This document shows positions 1-64,000 of a DNA stretch of 64,000 nucleotides, one piece after another. The stretch is taken from positions 2,294,001 to 2,358,000 of the forward strand of contig CANXME010001453.1 of assembly GCA_948144175.1 (NCBI GenBank), read 5' to 3'. Source of the stretch: Closterium sp. NIES-65. Its lineage: Eukaryota; Streptophyta; Zygnematophyceae; Desmidiales; Closteriaceae. Numbering within the stretch: position 1 is the first letter of the stretch; each line of letters opens with the position of its first letter. A program made the translations under genes and the position numbers. The notes beneath the pieces were generated by a model. That model searched no databases. It was not told the DNA's origin and was given only the letters and a program-made list of their open reading frames with translations.

Positions 1-359
1 GAGTACCTCCGGGACGCGCGGCAGCAGCACCCTCTACAGCCGAAGAACCTCCAGCACCAGCAGCACGCCTCCAGCGCCGAGCAAACCACTCATGCAGCTC
101 CTGTGGGGAGAGTGGCTCTCGGCGAGACGAAGCACCTCCAGGCGGAGAACCTCCAGGCGAAGAACCTCCAGGCTCAGCACCCTCAGGCAAAGCACCTCAA
201 GTCGGAGCACCCCCAGTCTCAGCACCCCCAGGCTCAGCACCCCCAGGCTTAGCACCCCCAGGCTCAGCACCCCCAGGCTCAGCACCCCCAGACTCCGCAC
301 CCCCAGGCTCAGCACCCCCAGGCTCAGCTCCCGCAGCCGCACCAGAGTCACCAGTGACC

Positions 360-1200
360 TCGACAGGCTCGACCGCGTCTACCTGGGACACACCTGAAGG
401 GGCAGGACCCTGAGGGGGGAGGGGGTCTACCGGGGGGGGACCTGGTACCAAGAAGAGCGGGGGCGGGGGAAGGGAAGGAGTGCGGTAGGGGAAGAGGCGG
501 TAGTAGGGTACCGACTCGTCGAACGTGACGTCCTGGGAGGACAGAACACGTCGAGAGGTGGGGTGGTAGAACTGCCACCCAGGGGCGTCGAGGGGGAACC
601 CCAGGAAGATGCAGGGAGCAGCGCGAGGGGACAGCTTGTCCGCGGACAAGTCGCGGACAAACGCCCGAGATCCCCAGACCCGGAACGCCGACGCATCGCC
701 AACCTTCCCCGTCCACAGCAGGGCTGTGGAGGTCTCCGGCCTGGAGACCCTGGGGTGGAGGTTGATCTGATGCACCGCGTACCTGACCGCAAACGGCCAC
801 AGAAAATGGGGGGCAGCCGCATGCATCATGGACGTACGAGCGACGTCCATGACCATGCCAATGCGGCGCTCTGCAATCCCATTTTGCTGCGGTGAGTCCG
901 GAAGCGTGAAGGTCTGGCGGATGCCTCGCGCACGACAGAAGGCACGCAGAAGGCCAGAGGAGAACTCTCCGCCTCTGTCCGAGTGCAGACGCAACACAGG
1001 AAAGTCCGAGCCAAAGCTCTGCCTGAGCTGGAGACGAGCTGCGCGGATCCAGTCAATCAGCACCTCAGTGACATCACCCTTGACACGAACAGGGGGCAGA
1101 CTCAGGACCAGACCTGGACGCTGCAGCAAACACCTGACCAGACGAAGGGACTCTACCAGACTCAGCACCGGGAGGAGAAGCAGTGGTCAGTGTGTACAGG
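360..1200 (-). pseudogene. integrase part of copia A (fossil)
   Basis: A DDE-type integrase core is visible on the minus strand: HSDRGGEFSS, then DSPQQNGIAERR, then the conserved copia region with FRVWGSRAFVRD, SPRAAPCIFLGFP and WQFYHPTSRRVLSSQDVTFDESVPYY. The linker with PGGAE-type pentapeptide repeats follows at its left. This is a fossil part of copia A. Confidence 0.8.
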
Positions 1201-1449
1201 CTCGACCCTGGCTGACGTCTAAACGTAGCCAGGTGGCGACCTGTGCTAGCCTCTGTGCAGTGTGTCACCCGCTGATGAGCAGGAGTGAACTGGTGGACCC
1301 CCAGATCCTGTAGGTCAGCACCACTCACCAGGTTCGTAGAGAACGAGGTAAGGTAAAGACCAGTCAGGGTGCCAGAGGGAGCCGCCAGACACGGGAGGAC
1401 TGTGGAGAAACGAGACAGGACAGGACCCCTAGAGGGGTCAGCCAGGGAC

Positions 1450-3071
1450 ACCGCAACCGGCCGACTAAGCGGCGTGAGAGTGGTGTGGTCCCGAAAGAAG
1501 GAGCGAGACGCCCTAGAGTCAAGGGTGAAGGTGTGGGAGGCAGAAGGCGTCACAGTACCTGAAAGGGCAGACTCACTAGCACCTGAGAGCACAGACGCAC
1601 TGGCACCTAGAGCAGTAGCCTCACTGGCACCTGACCCAGTAGTACCAATGCCCGGGTCGGGCGGAAAGCACCGGTAACAGTCACCATCATCACTAACAGT
1701 TACAACATACATGGCAGCAAGGATAGCATCAAAGTCAAGATCAAACACAGCTACACCAGCCCTAGTCAGCTCTCTCCAGCGGGGGATCTTAGAGGCCTCC
1801 GGAAACTGCTGGCGCCAAGCGTCGGTCAGGCGGGCAAAGCAGCGGCGAGCGGTGTGGGTGCCCCCACAGTGCTCACCCGCGCGGTCGCCGGTGTGAAGGA
1901 CGTAGGTGCAGGGACCGAACGCCCCACCACGCTGACGCTGCGAGTACCACTCACGGAGCTGCTGAGGGGCGGGGACGTCGCGAGAGCGCTGCTGCTGCTG
2001 CTGCTGCTGCTGGCGCTGACCACCCCAAGTGCCGCTCCTCTGGGGCGAGCCACTCCGACCACCTCCACCACCGCCACCCCCGCCTCCGCCGCCACCGCCG
2101 CCACCGCCACCCTCGCCCCCGCCGCTCCCACTGCCTCCTCCGCCACCACCTCCGCCGCCACCTCCGCCTCCACCGCCGCCACCAGTACCTCCACCCCCGC
2201 CTCCACCCCCACCGCCACCCCCACTCCCCCCGTCGCCCCCACCTCCTCCGCCACTGCCCCCGCTAGCTCCACCCGCTCCCTTGCCCCCCTTGCTCCTGCC
2301 AGAGCGGCGCCTACCGTAGGGGGCAGACGCTGCACCGACCGACTCTAAACCAACGAGGTCGGCCGCAGCAGCGGAGGCGACAGAGGGTAGCAGGGGGGAA
2401 GGAGAACACCCCTCAAAGATGGGGGTGCGCGGGTCACCACGAGAGGCCCCTACAGCGACTATGCTCTTCTCGGCCGCTAGTAGGGTATTCTCAAGGAGGT
2501 CGACAGTGAGGGTGGTGGGACAGACAGAGAGAAACTGGTCCCTAACAGCACGAAGGGACTCAGGGAGACGGGTGACTAGAAAGTAGAGGGTGATGTACAT
2601 GGGAGGGGGGTTTTCGGCGAGGAAGGCAGCACGAAGCGCAGCTCGGTAGCGAGTGTCACTAGCGCGAAGGTGGGTAAAGAGGTCAGTGACTGTGGGAAAG
2701 GCAGCAAGGTCAGGGAAGAGGTACGGTAGCATGAGGCGGCTCAGCGTAGCAGTGGAAGGGGAGGAGTAGCGCGCAACTACAGCGTCGTACAAGGCCTGAG
2801 CGGTCTTGCACTGACTAAAGTGTGCACGCTCGGAGGAAAGGAGGTGGCGACGCACAGCAAGACGTGCAGCAGCATCGCGTGTGGCCCACTTGGAGCGAAC
2901 AGTGGGGTCAGCATCAGCAGGAGGGGCAGGGACAACGCCAGAGACAAAGTCAAAGAGAGAAACCTCATCGATCGCATCGCACAGTAAGTACAGCTGCAGG
3001 TCCTCAATCCAGACTGCAAAGTCAATGGCGCGACCCTCAGCGTCAAAAGTCAGGACACTGGGGGTGGCCAT
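1450..3071 (-). pseudogene. gag and protease part of copia A (fossil)
   Basis: The gag starts MATPSVLTFDAEGRA, as in copia F. Recognisable pieces are the capsid-like helical region, the repeated phrase SIVAVGASRGDPRTP, a poly-Gly tract, the LREWY module (QQLREWYSQRQ), a C-X13-C-X3-H-X4-C zinc-knuckle-like segment and the aspartic protease. Retroelement Gag packages the RNA and the protease processes the polyprotein. This is a fossil copy. Confidence 0.8.
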
Positions 3072-3920
3072 TGTGGCAGCTGACAGTCTCACTGGGCAGG
3101 AAGAGTCGGGTAGCACAGCGACACAGCAACACGGCAGCACAGCAGCTGCGCCGGCCCAGGAGCAGTAGGAGCCCCACAGGAGCAGAAGGTCGGCTCCTCG
3201 GGCGGCTCGGGCGGCACGGGCGGCTCGGGCGGCTCGGGCGGCTCGGGCGACTCGGGCGGCGCGGGCGTCTCGCGGGCGGCTCGGGCGGCGCAGGCGTCTC
3301 GCGGGCGGCTCGGACGGCCGCACGGGCGGCTGGGAGGGCTCGCGGGCGGCTGCACGGGCGGTTGGGGCGGCTCACGGGCGATGCACGGGCGGCTGCACGG
3401 GCGGCTGGGGCGGCTCGTAGGCTGCGCACGGGCGGCTGCCCTGGCGGCCGCACGGGTAGGTGCACGGGCGGGTGCACGGGCAGGTGCACGGGCGATGCGG
3501 CGGCGAGGCCGCGTAGCAGAGGGCGGCGGGGCCGCGTGAGCAAGGCGGCAGGGCCGCTTAGCAGAGGGCGGCGGGGCCGCTTAGCAGAGGGCGGCGGGGC
3601 CGCTATCGAAGGGCGGCGGGGCCGCTTAGCAGAGGGCGGCGGGGCCGCGATCGAAGGGCGGCGGGGCCGCTTAGCAGAGGGCGGCGAGGCCGCGATCGAA
3701 GGGCGGCGGGGCCGCTTAGCAGAGGGCGGCGGGGCCGCGAAGGAAGGGCGGCGGAGCCGCGATCGAAGGGCGGCTGGGCCGCGATCGAAGGGCGGCGGGG
3801 CCGCTAAGGGAAGGGCGGCGCGACGGACCGCTGGGGGCGACACAACGGGTCGCTAAAAAAAAGGAAAACGCGCCTCGGGGCGCGCTTAGGTGGGCCCTAG
3901 AAGCAGTCCCTAGGAGGGAA
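3072..3920 (-). repeat. GC-rich tandem leader of copia A
   Basis: Between primer site and gag lies roughly 0.8 kb of low-complexity GC repeats. The clearest part (about 3520-3810) is a short array of units built on GGCGGGGCCGC spaced by GATCGAA or TTAGCAGA. In the sense (minus) strand it is rich in C. It stays open in several frames, but this reflects the repeat and not a gene. Confidence 0.75.
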
Positions 3921-3935
3921 CCTGCTCTGATTCCA

Positions 3936-4067
3936 TGTTAAAGAAAGAACGAGAATGAAATGACTATGAACGAAGTGACGACAAATAGGAAACCCTAATT
4001 GGGTTGTACCCCCTATGGGATACCCCACTATAGCCTACACAAATAAGTAAGCTATAATGTTCTGACA
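3936..4067 (-). repeat. 5' LTR of copia A
   Basis: 132-bp LTR with TG...CA ends, lying next to the primer site at 3924-3935. On the minus strand it carries the group's common core (TGTGTAGGCTATAGTGGGG, then a GGGGTACAA block and TAGGGTTT). Confidence 0.85.
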
Positions 4068-4805
4068 AAGTGAAGCGCGTCAAGAGTCGCCCAATGAAGA
4101 AGATGACACTGCCAGCCATGGAGCAAGTGGAGCCGTGACAAGCACGAGGCAACAACGAGAGCGAACCGCCGGCAGCGTCTGCGACTGCAACACTTACAGT
4201 TATTACAATGAAGTTCAAGCCCACGAGCGCGCCCCCATTCAATCCTAGTGACAAGACGACTACACTGAAGGGGTGGTTATTCGGCGTGGAAGTCTTCTTT
4301 AATGCAGCGCGCGTTGACGATGACGCTACGCGTATTAATTACGCGGTATTTTTTCTCTGAGAAGCGGCTCTGGAGTGGTGGCGACGTACCTTAGATACAG
4401 GGACCCGACAAGTGTGACGCATGCGGTAGACGTGACTTCAACGTCGGTTTATTAAGTGGCAGCACCGATATTCAGCGTGACCAAGATACACACGTGGAAG
4501 TAGTGGGGCGCAGCCTTACGAGATCGCTTTGAGCACATATCCTGCTCTGAGCAAGCTCGCATGAAGCTGCGTACCTGGTTGCAGTTGGCATCTGTCCAAG
4601 ACTACACAGCAACCTTCATGGCCCTCGCTGACCAAGTGGGAAGAGTCAGTAACAGACTGACCCCTTACTGACTGTGCTCTGTCGCCCGAACACCACCATC
4701 CCCACTTACTTGTGGTTCCGATTCATGCAATCGATCGCACTTGGCCGGGGATAACCATGTGGATCACCCTGTGCTGGTCGCTGGCAAAGTGTTAAATTTT
4801 TTTTT

Positions 4806-5080
4806 TTGAAAATGTTCGTCGACGGAGGGGCCAGCCATAGCCTCTTCAACTTGGGGATAGCAAAAAAATGCAAGCTGCAACTTGACAGGTGTCTGCCCAA
4901 AGTTGACACTCGCCTCGTGGATGGGACGCCTCTGGCAATCTTGGAAGAAACATGGGCGGTGCGGATCGAATGCGGCGATGATTTTGGCTTCATCATGAAG
5001 TTTCTCGCGAAGACGTTGGACGGATGCGACATGCTGCATGGACGCGATTGGCTGCGACGGCACAACCCCGTCATCGACTA
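4806..5080 (+). pseudogene. gypsy protease part (fossil)
   Basis: A retropepsin-like domain of roughly 90 residues. It starts near VDGGASHSLFNL, holds a DG(T/S)PLAI-type strand, and ends with LHGRDWLRRHNPVID, the usual hand-over to the RT-connecting region in gypsy elements. Confidence 0.75.
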
Positions 5081-5399
5081 GACAACGGGATCGTGCACCA
5101 TCAGCAAGCAAGAAGGGCTAATTAGGTTTCCTGCATGGATACCTGACTGCATCCAAGCCCCGTGCGTCAGAAAATCACTATAGCTCGCCACTTCAACCGA
5201 GTTATGTAGCTGTTCACCGTTTGCTTGCGCGAGTTGGCAACCAACACCGACGGAAAGGACATTAAAAAGCTGTGCGCAGCTGTACCACCTAATTTAGCGG
5301 AGCTGATTTGAGAGTACCAGGACATCTTCCCCGACAATCTGCCACCTGGACTGCCACCCGAACACCCCGAGGACCACAAGATCCAGCTGGAGCCCAGCG

Positions 5400-6013
5400 C
5401 GCAGCCGACTGTTCATAAACAATGGCGGTTCACTCAGCTAGAACCCGAGGAGCTGCGGCGACAAATTGATGTCCTGTTGTAGAAGGGATTTATATAACCC
5501 AGTATATCTCCCTTCGCGGCTCCGATACTATTCACGCCGAAGAAAGATGGCAGGCTTCGCATGTGCATTGATTGCTGCATGCTCAACCGGGTGACAATCA
5601 AGTCTCGCTGGCCAATCCCACGCACCGACGACCTTCTCGACCAGCTTCGCGGCGCTCGCTACTTTTCGAAAATCGACTTGCGTAGCGGTTTGCACCAGAT
5701 TCGGGTCTTCGGCGACGACTGTCATAAGACTGCGTTTCGAACCCGCTACGGAAGCTACGAGTACACAGTGATGCCGTTCGGCCTCACAAATGCGCCTTCA
5801 ACATTTCAACTGACCATGAACATGATCTTCCAAGAATTTTTCGAAAGAGCGTTATCGTCTACTTGGAAAATATTTTGATTCTTAGCAGGACGGGGGAACA
5901 ACACCTCCGTGACCTCGACGCAGTGTTTAAGTGGTTGCAAGAGAACTGCATCATCACCAAGGCCTCTAGGTGCGAGTTTTTTAAGCAGGAGTTGGAGTTT
6001 TTAGGGCACTTCA
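5400..6013 (+). pseudogene. gypsy reverse transcriptase part (fossil)
   Basis: The palm and fingers of a Ty3/gypsy reverse transcriptase are recognisable: [58 protein letters not shown], and the region of the catalytic YxDD box. It is followed by the insertion of TRIM-1, beyond which RT sequence resumes. Fossil part. Confidence 0.8.
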
Positions 6014-6266
6014 TGTCAGAATTATATTTATTATAACTGCATGTAGTTCTAGCTGTAGTGTAGTTATTAAGTTTGTAGGTGGTGCACCTCTTCTTTTGTT
6101 TCCTATGCTATATGTTCCTTGAACCTATAGTGAACCTCATTCTCCTCCCAACTTTTCTCTCGACTCTCTCCTCCCTAAGAAACCTGCTCGACATCCTACT
6201 TGGGCCTAGGCTACTAAGCCTAGGCCCCACGTTTATCTACTCATTACCCTGTCTTTAATCTCGATA
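6014..6266 (+). repeat. 5' LTR of TRIM-1
   Basis: 253 bp, beginning TGTCAGAATT and ending CTCGATA. Same length as, and read as identical to, the copy at 7262-7514. Confidence 0.93.
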
Positions 6267-6383
6267 TGGTAGCAGAGCGAGTTTCGACCTGGCCTGTGGG
6301 CCCGCCCAATGCTTCCGCTGCTGTATTTCTGGTCACGCGCCTCGGGCGCGTGACGTTTTTCTTTCCTACCCGTCGCGGACCCG

Positions 6384-6790
6384 CCCCCTTTGGCGCCCGC
6401 GGCGGTGCACTTGGCGCCCGCGGACCCGCCTCTGGCGCCCGTGGCGGTGCCCTTTGCCGTCGCGGACCCGCCTTTGGCGCCCGCGGCGGTGCTCTTGGCG
6501 CCCGCGGACCCGCCTCTGGCGCCCGCGGCGGTGCCCTTTGCCGTCGCGGAACCGCCTTTGGCGCCCGCGGCGGTGCTCTTGGCGCCCGCGGACCCGCCTC
6601 TGGCGCCCGCGGCGGTGCCCTGTGCCGTCGCGGACCCGCCTTTGGCGCCCGCGGCGGTGCCCTTGGCGCCCGCGGACCCGCCTCTGGCGCCCGCGGCGGT
6701 GCCCTGCGCCATCGCGGACCCGCCCCTGGCGCCCGCGGCGGTGCCCTTGAGCCGCCGCGGACCAGCCCCTGGCGCCTGCGACGGTGCTCT
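6384..6790 (+). repeat. 42-bp tandem array inside TRIM-1
   Basis: About ten imperfect units of roughly 42 bp built on GGCGCCCGCGG and CGCGGACCCGCC. Because 42 is a multiple of three and stop codons are rare in the unit, long open frames appear on both strands. I do not read them as genes. A related array is inside element H at the right edge of the window. Confidence 0.85.
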
Positions 6791-7261
6791 CCGCACCTGC
6801 ATTCCCTGCAGCCGTCCCTGACCTACCTGCCCCAGCTTTCTTCCCGCCCACCCCCTCCTCCTTCGTCTCCCTGCAGCCGTGGGGGGGAGGGTATGGGGGT
6901 GGCGGGTGTTAGAGTGCTGGGCCGTATCCTTCCCTTCCCCTCCTCCTCCTTTTGTTCCCACTGCTGCAGCTGCCGCTGGGGGGGAGGGTGTGAGGGTGTG
7001 GGGGAGCAGGGGGAGTGGCATCGCGGTGGCGGGTGTGAGGCAACCAGCAGCCTTCCCTCCACCTCTCCTCTCTTCCCCCCCTCTCTGCTGCTCCAGCAGC
7101 AATGTGGGGGAGGGGAAGGAGGAGGGTGAGAAGATGGAGGGGGTGACCAGCTTGTGTCAGCCCGCCTGCAGTACCTGCTGTTGCTTGATTTATTGTTCGT
7201 TGGTGTACCTCTGCAGGTTGTGCTCTGCACTTAGCTAATCCTGCATGCAGTTACGGGGGGA

Positions 7262-7514
7262 TGTCAGAATTATATTTATTATAACTGCATGTAGTTCTAG
7301 CTGTAGTGTAGTTATTAAGTTTGTAGGTGGTGCACCTCTTCTTTTGTTTCCTATGCTATATGTTCCTTGAACCTATAGTGAACCTCATTCTCCTCCCAAC
7401 TTTTCTCTCGACTCTCTCCTCCCTAAGAAACCTGCTCGACATCCTACTTGGGCCTAGGCTACTAAGCCTAGGCCCCACGTTTATCTACTCATTACCCTGT
7501 CTTTAATCTCGATA
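7262..7514 (+). repeat. 3' LTR of TRIM-1
   Basis: 253 bp, preceded by a polypurine tract and followed by target duplication CTTCA at 7515-7519. Confidence 0.93.
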
Positions 7515-7680
7515 CTTCATTGCACGCGACGGCATTGAAACCGACCCGGCAAAAATCAAGACCATTCAGTAGTGAAAGTCTCCGACTAATATCACGGAGG
7601 TGCAAAGTTTTATGGGGTTCATAAATTACGTCCTGTGGTTTATCCCGAATATGGCGGGGATGACCGGCCCTCTAACCGAC

Positions 7681-8120
7681 CTACGCTGCTGCAGCTCTCG
7701 AGCAAGGAAGTAACGCACAGCGATGTGCTGCATCCTGTGCTCCAGTCTGTGCTCCTCGGATTCGAGCATTCGAGTGCCCAGTGAGGACAACGTCGCTCCG
7801 TCCTCCAAGCACGAGCCCCATCCCCGATGAACTGCACAAGTAGCGTAGTACCCTCTTAGCTGCATCCGTGTGCACCTCTCAGTGCCGACCACGAGCCATG
7901 TAGCAAGCCAGGAGGCCAAGAGGGTACGCAAGGTCAGAACGAGTGCAGGTCATCAGGTACATGAGGCAGCCCACTAGCTCTGGGTAAGGACCACTCGGCT
8001 CTACGGACTCGTCCGAAGGTGGAGCTGAGAGCAAGTGACCTGTCGCCAGAGGAGTGGCCTGTGCCGAGGACCAGGTGAAGTTGAAGCGCTGAGACGACGG
8101 AGACGGTGGAGCAAAGAATA
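7681..8120 (-). pseudogene. late RT and RNase H scrap of copia D (fossil)
   Basis: On the minus strand there is FTWSSAQATPLATGH, then ELVGCLMYLMTCTRSDLAYPLGLLA, then degenerate RNase H. This is the 3' coding end of copia D. It abuts the gypsy RT tail directly, with no LTR between them. Confidence 0.75.
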
Positions 8121-8363
8121 GGCGGGGCTGTGCAATGCCACTAGCACCTGCAGCTCCAGCACCCCTAGCAGCTCTTGCAGCTCCAGAACCCTCAGCGCCA
8201 GCTCCTCCAGGACCAGCTCCACCAGCAGCAGCACCCCTAGAACCGGCACCTCCAGTCCTAGGGTGTCCAGTCTCAGTGTCTCCAACAGCAGCACCCCCAG
8301 ACCCAGGGTCTCCAGCAGTAGCACCCTCAAGCTCAGCACCTCTAGCCCCAGCAGCTCCAGTAC

Positions 8364-8494
8364 TGTCAAAATCAGCGAACAGGAATGATGAACTAGCAGT
8401 GAAATGAGTACAAGTAGGAAACCCTAGAATTGTGTACCCCCTATAGGCTAACCCACTGTAGCCTACACAAGCATAACATATATAATGTTTGACA
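8364..8494 (-). repeat. 3' LTR of copia B
   Basis: 131 bp, identical by eye to 15099-15229, with flanking AGTAC on its left. Confidence 0.93.
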
Positions 8495-8700
8495 CACCCC
8501 CATAGGCAAAGTGGGGGAGAACAAGGGGTCACAAGACCAGTCAAGCAAAGCAAAGCAAGCTCAGGGTGGATCACAAAGTCACCACACAGTCCGAGCACAA
8601 GAGCAGGGCCAGAGGCCAGTTCACATGCAGGAGTACAGACATATATATAAAACTAGACAAGCAAGAGCAGGTATATATATGTGTCACAGTACAAGTGAAG

Positions 8701-11700
8701 TCAAGAGGAGAGCAAGTGAGGCAAGACAGGCACAAGACCCAGCTGGGTGCAAAAGCGCTGATGGTCACAAGGCGCGAGTGCCTTGGTGAACACATCAGCA
8801 GTGTTGGCCTCAGAGGCCACGTACGCAAGTCGCAACTGACCACGCTGCTGCAGCTCACGAGCAAGGAAGTAGCGGAGAGCAATGTGCTTCGTTCTGTGCT
8901 CCAAGCGCTGCTCTCGACACAAGGCCAGCATGGCCTTGTTGTCTACGTACAGCACTGGAGGAGAACGAGGCGGCTCTCCAAGGTCAGTCAGCAGGTAGGT
9001 GAGCCAGCGAAGCTCCTGTGCAGCCATGGCCCCGGCGTAGATCTCAGCCTCACAACTGGAGCCGAGAACCGAAGACGAGCGAGTAGACCGCCACGAGACA
9101 GAGCCGGAACCAAGGCTGAAGGTGTAACCCTGTGACGACCGCTGCGTAGCCTGGTCGTCAGCCCAAGAAGCGTCCGCGTGGCCGGTAAGGACCACTGGAC
9201 TCCGCCCTCCAAGCACAAGCCCCATGCCCGACGTACTGCACAGGTAGCGCAATACCCTCTTCGCTGCAGCCATGTGCTCTGGTCTGTGTCTCCCAGGAGC
9301 AACATAGCGTGCAAGAATGCTCAGAGGATATGCAAGGTCAGGTCGTGTGCAGGTCATCAGGTACATGAGGCAGCCAACAAGCTCTGCATACGGACCACTC
9401 GACTCTACGGACTCATCCGAAGGCAGAGCTGAGAGTGAGTGGCGAGTAGGCAGAGGAGTGGCCTGAGGCGAGGAGTACGTGAAGCCGAAGCGCTGAAGGA
9501 CCTGCTGCACCATGTGTGACTGAGTCAAGGTAATGGTGCGGCGTGCTCTGTCCCGAGTGATCTGCAAGCCAAGGTAGCTGCGCAGTTCACCCAGGTCTGT
9601 GCACGTGTGTCTCTTCAGCAGTTCGGACTTCACGTAGGCGAGTCCAGCAGTGTCCGCTGTGGCAAAGACCAAGTCGTCGACGTACACGAGGATGTAGAAC
9701 GGCGGCAGTGAAGTGTCGTTGCGCAGAAACAGCGACGGGTCATCAGTAGAAGGAGCAAACCCAAGAGCCGCAAGCGTAGTCCTCAGTGTGTCGTGCCACT
9801 CACGCGGTGCCTGGCGGAGACCGTAGACTGGCCGTCGGAGGCTCCACTGGGTGCCAGGAGGGAAAGTCCCAGTGAAGCCAGGTGGACGGCGCAGCCAGAT
9901 CTCCTCGTGCAGGCTACCCTGCAGGAACGCAGTGCTGAAGTCGAGAGAGTGAAGCTCGTAGTCGCGCTGAGCGGCTATGTGCAGCAGCACCCGAAGAGTG
10001 GTCATCTTCGGGGTGGGAGAGAAGGTCTGAAAGTAGTCAACTCCCTGCCGCTGACTGAAGCCACGAGCAACGTACCGCGCCTTGAAGACAGGTGGAGAGC
10101 CCGGCGGCCGCTTCACCCGGAAGATCCACATGCCACTGACGATGTTCGCCCCAGGAGGGGGAACTGCGTCAACGTAGGTGCCTGTGGACTTCCAGGAAGC
10201 CATCTCTGCATCCATAGCTGCCTGCCACTGAGAGGAGTAGGGACCCTCTACGGCCTCCGCGTAAGAACGCGGAGTCGGGATGTCTAGTGCATCCGGGTCT
10301 CCCTCAGGGGCAAGCAGTACAGACGCGAGATGAGGTGAAGCAGCCGCTAGACACTGTAACTCCTCCTGTCTGTCCTCTAGGACGTCCGTGCCAAGAGCAC
10401 ACTCACCCCCGACGGACGGAGGACAGACAGACGCAGACTCAGCAACAAGACCAGCAGCGTAGTCGAGACGACAGCGAGCAGCAAAGTCAACGAGCTCAGC
10501 GACTAGAGCAGACGCAGCAGTGGACTCAAAAGAGGGGTCAGTGACTACAGTAGCAAGCAGACGCGTGACAGTAGGACTGGCAGCGCGAAGAGAGTCCGAC
10601 TCAGGGTCGGCAAGCGCAGGAAGAGAGGACTCAGGAGGAGAAGGCAAAGGGGCACGCAGAGGAGCAGTGGACGGACGCAGAGACATCCGGTGCGTGCCAG
10701 GGACAGGAGGAGGACGCTGACGCGAACCGCGACCACTAGCGCGAGCTGCACGAACAGGCGACGCGGGACGAGACGCAGGCTCACGACGCTCAGCAAGACC
10801 TCCAGTAGGACCAGTGTAAGGAGAGGGAGCAGGCAGAGGAGAGGAAGGCTCCAACAGTGACTGCGACTGGACAGGCTGTGGACACTCTACCGAAGGAGAA
10901 AGACCAAGAACCTGCTGTAGGAGCGGAACGAAGTACGGCCGAGGCCGCGCGGCAGCTCCAGACTCAGCAGGGACAGCACCGGCACCCTCAGCGACAGCAC
11001 CAGCGCCACCCACACCTCCAGCGGCAGGACCAACAGCAGTAGGCTCAGCACGAACGCCCTCAGCACCTCCAGCTCCAGGAGGACCCGCAGGTCCAGCAGC
11101 TCCGGGACCGGCAGCACCCGCACCCTCGACGGTCGAAGAAGCTCCAGCTCCAGCTCCAGCAGCACCTCCAGACTCAGCAGCACGCCTCCAGCGGCGAGCG
11201 TACCACTCGCGCAGCTCCTGTGGAGAGAGGGGCTCCCGGCGAGACGCAGCAGCAGGAGAAACCCCAGGCTCAGCAGCTCCTGACGCAGGAGGGACAGCAC
11301 CAGCACCCTCAGCTACAGCACCAGCGCCACCCACACCTCCAGCGGCAGGACCAACAGCAGTAGGCTCAGCACCAACGCCCTCAGCAGCTCCAGCTCCAGG
11401 AGGACCCGCAGGTCCAGTAGCTCCGGGACCGGCAGCACCCGCACCCTCGACGGTCGAAGAAGCTCCAGCTCCAGCTCCAGCAGCACCTCCAGACTCAGCA
11501 GCACGCCTCCAGCGGCGAGCGAACCACTCGCGCAGCTCCTGTGGAGAGAGGGGCTCCCGGCGAGACGCAGCAGCAGGAGAAACCCCAGGCTCAGCAGCTC
11601 CAGACGCAGCACCCCCAGGCTCAGCAGCTCCCGACCCAGCACCCCCAGACCCATCACCTCCAGGCACAGCACCCCCCGGCTCAGCACCCCCAGGCTCCGC

Positions 11701-14016
11701 ACCCTCCGCAGTAGCACCCGCAGGCCCAGTACCCCCAGCAGTAGCACCCCCAGGCTCAGCACCCCCGCGCACAGCACCCCCAGAGTCAGCACCCCCAGGC
11801 TCAGCACCCGCAGCAGCACCAGAGTCACCTGTAACCTCGACCGGGTCAACGGCGTCTACCTGGGACACACCTGAGGGGGCAGGAACCTGAGGGGGGAGGG
11901 GGTCTATCGGGGGGGGAACCGGTACAAGGAAGTCCGGGGGAGGGGGGAGGGAAGGAGTGCGGTAGGGGAAGAGACGGTAGAAGGGGACTGACTCGTCGAA
12001 CGTGACGTCCTGGGAGGACAGAACACGACGAGAGGAGGGGTGGTAAAACTGCCACCCTGGGGCGTCAGTGGGGAAGCCAAGGAAGACACAGGGAGCAGCA
12101 CGAGGGGACAGCTTGTCCGCAGACAAGTCGCGGACAAACGCCCGAGATCCCCAGACACGGAACACAGACGCATCGCCAACCTTCCCTGTCCACAGCAAGG
12201 CTGGGGACATCGCAGGCCGAGAGACCCGGGGGTGAAGGTTGAGCTGATGCGCCGCGTACCTCACCGCAAACGGCCACAGAAAATGGGGGGCAGCCGCATG
12301 CATCATGGACGTACGAGCGACATCCATGACCATGCCAATGCGGCGCTCAGCAATCCCATTTTGCTGTGGTGAGTCCGGAAGCGTGAAGGACTGGCGGATG
12401 CCTCGCGCACGACAGTAGGCACGCAGAAGGCCAGAGGAGAACTCTCCGCCTCTGTCCGAGTGCAGACGCAGAACAGGAAAGTCCGAGCCGAAGCTCTGCC
12501 TGAGCTGGAGACGAGCCTCGCGGATCCAGTCGATCAGCACCTCAGTGACCTCACCCTTGCTGCGCAAGGGGAGGACTGTGGTGTAACGCGAGTAGTCGTC
12601 AACCACCAACAGGAAGTAGCGCTCGTAACCCTGCCCACGGACGGGGGCTGGGCCCCACACATCCATGTGAAGCGTCTGCAGGGGAGCCTCTGTCGGGGGG
12701 AAGTGGGAGGAGTGAGGAGTAGCCCGGAGGCGACCCTCGACACAGGGGACACAGGAAGGTCCTGGCCCGGAGGGGAGAGGAGGGAGAGACTGGGGAAGAC
12801 CAGAGACAAGGACACGGGAAGCCATGCTCCGAAGACGGGGCAAGGAGGGGTGGCCAAGACGGTGGTGCCACAGGAGAGTCTCGTGAGACAGGAGGCGACA
12901 AGTATAGGGGGCAGACTCAGGACCAGACCTGGACGCAGCAGCAAACACCTGACCCGACGCTGCTACCTGACCGGACGCAGGGACAGGAGGAGACTCAGTG
13001 GTCAAGGTGTAGAGGCTCGACCCCGGCCGTCGCGAGAACGTGGCCAGGTGCCGGCCTGTGCGTGCGTCCGTGCAGTGGGTCACCCGCTGACTCGCAGGAG
13101 TGAACTGGTGAACCCCCGCATCCTGTAGGTCTGCACCACTCACCAAGTTCGTCGAGAACGAGGGGAGGTACAGGCCAGACAGGGTGCCCGAGGGGGCAGC
13201 TGGACACGGGAGGACAGTGGAGAAGTGAGCGAGGACAGGACCCCCAGAGGGGTCAGCCAGGGAGACTGCAACCGGCCGACCAAGCGGCGTGAGTGTGGTG
13301 CGGTCCCGAAAGAAGGAGCGAGAAGCCGCAGAGTCAAGTGTAAAGGTGAGGGAGGCCGAAGCCAACGCGGTACCTGAGAGCGCAGCCTCACCCGCACCTG
13401 AGGAAGCAGACTCACTAGCACCTAGAGCAGCAGCCGCACCTGTACCTGGAGCAGGAGACTCACTAGCACCCAGAGCAGCAGCCTCACCAGTAGCTAGAGC
13501 AGCAGGTCCTATACCTGGGTCAGGCGGGACGCACAGGTGACCGGCACGGTCAGCACTAGTAGGCAATGCATACATGGCAGTGAGAATAGCATCATAGTCA
13601 AGAGCATATATATCTACCCTCTGCCTCAGCAACTCCACCCAGTCGGGAAGCTCAGCCTCGTCGCCAAACACGGTACGCCAGGCGTCGCTCAGACGGGCGA
13701 AGCAGCGGGACGGTGTATGACTACGTGTCCCACAAGGCTGACCAGTCCGAGTACCAGTGCGAATCACGTAAGAGCAGCGAACAGCACTGAGAGACCCTCC
13801 ACTCTGAGCGTACCACTCACGAAGCTGGCGAGGCGTGAGAGACACGCGAGAGGGTCGCGGGAGCTGCATCTGGCCGCCACCACGAGTAGAAGCAGCAGGA
13901 GTGGTAGTAGGAGTAGCGTCGCCACCCCTACAGCCCCAACCAGCGTACCACTCACGCAGCTGCTGGGGCGTGAGGGACTCACGCCGGCGTCGCTGGGGCT
14001 GCATTTGGCTCCGCAA
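8701..14016 (-). CDS. copia B polyprotein (gag end, protease, integrase, RT, RNase H), 1771 codons
   Basis: Retrotransposon polyprotein in copia order. Near the N-terminus are two LREWYA modules (residues about 15-25 and 60-70) and a zinc-knuckle-like segment (RCSYVIRTG...PCGTRSHTPSRC). Then come protease (FTLDSAASRSFFRD), GAG-pre-integrase (LLWHHRLGHPS), integrase (HSDRGGEFSS near 12437-12466, SPQQNGIAERR), a long Ala/Gly/Glu linker with a 321-bp internal duplication (about 10970-11600) that repeats PLSPQELREW, RT with VYVDDLVFA (about 9670-9690), and RNase H ending in ANTADVFTKAL. The start is the first Met of the open frame, and the true start is uncertain. Function by family: reverse transcription and integration of the element. 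Confidence 0.85.
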   Translation of the reverse strand: MRSQMQPQRRRRESLTPQQLREWYAGWGCRGGDATPTTTPAASTRGGGQMQLPRPSRVSLTPRQLREWYAQSGGSLSAVRCSYVIRTGTRTGQPCGTRSHTPSRCFARLSDAWRTVFGDEAELPDWVELLRQRVDIYALDYDAILTAMYALPTSADRAGHLCVPPDPGIGPAALATGEAAALGASESPAPGTGAAAALGASESASSGAGEAALSGTALASASLTFTLDSAASRSFFRDRTTLTPLGRPVAVSLADPSGGPVLAHFSTVLPCPAAPSGTLSGLYLPSFSTNLVSGADLQDAGVHQFTPASQRVTHCTDARTGRHLATFSRRPGSSLYTLTTESPPVPASGQVAASGQVFAAASRSGPESAPYTCRLLSHETLLWHHRLGHPSLPRLRSMASRVLVSGLPQSLPPLPSGPGPSCVPCVEGRLRATPHSSHFPPTEAPLQTLHMDVWGPAPVRGQGYERYFLLVVDDYSRYTTVLPLRSKGEVTEVLIDWIREARLQLRQSFGSDFPVLRLHSDRGGEFSSGLLRAYCRARGIRQSFTLPDSPQQNGIAERRIGMVMDVARTSMMHAAAPHFLWPFAVRYAAHQLNLHPRVSRPAMSPALLWTGKVGDASVFRVWGSRAFVRDLSADKLSPRAAPCVFLGFPTDAPGWQFYHPSSRRVLSSQDVTFDESVPFYRLFPYRTPSLPPPPDFLVPVPPPIDPLPPQVPAPSGVSQVDAVDPVEVTGDSGAAAGAEPGGADSGGAVRGGAEPGGATAGGTGPAGATAEGAEPGGAEPGGAVPGGDGSGGAGSGAAEPGGAASGAAEPGVSPAAASRREPLSPQELREWFARRWRRAAESGGAAGAGAGASSTVEGAGAAGPGATGPAGPPGAGAAEGVGAEPTAVGPAAGGVGGAGAVAEGAGAVPPASGAAEPGVSPAAASRREPLSPQELREWYARRWRRAAESGGAAGAGAGASSTVEGAGAAGPGAAGPAGPPGAGGAEGVRAEPTAVGPAAGGVGGAGAVAEGAGAVPAESGAAARPRPYFVPLLQQVLGLSPSVECPQPVQSQSLLEPSSPLPAPSPYTGPTGGLAERREPASRPASPVRAARASGRGSRQRPPPVPGTHRMSLRPSTAPLRAPLPSPPESSLPALADPESDSLRAASPTVTRLLATVVTDPSFESTAASALVAELVDFAARCRLDYAAGLVAESASVCPPSVGGECALGTDVLEDRQEELQCLAAASPHLASVLLAPEGDPDALDIPTPRSYAEAVEGPYSSQWQAAMDAEMASWKSTGTYVDAVPPPGANIVSGMWIFRVKRPPGSPPVFKARYVARGFSQRQGVDYFQTFSPTPKMTTLRVLLHIAAQRDYELHSLDFSTAFLQGSLHEEIWLRRPPGFTGTFPPGTQWSLRRPVYGLRQAPREWHDTLRTTLAALGFAPSTDDPSLFLRNDTSLPPFYILVYVDDLVFATADTAGLAYVKSELLKRHTCTDLGELRSYLGLQITRDRARRTITLTQSHMVQQVLQRFGFTYSSPQATPLPTRHSLSALPSDESVESSGPYAELVGCLMYLMTCTRPDLAYPLSILARYVAPGRHRPEHMAAAKRVLRYLCSTSGMGLVLGGRSPVVLTGHADASWADDQATQRSSQGYTFSLGSGSVSWRSTRSSSVLGSSCEAEIYAGAMAAQELRWLTYLLTDLGEPPRSPPVLYVDNKAMLALCREQRLEHRTKHIALRYFLARELQQRGQLRLAYVASEANTADVFTKALAPCDHQRFCTQLGLVPVLPHLLSS

Positions 14017-14149
14017 GTAGAAGCAGGAGCAGGACTAGCAGCAGGGAGGCAGGCAGCCAGGCAAGCCAAAAGGCAGGCAGGCAGGCAAGCAGGCGACGCG
14101 CAGCGTGCTAGCAGGGCAAGAGCTCACCAGTGGTGGGAAGAGTAGGCTC

Positions 14150-15010
14150 GGCGACTCAGCGGCTCGGCAGCTCGGCGGCTCGGCGGCTCGGGCGACTCAG
14201 GCGGCTCGGCGGCAAGGCGGCTCAGCAGCAACTGCAGCTCAGCAGCTCGGTGACTCGGCGGCTCGGCGGCAGGGCGGCTCGGCAGCAACTGCAGCTCAGC
14301 AGCTCAGCGACCCGGCGGCTCGGCGGCAGGGCGGCTCAGCTGTGGGGCGGCTCGGCTGCTGCAGGTGAGCGGCTCGGCTGCTGTAGTGGGAGAGGAAGGA
14401 GGAGGAGAAGCAGGGGAGGCCACACACCTGCCACCCCGCAAGCGGCCCCCTCAGGTCGCCTCGACAGGCGACGGGAAAAGGGGGGGTGGGTGGTGGGGGC
14501 CGGTAGGTGCAGCGGCGGGGCCAGCAGGTGCAGTTGCGGGGCCGGTAGAAGGGGACGGCAGGAGCCGTCAGGAGGGGACGGCGGGGCCGTCAGGAAGGGA
14601 CGGCGGGGCCGTCACGAAGGGACGGCGGGGCCGTCAGGAGGTGACCGGGCCGCGACGGGGGCAGGCGGCGGGGCCGCGTAAGGGCCTGGGCGGGGCCGCG
14701 ACAGAGCCGTCGGCGGGGCCGCGTGAAAGCCGGAGCGGGGCCGCGTAGAAGCCGGGGCGGGGCCGCGCGAGAGCAGGCGGCGGGGCCGCGTAAGGGCCTG
14801 GGCGGGGCCGCGACAAAGCCGTCGGCGGGGCCGCGTGAAAGCCGGGGCGGGGCCGCGTAGAAGCCGGGGCGGGGCCGCGCGAGAGCAGGCGGCGGGGCCG
14901 CGAAGGAGCCGGGGCGGGGCCGCGTGAGAGCAGGCGGCGGGGCCGCGACAGAGAGGGCGGCGGGGCCGCGTCAGTGAAGGCGGCGGGGCCGCAGGGGAAA
15001 TGGCGACCCG
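14150..15010 (-). repeat. GC-rich tandem leader of copia B
   Basis: Low-complexity units based on GGCGGGGCCGCG with spacers of 10-20 bp (clearest at about 14640-15000), preceded by shorter GGCTCGGC repeats at 14150-14400. C-rich in the sense strand. No coding potential is claimed. Confidence 0.75.
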
Positions 15011-15098
15011 AGGGGTCGCTAAAAAAAGATCGCGCCTCGGGGGGCGCTTCGGTGGGCCCAAAAAAAAACCGGTCCGTAGAAGGACCCGCTCTATACCA

Positions 15099-15229
15099 TG
15101 TCAAAATCAGCGAACAGGAATGATGAACTAGCAGTGAAATGAGTACAAGTAGGAAACCCTAGAATTGTGTACCCCCTATAGGCTAACCCACTGTAGCCTA
15201 CACAAGCATAACATATATAATGTTTGACA
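15099..15229 (-). repeat. 5' LTR of copia B
   Basis: 131 bp next to the primer site at about 15087-15098, with AGTAC duplicated at 15230-15234. Confidence 0.93.
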
Positions 15230-15610
15230 AGTACCTCCAGTACAAGCACCTCCAAGATCAGCACCACTCCCAGCTCCAGTAACCTCAGCACAAATACCTC
15301 CAGTGGCAGAGCCCCAAGCTCCAGAAACACGACCCTGACGGCGACCGTACCAGTCGTGCAGCTGCTGTGAGGTGAGAGGCACACGCAGACGTAGGCGGCT
15401 ACTCCAAGGAGACCGCGCAACAGCAGACTCAGAACCCTCAGCGTCAGCACCCGCAGCAGCTCTAGAACCTCCAGCGCCAGCACCCGCAGCAGCTCCAGAA
15501 ACTCCTGCTCCAGCACCACCAGCAGCTCCTGAACCTCCAGCTCCAGTACCCTCAGCAGCTCCAGAACCTCTAGCAGAAACAACTCCTGTAGCAGAGTCAC
15601 CAGCTCCAAC

Positions 15611-15735
15611 TGTTATAAAGAAGCAGTGATTGCACTATGAAAGTTGGAGTACGAGTAGGAAACCCTAACTTTGTGTACCCCTTAAAGGCTAACCCACTAT
15701 AGCCTACACAATAATAACACATGTAGTGTTTGACA
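15611..15735 (-). repeat. 3' LTR of copia I
   Basis: 125 bp, TG...CA ends. The flanking polypurine tract is TATGGGGGTG on the minus strand. Confidence 0.9.
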
Positions 15736-15967
15736 CACCCCCATAGGCAAAGTGGGGAAGAAGAAGGGGTCACAAGACCAGTCAAGAAAGGCAAGCAAGC
15801 TCAGGGTGGATCACAACGTCACCACACACTCCGAGCACAAGCAAAGGGCCACAAGGCCTGTTCACATGCAGAAGTATATATAAGTAGTACAGACAGCAAG
15901 GGTGATCTCAACCTAGCAGAGCAAACAGGCAAGAAGATATATATAAAGATCACAGTACAGGCAAAGC

Positions 15968-17720
15968 CTACAACAAGTGAGGCAAAGTGGGCACTAGCCC
16001 CAACAAAGTACAGAAGCGCTGATGATCACCAGGCTGAAGTGCCTTGGTGAAAATATCAGCGGTGTTGGCCTGAGAGGCCACGTAGCGTAGACGAAGCTGA
16101 CCACGCTGCTGCAGCTCACGAGCAAGGAAGTAACAGAGAGCGATGTGCTTCGTTCTGTGCTCCAGTCTGTGCTCCTCACACAAGGCAATGGCAGCCTTGT
16201 TGTCGACGTACAGCACTGGAGGAGAACTAGGCCGCTCTCCAAGGTCGGTCAGCAGGTAGGTGAGCCAGCGTAACTCCTGTGCAGCCATGGCTGTGGCGTA
16301 GATCTCAGCCTCACAACTGGAGCTGAGAACCAAAGACGAACGAGTAGAGCGCCACGAAACTGAACCAGAGCCAAGGCTGAAGGTGTAACCTTGTGACGAC
16401 CGCTGAGTAGCCTGGTCGTCAACCGAAGAAGCGTCTGAGTGCCCAGTGAGAACAAATGAGCTCCCTCCTCCAAGCACGAGCCCCATGCCTGATGTACTGC
16501 ACAAGTAGCGCAATACCCTCTTTGCAGCATCCCAGTGCACCTTTCGGTGACGACCAGGAGCCACGTAGCGAGCCAGAAGGCCAAGAGGGTATGCTAGGCT
16601 AGGACGAGTGCAAGTCATCAGGAACATAAGGCAACCAACTAGCTCTGGGTAAGGACCACTCGACTCTACGGACTCATCCGAAGGCGGAGCTGAGAGCGAG
16701 TAACCTATAGCCAGAGGAGTGGCCTGTGCTGAGGACCAGGCGAAGCCAAAGCGCTGAAGGACCTGCTGCACCATGTGTGACTGAGTCAGGGTAATGGTGC
16801 GGCGTGCTCTGTCCCGGGTGATCTGCAAGCCAAGGTAGCTGCGCAGTTCACCCAGGTCTGTGCACGTGTGCCTCTTCTGCAGCTCCGACTTCACATGGGC
16901 AAGAGACTCAATGTCAGCTGTGGCAAAGACCAGGTCGTCAACGTACACAAGGATGTAGAACGGCGGCAGCGAAGTGTCGGTGCGTAGAAACAACGACGGG
17001 TCAGCACTTGAAGGAGAGAACCCAAGTGCCGCAAGAGTAGTCCTCAGTGTGTCGTGCCACTCACGTGGCGCCTGGCGGAGACCGTAGACCGGCCGGCGGA
17101 GGCTCCACTGGGTACCAGGAGGGAACGACCCAGTGAAGCCAGGTGGGCGGCGCAGCCAGATCTCCTCGTGCAGACTGTGCTGCAAGAAAGCTGTGCTGAA
17201 GTCAAGAGAGTGAAGCTCGTAGTCGCGCTGAGCAGCAACGTGCAGTAGTACCCGAAGAGCGGTCATCTTCGGGGTGGGAGAGAAGGTCTGGAAGAAGTCT
17301 ACTCCCTCTCGCTGACTGAAGCCTCGAGCAACGTAACGAGCCTTGAAGACAGGCGGAGAACCCGGCGGCCGCTTCACCCTAAAAATCCACATGCCACTGA
17401 CGATGTTCGCCCCAGGTGGGGGAACCTCGTCGACGTAGGTGCCTGTGGACTTCCAGGAAGCCATCTCTGTGTCCATGGCTGACTGCCACTGTGAGGAGTA
17501 GGGACCCTCGATCACCTCAGCGTACGATCGAGGAGTCGGGATGTCTGGTGCATCCGGGTCTCCCTCAGGGGCAACTAGCATGGACACGAGATGGGGCGCA
17601 GCGGCTGCAAGACACTCAAGATCCTCCTGTCTATCCTCAAGGACGTCCGTGCTAAGAGCACACTCACCCTCGACAGACGGAGGAAAGACAGACTCAGACT
17701 CAGCGACAAGACTGGCAGTG
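15968..17720 (-). pseudogene. RT and RNase H part of copia I (fossil)
   Basis: Copia RT is clear on the minus strand: MDTEMASWKSTGTYVDEVPP, FKARYVARGFSQREGVDFF, FSTAFLQ, GLRQAPREWHDTL and VYVDDLVFA (about 16935-16950). RNase H follows, with VSWRSTRSSLVLSSSCEAEIYA and ANTADIFTKAL. Fossil part of a broken element. Confidence 0.85.
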
Positions 17721-18912
17721 TAGTCTAGACGACAGCGAGCAGCAAAGTCGAGAAGCTCAGCAACTAGGGCAGACGCAGCAGCAGACTCAAACGAAGGGTC
17801 AGTGACAGCAGTGGCCAGAAGACGCGTGACAAAAGGACTGGCAGCACGAAGAGAGTTAGACTTAGGGTCAGGAAGAGCAGGAAAAGAGGACTCAGGAGGA
17901 GACGGCAGAGGGACACGCTGTGGAGCAGTGGAGGGACGCAGTGACATCCGGTGTGTGCCACGGAGTGGTGGCGGACGCTCACGCGGAGTACGGCGACCGG
18001 TGGAAGTAGTACGAACAGGGGACTCAGGACGGGACACAGGTGACACAGGGCAAGACTCCGGCTGACGATGCTCTGTGAGACCGCCTGTAGGACGAGTGTA
18101 GGGAGAAGGACGAGGAAGTGGCGAGGCAGGCGGTAGCTGTGACTGCGACCGAACCGGCGGTGGACACTCTACAGAGGGAGGGGGACAAGGCGTAGGTGAC
18201 TGACCAAGAACGTGTTGAAGGAGTGGAACAAAGTACGGCCGCGGCCGTGAGGTGCCGCGTGCAGCAGCAGAGACAGCACAAGAACCTCCAACAGCTCCAG
18301 CAGCACCCCCAGCACCTCCAACGCCCGGGTCTGCAGCACCAGCAGCAGCTCCAACGCCCGGGTCCGCAGCACCAGTAGCAACTCCAACGCCCTGGTCCGC
18401 AGCACCAGCAGCAGCTCCAACGCCCGGGTCCGCATCACCTGTAGCAACCCTAACTCCAGGGTCCGTAGCACCAGAAGCAGCTCCAACGCCCTGGTCCGCA
18501 GCACCAGCAGCAGCTCCAACGCCCGGGTCTGCAGCACTAGCAGCAGCTCCAACGCCCGGGTCTGCAACACCAGCAGCAGCTCCAACTCCCGGGTCCGCAG
18601 CACCAGTAGCAACCCCAACTCCAGGGTCCGCAGCACCAGCAGCAGCTCCAACGCCCGGGTCCGCAGCATCACCAGCAGCTCCAACTCCAGGGTCCGCAGC
18701 ACCAGTAGCAGGGTCCGCGACACTAGGAGCGCCACTCTTGAGACTGCAGCGGCGTGCGTACCACTCACGAAGACGCTGAGGAGAGGGAAGCTCCTGCCTA
18801 GGCGAGGAAGGACGAGCACCAGCTCCAGCAGCACCCCTAGCTCCAGAAGCACCTCTCCTGAGGCTGCAGTACTGTAAGTACCACTCACGCAGCTGCTATG
18901 ACGAGAGAGCTC

Positions 18913-19053
18913 TGTCAGAATCCCAACCACTAGACCATTGGGATAAAAGGGCTTGTTTCAGTAGCGGGTCAGTGCGCCCATAACCCCCCAGGCAACCGCG
19001 CCTGTAACCCCCCCTAGGATCGATCGGGATCTCACAGTGTAGCTCTACTGACA
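18913..19053 (-). repeat. 3' LTR of TRIM-2
   Basis: 141 bp, TGTCAG...TGACA. Same length and sequence by eye as 19147-19287. AGCTC precedes it. Confidence 0.93.
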
Positions 19054-19112
19054 CCCCCCCACACTGGGAGGCCCAGGACTGAGCACAGTGGCAACGGCCA
19101 ACATGTGCATAC

Positions 19113-19178
19113 ACCGGGATTCGAACCCGAGACCGCTCTGATACCATGTCAGAATCCCAACCACTAGACCATTGGGAT
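19113..19178 (-). promoter_or_regulatory. tRNA-like segment with Pol III A and B boxes in TRIM-2
   Basis: On the minus strand an A-box match TGGTCTAGTGG lies at 19161-19171 (inside the 5' LTR end) and an exact B-box match GGTTCGAATCC at 19117-19127 (inside the internal region). They are 44 nt apart start to start, the spacing of a tRNA gene. Between them TCTGA-CATGGTA-TCAGA gives a 5-bp stem with a 7-nt loop, and around the B box a T-arm can pair. The 5' half resembles tRNA-Glu (ATGGTCTAG). The acceptor stem does not pair, so it is not a functional tRNA. AAAA on the plus strand (TTTT on the minus) sits just upstream of the A box in each LTR (19179-19182, 18945-18948). Confidence 0.65.
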
Positions 19179-19287
19179 AAAAGGGCTTGTTTCAGTAGCG
19201 GGTCAGTGCGCCCATAACCCCCCAGGCAACCGCGCCTGTAACCCCCCCTAGGATCGATCGGGATCTCACAGTGTAGCTCTACTGACA
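19147..19287 (-). repeat. 5' LTR of TRIM-2
   Basis: 141 bp next to the primer site at 19135-19146. AGCTC follows at 19288-19292. Confidence 0.93.
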
Positions 19288-19559
19288 AGCTCCTCCAGGC
19301 GTAGCACTCCCAAGCTCAGCACCCCCGGACTCAGCACCCTCAGACTCAGCAGAAGCAGGCTCCGTACTCCCAGGCTCAGCACCCCCAGACTCCGCACCCC
19401 CAAGCTCAGAACCCTCAGACTCTGCACCCCCAGGCTCAGCACCCCCAGTCTCCGCAACCCTAGGCTCCGCACGCTCAGGCTCAGCACCCCGAGCAGGACG
19501 AGAGTCGACAGCTACCTCGACAGGCTCAACCGGGTCTACCTGGGACACACCTGAGGGAG

Positions 19560-21370
19560 CGGCACCCTGAGGGGGGAGGGGGTCTACTACAGCAGCACCT
19601 GGCGCGAGGAAGACAGGCGGGGGAGGGAGCGGGGCAGTGCGGTAGGGGAAGAGGCGGTAGAAGGGTACCGACTCGTCAAAGGTGACGTCCTGAGAGGCGA
19701 GGACACGGCGCGAGGTGGGGTGGTAAAACTGCCAACCAGACGCGTCTGGAACAAAGCCTAGGAAGACACACGGAACAGCGCGGGAGGGGAGCTTGTCTGC
19801 GGACGTATCGCGAACAAAATCTCGGGATCCCCAGACCCGAAAACGCGACGCATCGCCAACCTCTCCCGTCCAATGAAGTGTCGGGGAGGTCTCCAGCAAG
19901 GAGACACGGGGCCAGAGGTTGAGCTGATGCGCAGCGTATCGGACCGCAAACGGTCACAGAAAGTGGGGGGCAGCCGCATGGATCAAGGAGGTACGAGCGA
20001 CCTCCATGACCAAGCCAATGCGGCGCTCAGCAACCTGATTCTGCTGTGGAGAGGCCGGAAGCGTGAACGACTGGCGGATGCCGTGCTCCGCGCAGTAGGC
20101 TGCCAAGAGGTCAGAAGAGAACTCACCACCTCTGTCAGAGTGCAAGCGCAGGACAGGAAAGTCCAAGTGGAAACGCTCGCTGAGCTGAAGACGAGAAGCG
20201 CGGATCCAAGGGATCAAAACGTCAGGGACCTCACCCTTGGTTTGCAAGGGGAAGACCGTGGTGTAGCGCGAGTAGTCGTCAACAACTATCAGGAAGTACC
20301 TCTCCTGACCCTGACCACGGACGCGGGCGGGGCCCCACACGTCTATGTGGAGCGTCTGCAAGGGAGCAGTCGTCGAGGGAAACGAGGAGGAGTGAGGAGC
20401 AGCGCGCTGCCGCCCCTCGACACAGGGAAGACAGGGAGGAGCAGGCGAGGGTGGGAGGGGAGGGAGAACCCTGGGAAGACCAGAGACAAGGTACCGTTTG
20501 TGCATCGCCCGAAGGCGCTGCACGAACGGGTGACCAAGTCGGTGGTGCTAGAGGACTGTCTCGTGCGCCAGAGAGCGGCACGAGCAGGGGGCCGACAGCT
20601 GACCTGACGCAAACGTAGACGCAGCTACCTGAGGGGACTCAGTAGTTAGTGTGTACAGGTCCGACCCCGGCTGCTGTATGAAGGTCGCCAGGTGACGGCC
20701 CGTCCGAGCACACGTGCAGTGTGTCACGCGCTCGTAGGCAGGGGTGAACTGGTGGACACCCCTGTCCTGGAGTGCACTACCCGCCACCAAGTTCGTAGAG
20801 AACAAGGGGAGGTAGAGACCGGACAGTGTCCCCGACGGGACGTCCGGACAAGGGAGGACAGCGGAGGAGGTCGCAAGGACTGGACTCCTAGAGGGGTCAG
20901 CAAGAGAGACTGCAACGGGCCGAGCAAGCTGCTCAAGAGCCGTGCGGTCACGAAAGAAACAGCGGGAGGCACCTGAGTCTGGTGTAAAGGTGTGCAGTGC
21001 CTCAGTCGACTCATTAACAGGGGGCGCAGACGCACCAGCACCTAGAGCAGCAGCCTCACTAGCACCTGGGGTAGCAGACACTCTAGCACCTAGAGCGGCA
21101 GCCTCACCGGGTCGAATGCCCGGGTCGGGCGGAACACGCAGGTACTGGGCACCCTCTCCACTAATAGACATCACATACATGGCAGAGAGAATAGCATCAA
21201 AGTCTAGAGCAAAGATATCAATGTTTTGCTTCCTCAGATCAGCCCAGCGGGGCAGCTCAGTGGCGTCAGGGAACTGAGTACGCCAAGCGTCGTCGAGGCG
21301 TGAGAAGCAGCGCTGCGTGGGGTGCGCCCTCCCACACGTCTGACCAGTGCGGTCACTAGTGCGGATGACG
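19560..21370 (-). pseudogene. zinc knuckle, protease and integrase parts of copia I (fossil)
   Basis: From the right: CTYVIRTSDRTGQTCGRAH...C knuckle-like segment, FTPDSGASRCFFRD protease, DYSRYTTVFPLQ and HSDRGGEFSSDL integrase motifs with SPQQNQVAERR, then FRVWGS...FVRD and FYHPTSRRVLASQDVTFDES. Fossil parts. Confidence 0.75.
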
Positions 21371-21379
21371 TACGTACAA

Positions 21380-22480
21380 CTAAGGCCACCCCCCCCCCCC
21401 CCCGTGCTGAGCGTACCACTCACGGAGCTCCTGGGGCGACGGAGAGTGCTGCAGGCTCTGGCCACCGCCAGTGCCTCCACGACCACCACCGCCGCCGCCA
21501 CCTCCTCGACCACCTCCTCCCCTGCCGCCGCCGTGTCCACCGCCGCCCCCACCACCGTCCCCGCCCCTGCCACCGCCTCCGCCGCTGCCGCCACCACCCC
21601 CACCGCTGCCACTAGCCCCACCAGTCCCACCACCACCCCCACCGCCGCCACCACCCCCACCACCGCCTCCCCCGCCGTCACCTCCTCCTCCCTTGCCCCC
21701 TTTGCCCTTGCCGCTGCGGCGCCCGCTCGAGGCAGACGCAGCCCCGACCTTCTCAGAACCAAGGAGGTCGACAGCAGAAGCAGAGGCTACAGAGGGAAGA
21801 AGGGGGGAAGGGGAACACCCCTCAAAGAAAGGGGTGCGGGGGTCGCCACGAGAGGCACCTACAGCGACTATGCTAGCCTCAGCTGCAAGCAGTTCCTTCT
21901 CGAGGAGGGCAATGGTGAGCTCAGTGGGGAAGTGAGCTAGGAAGTGATCCCTGACAGCACGCAGAGTGTCAGGGAGGCGGGTGACTAGGTGGTAGAGAGT
22001 GAGCCAGAGCGGGGGAGGGTTCTTGGCAAGAAACTCATCGGGCATGGCGGCACGGAAGCGGGCCTCACTAGTACGGAGGTGCGTGATGGGGTCAGCGACT
22101 GTGTGGAACGAGGCCAGGTCGGGAAACAGGTAGGGGACTGAGAGATGGCCTAGCGCGGCAGTGGCAGGTGAGGAGTAGCGGGCAATGACAGCGGTGTACA
22201 GTGCCTGTGCAGACTTGTGCTGGCCAAAGTGCTCGCGCTCGTCTATCGGCAGGGAGTTGCGAATAGCGAAGCGAGCGTGGGCGTCATGAGTCAGCCACTG
22301 TGAGCGGGCAGTGCTGTCAGCATTAGCAGCAGGAGCAGTAGCATGGCCTAGAGCGTGATCGTACAGTGAGATGTCCTCCTTGGCAGTGAGCTGTAGGAAG
22401 AGGTGTAGGTCATCTAGCCAGGTATCGAACTTCACTGGGTGGCCCTCAGCATCGAAAGCTAGCACAGGTGGGCTAGCCAT
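21380..22480 (-). pseudogene. gag part of copia I (fossil)
   Basis: Gag begins MASPPVLAFDAEGHPV and shows the same capsid-like region as A and F (ARYSSPATAALG, YLFPDLASFHTVAD, SIVAVGASRGDPRTP). A basic patch (GRRSGKGKGGKGGG), a Gly-rich tract and the module SPQELREWYAQHG follow. By family it is a structural protein. Fossil copy. Confidence 0.8.
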
Positions 22481-22539
22481 AGCAGCAATAGAGTAGCAGT
22501 AGAGTAGCAGTAGTAGCAGTAGGTGCACCCTAAAAACAG

Positions 22540-23240
22540 TAGGCAGGGCGACTCAGGTAGGGCGGCTCGGTCCAGTACGGGCAGCGCGGCTCGGTTTAGG
22601 TAGGGCGGCTCGGCTTGGGTAGGGCGGCGCGGCTGGGTTCGGGCGGCGCGGCTTGGTTCGGGCTGGGCGGCTCGGTTCGGGCGGCTCGGTTCGGGCTGGG
22701 CGGCTTGGTTCGGGCTGCTCGGTTCGGGCGGCTCGTTTTGGCGGGGCCGTGGGTGTCGCGGCTAGGTGCTAAGGGGCGGCGCGCGGGTCGAGAGGGGGCC
22801 GACGGGGCCGCTAAGGGGCAAACGGGGCCGACGGGGCCTCTAAAGGGGGTCGCGCGTGGGGTCGACGGGGCCAGCGGGGCCGCTAAGGGGCGGCTCGTGG
22901 GGTCGACGGGGCCGGCTGGGGCCTCTTAGAAGGGCGACGCGCGGGGTCGACGGGGCCAGCGGGGCCGCTAAGGGGCGGCACGTGGGGTCGACGGGGCCGA
23001 CGGGGCCACTAAGGGGTGGGCGCGAGGGGCAAACGGGGCCGACAGGGCCTCTAAGCGGGGCCAGCGGGGCCTCTAAGGGGCGGCGCGCGGGGTGGACGGG
23101 GCCTCTAAGGGGCGGCGCGTGGGTCGCTAAGAGGGGGCGGGTCGCGGGTCGCGGGGCCTTAGGGGGCCGTGAAAACGAGGCGCACGAGGGCGCTAGTAGG
23201 CAGCAGTAGTGGTGGGCCCTAGGAATCGGTCCTAGCGGAG
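22540..23240 (-). repeat. GC-rich tandem leader of copia I
   Basis: Repeats of GGCGGCTCGGTTCGGG (about 22560-22740), then units on GGGGCCGACGGGGCC and GGGGTCGACGGGGCC (about 22790-23120). C-rich in the sense strand, as in the other members. Confidence 0.75.
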
Positions 23241-23257
23241 GACCTGCTCTGATTCCA

Positions 23258-23382
23258 TGTTATGAAGAAGAAGTGATTGCACTATGAAAGTTGGAGTACA
23301 AGTAGGAAACCCTAACTTTGTGTACCCCCTAAAGGCTAACCCACTATAGCCTACACAATAATAACACATATAGTTTTTCACA
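23258..23382 (-). repeat. 5' LTR of copia I
   Basis: 125 bp, about 94% identical to 15611-15735 by eye, beside the primer site ending at 23257. Confidence 0.9.
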
Positions 23383-24039
23383 CCAACGCCTCCCGCAACA
23401 GGGCCCCTAGCTCCAGCAGCGCGACCCTGACGGCCAGCGTACCACTCACGTAGCTGCTGTGGGGAGAGAGGGAGTCGACGACGAGAGCGCGGCGGCGAGG
23501 CACCAGCGGAGCGACTACGCAGACGGCCGCTCCAGGGAGACTGCTCACCAGACGCCTCAGCGCCTCCGGGTGCAGCACCCCCAGACTCAGTACCCCTAGG
23601 CACAGCACCCCCATACTCCTCACACCCAGGCTCAGCACCTCTAGTCTCCGCACCCCCAGGCTCCGCATCTCCAGGCTCCGCACCCCCAGGCTCAGCACCC
23701 TCAGGCTCAGCACCCCCAGGCTCAGCACCCCAAGGCTCAGCACCCCAAGAAGCAGCACCCCGAGCAGGACCACCCTCAGCAGGACCTGAGTCACTAGTGA
23801 CCTCAACCGGCGCAGTCAAGGGGGGAGGGTCTACCTGAGACACACCTGAAGGAGCATGACTGGGAGTGGGGAGGGGGTCTACCTGGGGAGCACCTGGAGC
23901 AAGGAAGAGCGGCGGGGGGGGGAGAGGGACAGTGCGGTAGGGGAAGAGATGGTAAAAGGGAACTGACTAGTCGAACGTGACGTCCTGAGAGGGGAAGACA
24001 CGGCGCGAGGTGGGGTGGTAAAACTGCCAACCAGGCGCG

Positions 24040-26140
24040 TCAGGGACAAAGCCAAGGAAGACACAGGGAACAGCACAAGAGCTTGTCCGCGGTGGTATCG
24101 CGGACAAAGGCACGAGCACCCCAGACCCGGAAACGCGACGCATCGCCAACCTTCCCCGTCCACAGCATTGTGGGCGAGGTCTCCGGCAAGGAGACACGGG
24201 GCCAGAGGTTGAGCTGTTGCGCGGCGTACCGGACCGCAAACGGCCACAGAAAATGGGGGGCAGCCGCATGGATCATGGAGGTACGAGCGACCTCCATGAC
24301 TAAGCCAATGCGGCGCTCAGCAACCCCATTCTGCTGCGGAGAGGCCTCAAGCGTGAACGTCTGGCGGATGCCGTGCTCTGCACAGAAAGCTGCCAAGAGG
24401 TCTGAGGAGAACTCACCACCTCTGTCAGAGAGCAGACGCAGGACAGGAAAGTCCGACTGGAACCGCTCGCGGAGCTGGAGACAAACAGCGCAGATTGAGG
24501 GGATCAAAACATTAGGGACATCCCCCTTGCGCTGCGAGGGGAAGATCGTGGTGTAACGCGTGTAGTCGTCGACGACCAGCAGGAAGTAACGCTCGTGGCC
24601 CGGTCCACGGACGTGGGCTGGGCCCTACACGTCCAAGTGGAGAGTCTGCAGGGGAGCCTCTGTGGGAGGGAACGAGGAGGAGTGAGGAGCGGCGCGCGGC
24701 CGCCCCTCGACACAGGGAAGACAGGGAGGAGCAGGCGAGGGTGGGAGGGGAGGGAGAACCCTGGGGAGACCAGAGACAAGGACACGGTGGTGCATGCTGC
24801 GAAGACGCTGCGCCGAGGGGTGACCAAGGCGGTGGTGCCAAAGGAGGGTCTGATGCGACAAGGCGCGACACGAGCAGGGGGCCGAAAACTGACCTTACGC
24901 AGACGCAGACGCAGCTACCTGAGGGGACTCAGTGGTCAGTGTGTACATGCCCGAACCCGGCTGCCGAGTGAAGGTAGCCAGGTGATGACCCGTCTGAGCA
25001 CACGTGCAGTGTGTCACACACTCGTAGGCAGGGGTGAACTTCTGAACACCCACGTCCTGGAGCGTAGAACCCGCCACCAAGTTTGTAGAGAATGGAGGGA
25101 GGTAAAGACCCGATAGTGTGCCGGACGGGACAGCAGGACGAGGGAGGACAATGGAGGAGGTCGCACGGACTGGACCCCGAGAGGGGTCTGCCAGGGAGAC
25201 TGCAACCGGCCGACTGAGCGGCATGAGGGTGGTGCTGTCGCGAAAGAAGGAGCGAGAAGCACCGGAGTCAATTGTGAAGGTGTAGAAGGCCTCAGCAGGC
25301 GCAGTACAAGAGAGAGCAGACTCACTAGTACCTGGAGCAGCAGCCTCACCAGCACCCAGAGCAGGAGACGCACTAGCACCTAGAGCAGCACCCTCACCAG
25401 CACCTAGAGCAGGCGACACACGAGCACCTAGATCAGCAGCCTCACCAGCACCTAGAGCAGCAGGCTCTATACCTGTGTCAGGCGGTACGCACAGGTAACC
25501 GGCACGGTCAGCACTAGTAGGCAATGGATACATGGCAGTGAGAATAGCATCATACTCAAGAGCAAATATATCTACCCTCTGCCCAAGCAGCTCCAACCAG
25601 TCAGGGAGCTCAGCCTCGTCGCCAAACTTGGTACGCCAGGCGCCGCTCAGACAGGCGAAGCAGCGGGACTGTGTGTGACTAAGTGTCCTGCAAGCCTGAC
25701 CAGTCCGATCACCTGTGCAAATGACGTACGGGCAGCGAACGGTACTCAAAGACCCTCTACTCTGAGCGTACCACACACGAAGATGTTGGGGCGTAAGTAT
25801 CTCCCGCGGACGCCGTTGCAGCTGCAGCTGGCCACTGCCAGACGCTCCCGACTGACCAGCTCCAGGTCGACAGCCACGACGGCTACCGCCACAACCCCAA
25901 CTAGCGTACCACTCACGAAGCTGCTGGGGCGTGAGAGACTCGCGCGGATGTCTCTCGAGCTGCATCTGGCCACCGCCAGTAGCAGCAGTAGCAGTGGTAG
26001 TGGCAGTAGTAGCAGCAGTAGCGCGGGCAGGGCAGGCGCGGCAGGCAGGTAGGCAGGCAGGTAGGCAGGCAGACAGGCAGGCAGATAGGCAGGCTGGCTG
26101 GTAGGCAGGCAGGCTAGCAGGCAGGCAGTGCGCTAACAAG
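24040..26140 (-). pseudogene. gag, protease and integrase parts of copia D (fossil)
   Basis: The parts read from right to left. Gag is short, with PRESLTPQQLREWYASW and a second related module, then a zinc-knuckle-like segment (PYVICTGDRTGQAC). Protease shows FTIDSGASRSFF. The GAG-pre-integrase phrase is LLWHHRLGHPS and the integrase has LLSDRGGEFSSDL and SPQQNGVAERRIG. Gag starts differently from A, F and I, as it does in copia B, so B and D look like one subfamily. Fossil parts with several breaks. Confidence 0.75.
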
Positions 26141-27186
26141 GCAGGTGCTCACCAGTGGCGGGAAGAGCAAGCGCTCGCCGGACGAGCAGGGCCGGCGCTC
26201 GGCGGGCGGCTGCACGCGGTCCAGGGGCGGCGTCGCGGGTCCAGGGGCGGCGTTGCGGGGTCCAGGGGCGGCTGCACGGAGTCCAGGGGTGGCTGCACCA
26301 GGGGCGGCTGCTTCAGGGGCCAGGGCCGGCTGCTCTGGGTCAAAGGGCGGTTGCTTGAGGGTCCAGGGGCGGCTGCTCGAGTGTCCAGGGGCGGCTGCAC
26401 CAGGGCGCGTTGGTTGCTGGGCGCGGCCGCGTCAGAGGCAGGGAGCGGCCGCGTCAGAGGCAGGGCGGGGCCGCATCGGCTGCAGGGCGCGGCCGCGTCA
26501 GAGGCAGGGCGGGGCCACGTCGGCTGCAAGGCGCGGCTGCGTCAAAGGCAGGGCGCAGCCGCGTCAGAGGCAGGGCAGGGCCGCGTCGGCTGCAGGGCGC
26601 GGCCGCGTTGAAGGCTGAGCGCGGCTGCGTCGAAGGTAGGGCGCGGCCTTGTCAGAGGCTGGGCGCGGCCACGTCAGAGGCAGTGCGGGGCCGCGTCGGC
26701 TGCAGGGCGCGGCCGCGTCAGAGGCAGGGCGCGGACGCGTCAGAGGCAGGGCGGGGCCGCGTCGGCTGCAGGGCGCGGCCGCGTCGAAGGCAGGGCGGGG
26801 CCGCGTCAGAGGCTGGGCGCGGCCGCGTCAGAGGAAGGGCGGGTCCGCATTCTGGTCTGACGGGCCTGCAGGGGTGGCTCGCGGGCGTGACGGGCCTGCA
26901 GGGGCGGCTCGTATGCCTGACGGGCCTGTAGGAGCGTCGCGTGAGCCTTATGAGCCTGCAGGGGCGGCGCGCAGGCCGTACGGGCCTGCAGGGGCGGCGC
27001 GCTGGCCTAGGGCAGCAGGAGGCAGCGCGAGGGCTGCAGGACGGCGCGCGCAGCGCAGCACGTCACAAGGCAGGGCAGGCAGGCAGGCAAGCAGGTGCAG
27101 TATAACACGTGGGGTAGCGCGGTAGCCGCAACGGTAGGTGGGCCCGAAAAAAATGATGGTCCTACGGACCTAGTGCTCTGATACCA

Positions 27187-27311
27187 TGTCAGAATCTAGT
27201 AGCCGGAATGAATGAACTATGAAAGGGTTGGGTACAAGTATGAAACCCTAAAAGGGGATGTACCCCATATTGGCTACCCCACTATAGCCTAAACACATAT
27301 ATCTATTGACA
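27187..27311 (-). repeat. 5' LTR of copia D
   Basis: 125 bp with TG...CA ends, next to a primer site reading TGGTATCAGAGC on the minus strand (27175-27186). Confidence 0.8.
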
Positions 27312-27379
27312 TCTCTCACTTAGCCTATTGGGGTGTGTCAAATGTTATACATTATGTTGATAAGCTATAGTGAGTAGGG
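27312..27379 (+). mobile_element. scrap P: copia polypurine tract and LTR start
   Basis: CTCACTTAGCCTATTGGGGTG followed by TGTCAAATG matches the polypurine tract and LTR start of copia E, in plus orientation. It is only a scrap, cut off at both sides by copia D and fragment J. Confidence 0.55.
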
Positions 27380-28434
27380 CTGTAGGGAGAATGGTGGTGC
27401 TGTGGACAACTACAGGTCCCACGAAGGGGTCAGTTAAGGCGATAGTGACTGGAGTGCGCAATGGAGTGAGGTCAGTACAGTCGCGAAAGAAACAGCTGGA
27501 CACTCTAGAGTCTTGGGTGAAGGAAAGTGGTGCAATCTGTGAGGTCGCACCTGAGCCAGCAACAAAGTCTGGTGCTAGACTAGTGGTAGTTGCAGCTCCC
27601 ACACAGAAACCCTTAGAGGCTCCTGGACTGGGAATTATACACGCACCAATACTGGAAACACATGTCTCTACTCGTGCAGCCGGTAAAGGTCCTAGACCAG
27701 GTACGTGGGGCAGCGGGTTTCAGGTGTTGGGCAGCGGGTTTCAGGTGGGGCGGCTGTTTCAGGTCATGGGGCGGCAGTTTCAGGTGTGGGGCAGCAGGTT
27801 TCGGGTGTGGGGTTCGGATTTCAGGTGGGGCAGTGGTATCAGATCGTGGGGATGGTGGGTTTCAGGTGGGGCGTCGGTTTCAGGTCGTGGGGACGGTTGG
27901 GTTTCAAATGAGGCGGCGGTTTCAGGTCATGGGGACAATTAAGGTAGTGGGCGACGGGTGGGGAAGGGAACGCCTACCGTCTGCTCGTGCGCGTGGCTGC
28001 TGCTGTGCGTGCGTACGGTCGCGGCGTACATATACATGGCTGCGTGTGCGGCTAAGGCTACGCGTGCAGCTACGCGTGTGCGTCTGCTGCGCGCTAGCGG
28101 GCTGACGGGCAACGTGCAGGGCAAACAGTTGGGGCGCGGGGAAAAAAACGGGTGACGCACTGGGCAAAATGAGTGGGGCGCAGGGCAGAAACGAGTGACG
28201 CGCGGGGGCGACGGGGGAGCACTTCGGGCTACGGGGTGCTACAAGAACGGGCGGGGAAAGGGACAGTGAGCCCATAGGATCGGTCGCTCTATACCATGTT
28301 AAGATATAATTTATAGAAGGAATTATTAGAAAAGGAAAATACAACAAGGATATATGAAACCTAACCCTAACCTTAACGAACATAAAGTAACACCTAGACT
28401 AGACAAAACACAACATATAAAATATATGTTGACA
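27380..28434 (-). mobile_element. copia fragment J (protease scrap, leader and 5' LTR)
   Basis: Minus-strand copia scrap. A 138-bp LTR lies at 28297-28434, with a primer site reading TGGTATAGAGCG to its left. The leader holds tandem GTTTCAGGTGTGGGGCAGCG-like units (about 27710-27940), then a protease-like scrap (CFFRDCTDLTPLRTPV) at about 27390-27600. Most of gag is not seen and there is no second LTR. It is broken and old. Confidence 0.7.
28297..28434 (-). repeat. 5' LTR of copia fragment J
   Basis: TG...CA ends, 138 bp, adjacent to a primer-site match at 28285-28296. Confidence 0.7.
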
Positions 28435-29649
28435 ATCCTTGCCCCTGTACCTTAATCCCCTGAACCCCCAGCACATCTAGCTCCTGTACTTCCAATTCAT
28501 GTACCTTTGGCTCCAGTATCTCCAGCACGAGCAGCCTAAGCACCTCCTGCTTCAGTACCTCCAGCGCCTCCAGCTCCATAGTCAGCGACTGAAGGCTCAG
28601 TACCTCCAGTGGCAGCACCGCAACAAAAGCACCCCCGGAACCAGCACCTCCATTGTCAGCACAGCGTTCGACTACCCACTCACGCAGCTGCACCCCCAGG
28701 CTCAGCACCCCGAGGACTAGCACCTCCAGCGTCAGTGCCCACACCTCCAGCGCCACCACCTCTAGAAGCACCAGAGTCCACAGCGACAGGCAGTAGAGGC
28801 GGCAAAGACGACCGATGTGGACAGCCATGAGGGATCTCCAAGCGCGGCGAGTGGTAAGAGGCCGCAGTGTCGTTAATAGCAGGGTCACCCCACTCAGCCA
28901 GGCCAGAGGAGACCTCCAAAGGCTCCACCAAGGGGGGTCGTGTGACTTGAGACACACCTGAGGGAGAAAAACGCAAGGACGGAGGGGAGGAGGACACACC
29001 TGAGATGGTTAAAGCAAATCGACTCGTCAAAGGTGACGTCCTGGGAGGACAGGACACGACGTGTAGCCGGGTGGTGAAACTGCCACCCCGACGTGCCGTT
29101 GGGAAAGCCAAGGAAGACACAACGAACGGTGCGAGAGAAAAATCTTGCTCGCGGTGGTATTGCGGATAAGGGCAAGCGAACCCCAGTCCCGAAACGCCGA
29201 CGCATCGCCTACCTCCCTCGTCCAATGAAATTTAAGCGAGGTCTATGGCTGGGAGACACAGGGCTAGAGGTTGAGCGGATGCGTGGCGTATCGGACCGCC
29301 ACAAGAAATAGGGAGAAGTTGCATGGATCATGGAGGTGCGAGCAACCTCCATGACCAAGCCAATGCGGTGCTCAGCAATCCCATTATGCTGGAGAAGCTA
29401 AAAGTGTGAACGACTAGGTGATTTCCTCCTTACGACAAAAGCCCTTAAGAAGTCCGGAGGAAAACTTACCTCCACTGCAAGAGTGCAGACGGAGCACCGA
29501 AAGGTCCTAACAAAACCGTGCGCTCAGCTAGCGACGAACAGCGCGGATCCAAGGGAAGTCGGCCTTGCTCTGCAAGGGAATCACCGTGGTGTAGCGCGTG
29601 TAGTTGTCGACAACCAGCAGGAAGTAGCGCTCCCGGCCCGGCCCAAGGA
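28435..29649 (-). mobile_element. copia fragment K (linker and integrase scrap)
   Basis: Minus-strand linker with LREW-type sequence and Gly/Ala repeats (about 28440-28920). An integrase scrap follows: SSQDVTFDES-like and FLGFP-like phrases (about 29000-29130), a degraded catalytic region, and ERYFLLVVDNYTRYTTV at about 29570-29640. No LTR of its own is seen. Heavily broken. Confidence 0.7.
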
Positions 29650-30817
29650 CATGGTGCAGTAGGTCCTTGAGCGCTTCGACTTTACTTGGTCCTCGCCACA
29701 ATCCACTCCTCTGCAGCTCCACCTTCGGACGAGTCCGTAGAGCCGAGTGGCCCGTATACAGAGCTTGTGGGCTGCCTTATATACCTGATCACCTGCACTC
29801 GGCCTGACCTTGTTTAGCCTCTCAACATCCTGGCACGCTACGTTGCGTCCGAGAGACACCGACCAGAGCACTGGGAGGCCGCTAAGAGGGTGTTACGCTA
29901 CTTGTGCAGTACGTCAGGCATGGGGCTCGTGCTTGGAGGACGGAGTCGAGTTTTTCTCACTGGTCATGCAAAAGCGTCTTGGGTTGACGACTTGGCTACG
30001 CAGCGGTCGTGACAGGGTTACACTTTCAGCCTTGGTTCCGGTTCTGTTTCTTGGCAGTCTACCTGCTCGTCTTCTGTTCTCAGTTCCAGTTCTGAGGCTG
30101 AGATCTACGCAGGTGTCATGGCTGCACAGGTGTTACGCTGGCTCACCTACCTACTGACCGACTTGGGAGAGCGGCCTAGTTCTCCTCCCGTTCTGTACGT
30201 AGACAACAAGGTCATGATTGCCTTGTGTGAGGAGCACAGAATGGAGCACAGACTAGAGCACAGGACGAAGCACATCGATCTGCATTACTTCCTTCCTCAA
30301 AAGTTGCAGCAGCGTGGTCAACTTCGTCTTGTTTACATGGCCACTCGGGCCAACACTGCTGATATATTCACCAAGGCACTTTAGCCTCGTGATCATCAGC
30401 GTTTGTGTACTGTGTCAGGCCTTGTGCCTACTTTCCCTCACTTGCTCACTTCGTGACTTTGCTTGTACTGTGATCTATATACTTGTGCCTGCATGCTTAC
30501 ACTTGTTAGGTTGTGATCACAATAACGCTTGTTCCCATTTATACAACTTTGCATGTGAACTGGCCTTATGGCCATTTGCTTGTGCTCAGGGCGTGTGGTG
30601 ACTTCGTGATCCACCCTGAGCTTGCTTTACTTTCCTTGACTAGTCTTGTAACCCCTTGTTCTCCCCCACTTTGCTTATGGGGGTGTGTCAAACTATTATG
30701 TTGTGTGTGTTGTGTAGGTTGTAGTGGGGTAGCCTATATGGGGTACAACCCAATTAGGGTTATACTTGTACCAACTTTCTGCCTAATGCGTTCATACCTA
30801 CTCACTAGATTCTGACA
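29650..30817 (+). mobile_element. copia fragment L (RT end, RNase H and 3' LTR)
   Basis: Plus-strand copia 3' end. It starts near the MVQ..LERF phrase of late RT (about 29650) and continues with ELVGCLIYLITCTRPDL, STSGMGLVLGG, RNase H with SSSEAEIYAGVMAAQ and ANTADIFTKAL (about 30350-30385), the conserved 3' untranslated block, a polypurine tract (TATGGGGGTG) and a 132-bp LTR (30686-30817). It is truncated at 5' and broken in a few places. The head-to-head junction with K shows rearrangement, not a single insertion. Confidence 0.8.
30686..30817 (+). repeat. 3' LTR of copia fragment L
   Basis: 132 bp, TGTCAAAC...TTCTGACA, close in sequence to the LTR of copia A. Confidence 0.8.
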
Positions 30818-31253
30818 AATAGGACAGCAGACTGTTGTCGGCGAACAAGACAGGGGGAGAGCGAGGCCGCTCACCAAGATCTGTGAGGAGGAAAGGCAGC
30901 CAACGAAGCTCCTAGGAGGCCATGGCCGCAGCGTATACCTCTGCCTCATAGCTGGAAGTGGAGACGGACAAAGCCCGGGTCGACCTCCACGAAACAGCTC
31001 CGGTTTCAAGGTTGAAGCATTTATCAGGTGTAGACCGCAGGGACTCAGCGTCGTCGGCCCACGACAAGTCCGAGAAACATGTGAGTGTAACTGGCTGCTT
31101 CCCTCCAAGGACAAGTCATATGCCCGATATATTCGCCACATACTTCGCCACCCTCTTAGCCGCGTACCTAGAGAAGGTCGGTGTCTCCCAGGCGCAACAA
31201 AGCGCGCCAGGACGCTAAGAGGGTAAGCTAGGCCCGGTGAGCTAGGGACGGGT
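30818..31253 (-). mobile_element. copia fragment M (RNase H scrap)
   Basis: On the minus strand LAYPLSVLARFVAPGRHRP is followed by RNase H: VSWRSTRALSVSTSSYEAEVYAAAMA and LGERPRSPPVLFADN. It is cut exactly at the end of the LTR of fragment L and fades out at about 31250. Broken. Confidence 0.7.
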
Positions 31254-31397
31254 GCACTTTTAAGAATTCATCGATGCCATTTAAGAGATGAGATTAGGTT
31301 CTTAGGGATTCTTAGGGTTTGTATTATGACCTCTATCACTCTGTGTCTACACCAAGGTATTACCAAGGCTTAAGGTTTCGGGTTTTTTCGACGTAGA
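31254..31397. other. unannotated host-type DNA
   Basis: AT-richer sequence between the copia scraps and the minisatellite. I see no coding sequence, LTR or repeat in it. Confidence 0.5.
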
Positions 31398-32392
31398 AAG
31401 AGGATTTATTGGGTGTACAAAGATGACTTATATAGTGCACAAAGAGGATTTATAAGGTGCACAAAGAGGAATTATAGTGTGCACAAGATGACCTATAAGG
31501 TGTACAAAGAGGACTTAAAGGGTGTACAAAGGGGGCCTATTGGGTGTACAAAGAAGACTTAAAACGTGTACAAAGAGTACTGATAGGCAGGGCCTCAGAA
31601 GTCAGCGAAAAAAGGCTGATTAGGGGTAAAAAGGCTGAGATTTCAGTGCTGGGAAGAAAGTGGGGCTGATTTGTCAGCTTTTTTTTTCATTGTACCGGCT
31701 GATTTTTCAGCATTTTTTTCTTTGTATGGTCTGAAATTTCAGAGTTTTTTTAGAGGTGTACACTGACTGATCAGCGTTGTAACGGGTGTGTGGGCTGAAA
31801 TCCCACTAGTGGAGATTCGTGTAGTGCCGAGAATCAAAAACCTGCCTGGCCAATCAGATGGCACCAAGTCTTTCAGCTTGACTCGTCACTACAGATTCGC
31901 CCCGAGACAGCAAATTTGCCCCTACAGAACAGATTCGCCCCGTCAGAGCCACAACAATTTCGCCCAATCACAAGAATTTTTGCTCTGACACAACACGTTC
32001 TTCCAGAAATTCGCCCAATCACTGGAAATTAGCTCGGATTCGCCCATGTTGTTGCCAATAGAAGGTACTGTATTTTCGTGTGTGAAGTTGTGTAGGCACG
32101 TCGTGTGCACTGTTGGCAGCACGTCGCGTGTTGCGCTATAGGAAAGCTTGAAGTTGTGTTCAGCCTTTGTTTTTAAGCAAGGCTGAATGATCAGCCAATT
32201 TTTGAAACTAAGCACTGAAATTTCAGCTTTTTTTTTCAAGGCTACCCTGATTGATCAGCCTTCATCCCACTCCCAAGGCTGACGATTCAGCCTAGGCCAA
32301 AACGAATCTGAGGCCCTGCTGATAGGGTGTACAAAGAGGACTTATAGGGTGTACAATGAGGACTTTTAGGGCGTACAAATGGGACTATTGTA
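31398..32392 (+). repeat. 21-22-bp minisatellite, interrupted by the hAT-like element
   Basis: Diverged tandem copies of GTGTACAAAGAGGACTTATAG at about 31398-31587. They resume at 32319-32392 after the 731-bp transposon, showing that the transposon landed inside the array. Confidence 0.8.
31588..32318. mobile_element. non-autonomous hAT-like DNA transposon (731 bp)
   Basis: The terminal inverted repeats are perfect over 12 bp (CAGGGCCTCAGA at 31588-31599 and its complement at 32307-32318). They are flanked by a perfect 8-bp duplication CTGATAGG (31580-31587 and 32319-32326). An 8-bp duplication and CAGGG-type ends fit the hAT superfamily. The subterminal 200 bp on each side are rich in GGCTGA/TCAGCC words, a layout known for hAT transposase binding. 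There is no transposase frame, so it would depend on an enzyme encoded elsewhere. The central part repeats AATTCGCCC-like words. Confidence 0.88.
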
Positions 32393-33007
32393 ACGGAACT
32401 GTAACCATGGTGCACATAGTTGGCATGCCTTGCAAGAGTCTGTGGTAACCACCATAGTGGGGAAGGTCGCACGGTGGTATTGGTAACCGCAGTAGACAAG
32501 TCAGCCCACTTTTGAAGCGCCTCAAAAAGATTTATGAGGAGAATTTGAGGCGCCTCAAAAAGCGGTAACCGCAGTAGATGAGCAAGCCAACATACGCGAT
32601 GTAGCAGAGCAGTTAGACGACAAGGTAGAGGATGAGAAGAGGCGAGAACTTGTGCACGTTCACCTCCGACAATACTGCTGAGCTGGTTTGGTCATAGACG
32701 GACATGCTGTCCTCTTGAAAGAACGGTGGGGTGGACAGGGTATAGGATGCGTAGCGCCGTGAACTTCTCCACGTTGACCTGTGTCAATACTGATGAGCTG
32801 GTCTGGTCCTCACCGCACATGTCCTTCTGAACGAGGTGAGGTTGAGGGGTGGGGGGAGAGGATGAGCAGCACTGAAGACCTGTGATTGTTGACCTCCGTC
32901 AACAATGACTCGCCGAGTTGGTGCTGAATCTGCAAAACCTCGTGTTTGACTCCCTCACCAACCAGAAAGTACCTCCCCTTGAGCCCCTCAAGGACTTTTT
33001 ACATTCA
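32393..33007. repeat. host DNA with about 115-bp diverged tandem units
   Basis: Three related units start near 32643, 32757 and 32874. They share the phrases ACTTCTCCACGTTGACCT, CAATACTGATGAGCTGGT and GGTGGGG. Before them (32510-32560) lie two copies of the TTTGAGGCGCCTCAAA palindrome. No coding sequence is recognised. Confidence 0.6.
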
Positions 33008-33060
33008 TGAAAAAGAAAAGAAAATACTAGAAAAGAAAGGAAAAGAAAAGAAAAGAAAAT

Positions 33061-33092
<32 letters not shown>

Positions 33093-33112
33093 AAAACAAA
33101 CAAACAAACAAT
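33008..33112 (+). repeat. A/G-rich microsatellite
   Basis: Runs of AAAAG, then (AAAG)n and (CAAA)n. Simple repeat. Confidence 0.9.
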
Positions 33113-33339
33113 CAAATAAGAACGAAATCATACCCACTCTGGCGATTTTCACACCCGCCTACATGTATTGCACCTTGAGCCACTCCAGCTCCCCTTCTTT
33201 AAGAGAAATCACTTGTGCAGTCACCTCTGCACCTGTCTGAAAGAGCAAATCCTCATAGGTGCTTCTCTCACGCATCCACCTGCAAGCAAGTACTGATCCT
33301 TGACACGCTCCAGCTCCCCCTGCATCTGAAGACGAGGAT

Positions 33340-33523
33340 GGTCAGAGAGATGTCCGCTGTCCGCTCCCCATTGTGACCCCTTGGGGAATGCCTGGGGGGT
33401 GACGATGGTGAGAGGAGAAGGGGGGAGTGTTGAGACGCTTTGATTTCTGGAAACATCTGCAGCTCGAGGATAGCCTGGGAGATGTCCGGCCCGCCCTGTG
33501 ACCCCTCATGGAATGCTTGAAAA

Positions 33524-33566
<43 letters not shown>

Positions 33567-33720
33567 GGTGGTTGTGAGAGGGATGGGGCACAGGGGAAAG
33601 GGGAGAGGGGGGTAAAAAATGAGAGACGCCTGCGCCTACCTGTGACCCCTTGGGGAAGGCATGGGTTGACGATGGAAGGGAGGGAAGGGCAAGGGTTGCA
33701 GGGTGGGGAGTGGGGGTGAG
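33340..33720 (+). repeat. diverged tandem units with a 42-G tract
   Basis: Three loosely related units share a TGTGACCCCTTGGGGAATGC-like phrase (near 33371, 33497 and 33632). A run of 42 G at 33524-33565 lies in the middle one. Long G runs are prone to length error in assembly. The stretch 33113-33339 shows nothing I can annotate. Confidence 0.65.
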
Positions 33721-33778
33721 GAAAGAGGGTATGATTTAGGGGTCAACGGTGGTGAGAGAAGGAAAGAGTGGTGCGGGG

Positions 33779-34485
33779 AGGAGGGAGAGGAGGCAGGAAA
33801 GCGAAGGGAGGAAGGGGAGAATGCAGGTAGGGGGAGAGATGGTAAAAGGGAACTGACTAGTCGAACGTGACGTCCTGAGAGGGGAAGACACGGCGCGAGG
33901 TGGGGTGGTAAAACTGCCAACCAGGCGCGTCAGGGACAAAGCCAAGGAAGACACAGGGAACAGCACAAGAGCTTGTCCGCGGTGGTATCGCGGACAAAGG
34001 CACGAGCACCCCAGACCCGGAAACGCGACGCATCGCCAACCTTCCCCGTCCACAGCATTGTGGGCGAGGTCTCCGGCAAGGAGACACGGGGCCAGAGGTT
34101 GAGCTGTTGCGCGGCGTACCGGACCGCAAACGGCCACAGAAAATGGGGGGCAGCCGCATGGATCATGGAGGTACGAGCGACCTCCATGACTAAGCCAATG
34201 CGGCGCTCAGCAACCCCATTCTGCTGCGGAGAGGCCTCAAGCGTGAACGTCTGGCGGATGCCGTGCTCTGCACAGAAAGCTGCCAAGAGGTCTGAGGAGA
34301 ACTCACCACCTCTGTCAGAGAGCAGACGCAGGACAGGAAAGTCCGACTGGAACCGCTCGCGGAGCTGGAGACAAACAGCGCAGATTGAGGGGATCAAAAC
34401 ATTAGGGACATCCCCCTTGCGCTGCGAGGGGAGAGGACAGGAGGGAGAGGAGGCAGGAAAGCGAAGGGAGGAAGGGGAGAATGCA
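33779..34485. repeat. captured copia integrase DNA flanked by a 47-bp direct duplication
   Basis: Bases 33826-34432 match 23936-24542 in copia D almost base for base (offset 9890; one mismatch seen near the left end). The insert has no LTR, primer site or poly-A. Exact 47-bp direct repeats flank it (33779-33825 and 34439-34485), ending AGAATGCA. The repeat is host DNA present on both sides, so it looks like a duplicated target. The insert is an integrase scrap in minus orientation and is a fossil from birth. Confidence 0.85.
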
Positions 34486-34593
34486 ACCCAGTTTAGCATG
34501 GCGATGAATGAAATAGGCACGTGGTGCCGGTCGCGACAGGCAAGAGAAAACGTTTCCTTGTGCATGTGGATGGGAGATGCATGACATGCACGT

Positions 34594-34700
34594 GTAGACA
34601 CACACACACGCAAATGCACATGCACATGTAGACACACACACACGCAAATGCACATGCACGTGTAGACACACACACACGCAAATGCACATGCACATGCGTG
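34594..34700 (+). repeat. CA-rich 36-bp tandem repeat
   Basis: About three units of TGTAGACACACACACACGCA plus AATGCACATGCACA. Confidence 0.85.
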
Positions 34701-34928
34701 CGGCCGTGCACAGACTCCCAGCTTGCACACATGCGACCACAGTGCACAGACCTACAGTGCACAGACCTACAGTGCACCACAGAGAACCTACAAACGTGGG
34801 GTTGAGGATGGGGAAGGGTTGCGCCGCCTGAATGATTCTTCAGAATTCTCGCCTACATTGCACCGTAGGGAAGAATTGCGCCGCCTGAACGCCGTCACAG
34901 AAGGAAGCGGATAAGAGGTTGAGGTAGG

Positions 34929-35085
34929 GTAGGGGTCCTTGACCACTATCGCTGTCACCCTTCCTGACTTTTGAGACGTCTCAAGGGTAGGGGTCCTTGC
35001 CCACTATCGCTGTCACCCTTCCTGACTTTTGAGACGTCTCAAAGGTAGGGGTCCTTGCCCACTATCGCTGTCACCCGCCCTGATG
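34929..35085 (+). repeat. about 60-bp tandem repeat containing the GAGACGTCTC palindrome
   Basis: Two full units and one partial unit share GGGGTCCTTGCCCACTATCG and CTGTCACCC. The first two end in TTTTGAGACGTCTCAA (34969-34984 and 35027-35042). Confidence 0.8.
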
Positions 35086-35199
35086 CAAGCGATGATGCAT
35101 ACTCGCTCTCCCCCGCCAGCGACACCAGCTTTACCTGCCAGGAGACAGGGTGAGGCAGGGTTTGTTGTGGACTATCTCTGTCAAGGCAGCGGGGAAGAG

Positions 35200-35965
35200 T
35201 TTGAGGCAGGGGTCCTCGGAAAAGAGAGTTTGCACCTAGCAGGTGTCCATCATGGGAAGACTCAAAAGAGGGAGAGAGAACCAGATTAGTAAAGTGACAT
35301 GCTGTTAGATGCAGGGCAGCATCAGAGCACGGCATACCTTGGAGTAAGGGGTTTGCGCCTGGCATGTGTGGATCACAAGGAGGGTGGAGAGAGGGAGAGA
35401 GAGAAACAGGTGGGTCAAGAGCTGCAGAGTCAGAAGGTAAAGCAAACAGGTAGCAGTGAAGGGAATACCTCGGAGGTGAGGAGCTTGCGCCTGGCATATG
35501 TCGGTCATGAGGAGGATGGAGTGGTACCTGTGGTGAGATGGCACAGGGGACAGGGAGGTATTCCAGGAAAGGGTATGGGGCGTTTCACTTGCATTATGGG
35601 AGCAGAGGAAGAGAGAACGGCATACCTCGTTAGCGCCTGGCAGGTGTCGTCAATCATGAGGAGGATGGAGTGGTACCTGGTGGGATGGGACAGGGGAAAT
35701 GGCGGTGTCCATAGGGGAGAGGTGCCTTGCGAGAGCAATGCTTTCTATTTTTGCGGCGCCTCAAAATTAGATTCATGAGGAGGATGGAATGGTGCCTGGT
35801 GGGATGGGACAGGAGAAAGGGAGGAGTTGCTAGGTGAGAGTTGCATTACAAGTGCCTGAGGAAAACGAATGGCAAGGGGTAAGGAAGGTGTCACACGGGG
35901 GAGGACAGGGCGATTCAGTTGCTCTAGAGCAAGGTGCCTGGGTGGGACAAGGGAACAGGAGGTGT
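35200..35965 (+). repeat. degenerate tandem family of about 130-150 bp (cluster 1)
   Basis: Four to five diverged monomers share GCGCCTGGCATGTGT, ATCATGAGGAGGATGGAGTG, GTACCTGGTGGGATGGGACA and GGGGAAAGGGAGG. A second cluster is at 42690-43390 and a faint one near 43980-44260. No coding sequence is recognised. Confidence 0.7.
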
Positions 35966-36183
35966 CACATCGGAGAAGAAAGGGGGCAATCCAATCGCAT
36001 TATGCAATCATGAGGGGGATCAAAGTGTAGCTGCTGCTGTGCCAGAAAGAAGGGGGAGGGGGAGGGAAGAGGGATAAGGGAATGCGTGGGGGAAGGATTG
36101 ACTGGAAAAGGATTAATAACATGGTGCAGGTCAAGTGAGACTGGTAGGCGGAATGTGCACAAGAGTGTAGGAGACATAAATGT
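35966..36183. other. unannotated host-type DNA beside the tRNA gene
   Basis: Purine-rich sequence continuing from the degenerate family. No feature is seen. No TTTT run lies within the first 25 bases downstream of the tRNA gene, so its terminator is unclear. Confidence 0.5.
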
Positions 36184-36257
36184 TGTCTGAACCCGGAATC
36201 GAACCGGAGACCTCCAGTGTGTGAGACTGGCGTGATAACCGACTACACCATCCAGAC
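36184..36257 (-). tRNA. tRNA-Val (anticodon CAC)
   Basis: On the minus strand a full cloverleaf can be drawn. The acceptor GTCTGGA pairs with TTCAGAC plus discriminator A. The anticodon arm CCAGT-CTCACAC-ACTGG gives anticodon CAC. The T-arm TCCGG-TTCGATT-CCGGG contains a B box GGTTCGATTCC, and the A box is TGGTGTAGTCGG. Length is 74 nt without an intron and no CCA is encoded, as usual for nuclear genes. It decodes the valine codon GTG. It is the only standard tRNA gene I found in the window. Confidence 0.92.
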
Positions 36258-36408
36258 ATGCTTAGGTGGAAAGAAGAAAATTATACAACGATAACAAACT
36301 GGGAGGAGTGGGAGGGACTTTGCAGTGGGAGGGACGAGAGAAGTGGGAGGGACAAGAGGGGTGGGGAAGGAGGACGTGAGAGAGAAGGAAGCAGCAAGTA
36401 TCCTAAAG

Positions 36409-36552
36409 GCCTTGTGGCATGGCCTTGTGGCATGGCCTTGTGGCATGGCCTTGTGGCATGGCCTTGTGGCATGGCCTTGTGGCATGGCCTTGTGGCATGG
36501 CCTTGTGGCATGGCCTTGTGGCATGGCCTTGTGGCATGGCCTTGTGGCATGG
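36409..36552 (+). repeat. 13-bp tandem repeat, about 11 units
   Basis: Near-perfect copies of GGCCTTGTGGCAT. Open frames on both strands (GMALWHGLVAWPC repeats) are by-products of the array. Confidence 0.95.
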
Positions 36553-36813
36553 TCGCTCGAGGCTTTCAGTACGGCAAAGGCGAGAGGGGAAAGGGGAAAG
36601 CGCGAGATCTAGTGGCAAGGGAGAAGCAGAAGCAAAGCCCGACCCGCGTTGCTCTCCACGTGGGCATTACAACGGGCTCTCTGATGCGTCCTGTAGTGTG
36701 TGATAGGTGTGCTGATGTTGAGTGTGCATGTGTCGCGCCATCGTGAGGCACCGTTTTTCCTAGTCGCGTCAATGTGGTCGGGCAGCACGATGCGCCCGAC
36801 TCAAAAGTATTAT

Positions 36814-36843
36814 GAAGTGTTTCGAGACGTCTCAAAACACTTC
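36814..36843. repeat. extended palindrome around GAGACGTCTC
   Basis: GAAGTGTTT and AAACACTTC arms flank the GAGACGTCTC core, giving a near-perfect 30-bp inverted repeat. Confidence 0.8.
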
Positions 36844-36892
36844 TTCATACAAAATGTGGTAGCATGATGTGCCCTACTCAAAAGCCTCAAGC

Positions 36893-37345
36893 TTGTAAGT
36901 GATACACGCACCATGCTTGTATCATGGCCATCAAGTGATACCCGCACCATGCTTGTATCATGGCCATCATGTGATACGCGCACCATGCTTGTATCATGGC
37001 CATCATGTGATACGCGCACCATGCTTGTATCATGGCCATCATGTGATACGCGCACCATGCTTGTATCATGGCCATCATGTGATACGTGCACCATGCTTGT
37101 ATCATGGCTATCATGTGATACGCGCACCATGCTTGTATCATGGCCATCAAGTGATACGCGCACCATGCTTGTATCATGGTCATCATGTGATACGCGCACC
37201 ATGCTTGCATCATGGCCATCATGTGATACGCGCACCATGCTTGTATCATGGCCATCATGTGATACGCGCACCATGCTTGTATCATGGCCATCATGTGATA
37301 CGCGCACCATGCTTGTATCATGGCCATCATGTGATACGCGCACCA
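36893..37345 (+). repeat. 36-bp tandem repeat, about 12.5 units
   Basis: Units begin GTGATACGCGCACCATGC and continue TTGTATCATGGCCATCAT, with few substitutions. All frames are open because 36 is a multiple of three. I do not call a gene. The unit contains the internal inverted words ATGATGGCCAT and CATGATAC. Confidence 0.95.
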
Positions 37346-37627
37346 TCGTGAGACACCACGAGTGCTGCTGACAAAGCGAGGAGATATGCTTTCCTGGGAC
37401 CGATTCACAAACACCGCTTTAGGCATACCATCGCCAAACCACATGACAGCATTGTCCAGTCCTTTTCCATCTCGCCTTTCCCACGCCTTGCTTCTTCGCT
37501 CCCACCTTCCTCGCCCGCACCTGCCTCCTCTCGCACACCATTCCCTCCATCACCTCCTCTCTCTGCTACAACGGTTTTTCCCTTTTCCATTCTCGCTTCA
37601 GACAGGGGTATGTCGGTGGAAGAGAGA

Positions 37628-37900
37628 GGGTACGGTATGGGGCAGGTGTTATCTAGACAGGCATGACTGATGCGACATAGTACTGACACCTGTTGCGTGA
37701 GGGAGCAGGTAGTGGAGAGGAGAGAGGGGGTACGGGATAGGTGTTATCTGGACAGGCATGACTGAGGCGACATAGTACTGACACCTGTTGGGTGAGGGAG
37801 GAGGGATTTAGGGAGGAGAGAGAGAGGGGAGAGAGGGGAGAGAAGGGAGAGAGGGAAGAGAGGGGAGAGAAGGGAGAGAGGGAAGAGAGGGCAGAGAGCA
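37628..37900 (+). repeat. 84-bp duplication followed by GAGA-rich tract
   Basis: Two units share GACAGGCATGACTGA and ACATAGTACTGACACCTGTT (about 37628-37803), followed by (GGGAGAGA)n purine repeats to about 37900. Confidence 0.8.
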
Positions 37901-38045
37901 GAAGGGGAAAGGCCAAACGAATGGCCGGAAGGTGGATTGAGGTACAATGCAGTACGAAGAATGTGTAAGCAGTGGGTGGAATTTGGCCGGCACGAGCAAG
38001 TGAGTTGGTAGCATATGACATGGCATGGGCACGGCAGTGTGGGCA

Positions 38046-38190
38046 TCATCTGGAGCGGGAATCATCTGGAGCGGGAATCATCTGGAGCGGGAATCATCTG
38101 GTGTGGGAATCATCTGGTGCGGGCATCATCTGGTGCGGGCATCATCTGGTGCGGGCATCATCTGGTGCGGGCATCATCTGGTGCGGGCAC
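38046..38190 (+). repeat. 16-bp tandem repeat, about nine units
   Basis: Units of ATCATCTGGAGCGGGA, shifting to ATCATCTGGTGCGGGC along the array. Confidence 0.92.
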
Positions 38191-38974
38191 AGCATGGCAG
38201 GGCATGGCACAGCACAGCATGGCATGGCATGGTAGTGCGAGCGTCACCTGGTGCAGAGGCGCGGGGGAGTTGACACTGCGATAGCCCGGAGTGGACATGA
38301 GGAACCGTGGATCGTACGACTCAAAGAGACTACACAGGCATGACGTGGCATGGTGTGGCATGGCATGAAGATGATAAGAGACACGTGAAAGGGAAGATTA
38401 TGGAGCTCAACTAGAGTGACGTTGAGTTGAAAGTTGTGGAACATAAGGCACATATATGGCATGGCTGCAGGGGTGCACACACATGGGTGCAGGGGTGCAC
38501 ACACATGGGTGCAGGGGTGCACACACATGGGTGTGGGCTGGCTTGTGCACGGACGCACATTCATGGGTTGGGGTGGCAACGAGGAAGAGCAAGCACGAGA
38601 ACATTACTTGCAACATTAACATTGCTTTGAGCATGCCTTTTTATGGAAAGAAAACAAAACTACCTGGGGAGGCATTACCTGGCGAGGGGGGCATTACCTG
38701 GCAAGGGGAGGTGTTTGAGCGAACGTTGATTTGATGCAGAAAGTGCAGCGTGTGGTATGTGAAGAGATCCACCACTGTGACTCCCAACTGCATGCAACTA
38801 GGAGAGGGATGAGAAGATTGGGGGAAAGGTCTGCGTGTGGAAGGTGACAAGATTAACCACTGTCACTCCCAGCAGAACACAAGAGGAGATATGCTTGTAC
38901 GTGGAAGAGATTAGCTAATATAAAGTTCAGTTGAACACAGCAGAGAGGGACGAGAAGAGAGGAGCACGAGGCGA
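38191..38974. repeat. host DNA with a 22-bp tandem repeat (38466-38530)
   Basis: Three copies of GCAGGGGTGCACACACATGG GT lie at 38466-38530. CATGGCATGGCA words lie at 38200-38230. The rest shows no feature that I can support. Confidence 0.6.
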
Positions 38975-41695
38975 AAGAGAGACAGTGCAGTGTGTGCGGT
39001 GAGAGAGACAGTGCAGTGTGTGCGGTGAGAGAGACAGTGCAGTGTGTGTGGTGAGAGAGACAGTGCAGTGTGTGTGGTGAGAGAGACAGTGCAGTGTGTG
39101 TGGTGAGAGAGACAGTGCAGTGTGTGTGGTGAGAGACAGTGCAGTGTGTGTGGTGAGAGAGACAGTGCAGTGTGTGCGGTGAGAGAGACAGTGCAGTGTG
39201 TGTGGTGAGAGAGACAGTGCAGTGTGTGTGGTGAGAGAGACAGTGCAGTGTGTGCGGTGAGAGAGACAGTGCAGTGTGTGCGGTGAGAGAGACAGTGCAG
39301 TGTGTGCGGTGAGAGAGACAGTGCAGTGTGTGTGGTGAGAGAGACAGTGCAGTGTGTGCGGTGAGAGAGACAGTGCAGTGTGTGCGGTGAGAGAGACAGT
39401 GCAGTGTGTGTGGTGAGAGAGACAGTGCAGTGTGTGCGGTGAGAGAGACAGTGCAGTGTGTGCGGGTGAGAGAGACAGTGCAGTGTGTGTGGTGAGAGAG
39501 ACAGTGCAGTGTGTGCGGTGAGAGAGACAGTGCAGTGTGTGCGGTGAGAGAGACAGTGCAGTGTGTGCGGTGAGAGAGACAGTGCAGTGTGTGTGGTGAG
39601 AGAGACAGTGCAGTGTGTGCGGTGAGAGAGACAGTGCAGTGTGTGCGGTGAGAGAGACAGTGCAGTGTGTGCGGTGAGAGAGACAGTGCAGTGTGTGTGG
39701 TGAGAGAGACAGTGCAGTGTGTGCGGTGAGAGAGACAGTGCAGTGTGTGCGGGTGAGAGAGACAGTGCAGTGTGTGTGGTGAGAGAGACAGTGCAGTGTG
39801 TGCGGTGAGAGAGACAGTGCAGTGTGTGTGGTGAGAGAGACAGTGCAGTGTGTGCGGTGAGAGAGACAGTGCAGTGTGTGCGGTGAGAGAGACAGTGCAG
39901 TGTGTGTGGTGAGAGAGACAGTGCAGTGTGTGCGGTGAGAGAGACAGTGCAGTGTGTGCGGGTGAGAGAGACAGTGCAGTGTGTGTGGTGAGAGAGACAG
40001 TGCAGTGTGTGCGGTGAGAGAGACAGTGCAGTGTGTGCGGGTGAGAGAGACAGTGCAGTGTGTGCGGTGAGAGAGACAGTGCAGTGTGTGCGGTGAGAGA
40101 GACAGTGCAGTGTGTGCGGTGAGAGAGACAGTGCAGTGTGTGTGGTGAGAGAGACAGTGCAGTGTGTGCGGTGAGAGAGACAGTGCAGTGTGTGCGGTGA
40201 GAGAGACAGTGCAGTGTGTGTGGTGAGAGAGACAGTGCAGTGTGTGCGGTGAGAGAGACAGTGCAGTGTGTGCGGTGAGAGAGACAGTGCAGTGTGTGCG
40301 GTGAGAGAGACAGTGCAGTGTGTGTGGTGAGAGAGACAGTGCAGTGTGTGCGGTGAGAGAGACAGTGCAGTGTGTGCGGTGAGAGAGACAGTGCAGTGTG
40401 TGTGGTGAGAGAGACAGTGCAGTGTGTGCGGTGAGAGAGACAGTGCAGTGTGTGCGGGTGAGAGAGACAGTGCAGTGTGTGTGGTGAGAGAGACAGTGCA
40501 GTGTGTGCGGTGAGAGAGACAGTGCAGTGTGTGCGGGTGAGAGAGACAGTGCAGTGTGTGCGGTGAGAGAGACAGTGCAGTGTGTGCGGTGAGAGAGACA
40601 GTGCAGTGTGTGTGGTGAGAGAGACAGTGCAGTGTGTGCGGTGAGAGAGACAGTGCAGTGTGTGCGGTGAGAGAGACAGTGCAGTGTGTGCGGTGAGAGA
40701 GACAGTGCAGTGTGTGTGGTGAGAGAGACAGTGCAGTGTGTGCGGTGAGAGAGACAGTGCAGTGTGTGCGGTGAGAGAGACAGTGCAGTGTGTGTGGTGA
40801 GAGAGACAGTGCAGTGTGTGCGGTGAGAGAGACAGTGCAGTGTTTGCGGGTGAGAGAGACAGTGCAGTGTGTGTGGTGAGAGAGACAGTGCAGTGTGTGC
40901 GGTGAGAGAGACAGTGCAGTGTGTGCGGGTGAGAGAGACAGTGCAGTGTGTGCGGTGAGAGAGACAGTGCAGTGTGTGCGGTGAGAGAGACAGTGCAGTG
41001 TGTGCGGTGAGAGAGACAGTGCAGTGTGTGTGGTGAGAGAGACAGTGCAGTGTGTGCGGTGAGAGAGACAGTGCAGTGTGTGCGGTGAGAGAGACAGTGC
41101 AGTGTGTGTGGTGAGAGAGACAGTGCAGTGTGTGCGGTGAGAGAGACAGTGCAGTGTGTGCGGGTGAGAGAGACAGTGCAGTGTGTGTGGTGAGAGAGAC
41201 AGTGCAGTGTGTGCGGTGAGAGAGACAGTGCAGTGTGTGCGGGTGAGAGAGACAGTGCAGTGTGTGCGGTGAGAGAGACAGTGCAGTGTGTGCGGTGAGA
41301 GAGACAGTGCAGTGTGTGTGGTGAGAGAGACAGTGCAGTGTGTGCGGTGAGAGAGACAGTGCAGTGTGTGCGGTGAGAGAGACAGTGCAGTGTGTGCGGT
41401 GAGAGAGACAGTGCAGTGTGTGTGGTGAGAGAGACAGTGCAGTGTGTGCGGTGAGAGAGACAGTGCAGTGTGTGCGGTGAGAGAGACAGTGCAGTGTGTG
41501 TGGTGAGAGAGACAGTGCAGTGTGTGCGGTGAGAGAGACAGTGCAGTGTGTGCGGGTGAGAGAGACAGTGCAGTGTGTGTGGTGAGAGAGACAGTGCAGT
41601 GTGTGCGGTGAGAGAGACAGTGCAGTGTGTGCGGGTGAGAGAGACAGTGCAGTGTGTGCGGTGAGAGAGACAGTGCAGTGTGTGCGGTGAGAGAG
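38975..41695 (+). repeat. 26-bp satellite array (about 104 units) with higher-order structure
   Basis: The unit is GAGAGAGACAGTGCAGTGTG followed by TGCGGT (type C), TGTGGT (type T) or TGCGGGT (type X, 27 bp). The left 300 bp are mostly C and T units. Further right the order becomes patterned: the string X-T-C-X recurs near 39960, 40455, 40853, 41163 and 41573, with C-C-T and C-C-C-T strings between. That indicates repeated amplification of blocks of 12-19 units. The two very long minus-strand open frames over the array (HCTVSLTxHTALSLSPHTLHC-type repeats) are by-products of a stop-free unit. Confidence 0.95.
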
Positions 41696-41759
41696 ACAAG
41701 GGACGAGGGGAGTGGGGGCGGACAGCATGTGAAGACAGCCGATTGTGGTGCTTATCTCA

Positions 41760-42260
41760 GAATATGCTTGTAAGGCATGTGCTCACATCTAGGTCAGGAA
41801 AGTAGGAGTAGGTAGGTCATCTCACAGCATTTGTGACCACAGACGTGTGCTTACATCAATAGCAGCTATTTTCTCACATCAAGGTCAGGCAGGTACGAAT
41901 AAGACATCTCACAGCACTTGTGACCACAGCAAAATGTGCTTCTTTCAGGATGTGCTTGTACAGACGTGCTTACATCAACGGCAGCCATTTTCTCACATCG
42001 AGGTCAGGCAGGTAAGAGTAGAACATCTCGCCCTTGGCACTGCTGGCAACAGAGACAATGCCGGGCGAGTAGATATGCACAGAGGGTGGAGTCACAGGGT
42101 GTGTTTCGATTGGCACTGCTGGCGACAGAGACGATGCTAGGGGAGTAGATCTGCAGTGAGCGGGTTACACAGTGGGAAGGGGTAAAGGGAGGGGGCAAAG
42201 GGTGAAAGGCCAAGAGCAATGCTGTTTTTTTTTTTTTTTTTTTTTTGCACTGCTGGTACA
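41760..42260 (+). repeat. two short families of local duplications
   Basis: Three diverged copies of about 90 bp share GTGCTTACATCAA, TTTTCTCACATC and AGGTCAGGCAGGTA (about 41765-42030). Then three copies share GCACTGCTGGC, ACAGAGAC and GGGGAGTAGAT (42035-42265). A 22-T run is at 42225-42246. Confidence 0.7.
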
Positions 42261-42376
42261 GAGACCGTGCCAGGGGGGTCACTTTTGAAACTTCCAGAAG
42301 TTACACATTTATAGACGGAGAGCAAGGGGGGAAGTAGATCTGCACAAAGGGGGTTATGTGGTGGAAGGAAACGGCA

Positions 42377-42496
42377 CATGCCCATCCGTCCATCCTTCCA
42401 TCCGTCCGTCCATCCGTGCGTCCGTCCGTCCGTCCGTCTGTCCGTCTGTCCGTCCGTCCGTCCGTCCGTCCGTCTGTCCGTCTGTCCGTCCGTCCA
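42377..42496 (+). repeat. (CCGT)n/(CTGT)n microsatellite
   Basis: Tetranucleotide repeat with regular CCGT-to-CTGT changes. Confidence 0.95.
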
Positions 42497-42689
42497 CTCA
42501 ACCACCCATACATGCATGCATCCATGCATGACAGCAAGAGTGCAATCCCAGCATGTGCCACACATTGAAGATCAAAAGCCAAACATTACAGTGTTACGCC
42601 TTGAAAGAGGGAAGTGTACAAATGTAGGTCCAGCACCTAAGTCAGTCAAGAGTCAAGCAGCCATGTGAGCAGGGCCTACGATAGAGTGA

Positions 42690-43390
42690 TGCGTGACAGG
42701 TGTCGATAATGGGACAACATGAGAGAACTGGGAAGACGGTAAGAGAAACATTTGGGGCCAGAAACGCATTGACAGCAGCAGGGCAGGGCAGGGTGGGGCC
42801 TAAGAAAGAGGGAAGAGAGAGGGCAGCAGAAGTGCAGGGCAGGGTTTCAACATGGCAGGTGTTGACCAGAGAAAGAGCCAGAAACGCATTGACAGCAGCA
42901 GAGCAGGGCAGGGCAGGGCAGGGCAGGGCAGGGCAGGGCAGGGCAGGGCCTACCTTGGAAGAGGGGGTTTCACCATGGCAGGTGTTGATAAAAAAAAGAG
43001 ATGAAAAAACTCGAACAAGGGAGAGGGAAAACACTGTCAGCAGCACGAAGATCATTCATTTCATCCCTCGGAGCCAGGCATGTGTCGGCCACGAGAAAGA
43101 GGGAGAGGGAACTTGATTGGAAAAGAGACATCATGTTAGCTGCAGAGCAGAGCAGCATTGCCGCAGGGCATACCTTGGAAACGAGGGTTTGCGCCTGGCA
43201 GGTGTCAACAAAAAAAAAGACTCGGAACTGGGAGGGAAAACTAGATTGGTAAAGGGACAAACTGTTAGCTGCAGAGCAGCAGCAGAGCAGGGTATAGCTG
43301 GAAGTAGAGTGTCTGTGCCTGGCATGTGTTGATCATGGGGAGGATGGAAAGGTACCTACCTGGTGGGATGGATGGACAGGGAGGAAAGCC
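42690..43390 (+). repeat. degenerate tandem family of about 130-150 bp (cluster 2)
   Basis: Same phrases as cluster 1 at 35200-35965: CTGGCATGTGTTGATCATGG, GGAGGATGGAAAGGTACCT. A (GCAGG)n run is embedded at about 42897-42950. Confidence 0.65.
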
Positions 43391-44531
43391 AAGGTGTCCA
43401 TATGGGAGAATGAGAGAGGGGCAGTCCGGTCCGACAGTGAGGGCAGATTCCTGGCTTCCGCACATCCGCACTTCGAAACTTCCAAATATTTTTTTTCCGA
43501 ACCGACTTCCGATTCGACTTTGGGTTTCCCGATTCGGGAACCCACGGTGGTCGCATCGCAAGTGCATCCAACGAAGGGTAACCGAAATCACTTTCACCCC
43601 CTACAATGACTCGGGTTGGGAACGCGCGACCAGTTGGGGTCGCCTGTCAATTGACTCAATTTTCCCACAGAATTGACGTCAGACAGCTTCGCTAAATGCA
43701 CGCACGTGGAACACTCTGGACTCACACAAATCGACATTGGTGGCTCACTGTTCGTGAAGGCGCGATTTGAAGTCGCGCGATTTCGGTCAAGCAACAGGTG
43801 ACCAATGAACAGCAGGGCGTGGGTGACGAGATGTGGTAGCTCTCGTCAACTCAGACCTCCGAAATCGCGTGGGAAATGTGGTCATTGACACGAGGTGCAG
43901 TATTATGCCTCGAGTCATCCCACATGTTCGGAAGGCCCAAACACCGGATGTCCCGAAGCCAGGAATCCGCCCTGAGGGCATGAAGAGGATGATATGGAAC
44001 TTGGGGTGTGGCAGGGGACAGGGAAGTGGCATATGAGAGAAGAGACGGGCTAGATGGACAGGGAAAAGGGAGATGTCAGTATGGGAAAGTTGCATCCTGA
44101 GAGCATGGGAAAAATCAGATGGTAGGGGGAAAGGAAGGTGTCACATGGGGTGATTCATCTGCATTAGAGCATGGTGATTGGATGGGAAAAGGGAATAGGA
44201 GGCGCTGATAGGGGAGGAGGAGGGAGGCAATCCAATCGAATTATGCGATCATGAAGAGAAGGGAATCAAGTTGTAGTTGCTGCTGTGACAAAACGAAAGG
44301 GAAGGGGGGAGGGAGAGGGATAGGGAGGGGTGACGCGCCATCGCGAGGCGCCATTTTTACGAGGTGCCATTCTCCAAGACTCAAGACCTCACACGCACCA
44401 TCATGAGAGACCACGAGTGCGTCACGTCGCCTCGCGGTTTAGGGCAACGTGTAACGAAATGTGCGAGCACGTGCATGACGCACGCGGTACGGAGTGGTGG
44501 GCCAAAATCAAAGAGCGCGCGACTGACTCAC
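43391..44531. other. host-type DNA left of the candidate exon
   Basis: Mixed-composition DNA with no recognised coding region. Dispersed words such as GCGCCATCGCGAGGCGCCAT (near 44335) and CACCATCATGAGAGACCACG (near 44397) echo sequences near 36733 and 37338. If the candidate exon at 44532 is real, this is its first intron or beyond. Confidence 0.45.
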
Positions 44532-44615
44532 CGCCATTCGCTTCTGGTTTTCCTGAATCTGCTGCTTCCGCGCAGCTTCGTACTCCGACTGCGCGGGTGG
44601 AATCTCCGGCGCCAT
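44532..44615 (-). CDS. candidate first coding exon of a host gene (28 codons)
   Basis: The minus-strand ATG at 44613-44615 opens MAPEIPPAQSEYEAARKQQI and continues QENQKRMA, then meets GTGAGT, a consensus 5' splice donor, in phase 0. The unspliced frame would stop after only seven more codons. The phrase YEAARKQQIQENQKRM resembles the N-terminus of some plant B3-domain proteins (YEEARKxRxxENKKRM). That resemblance is from memory and weak. Later exons, which should lie leftward, were not found. The start context has G at +4. Element G is inserted about 0.6 kb upstream of the ATG. Confidence 0.35.
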
Positions 44616-45212
44616 TTGCGGACAGAGAGTGTACCTGGTAACCAATTCGTGAATGCTCGCCTCTCGGTCGCACTCTCGCGACCTTTTCGCGCTAATTTTC
44701 GAATGTTGATGCTGAATGAATACAGCCCAGTTGCTTTTGTATCGGGAGCTGGTCACTACACACGCCTCAAAGCCCGTAGCGATCATTCACATAACTTCAA
44801 ACTTAAGATAAATGTACACTACCCCTGCGTTTAACATTCTGCTTCATTCTAAGGCTCATACTGTTATGAGTTGTAAATGAGACGAATGCGCAGAATGCAA
44901 TAACGAGTAAGTGAATACAACGTCTGTCGAAATAATGAGCCGTAGCACTAATATAGCAGAAGCTAGCTAGGCCGAGGCCGCGGGATCGCGCAAGGTCGGG
45001 CGCAAGTTTGGGGTTGGGAAACCCGAAGGCGACGCAAGAGATGTTCGGAAGGCAAGGTCGTCGGATCGAGGCTGAACTCCAAACGTTGGAGTTGTACGCG
45101 CATAAGATGCCTCAGAAAGGAATTAGGGAAAATTCCTTACACATACCGCCACGGGCATCCAGTGGTTTCCGGCAAAACGATTTGCCAATTATATATATCA
45201 CCTAGTCCCAAA
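44616..45212. other. possible upstream region of the candidate exon
   Basis: No repeats or coding sequence recognised. A short AT-rich tract near 45188-45200 precedes the LTR of element G. Confidence 0.4.
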
Positions 45213-45787
45213 TGTTACGATATGACATTTTTTGAAAGTGTGAAACACTTTCTAAAAATAAAGATTGTGAAAGCGCAGCTGACTGTAGTGAAGCAAGGCA
45301 ACTGCGAATGCCTCTTCCCGAGTACATAACGAGGGTTGGAGGCCATTTGGCCTCCACCCACGTCTTCATTTCGCAACTTTTCAGTTCTGCTTCCCCCCCC
45401 GCCCACCCCTAGTTGATGTTTATGTAATGTGTAAGTTGGACGAGAATGTTGCAATTACCCAATTAAAATGAAGCACGTTGCCTTGCAATAATAAAAAAGC
45501 AAGCTTTCTCAATAAGAAGTTTTATGAGAAGGCATTCCTGTATGGTGCAGGAGCCGACTCTACCGAGTACGAAGTCGAGGAGTCAGAAGAGTTGAAGCGT
45601 CACGGCAACCACCTGACCAAGACCGATGCAGGCAGAAACATTTGAAGTGGAAAGAGCGGGAACAAGTTCAAAACGGGTTCCCGCATCGCACGGTTTGAAA
45701 TTGCTGTAACAAAGCAATGAACCCCTTAGAGTATATGGCTAGCCTAGGTCTTTTCATATTCCCCTGTATTCTTATATAAACCCGATG

Positions 45788-45897
45788 TGTCAAATGTTGT
45801 AGCCTGTAGTGAGGTTTGTCTTAGGGGGTACAGAAGTTAGGGTTTGTCATATGTACCCCAACCAACATCAATGCAACATCCATTCCTCATTCTGACA
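45788..45897 (+). repeat. 5' LTR of copia E
   Basis: 110 bp, TGTCAAATG...TTCTGACA, identical by eye to 54109-54218. Confidence 0.95.
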
Positions 45898-46672
45898 TGG
45901 TATCAGCTAGGTTAGGATCATGTGGGATCCCGTTCCTCCGTTCTCCGTTCGTACCTCCCGAGCCTGATCCTACCTCTCGTTCGTACCAGTTTAGTTGTTA
46001 CCGCGCCTAGTACCGAGCCTAGCATCATCTCCCCCGTCGCGTCGCGCCCGTTCCCCCCCGTCGCGTCGCGCCCGTTCCCCCCGTCGCGTCGCGCCCGTTC
46101 CCCCCGTCGCGTCGCGCCTGTTCCCCCCGTCGCGTCGCGCCCGCCTGTTCCCCCCCTGTCCCGTCGCGTCGCCCTGCCCTGTCCCGTCGCCCTGTCCCGT
46201 CGCGTCGCCCTGTCCCGTACCGTCGCCCTGTCCCGTCGCGTCGCCCTGTCCCGTCCCGTCGCGTCGCCCTGTCCCGTCGCGTCGCCCTGTCCCGTCCCGT
46301 CCCGTCCCGTCCCGTCGCCCTGTCCCGTCGCGTCGCCCTACCCCGTCGCGTCGCCCTGCCCTGTCCCGTCGCCCTGCTCCGTCGCGCCGCCCTGCCCCGT
46401 CGCGTCGCCCTGTCCTGTCGCGTCGCCCTGCCCCGTCGCGTCGCTCCCGCCCTTTCTCCCGTCGCGTCGCCCTCCCTAGGCCCTAGCCCGTCGCCCTCCC
46501 TAGGCCCTGGCCCGTCGCCCTCCCTAGGCTCTGGCCCGTCGCCCTACCCTAGGCCCTGGCCCGTTGCCCTACCCTACGTTTTGGCCCGTCGCCCTAGCCC
46601 GCTCTTCCGCTGCGACTGAGTCCTCTTCCCCCCCGGTTGTTACTCGCCTGTTCGTTCGCGTTGCTTCTCACT
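45898..46672 (+). repeat. C-rich tandem leader of copia E
   Basis: After the primer site, about 0.6 kb of CGTCGCGTCGCCCTGTCC-type units (46020-46480), then CCCTAGGCCCTGGCCCGTCG units (46480-46580). Strongly C-rich in the sense strand. The open frame through it (Pro/Val/Ala/Ser repeats) has no recognisable function and I do not call it. Confidence 0.8.
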
Positions 46673-46891
46673 ATGGCGACTCCGCGAGTTCTTCGTTTCG
46701 ACGCTGATGGTAGACCCCTTGACTTTTCCGTCTGGCTTCTTTGCGCTCGTCGTCTGTTAGAGAGTCAGGTCCAGGGGGGCGAGACCCTCTGGTCACACGC
46801 TACTGGTGACCTCCCCGAGCCCCCCGAGCCTACCGCTTTAGGCCCTGCTCCTGACGACGCTGCTACGGCTCGCTTTGCCCGTCAGCGCGCT

Positions 46892-48035
46892 TGTCAAATT
46901 ATATGATTTATATAATTTAGGTTTAGGTTTTGTAGGGGTGTTTCTTAGGGGGTACAACTTTTCTCTCGTCACTTTTGTACCCCATGCCCCAAACTAGTCG
47001 ACGATCATTCCTCTCTCACCTTGACATGGTATAGAGCAGGAAGGTTCCTAGGAAGGGCCCACCACGTTTAAGAATTTTTTTTCTGCCCGGAGCGCGCTTT
47101 GCGTTTCCCCTAGTCGCGCCACGGGCGCTTTCTCCTCGACGGCCAGTTGCGGCCGTTTCTTTCTTCGTTTTTCCCGGCCCCTTTGTTGGCCCCGCGCGAC
47201 TCTCTCACGGCCTCCCCCCCCCCCTCCCTTTTTTTTTTCCACGGCCGTGTCGTGACTCTGTCGCGCCTTTTGCGGCGTCGCTGCCGCCCGGCCGCGGCCT
47301 CGTCGCCGCCGATTCGCGGCCTTGTTGCCGCCGGTTTGCGGCCTGGTCGCCACTGCAGCTGCAGTAGCAGCAGCCGCCGCGCCATCTGCAGCAGCCGCCG
47401 CTGCATCTCCAGCAGCAGCCGCAGCCACACCTTCTGCAGCGGCCGCCGCGTCATTTCCTGCAGCATCAACGGCCGCATTGTCTGCAGCAGCCGCCGCTGC
47501 ATTTTCAGCAGCAGCAACTGCCGCTTCTTCTGCAGCAACTGCCGCTGCATTTCGAGCAGCAGCAACTACTGCACCCTCTTCACCGGCAACTGCCGCATCT
47601 TCAGCAGCAGCCGCCGCTGCATCTACAACAGCAGCAGCTGCTGCATCTTCTCCAGCGGCTCCTTTCGCATCTTCAGCAGCAGCCGCCGCAGCATCTCCTG
47701 CAGCAGCAGCTGCCGCATCTTCATCAGCAGCCGCCGCAGCATCTACTGCAGCAGCAGCTGCCGCATCTTCATCAGCAGCCGCCGCAGCATCTACTGCAGC
47801 AGCAGCTGCCGCATCTTCAGCAGCAGCCGCCGCAGCATCTACTGCAGCAGCAGCTGCCGCATCTTCAGCAGCAGCCGCCGCAGCATCTCCTGCAGCAGCA
47901 GCTGCCGCACCTTCTGCAGCAGCAGCCGCCGCCACCTCCTGCAGCGACAACTGCCGCATCTACTGTAGCAGCAGCCGCCGCCACATCCTACAGCGGCAAC
48001 TGCCGCATCTTCACCAGCAGCCGCCGCCACATCCT
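46892..48035 (+). mobile_element. insertion N in copia E: LTR plus leader scrap flanked by a 38-bp duplication
   Basis: A 135-bp LTR of another copia (46892-47026, TGTCAAATT...TTGACA), its primer site TGGTATAGAGCAGG (47027-47040), and a leader made of GCAGCAGCCGCCGCTGCATC units (about 47350-48030). No gag, pol or second LTR is present. Copia E sequence of 38 bp (ending GTCAGCGCGCT) occurs exactly on both sides: 46854-46891 and 48036-48073. A normal integration would leave 5 bp, so this looks like capture of a fragment with a long target duplication. Confidence 0.88.
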
Positions 48036-48049
48036 ACGACGCTGCTACG

Positions 48050-49779
48050 GCTCGCTTTGCCCGTCAGCGCGCTGACCGGACGGCTTGGACGTCGCGTGAC
48101 GCTGCGGCCTGCATCGCACTCAGCAGCCTCCTCCCTGAGTCCGAGGAGGTCCACTTTACTCAGGTTCGCACCGCTGCTGCGTACCTCACTGCGATTAAGG
48201 CCCGCTACTCTACTCCCGCTACTGTCTCTCTCGGCCGTCTTTTCCTCCCGTTCCTGTTTCCTGATCTTGCCTCGTTTGAGCGCTCTGCTGACTTGATCGC
48301 TCACCTCCGCTCGCTCGACGCTAGTTACCGCGCTGCTTGCACTGAGGCACAGCTTGCACTGCTTCCTCCCCCCATGGCGATTACTGTCTATTTCATCGCC
48401 ACTAGCCTCCCTGACCGCCTTGCCTCCGTTCGTGACGCGCTTCTGCTGAAGCACCCTAGTGAGCTGACTATCGAGGTCCTTGAGTCTGCACTCAAGGACG
48501 TCGAGAGCAACCTTCGTTCGGTAGCTGCCGCCTCTGGTACTGTGTCCCCCCCACTCTTCCACGGGTGCACAGTCCCGCAGTTACCCACCTTCACTGCCTC
48601 TCTTGCCACTGCCGCTACTGACGCGACTGCGGCTGCTGTTACGACTGCGTCGCGGTCCCGCGGCAAGGGGGGCAAGAAAGGTGGTTCCGGTGGAGGTGGA
48701 GGCGGAGGTAGCGGAGGTAGTGGGGGTGCTGTTGCGACTGGCGGTGGTGGGAGTGCAGCGTCTGGAGAGACCCCTCGTGCAGCGGCTGGTGACTCCACTG
48801 CACCTGCTGGTGGCGGCGACCCTCGAGCTCGTCAGTCGCCTCCTGTACTGCCGGCCCCGCTAGGTGGAGCAGCGGCGTGGTACCAGGCTCAGCGTCAGCA
48901 GCACCTTCAGCAGCAGCAGCAGCCCCTTTCCTCCCAGCAGCCTCAGCAGCAGCAGCGTCAGCAGCTGGCTCCGGGGTCGGGGCTGCGTCAGCCCCAGCGC
49001 GGTGCTGCTTACCCTCCCTGCCCCTACCAGGTTCAGACAGGTCCTCGTCGGGGCCACCCTTGTGGCCGCTTTCACCCCCCTGGTCAGTGCTTTGCTCAGC
49101 TCACTGACACGGTCCGGTTGACCTACGGGGTTGGCGGTCCTGCTCCTGACTGGCTTCCTCTGGTTCAGCGCCACGGCTCCGCTCTGTGGGGCATGTCTGC
49201 TGAGCAGTTAGTTGATCTGATTAGTGCTCCTCATGCTATGTATGCTGTTGTTGACTCTAGTGTTTCTGACTCTGTTTACTCTGGTGTTGTTAGCTTAGGT
49301 GCTAGTCTTGCTCAGTTGCCTGTTGCTAGTGTAGGTACTTGTGTAGACTCTAGACCAGCGACTACCTCAGAGGACGCTTCGCTGTCGTTCACACTGGACT
49401 CTGGAGCCTCCCACTGCTTCTTCCGGGACAGCACGACACTTACACCACTTCCTGCGCCTGTTTCTGTAGCGTTGGCTGATCCCACTACGGGACCAGTCAC
49501 TGCACGTCACACTACCACTTTACCGTGTCCTGCTGCTCCCTCTGGGTCTCTCACTGGGTTTCACGTCCCCTCGTTCTCCCGGAACTTGGTGGGCGTGCGA
49601 CCCCTCGTGAGTCAGCACGTGGGTGTGTGGTTTGAGCCTTCTGGAGAGACTGCGGTGTGTGTTGACGGAGACTCTTACCAGCCTCTTGCTACCTTTACTG
49701 CTGAGCCGGGCTCGGGTCTCTACACTCTTCACACTGGCCCGCGTGCGCCGCAGCAGCAGCCGCAGCAGCAGCAGCAGCC

Positions 49780-49836
<57 letters not shown>

Positions 49837-51000
49837 CCAGCAGCCGCACCAGCAGCCCCCCCTACTGCCACTGCCCCCGGTTCCCCCCCCCGTTCGGGTC
49901 CCCGCGTCTCACCAGGTTGCTACGTCCCCCCAGGTGTCTGTGTCGTGTCTGGTTCCTACGTCTGTTCCAGTCGCTGCGTCGTGCTCCTGCCGGTCGCTTG
50001 CCCACCCCACCGTTCTGTGGCACCACCGGATGGGGCACCCGTCCCTTCCACGTCTGCGCGCTATGTCTAGTCAGCGTCTTGTCCTAGGCCTCCCACGTGT
50101 CTTGCCGTCGCTGCCGCCCTCGCCTGCGCCGCCGTGTCGTCCCTGCGTCGAGGGTAGGCTGCGCGCCACCCCTCACTCCTCCTCCCTTCGTCCGGCCACC
50201 GAGCCTTTTGAGACGCTTCACTTGGACGTCTGGGGCCCAGCCCCTCGTCTAGGCCCTGAGCGTGAGCGTTACTTTCTGGTGGTAGTTGACGACTTCTCCC
50301 GCTACACCACAGTGTTCCCTCTGGCGAAGAAGTCTGAGGTGACTTCTACGCTGATCAGGTGGTTGCTCACCACTGAGGACACTCGTGGTCGTCGTGTCAG
50401 CTGTCTCCACTCCGACCGTGGGGGTGAGTTTCGCTCCGGCATTCTCGCTGGATTCTGTCGCGAGCAGGGCATTCGTCAGTCCTGGACGCTTCCAGAGTCC
50501 CCACAGCAGAATGGGGTTGCTGAGCGCCGCATAGGCCTGGTCATGGAGATCGCCCGCACCTCCCTGACTCACGCCTGTGCCCCCCATTTTCTGTGGCCCT
50601 ACGCGGTCAGGTACGCCGCGCACCAGCTGAACCTCTGGCCACGTGTCTCTCGACCAGAGGTTTCACCGACCAGTCTTTGGACAGGGTCCCCTGGTGTTGC
50701 GTCGCGGTTTCGTGTCTGGGGGTGCTTGGCTCTTGTCCGCGACACCTCCGCGGACAAGCTCTCGCCTCGTGCCGTCCCCTGTGTCTTCCTTGGTTTCCCT
50801 GAGGACTCCTCTGACTTCACCTTTTACCACCCTCCCTCTCACCGGTTCTTTGACTCCTGTGACGTCCGTTTCGAGGAGTCCACTCCGTACTACGTCAGGT
50901 ACCCCAGTCGAGGTCTCCCGGTTCCTCCTCCCCCCCTCTTCCTGACTGCCGTTCCCCCTCCTGCTCCCCCGGTACAGCCTCCCCCCCCTGGTCCAGCCCC
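48050..51000 (+). pseudogene. gag, protease and integrase parts of copia E
   Basis: In order: capsid-like gag end (RYSTPATVSLGRLFLPFLF), a basic Gly-rich patch (SRGKGGKKGGSGGGG), a Gln-rich tract, and the knuckle CPYQVQTG...PCGRFHPPGQC. Protease DSGASHCFFRDS follows. A poly-Gln run is encoded at about 49750-49860, then LWHHRMGHPSLPRLR, and integrase with HSDRGGEFRSG (about 50408-50438) and SPQQNGVAERRIGLV. By family the products package RNA, process the polyprotein and integrate DNA. Part of a nearly whole but broken element. Confidence 0.85.
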
Positions 51001-52299
51001 GTCGGGTGTGTCCCAGGCTACCCCTCCTCCTTCGGTAGCCCCTCCGGTACAGCCTCCCTCCCCACAGTCCTCCTCGCAGCGTGCCGCTGGTGCTAGCTCT
51101 CGAGAGGTTGGTGCGGCGCCTGTTCCTGTACCGGTTTCTGGTTCTGGGGGTGCTGGAGTTGGAGCTGGAGTTAGAGCTGGAGTTGGCACTGGAGTTTCTG
51201 GTTCTGGGGGTGCTGGAGTTGGAGCTGGAGTTTCAGGTTCTGGAGTTGGAGCTGACCCGGTGGGTGCAGAGGACTCTTGTCGTCCGGGAGCTGGTGCTGG
51301 CCGCGCGGACACTGGGGGTGCTGCGTCTGGGGGTGAGGGTGCGCCTCCTTCGGGTTCAGGTGAGCCGGGTTCTGGAGCTGGTGTTAGTGCTGCCTCTGGG
51401 GGTGGTGCGCCTAGTTCTTCTGAGGTGGACTCTGGAGCTGCCGCTGCTTCGGACACTACTCCACCCCCCCACCCCTACCCGACTAGGCACCAGACTCGTG
51501 TTCGCCGTGCCCGTGACGAGCAGCTGGCGTTGGAGAGAGAGGAGAGGGAGTTACAGCGGCTGGAGGAGCAGCAGCAGCAGCTGGAGCCGCAGGAGCAGCA
51601 GCAGCAGCAGCAGCAGCAGCTGGACCCGCAGGAGCAGCAGTCCCAGCAGCAGCCGCGTCCGCAGCAGCAGCAGTCGCAGCCGCAGCAGCAGCAGCCACTT
51701 CCTCCTCCTGTCTCGGGTCTTCGGATCCTTGGTCTCCCCTCCCCTTCTCCTCCCTCCTCTGCCTCTCCTCCTGTCTACGGTCCCACGTTTCCTCCTCCTG
51801 ACTCCTCCCCCGCTGTTTTCCCCAGTTCTCCGCCTTTGTCCTCTCCTCCTCCGTCTCGTTCTTGGGCTACTCGTCGCTCCCCTCGTGCTCGTCCCTGGTC
51901 TCCTGTTCCCTTCACTGACCTTCGTACTGCCTTCCTTCTTTCTAGTCCACCTCGTCCGTCTTAGTCTGTGCTTCCGTCTCCTCCTGAGTCGGCCCTCATT
52001 GTGTCGCTCCCTACTCCTGTCACTGACTACTACCGCACGTACCGTCCTGTTCTCTCTCGTGTTCTCGCCTCTCTTGTTACTCACCCTCGTGCCTCTGTGT
52101 CCTCTGTGTCCGCTCTTACTGCCGCAGTTACTGACTTTGCCTCTACCCGCCGCCTTGACTACGCCACCACGCTTGTGGCTGCTCCTCCTACCAGTCCTCT
52201 GGCCGTCGGGGGTGTGTCTGCCCTTGGCTGTGACGCCCTAGAGGACAGGCAGTTTGAGCTAGAGTTCCTGGCGGCCGCTTCCCCTCATCTCTGTGCCAT

Positions 52300-53890
52300 G
52301 CTCCTCGCCCCTGAGGGTGACCCCGACGCCCTTGACATTCCGACTCCTCGCACTTACGCTGAGGCAGTGTCAGGGCCTTGGGCCTCTCAGTGGAGAGCTG
52401 CCATGGACGCAGAGATGGCCTCCTACAGATCCACAGGCACCTACGTCGATGAGGTTCCCCCCCCTGGGGCGAACGTAGTCGACGGCATGTGGATCTACAG
52501 GGTGAAGCGGCCACCGGGATCTCCCCCGGTCTTCAAGGCGCGCTACGTGGCTAGAGGTTTCAGTCAGCGCGAGGGAGTTGACTTCTTTCAGACCTTCGCA
52601 CCTACCCCGAAGATGACCACTCTTCGGGTGTTACTACACGTAGCAGCACAGAGAGACTACAAGTTACACTCTCTCGACTTCTCCACTGCTTTCCTTCAGG
52701 GCAGCCTACACGAGGAGGTCTGGTTGCGTCGTCCCTCGGCCTTCACTGGCACCTTCCCTCCTGGGACCCAGTGGAGGCTGAGGCGACCTGTTTACGGTCT
52801 TCGCCAGGCCCCTCGTGAGTGGCACGACACTCTGCGTTCTACCCTCTCTGACCTTGGGTTCCAGCCGTCTTCTGCCGACCCGTCGCTGTTCGTTCGTCGT
52901 GGCTCCACACCGTTCTTTGTTTTGGTCTACGTCGACGACCTCGTTTTCGCCACTTCGGACAGGGTTGCTTTGGCAGACGTGAAGTCCGAACTGCAGAAGA
53001 GACACACGTGCACTGATCTTGGTGAGCTGCGCCACTACCTTGGCCTGCAGATCACCAGGGACAGAGCCGCTCGCACCATTACACTCTCACAGTCACACAT
53101 GGTGCAGCAGGTCCTTCAGCGGTTCGGGCTTCAGCACTCCACCGTACAGCGCACACCTCTGGCTGTTGACCACAGACTCACTGGTCCCTTTCCTGACGAG
53201 CCGTTTGAGCCTAGTGGTCCCTACGCAGAGCTTGTGGGTTGCCTCATGTACCTGATGACTTGTACTCGCCCGGACCTCGCCTTCCCTCTCAGCATCCTTG
53301 CGCGCTTTGTTGCGCCAGGGAGACACCGTCCTGTTCACTGGACGGCAGCTGTGAGGGTGGCGAAGTACCTAGCGACTACATCAGGCGTGGGGCTAGTTCT
53401 TGGAGGGCAGCAGTCTGTCGTACTCACTGGTCACTGTGACTCCTCTTACGCTGACGACGCTGAGACTCACAGGTCTACTCAGGGGTACTGTTTCAGTCTG
53501 GGTTCTGGAGCTGTTTCCTGGCGTTCCACGCGCTCCTCTTCTGTCTCGACCTCTACAGCTGAGGCTGAGATTTACGCTGTTGCCATGGCGGCACAGGAGT
53601 TACGGTGGTTGACCTTCTTGCTCGCCGACCTTGGTGAGCGGCCGAGCTCTGCACCGACCTTGTTTACTGACAACAAGGCGTCGATCCTCCTCTGTCGTGA
53701 GCCGCGACTGGAGAGCAGAGTGAAGCACATTCACGTCAGGTACTTTCTTCTGCGAGAGTTGCAGAGGAGTGGACAGGCTCGCTTCGAGTTTGTAGAGTCC
53801 GAGGCCAACACTGCAGACATCTTCACCAAGGCGCTTCCGCCTTGTGACCACCAGAGGTGTTGTGTGCAGTTAGGCCTTGTTGACACAGGT
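52300..53890 (+). pseudogene. RT and RNase H part of copia E
   Basis: MDAEMASYRSTGTYVDEVPP, FKARYVARGFSQREGVDFF, LDFSTAFLQGSLHEEVWL, VYGLRQAPREWHDTL and LVYVDDLVFATSD define copia RT. RNase H has VSWRSTRSSSVSTSTAEAEI, FTDNKASILL and ANTADIFTKALPPCDHQRC. All key motifs are present. The element as a whole is counted as broken. Confidence 0.88.
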
Positions 53891-53964
53891 TCTAGTCATG
53901 CGTAGACTTGAGTTTATTGCCTGCTTCGTCTGTACACTTACTATATATACTTGTGATCTCTTGG

Positions 53965-54060
53965 ACTGGCCTTGTGGCCACTGTTGCTTGTGCTCAGAGT
54001 GTGTGGTGACGTTGTGATCCACCCTGAGCTTTGTTTTCTTTTGGACTGGTCTTGTGACCG
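53965..54060 (+). other. conserved 3' untranslated block, copia E copy
   Basis: GCCTTGTGGCCACTGTTGCT and GTGTGGTGACGTTGTGATCC, then CACCCTGAGCTT and ACTGGTCTTGTGACC, lie between RNase H and the polypurine tract. Near-identical blocks sit in copia F (about 61725-61825), fragment L (about 30555-30655), and on the minus strand in copia B (about 8525-8625) and copia I (about 15770-15870). Confidence 0.75.
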
Positions 54061-54108
54061 TACTCTTTTTGTTTTTGCTAGACACCCCTCACTTAGGCTA
54101 TGGGGGTG

Positions 54109-54218
54109 TGTCAAATGTTGTAGCCTGTAGTGAGGTTTGTCTTAGGGGGTACAGAAGTTAGGGTTTGTCATATGTACCCCAACCAACATCAATGCAACAT
54201 CCATTCCTCATTCTGACA
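54109..54218 (+). repeat. 3' LTR of copia E
   Basis: 110 bp. CGATG target duplication follows at 54219-54223. Confidence 0.95.
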
Positions 54219-54473
54219 CGATGTATGCATGCTATTATCAACTCAGTCATTTACATTCACTCTGACCTGAGATTCGAACTTCCGCTGCAAACATTACTCT
54301 GCGATCAACCCTGAGCGATCCTTCGCTAAGTCCCACTTGGGATTGTAACATGGTATCAGAGCTACTCAGGGATTCTTCGCAACTTCACTTCCGTGAAATT
54401 TGCCGAACCAAGATCAGGCGAGCGGCAGACGCTCCCAGACCAAGATGGCCAGAGGATCCGGAGGCCAAGCAAA

Positions 54474-54599
54474 TGTCAGGCATATATGCTATAGTCTGTG
54501 TAGGCTGTAGTGGGGCAGTTCATATGGGGTACAACACTTTAGGGTTTACCACTTGTACTCCTCATTCTGCTCAATGCAATCATCCCTCGTTTCTTATCA
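54474..54599 (+). repeat. 5' LTR of copia F
   Basis: 126 bp, TGTCAGGCAT...TTATCA. GCAAA precedes it. Confidence 0.93.
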
Positions 54600-54659
54600 T
54601 GGTATCGAGCAGGTTCCCTAGTGGGAACGCTACCTAGGGCCCACCACGATATTTTTTTT

Positions 54660-55580
54660 CCTGCCCGGAGCGCGCTTCACTCCTGCCCGAGTCGCGCTTT
54701 GTGTGCCCTCCCTACCTTCGAGCCGCCCTTAGTGGCCCCTCTCACGGCCCCTCGCGCCGCCCTCTACGGCCCCTCGCGCCACCCTTACGGCCCCTTACGG
54801 CCCCTCGCGCTGCCCTTACGACCCCTTACGACCCCTCACGCCGCCCTTATGGCCCTCGCACGGCCCCTTTCGGCCCCTCGCGGCGCCCTTTCAGGCCCCT
54901 TGCGGCCCCTCTGCGGCCCCGTCTAGGCCCCTTGCGACCCCTCTGCGGCCCCGTCTAGACCCCTTACGGCCCTGTCGCCGCCCCGTCTAGGCCCCTTACG
55001 GCCCCGTCGCCGCCCCGTCCGGGCCCCTTACGGCCCCGTCGCCGCCCCGTCTTGGCCCCTTGCGGCTCCCTCTGCGGCCCTGTCTAGGCCCCGTGCGGCC
55101 CCTCTACGACCCCGTCTAGGCCCCTTGCGGCCCCTCTGCGGCCCCGTTGCGGCCCCTTGCGGCCCCTCTGCGGCCCCGTCGCCGTCACCCGCGGCCCCGT
55201 CGCCGTCACCTGCGGCCCCGTCGCCGTCACCTGCGGCCACCCCGCCGCCACCTACGGCCCCGTCGCCACCACCTGCGGCCCCGTCGACGCCAACTGCGTC
55301 CACGCAGCCGCCACCTGCGGCCTCGCCGCCACCTGCGGCCCCGTCGCCGTCACCTGCGGCCCCGTCGCCCTCCCCTAGCGGCCACGTCGCCGCCTCTACC
55401 AGCCCTGTCACCGCTCAGCCGCCCAGCGACCGAGCTGCCGAGCAGCCCAGCAGCCGAGCCGCCCACATGCCGAGCAGCCGAGCCGCCCTGCAGCCGAGCC
55501 GCCCAGCAGCCGAGCCGCCGAGCGGCCGAACCGCCGAGCCGCCCTACTGTCGATCCGCTGCAGTTCCTACTGGTGAGCTC
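54660..55580 (+). repeat. C-rich tandem leader of copia F
   Basis: Units such as GCCCCTTGCGGCCCCTCTGC (54880-55160) and GCGGCCCCGTCGCCGTCACC (55160-55380), then GAGCCGCCCAGCAGCCGAGC-type repeats (55430-55540). C-rich in the sense strand. Confidence 0.8.
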
Positions 55581-55604
55581 ACTCCCTACTAGGCCACTGC
55601 AGTC

Positions 55605-57270
55605 ATGGCTACCCCCAGTGTCCTTACTTTTGATGCTGAGGGCCGTGCCGCTGACTTTGAGGTCTGGGTCGATGACCTCCAGCGGTTCCTCCAGTGCGAT
55701 AGGGCACACGACCTCTATCTATTTGACCTCACCTCTGGTGCCTCCCCTGCCCCGCCTGCTACTGCTGATAGCACTGTTCGCTCACAGTGGGCGACACGCG
55801 ATGCTGCTGCCCGTCTTGCTGTGCGTCGCCACTTACCGACCACTGAGCATGCACACTTTAGCCAGTACAAGAGTGCTCAGACCTTGTACGACACTGTAGT
55901 TGTACGCTACTCTTCCCCTGCCACTGCTGCACTGAGCCGCCTCATGCTACCGTACCTCTTCCCTGACCTTGCTGCCTTTCCCACAGTCGCCGACCTCATT
56001 ACGCACCTCCGCACTAGTGACACTCGCTACCGCGTTGCGCTTCCTTCTGAGTTCTGCGCCAAGAACCCCCCCCCCCATGTACATCACCCTCTACTACATA
56101 GTCACCCGGCTCCCTGACTCTCTCCGCGTAGTCAAGGACCACTTCCTCTCAGTTTGCCCCACCACTCTCACCGTTGACCTCCTCGAGAAGGGCCTCCTAG
56201 CAGTAGAGAAGAGCATAGTCGCTATAGGAGCCTCTCGTGGTGACCCTCACACCCCCGTCTTTGAGGGGTGTTCCCCCTCCCCCCTCTTGCCCTCTGTTGC
56301 TTCTGCTGCTGCGGCCGACCTCGTTGGTTTCGAGTCGGTCGGCGCTGCGTCTGCCCCTAGCGGGAGACGCCGCACCGGCAAGGGCAAAGGGGGCAAGGGC
56401 GCTGGAGGGGCTGGTGGGGGCGGTGGAGGTGGTGGTGGAGGCAGTGGAGGGGGTGGGGGTGGTGGTAGGAGTGGTGGCGGGGGTGGCGGCGGCGGCGGCA
56501 GCAGTGGAGGCGGAGGAGGCGGCGGAGGTGGCGGAGGAGGCGGAGGTGGAGGAGGCGGCGGAGGCGGCGGCTACGCAGAGGAGTGGGTCCGGTGGTGGTC
56601 CGCGCCAGGAGCAGCGGAGTGGTGTGACTCTGTCCCCTCAGCAGCTTCGTGAGTGGTACGCTGCGCGTCAGCGCGGTGGGGGTACTGGTCCCTGCACTTA
56701 CGTCCTCCGTACCGGCGACCGAGCTGGTGAGCAGTGCGGGGGGCTGCACTCCACCCAACGCTGCTTCGGTCGCCTGACGGACGCGTGGCGTCGCTTGTTC
56801 CCTGAGGCGTCGGAGATCCCTCGCTGGGGAGATCTTTCTAGGGCGGGGGTAGCCATCTTTGATCTTGAGTATGATGCTATCCTTGCTGCCATGTATTCTG
56901 TGACTACTAGTGTTGAGGGTGACTGTTACCTGTATGTACCGCCTGACCCGAGCATTGAGGCCACTGCTCTAGGTGCATGTGAGGCTGCTGCTCTAGGTGC
57001 TAGTGCGTCTGCTGCCCCAAGTGCCAGTGCGTCTGCTGCCCCAGGTGCCAGTGCGTCTGCTGCCCCAGGTGCTGGTGAGTCTGCTCTCTCAGGTACTACG
57101 TCGGCTCAGGCCTTCCACACTTTAACCCTTCACTCGGGTGCGTCCCGCTCCTTCTTTCGAGACCGCACCACTCTTACGCTGCTCAGTCGGCCGGTTGCAG
57201 TCTCCCTGGCAGACCCCTCTAGGGGTCCTGTCCTTGCTAGCTTCTCCACTGTCTTACCGTGCTAGGCAGC
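55605..57270 (+). pseudogene. gag and protease parts of copia F (fossil)
   Basis: Gag opens MATPSVLTFDAEGRAADFEV, with RYSSPATAALSRLMLPYLF, SIVAIGASRGDPHTP, a basic GRRRTGKGKGGKGAGG patch and a long poly-Gly tract. LSPQQLREWYAARQRGG follows, then the knuckle PCTYVLRTGDRAGEQCGGLH and STQRC, and a protease-like region. Fossil part. Confidence 0.8.
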
Positions 57271-57589
57271 CCCCTCTGCCACCCTGTAAGGTCTCTACCT
57301 CCCCTCATTCTCTACGAACTTGGTGAGTGGAGCGGACCTACAGGATAGGGGGGTTGACCAGTTCACTCCTGCGAGTCAGCGAGTGACCCACTGCACGTGT
57401 GCTCGGACAGGCCGACGCTTGGCCACGTTCACTCGTCCCCCTGGGTCGAGCCTTTACACCCTTACTTCTGAGTCTCCTCCAGCTGCTGAGTTTGGCCAGG
57501 TAGCTGCGTCGAGTCAGGTGTTTGCTGTAGCGTCCTCGTCTGGTCCTGAGTCTGCTCCCTTCTCGTGTCGTCTCCTGTCCCACCAGACT

Positions 57590-58560
57590 CTCCTCTGGCA
57601 CCACCGCCTTGGTCACCCCTCCCTGCCTCGTCTCCGAGGCATGGCCTCCCGTGTCCTTGTCTCTAGTCTCCCTCGGTCTCTCCCTCCCCTACCTCTGGGG
57701 CCTGGCCCTTCTTGCGTCCCTTGCGTCGAGGGGCGACAGCCCGCCGCCCGACACTCCTCCGAGTTTCCTCCGACAGAGGCTCCCCTACAGACCCTCCACA
57801 TGGACGTGTGGGGCCCCGCCCGCGTCCGCGGACAGGGGCACGAGCGTTACTTCCTGTTGGTGGTTGACGACTACTCGTGTTACACCACAGTCTTCCCCTT
57901 GCGCAACAAGGGTGACGTCACTGAGGTGTTGATCGACTGGATCCGCGCAGCTCGTCTCCAGCTCAGAGAGAGTTTAGCCTCGGACTTTCCTGTTCTGTGT
58001 TTGCACTTTGACAGAGGCGGGGAGTTTTCTTCTGCCCGTCTGGGAGCCTTCTGTCGTGCACAGGGCATTCGCCAGACCTTCACGCTTCCGGCCTCTCCAC
58101 AGCAAAATGGGATTGCTGAGCGCCGCATTGCCATGGTCATGGACGTCGCTCGTACGTCCATGATCCATGCGGCTGCCCCCCATTTTCTGTGGCCGTTTGC
58201 GGTTCAGTGCGCGGCGCATCAGCTCAACCTTCAGCCCCGGGTCTCCTTGCCAGAGACCTCCCCCACCTTGCGGTGGACGGGGAAGGTTGGCGATGCGTCT
58301 GCGTTTCGGGTCTGGGGATCTCGGGCGTTTGTCCGCGACTTGTCTGCGGACAAGCTGTCCCCCCGTGTTGTTCCCTGCGTCTTCCTTGGCTTCCCCCCTG
58401 ACGCGCCTGGGTGGCAGTTTTACCACCCCACCTCGCGACGTGTTCTGTCCTCCCAGGACGTCACCTTTGACGAGTCGGTGCCTTACTACCATCTTTTCCC
58501 CTACTGCATTGCGCCCCTCCCCCCGCCGCCGCTCTTCCTTGTGTCAGGTCCTCCCCTGGT
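57590..58560 (+). pseudogene. integrase part of copia F (fossil)
   Basis: LLWHHRLGHPSLPRLRG (GAG-pre-integrase), ERYFLLVVDDYSCYTTVFPL, HFDRGGEFSSARL, SPQQNGIAERRIAMV, FRVWGSRAFVRDLSADKLSP and FYHPTSRRVLSSQDVTFDES. The tether-like linker follows at 58560-59330. Fossil part. Confidence 0.82.
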
Positions 58561-59889
58561 AAACCCTCTCCCCCCTCAGGGTCCTGCCCCGTCACGTGTG
58601 TCCCAGGTAGCCGCAGTCGAGCCTGACGAGGTAGCTGTTGACTCTGGTGCTGCTAGAGGTGCTGAGCCTGCGGGTGCCGGGTCTGGAGGTGCTGAGCCTG
58701 GGGGTGCTGAGACTTGGGGTGCTGAGACTGGGGGTGCTGAGCCTGGAGGTGCTGAGTCTGGGGGTGCGGAGCCTGGGGGTGCGGAGCCTGGGGGTGCGGA
58801 GTCTGGGGGTGCGGAGCCTGGGGGCGCTGGGTCTGCTCGTGTGGCCACTGGCGGTGCTTCGTCGAGGCGGGAGCCACTCTCTCCGCAGGAGCTGCGCGAG
58901 TGGTTTGCCCGGCGCTGGAGTCGTGCTGCTGGAGCTGGAGGCACTACTGTTGCTGCTGGTTCCGGAGGTGCTCGTACTGGCGGTACTGGAGCTGCTGGGA
59001 CTAGGGGTGCTGCACGAGCTGCTGGAGTTGGTCCTGCTGAAGCTGCTGGCGGTGCTAGAGCTGCCGGTCCTGCTGGAGTTGGTACTACTGGAGCTCCTGG
59101 AGCTGGAGAAGCTGGGGGTTTTGGCACTGGTTTTTCTGCTGGCGGTGGTGCGTCCGAGGGTGCTGGAGCTGACGGTGTTGGAGCTGGAGGTGCGGCTGGC
59201 GCTGGTGCTGCTGCTGGGGGTACTGGTGCCGTCCCTGCTGGTTCTGGAGGAGCTACGCGGCCGAGGCCGTACTTCGCTCCGCTCCTTGAGCAGGTTCTTG
59301 GTCTCCCGCCCTCTACTGGTCCTGCTCCTCCCTTAAAGTGTCCACTGCCCATCTAGTCGCAGTCAGAGTTACAGCCCGCCTCCCCTCTTCTTGCTCCTTC
59401 TCCCTACACTGGTCCTACTGGAGGTCTTGCTGAGCGTCGTGAGCCTGCGTCTCGTCCTGCGTCGCCTGTTCGCACTGCTCGCACTAGTCGTCGTGCTCCG
59501 CGTCCTCCTGCGGTTCCAGCCACACACCAGATGGGACTGCGTCCTTCCACTGCTCCTCTGCGTGTCCCGTTGCCGTCTCCTCCAGAGTCCTCTCTTCCTG
59601 TCCTTCCTGACCCTGAGTCTGACTCTCTTCGTGCTGCCAGTCCTACTATCACGCGTCTCCTGGCCACTGTTGTCACTGACCCTTCCTTTGAGTCCACTGC
59701 TGCGTCTGCCTTAGTTGCTGAGCTTGTCGACTTCGCTGCTCGCTGTCCTCTAGACTACGCCACTCGTCTTGTTGCTGAGTCTGCGTCTGTCTGTCCTCCG
59801 TCCGTCGGGGGTGAGTGTGCTCTTAGCACGGACGTCCTTAAGGACAGGCAGGAGGAGTTCCAGTGTTTTGTTGCTGCTTTGCCTAATCT

Positions 59890-61630
59890 CGTGTCCATGC
59901 TGATTGCCCCTGAGGGAGACCCGGATGCACTAGACATCCCAAGTCCGCGCTCTTACGCAGAGGCGATAGAGGGTCCCTACTCCTCTAAGTGGCAGTCAGC
60001 CATGGACGCAGAGATGGCTTCCTGGAAGTCCACAGGCACCTACGTTGACGAGGTTCCCCCACCTGGGGCGAACATCGTCAGTGGCATGTGGATTTTCAGG
60101 GTGAAGCGGCCGCCGGGTTCTCCGCCTGTCTTCAAGGCGCGTTACGTGGCTCGAGGCTTCAATGAGCGGCAGGGAGTTGACTACTTTCAGACCTTCTCTC
60201 CCACCCTGAAGATGACCACTCTTCGGGTGCTGCTGCACATAGCCGCTCAGCGCGACTACGAGCTTCACTCTCTTGACTTCAGCACTGCTTTCCTACAGGG
60301 CAGCCTGCACGAGGAGATCTGGCTGCTCCGCCCTCCTGGCTTCACTGGGTCGACTACTTTCAGACTGCTGCACATAGCCGCCCAGCGCGACTACGAGCTT
60401 CACTCTGTTGACTTTAGCACAGCTTTCCTGTAGGGCAGCCTGCACGAGGAGATCTGGCTGCGCCGCCCACCTGGCTTCACTGGGTCGTTTCCTCCTGGTA
60501 CCAAGTGGAGCCTCAGGCGGCCAGTCTACGGTCTCCGCCAGGCGCTCCGTGAGTGGCACGACACACTGAGGACTACACTTGCGGCTCTTGGGTTTGCTCC
60601 TTCCACAGCTGACCCGTCGCTGTTTCTGCGCACCGACACTTCTTTGCCGCCGTTCTACATCCTCGTGTGCGTCCACGACTTGGTCTTTGCCACTGCTGAC
60701 ACTGCTGGACTCGCCCACGTGAAGTCTGAGCTGCAGAAGAGACACACGTACACAGACCTGGGTGAACTGCGCAGCTACCTTGGCTTGCAGATCACCCGGG
60801 ACAGAGCACAGCGCACCATTACCCTGACTCAGTCACACATGGTGCAGCAGGTCCTTCAGCGCTTCGGCTTCACGTACTCCTCGCCTCAGGCCACTCCTCT
60901 GTCTACTCGCCACTCGCTCTCAGCTCTGCCTTCGGATGAGTCCGTAGAGCCGAGTGGCCCGTACCTAGAGCTTGTTGGCTGCCTCATGTATCTGATGACC
61001 TGTACACGACCTGACCTTGCATACCCTCTTAGCATCTTGGCACGCTATGTTGCTCCTAGGAGACACAGACCAGAGCACATGGCTGCAGCCAAGAGGGTGT
61101 TGCGCTACGTGTGCAGTACGTCGGGCATGGGGCTAGTGCTTGGAGGGCGACGTCGAGTGGTCCTCACAGGTCACGCAGATGCTTCTTGGGCTGACGACCA
61201 GCCGACACAGCGGTCGTCACAGGGTTACACCTTCAACTTTGGCTCCGGCTGTGTTTCGTGGCGGTCTACCCGCTCGTCTTCTGTTCTCACCTCCAGCTGT
61301 GAGGCTGAGATCTACGCGGGGGCCATGGCTGCACAGGAGCTACACTGGCTCACCTACCTGCTGACTGACCTAGGAGAGCCGCCTCGTTCTCCTCCAGTTC
61401 TGTACGTAGACAACAAGGCCATGCTGGCCTTGTGTTGGGAGCACAGACTGGAGCACAGAACGAAGCACATTGCTCTTCGCTACTTCCTGGCTCGTGAGCT
61501 GCAGCAGTGTGGTCAGCTCCGCCTCACCTACGTGGCCTCTGAGGCCAACACTGCTGATATCTTTACCAAGGCCCTTCCACCTTGTGATCATCAGCGCTTC
61601 TGTGCTATGCTAGGTCTTGTGCCTACTTGG
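59890..61630 (+). pseudogene. RT and RNase H parts of copia F (fossil)
   Basis: Copia RT phrases (MDAEMASWKSTGTYVDEVPP, FKARYVARGF, FSTAFLQGSLHEEIWL, HTYTDLGELRSYLGLQITRD) are followed by RNase H (VSWRSTRSSSVLTSSCEAEI, LYVDNKAMLAL, ANTADIFTKALPPCDHQRF). Broken, and a fossil part. Confidence 0.82.
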
Positions 61631-61852
61631 CCTCACTTGCTCACTTCTTGACCTTGTTTGTACTGTACTCTCTCTATACCTGCACTTGCTTGTTTACCTT
61701 TATATATATATGATCTTGCAAGTGAACTGGCCTTGTGGCCTTGCTCTTGTGCTCGGACTGTGTGGTGACGTTGTGATCCACCCTGAGCTTGCTTTGCTTT
61801 GCTTGACTGGTCTTGTGACCCCTAGTTCTCCCCCACTTTGCCTATGGGGGTG

Positions 61853-61978
61853 TGTCTGGCATATATGCTATAGTCTGTGTAGGCTGTAGTGGGGTAGTTC
61901 ATATGGGGTACAACACTTTAGGGTTTACCACTTGTACTCCTCATTCTACTCAATGCAATCATCCCTCGTTTCTTATCA
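61853..61978 (+). repeat. 3' LTR of copia F
   Basis: 126 bp after the polypurine tract TATGGGGGTG. GCAAA follows. Confidence 0.93.
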
Positions 61979-62083
61979 GCAAATCTGACGGCTAAAGGAC
62001 AATCCAATCCGGCTACGACAAATGAGGCGACAACCACGATCGGCACTGCCGCTCTCGAGCAACTTTTCGCTCGACTTTCAACT

Positions 62084-62743
62084 ATGGAGAAAGAACTCCA
62101 AGAACTGCGCAAAGGCGATGCGGGAACCTCTTCCCAACCAGTACAACCTAGACAACCGGCTGAAAAAAGCCGTGATACCGCCGCGCATACCTTCTCCCTC
62201 GACACAGACAAATCAAACACAACTGCCCCCTGTCCAAATGATGAAGCTATCAACTCTGCGCAAGCACGCTTTCTTAGCATTTCAAAAACCAAAACTACTG
62301 CCGCGTTTGACGGCAAGGACTTCTACACATGGAGTTTCGAGCTTGAGCTCCTCCTACAAACGGCGCAGATCTACCATTACTTGGACGGCTCCTACCCTAA
62401 ACCTGTGGAAAACACCGAAGTCGCCAGGGCTCAGTACTACAGCGAGTCCCTCATGGCCTACAGTATGCTGCTACGCAACATGACGCCTGCGGAACAACTT
62501 AAAATTGGCTCCTACAAGGAGAGCGACGCTCCAGCCTTGGAAGCTTGGAAGCACCTCGTTGAAGTTTACAAGCCGAAGGATTCGGTCACCGCCAGCAGGC
62601 TCCTGCGGCAACTTTTGGAGATGAAGATGGGGCACGGGGAGAAAGCGAATCCGTATATTAACCGCTGGCGCAACATCCGTGACCAGATCACGAAGCATGG
62701 GAGTACAATCTCGGAAGAGATTTTCGTCAACATAGTCCTTTAA
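62084..62743 (+). pseudogene. gag part of copia G (fossil)
   Basis: A copia gag of the UBN2 type: FDGKDFYTWSFELELLLQTA, then YPKPVENTEVARAQYYSES, then SRLLRQLLEMKMGHGEKANP and INRWRNIRDQITKHGSTISE. An N-terminal coiled-coil-like stretch (STMEKELQELRKG) precedes it. Very different in sequence and composition from the Gly-rich gags of the A/B/E/F group, so it is a separate lineage. It is structural by family role. Fossil part. Confidence 0.75.
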
Positions 62744-62832
62744 GGACTCAGGCCAGAGTGGAAGCCCTGCAAAGCGCTACTCCGACAGCGAGGGATCATC
62801 TCAGAAGCCGCGCTATGCGCCGCATGTCAAGA

Positions 62833-64000
62833 TAGTGAGTGTAGTAGTAGTAGCTAGGTTTAGGTAGGGCCTAGGCTTAGTAGCCTAGGCCAAGGGGGAG
62901 TCGAGGTAGTTTGTGCCAAGGAGGGAGAGGAGAATCAGTGTTCACTATAGCACTAGGGTACATATAACAAACAGAGCATGCAGAGAAGGTGCACCACCAA
63001 CATTTTATAATAACTACACTAAACTACAGCTACATGTAGTTACAGATATATTCTAACACTCCCCCATAACTGCCTGCAGCAGGAGTTTGTGGAGAACACA
63101 ACCTGCAGAGGCACACCAGCAACAGCAATAGCAGGCACGGTAACAGAGCAGGTACAGCAGCAAAGGGGCAGGCACTCCTGCCACCCCTTTACTCTCCTCC
63201 CCCCCCCCCCCCCCCCCCCCCCCCCCACCTCAGAGGGACGGGGGCTGGTTGGTCTCACACCCGCCACCCCAATAACACTCCTCTGGCTCCCCCACACCCT
63301 CACACCCTCCCCCCCAGCGCCAGGTGCAGGAGTGGGAACGAAAGGAGGAGGAGGGGAAGGGAAACACACCACCCATCACCCCCACACCCGCCACCCCCTG
63401 ACCCTCCCCCCCACGGCTGCAGGGAGACGAAGGAGGAGGGGGGGGGGGGGGGGAGAAAGCCGCAAAGCGGCTACAGAGGGTCGCGCGGGTAGGGCAGGGG
63501 CAGCTGCAGCGAGTGCAGCTGGGTGGTGCAGGGGCGGCTGCACCGATTGCAGGCGTGGGTGAGGCAGGGGCACCATCGCGGGCGCCAGGGGCGGGTCTGC
63601 GGCGGCTCAAGGCACCGTCGCGGGCGCCAGGGGCGGGTCTGCGACGGCTCAGGGCACCGTCGCGGGCGCCAGGGGCGGGTCCGCGGCGGCTCAGGACACC
63701 GTCGCGGGCGCCGGGGGCGGGTTCGCGGCGGCTCAGGTCACCGTCGCGGGCGCCAGAGGCAGTCCGCCGCGGCTAAGGTCACCGTCGCGGGCGCCAGGGG
63801 CGGGTCTGCGGCGGCTCAGGGCACCGTCGCGGGCGCCAGGGGCGGGTCTGCGGCGGCTCAGGGCACCGTCGCGGGCGCTAGGGGCGGGTCCGCGGCGGCT
63901 CAGGACACCGTCGCGGGCGCCGGGGGCGGGTTCGCGGCGGCTCAGGTCACCGTCGCGGGCGCCAGAGGCAGTCCGCCGCGGCTAAGGTCACCGTCGCGGG
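62833..64000 (-). mobile_element. element H, TRIM-1 relative (3' LTR and internal repeats; runs off the right edge)
   Basis: Minus-oriented. An LTR of about 226 bp (about 62833-63058) shares with TRIM-1 the GGGCCTAGGCTTAGTAGCCT block, GTGCACCACC and the ATAACTACACTA block. Next to it is a polypurine tract reading TTATGGGGGAG on the minus strand, then internal DNA as in TRIM-1, including CTGCAGAGGCACACCA and a tandem array. Only the 3' LTR is in view, so age and wholeness are unknown. It inserted into copia G gag. Confidence 0.82.
63564..64000 (-). repeat. about 42-bp tandem array inside element H
   Basis: Units CACCGTCGCGGGCGCCAGGG plus GCGGGTCTGCGGCGGCTCAG, about ten copies to the window end. 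They are related to the array in TRIM-1 (6384-6790). C and G homopolymer runs (63201-63226 and 63440-63453) lie to the left of it. Confidence 0.85.

What the first reader, a model, noticed from the sequence alone, without database searches (positions are those of the whole stretch)
18913..19287. A 375-bp LTR element whose LTR/primer junction is a tRNA-like Pol III promoter
Seen: identical 141-bp LTRs, a 5-bp target duplication, and 93 bp inside. On the minus strand an A box (19161-19171, in the LTR) and an exact B box (19117-19127, internal) are 44 nt apart. Between them the LTR end and primer site form a 5-bp stem and 7-nt loop, and a T-arm surrounds the B box. A TTTT lies just upstream of the A box in both LTRs, so a Pol III transcript begun in the 5' LTR would be expected to stop in the 3' LTR just short of the same point. 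Known: Cassandra TRIMs carry 5S rRNA promoters in their LTRs, and SINEs use tRNA promoters. Inference: TRIM-2 may be a tRNA-promoter counterpart, a bridge between SINEs and TRIMs, transcribed by Pol III while keeping LTR-style reverse transcription.
Basis: partly seen in the sequence, partly recalled or inferred. Interest (0 to 1): 0.82.

Follow-up and report, generated by a model that had tools for sequence, protein, structure and literature searches.

The report
Tiny retrotransposon with split tRNA promoter
A very small jumping element, present in thousands of copies in this plant-like genome, appears to carry a tRNA-gene promoter that is cut in two by the end of its terminal repeat; small elements with a whole tRNA promoter inside the repeat are already known, so this is a new arrangement of a known kind.

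Summary
The 375-bp element, read on the minus strand, has identical 141-bp LTRs, a 93-bp interior, an iMet-type primer site, a G-rich polypurine tract and a 5-bp target duplication. It belongs to a family with at least three subfamilies and 11,121 LTR matches in an 874-Mb genome. Exact 5-bp duplications flank 33 of 45 two-LTR copies and 6 of 6 solo LTRs: an LTR element, not a SINE.

The LTR/primer junction resembles a tRNA gene: apart from that gene itself it is the best match to the window's own tRNA-Val among 4,262 windows. A and B boxes vary less than U3 and interior. Variation at the U3/U5 junction, 17 nt before the A box at a CAA, fits a Pol III start; RNA from there to the TTTT of the 3' LTR would be about 244 nt with a 10-nt terminal repeat. 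Transcription is untested.

A tRNA-promoter TRIM is not a new idea: Kojima 2024 described Helenus and TRIMp3. Here the A box is in the LTR but the B box lies beyond the primer site, so solo and 3' LTRs hold half a promoter. New variant of a known kind; moderate interest.

The parts
18913..19287 (-). whole element, 375 bp (subfamily F1, my name)
   Evidence: 40 scored genome matches all cover 1-375
18908..18912 (.). target site duplication AGCTC, one side
19288..19292 (.). target site duplication AGCTC, other side
19147..19287 (-). 5' LTR, TGTCAG...CTGACA
   Evidence: identical to the other LTR
18913..19053 (-). 3' LTR
19054..19146 (-). interior, 93 bp
19187..19189 (-). CAA; predicted RNA start at the A, 19188
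   Evidence: inferred from U3/U5 junction variation and CAA starts of plant tRNA genes (passages of PMC11700998)
19179..19182 (-). TTTT in the 5' LTR
18945..18948 (-). TTTT in the 3' LTR, predicted Pol III stop; the only other TTTT of the element is the one in the 5' LTR
   Evidence: termination inferred
19161..19171 (-). A box TGGTCTAGTGG
18927..18937 (-). A box without a B box, in the 3' LTR
   Evidence: element position 351; no B box after it
19135..19146 (-). primer site TGGTATCAGAGC for tRNA-iMet
   Evidence: iMet genes in own genome
19117..19127 (-). B box GGTTCGAATCC, outside the LTR
19054..19064 (-). polypurine tract GTGTGGGGGGG
   Evidence: sequence; function by analogy
19154..19178 (-). 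7-bp hairpin ATCCCAA / TTGGGAT whose loop is the A box
   Evidence: covariation test weak

Best explanation
It is a TRIM (miniature non-autonomous LTR retrotransposon) transcribed by RNA polymerase III from a tRNA-type promoter that straddles the LTR boundary: A box in U5, then the iMet primer site, then the B box in the interior. RNA starts at a CAA 17 nt upstream of the A box, runs through the element and ends at the TTTT of the 3' LTR (about 244 nt, terminal repeat AAGCCCUUUU of about 10 nt). Initiator tRNA-Met primes reverse transcription, and LTR-retrotransposon enzymes supplied in trans, most likely of Copia type, finish and integrate the copy with a 5-bp duplication. As the B box is outside the LTR, only LTR plus interior makes a full promoter; solo and 3' LTRs are half promoters. 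Shown: LTR element, primer site, tRNA likeness, box conservation. Inferred: Pol III, start, stop, helper.
For: 5-bp duplications at 33 of 45 two-LTR copies (35 after two were checked by hand) and 6 of 6 solo LTRs. iMet genes: 6 of 33 matches are 100% over 72 nt of a recalled plant sequence. Sense, collinear match to tRNA-Val. Minority letters: A box 16 of 1056, U3 5' part 226 of 6425 (p 0.0003); B box fixed positions 6 of 480, interior after B 72 of 2186 (p 0.016). 1,134 PBS-linked B boxes differ at the degenerate position, 92 at the fixed C. U3/U5 junction is the most variable segment with more than one kind of site, 60 of 578, with A tracts in 13 of 113 instances. The only TTTT per LTR is downstream of CAA; no AATAAA or TGTAA in either copy tested.
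Against: No transcript data. RNA does not fold as a cloverleaf; tRNA model below cut-off. The A box is not clearly better kept than its U5 neighbours (16 of 1056 against 70 of 2966, p 0.11). The T variant of the B box is mostly one subfamily, so one event. Promoter-proximal TTTT would have to be read through in the 5' LTR. A tracts could be slippage, or the mark of a poly(A) tail (Pol II). The DNA upstream of the CAA is G+C-rich, unlike plant tRNA genes (passages). In 7 of the first 30 loci the same interior follows a 5' LTR that lacks the A box.
Confidence: 0.62

Rival explanations
1. Ordinary Pol II TRIM: the tRNA-like stretch is a relic, RNA is made by Pol II and polyadenylated, and A tracts at the U3/U5 junction come from strand transfer on a poly(A) tail.
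For: A tracts at the junction in several contexts; chimera L015 ends its TRIM part in an A run there; an interior with B box also follows LTRs without an A box.
Against: B box and A box vary less than interior and U3; no AATAAA or TGTAA in the two copies tested; the inferred RNA start falls at the distance expected of a tRNA-type promoter.
Confidence: 0.25
2. RNA-level tRNA mimicry: the tRNA-like sequence acts in the RNA, round the primer site, to attract primer tRNA or its synthetase (as recalled for the tRNA-like element of HIV-1), not as a promoter.
For: The primer site sits exactly in the anticodon-arm place.
Against: The RNA is not predicted to fold that way (z -0.29); conservation sits on the box positions, with the B box's degenerate position free.
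Confidence: 0.08
3. Extended primer site: the B-box region is a longer complement of tRNA-iMet, not a T-arm in sense.
For: Other elements in this window do have long iMet complements after the primer site.
Against: After the 12-nt PBS the TRIM gains little against antisense iMet (total 34, of which 24 is the PBS), while it matches tRNA-Val in sense with 43 against 19 antisense.
Confidence: 0.03
4. SINE that happens to be repeated.
For: Short length and tRNA-type boxes.
Against: TG...CA ends, PBS, PPT, fixed 5-bp duplications, solo LTRs with duplications.
Confidence: 0.01

Closest known systems
Helenus (TRIM with tRNA-like sequence in the LTR; TRIMp3), Kojima 2024, PMC10886601; only plant family named there is Helenus-1_SMo of Selaginella (LTR 120 bp, interior 85 bp)
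   Same: TRIM size, LTRs, PBS, PPT, 5-bp duplication as in fungal and plant Helenus, tRNA-type A and B boxes, no predicted functional tRNA, high copy number, tandem arrays.
   Different: In the text and legends I read, both boxes lie in the LTR; here the B box is in the interior beyond the PBS. The layout of Helenus-1_SMo is not stated there, so it could be alike.
Cassandra (TRIM with 5S rRNA promoter in the LTR)
   Same: TRIM thought to be made by Pol III; short terminal repeat (18 bp in Cassandra as cited in PMC10886601, about 10 predicted here).
   Different: 5S promoter wholly inside the LTR; here tRNA-type and split.
tRNA-derived SINE (SINE2)
   Same: Short, non-coding, tRNA-type boxes.
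   Different: This has LTRs, PBS, PPT and fixed 5-bp duplications.
Copia elements of the same window, e.g. 45788-54218
   Same: LTR ending ATTCTGACA, primer site starting TGGTATCAG, 5-bp duplication CGATG.
   Different: Autonomous size with integrase and reverse transcriptase domains; no tRNA-like stretch was seen by the tRNA-Val scan there.

Membership tests
TRIM | LTRs, under 1000 bp, no coding capacity | tested here: met
   (141-bp LTRs, 375 bp)
TRIM | primer site next to the 5' LTR and polypurine tract next to the 3' LTR | tested here: met
TRIM | target duplication of fixed length, solo LTRs | tested here: met
   33 of 45 and 6 of 6
Helenus | tRNA-like sequence with A and B box inside the LTR | tested here: not met
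   A box in LTR, B box in interior in the window copy and in subfamilies F2 and F3
TRIMp3 (TRIM with a Pol III promoter) | small-RNA-gene-derived Pol III promoter elements | tested here: inconclusive
   sequence and conservation fit; Kojima's wording places the sequence in the LTR, here half of it is
TRIMp3 (TRIM with a Pol III promoter) | transcribed by Pol III | not testable with these tools
   no RNA or ChIP data
Cassandra | 5S rRNA sequence in the LTR | tested here: not met
   Rfam scan of the window lists only tRNA at gathering score; no 5S match up to E 10 in 18880-19320
SINE | no LTRs, target-primed insertion | tested here: not met
functional tRNA gene | scores as a tRNA | tested here: not met
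   0 of 20 further copies

The most novel reading that the evidence does not exclude
A tRNA gene was turned into an LTR element at its anticodon arm: LTR end and primer site were built into that arm, splitting the promoter. Only elements with LTR plus interior can then be Pol III genes, solo and 3' LTRs are silent halves, and a start at CAA just ahead of TTTT gives a minimal terminal repeat of about 10 nt, with start and stop almost on top of each other.
Probability: 0.42. Interest if true: 0.66.

Novelty: new variant of a known kind. Interest (0 to 1): 0.5.

Why it matters
If true, a Pol III promoter of an LTR element need not lie in the LTR, so screens that look for tRNA-like sequence in LTRs alone would miss such elements. 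It would separate the promoter of intact elements from solo LTRs, and it offers a young, high-copy family in which start, stop and first strand transfer of a Pol III retroelement can be measured directly.

Tried and rejected
Cloverleaf folding and tRNA prediction: no support. Source tRNA with the exact word GGTCTAGTGGTTAGGAT: 41 places; I read 22 of 41 (L141-L160, L139, L035), all TRIM copies. Hairpin covariation: 3 double changes at one pair among 203 contexts; the matching could skip instances and 20 loci had been chosen on a stem letter, so not used. Insertion hotspot of other LTR elements after ACAAG: 5 of 7 events in a selected sample, while 1 of 5 in loci not selected there lies near it: not claimed. 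Breakpoint map: the cluster at the junction is mostly selected, so not used as proof. Alignment scripts (stopped by an error after two of three groups; kept only 9 copies) were replaced.

Limits: one search uses 97 distinct instances from loci L009-L038 and L089-L132 that hold one exact 25-mer, so that stretch is fixed by choice; copies are related, so p-values are rough. In 'unselected' means not chosen on the junction; it includes L001-L008, which are the best matches, and leaves out loci above L140; the selected loci gave 11 of 18. Of the 12 misses among 45, two (L114, L118) were cut two bases early by my script and do have exact duplications, and L017, L025, L126 (preceded by a G run, tandem) and L129 (edge) could not show one. 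One search counts a few instances twice (L012 and L013 overlap).

Full report
Observation. The element is as described, read on the minus strand. Identical 141-bp LTRs enclose 93 bp; AGCTC is duplicated. In element coordinates CAA is at 99, TTTT at 106 and 340, A box at 117 and 351, B box at 161 only.

What it is. In the window's own genome (874 Mb, 2,400 contigs, unnamed) 40 of 1,468 candidates were scored and all 40 cover the full 375 bases. A 25-mer of the LTR occurs 11,121 times with up to three mismatches, 0 in the reversed control. PBS followed within 30 nt by an exact B box occurs 2,124 times, control 0. I see three subfamilies (names mine): F1 (this copy), F2 (about 347 bp, spacer between PBS and B box three bases longer) and F3 (B box GGTTCGATTCC). 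By script, 33 of 45 two-LTR copies not chosen on the junction, 11 of 18 chosen ones and 6 of 6 solo LTRs have exact 5-bp duplications; two of the misses prove to have one.

tRNA likeness. The junction aligns in sense and in order with the tRNA-Val gene at 36182-36258: D-arm side in the LTR, variable loop and T-arm side in the interior, PBS in the anticodon-arm place. Scores are 43 (F1) and 45 (F2) against 19 antisense; 0 of 2000 mononucleotide shuffles reach them. Among 4,262 windows of this 64 kb it is the best outside that gene. The D-arm also resembles tRNA-Glu as I recall it; the parent tRNA is open, and no tRNA gene with the searched D-arm word was met in 22 of 41 places read.

Conservation. 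In 97 LTR instances minority letters are 1.5% in the A box, 1.25% in the ten fixed B-box positions, 3.5% in the 5' part of U3, 3.3% in the interior after the B box, 4.7% in the PBS, 5.9% in the PBS-B spacer, 10.4% at the U3/U5 junction, and 5 of 48 at the B box's degenerate position. The A box is not clearly better kept than the rest of U5 (2.4%, p 0.11). Genome counts: 1,134 PBS-linked B boxes differ only at the degenerate position, 92 at the fixed C; the first is mostly one subfamily, so it is nearer one event than a thousand.

Start and stop. After CTAC and before GCCCTTTT the copies read TGAAACAA, TTAACAA, TTAAACAA, ACAAACAA, or A tracts of 5 to 12; 13 of 113 instances have lost the C to an A run. 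Tracts of seven or more As behind CTACTG number 49, against 6,435 places within one mismatch of the common form, so under 1%: rare. They form 14 pairs at LTR spacing by my count of that list; L009, L033, L079, L093 and L120 also carry a tract in both LTRs, so it was there at insertion. In LTR reverse transcription the copy of the RNA 5' end meets U3 at such a boundary. It lies 17 nt before the A box at a CAA; in Arabidopsis CAA triplets within ten bases upstream act as tRNA gene starts (passages of PMC11700998). Chimera L015 joins TRIM U3 to another family's U5 at the same place in both outer LTRs, with a TAGCT duplication. Start at 19188 and stop at 18945 would give 244 nt with AAGCCCUUUU at both ends. 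Against this: slippage or a poly(A) tail could make the A tracts, and many could descend from few ancestors.

Primer and helper. Six of 33 matches to a recalled plant iMet sequence are 100% over 72 nt, so the primer tRNA is present. Six RuBisCO small-subunit matches also point to a green host, perhaps a streptophyte; not established. Of 12 ORFs of 350 aa or more I scanned 10; three have RVT_2 and three have rve integrase domains (one has both), of Copia type. The Copia at 45788-54218 has identical 110-bp LTRs, a CGATG duplication and ATTCTGACA followed by TGGTATCAG, the terminus and primer start of the TRIM: a candidate helper class, not a proven partner.

Literature. Kojima 2024 (PMC10886601; outline, parts 1-4 of 6, figure section and passages seen) defines Helenus and TRIMp3. 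Six searches listed nothing that I recognised from title or abstract as a TRIM with its A box in the LTR and its B box beyond the PBS; that is all I can say about print. Papers on Cassandra (PMC10853983, PMC7215508) were seen as passages only.

Verdict. Real, young, abundant: a TRIMp3-like element with a split promoter. It fails the Helenus definition on one tested feature but, as far as sequence can show, works like one.

Noticed in passing
window 6267-6322 (+); weaker at 23160 (-), 3840 (-), 27090 (-): After the primer-site word the DNA matches the complement of tRNA-iMet over most of its length (score 62 at 6267; 47, 45 and 40 at the others, with a shared GGGCCCACC block): extended or multi-box primer contacts in other elements of this window.
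   Followed up: partly
L010, L014, L015, L027, L032, L035, L037: 7 of the first 30 loci: the TRIM interior (PBS to B box) follows a foreign or chimeric 5' LTR, joined at the PBS; L037 and L015 have a matching outer LTR pair and duplications (GAATT, TAGCT), so composites moved as units.
   Followed up: partly
L023, L024, L030, L038, L056, L124: F2 copies whose LTR ends CTGAGA instead of CTGACA; 5 of these 6 still have exact 5-bp duplications, so the usual CA end is not needed.
   Followed up: no
L017, L126, L092: Tandem arrays sharing LTRs, as reported for Cassandra and a fish Helenus.
   Followed up: no
L067-L070, L072, L075, L076, L012: Other LTR elements inserted at or next to the predicted TRIM start (ACAAG); the sample was selected for breaks there, so this is only a weak hint of Ty3-like targeting of Pol III starts.
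   Followed up: partly
L047, L053: Short stray pieces of about 45-50 bp that begin near AACAAG and end at the LTR end, like a strong-stop copy; found by a search that required that start region.
   Followed up: partly
window 45788-54218: Complete-looking Copia with identical 110-bp LTRs and CGATG duplication.
   Followed up: partly
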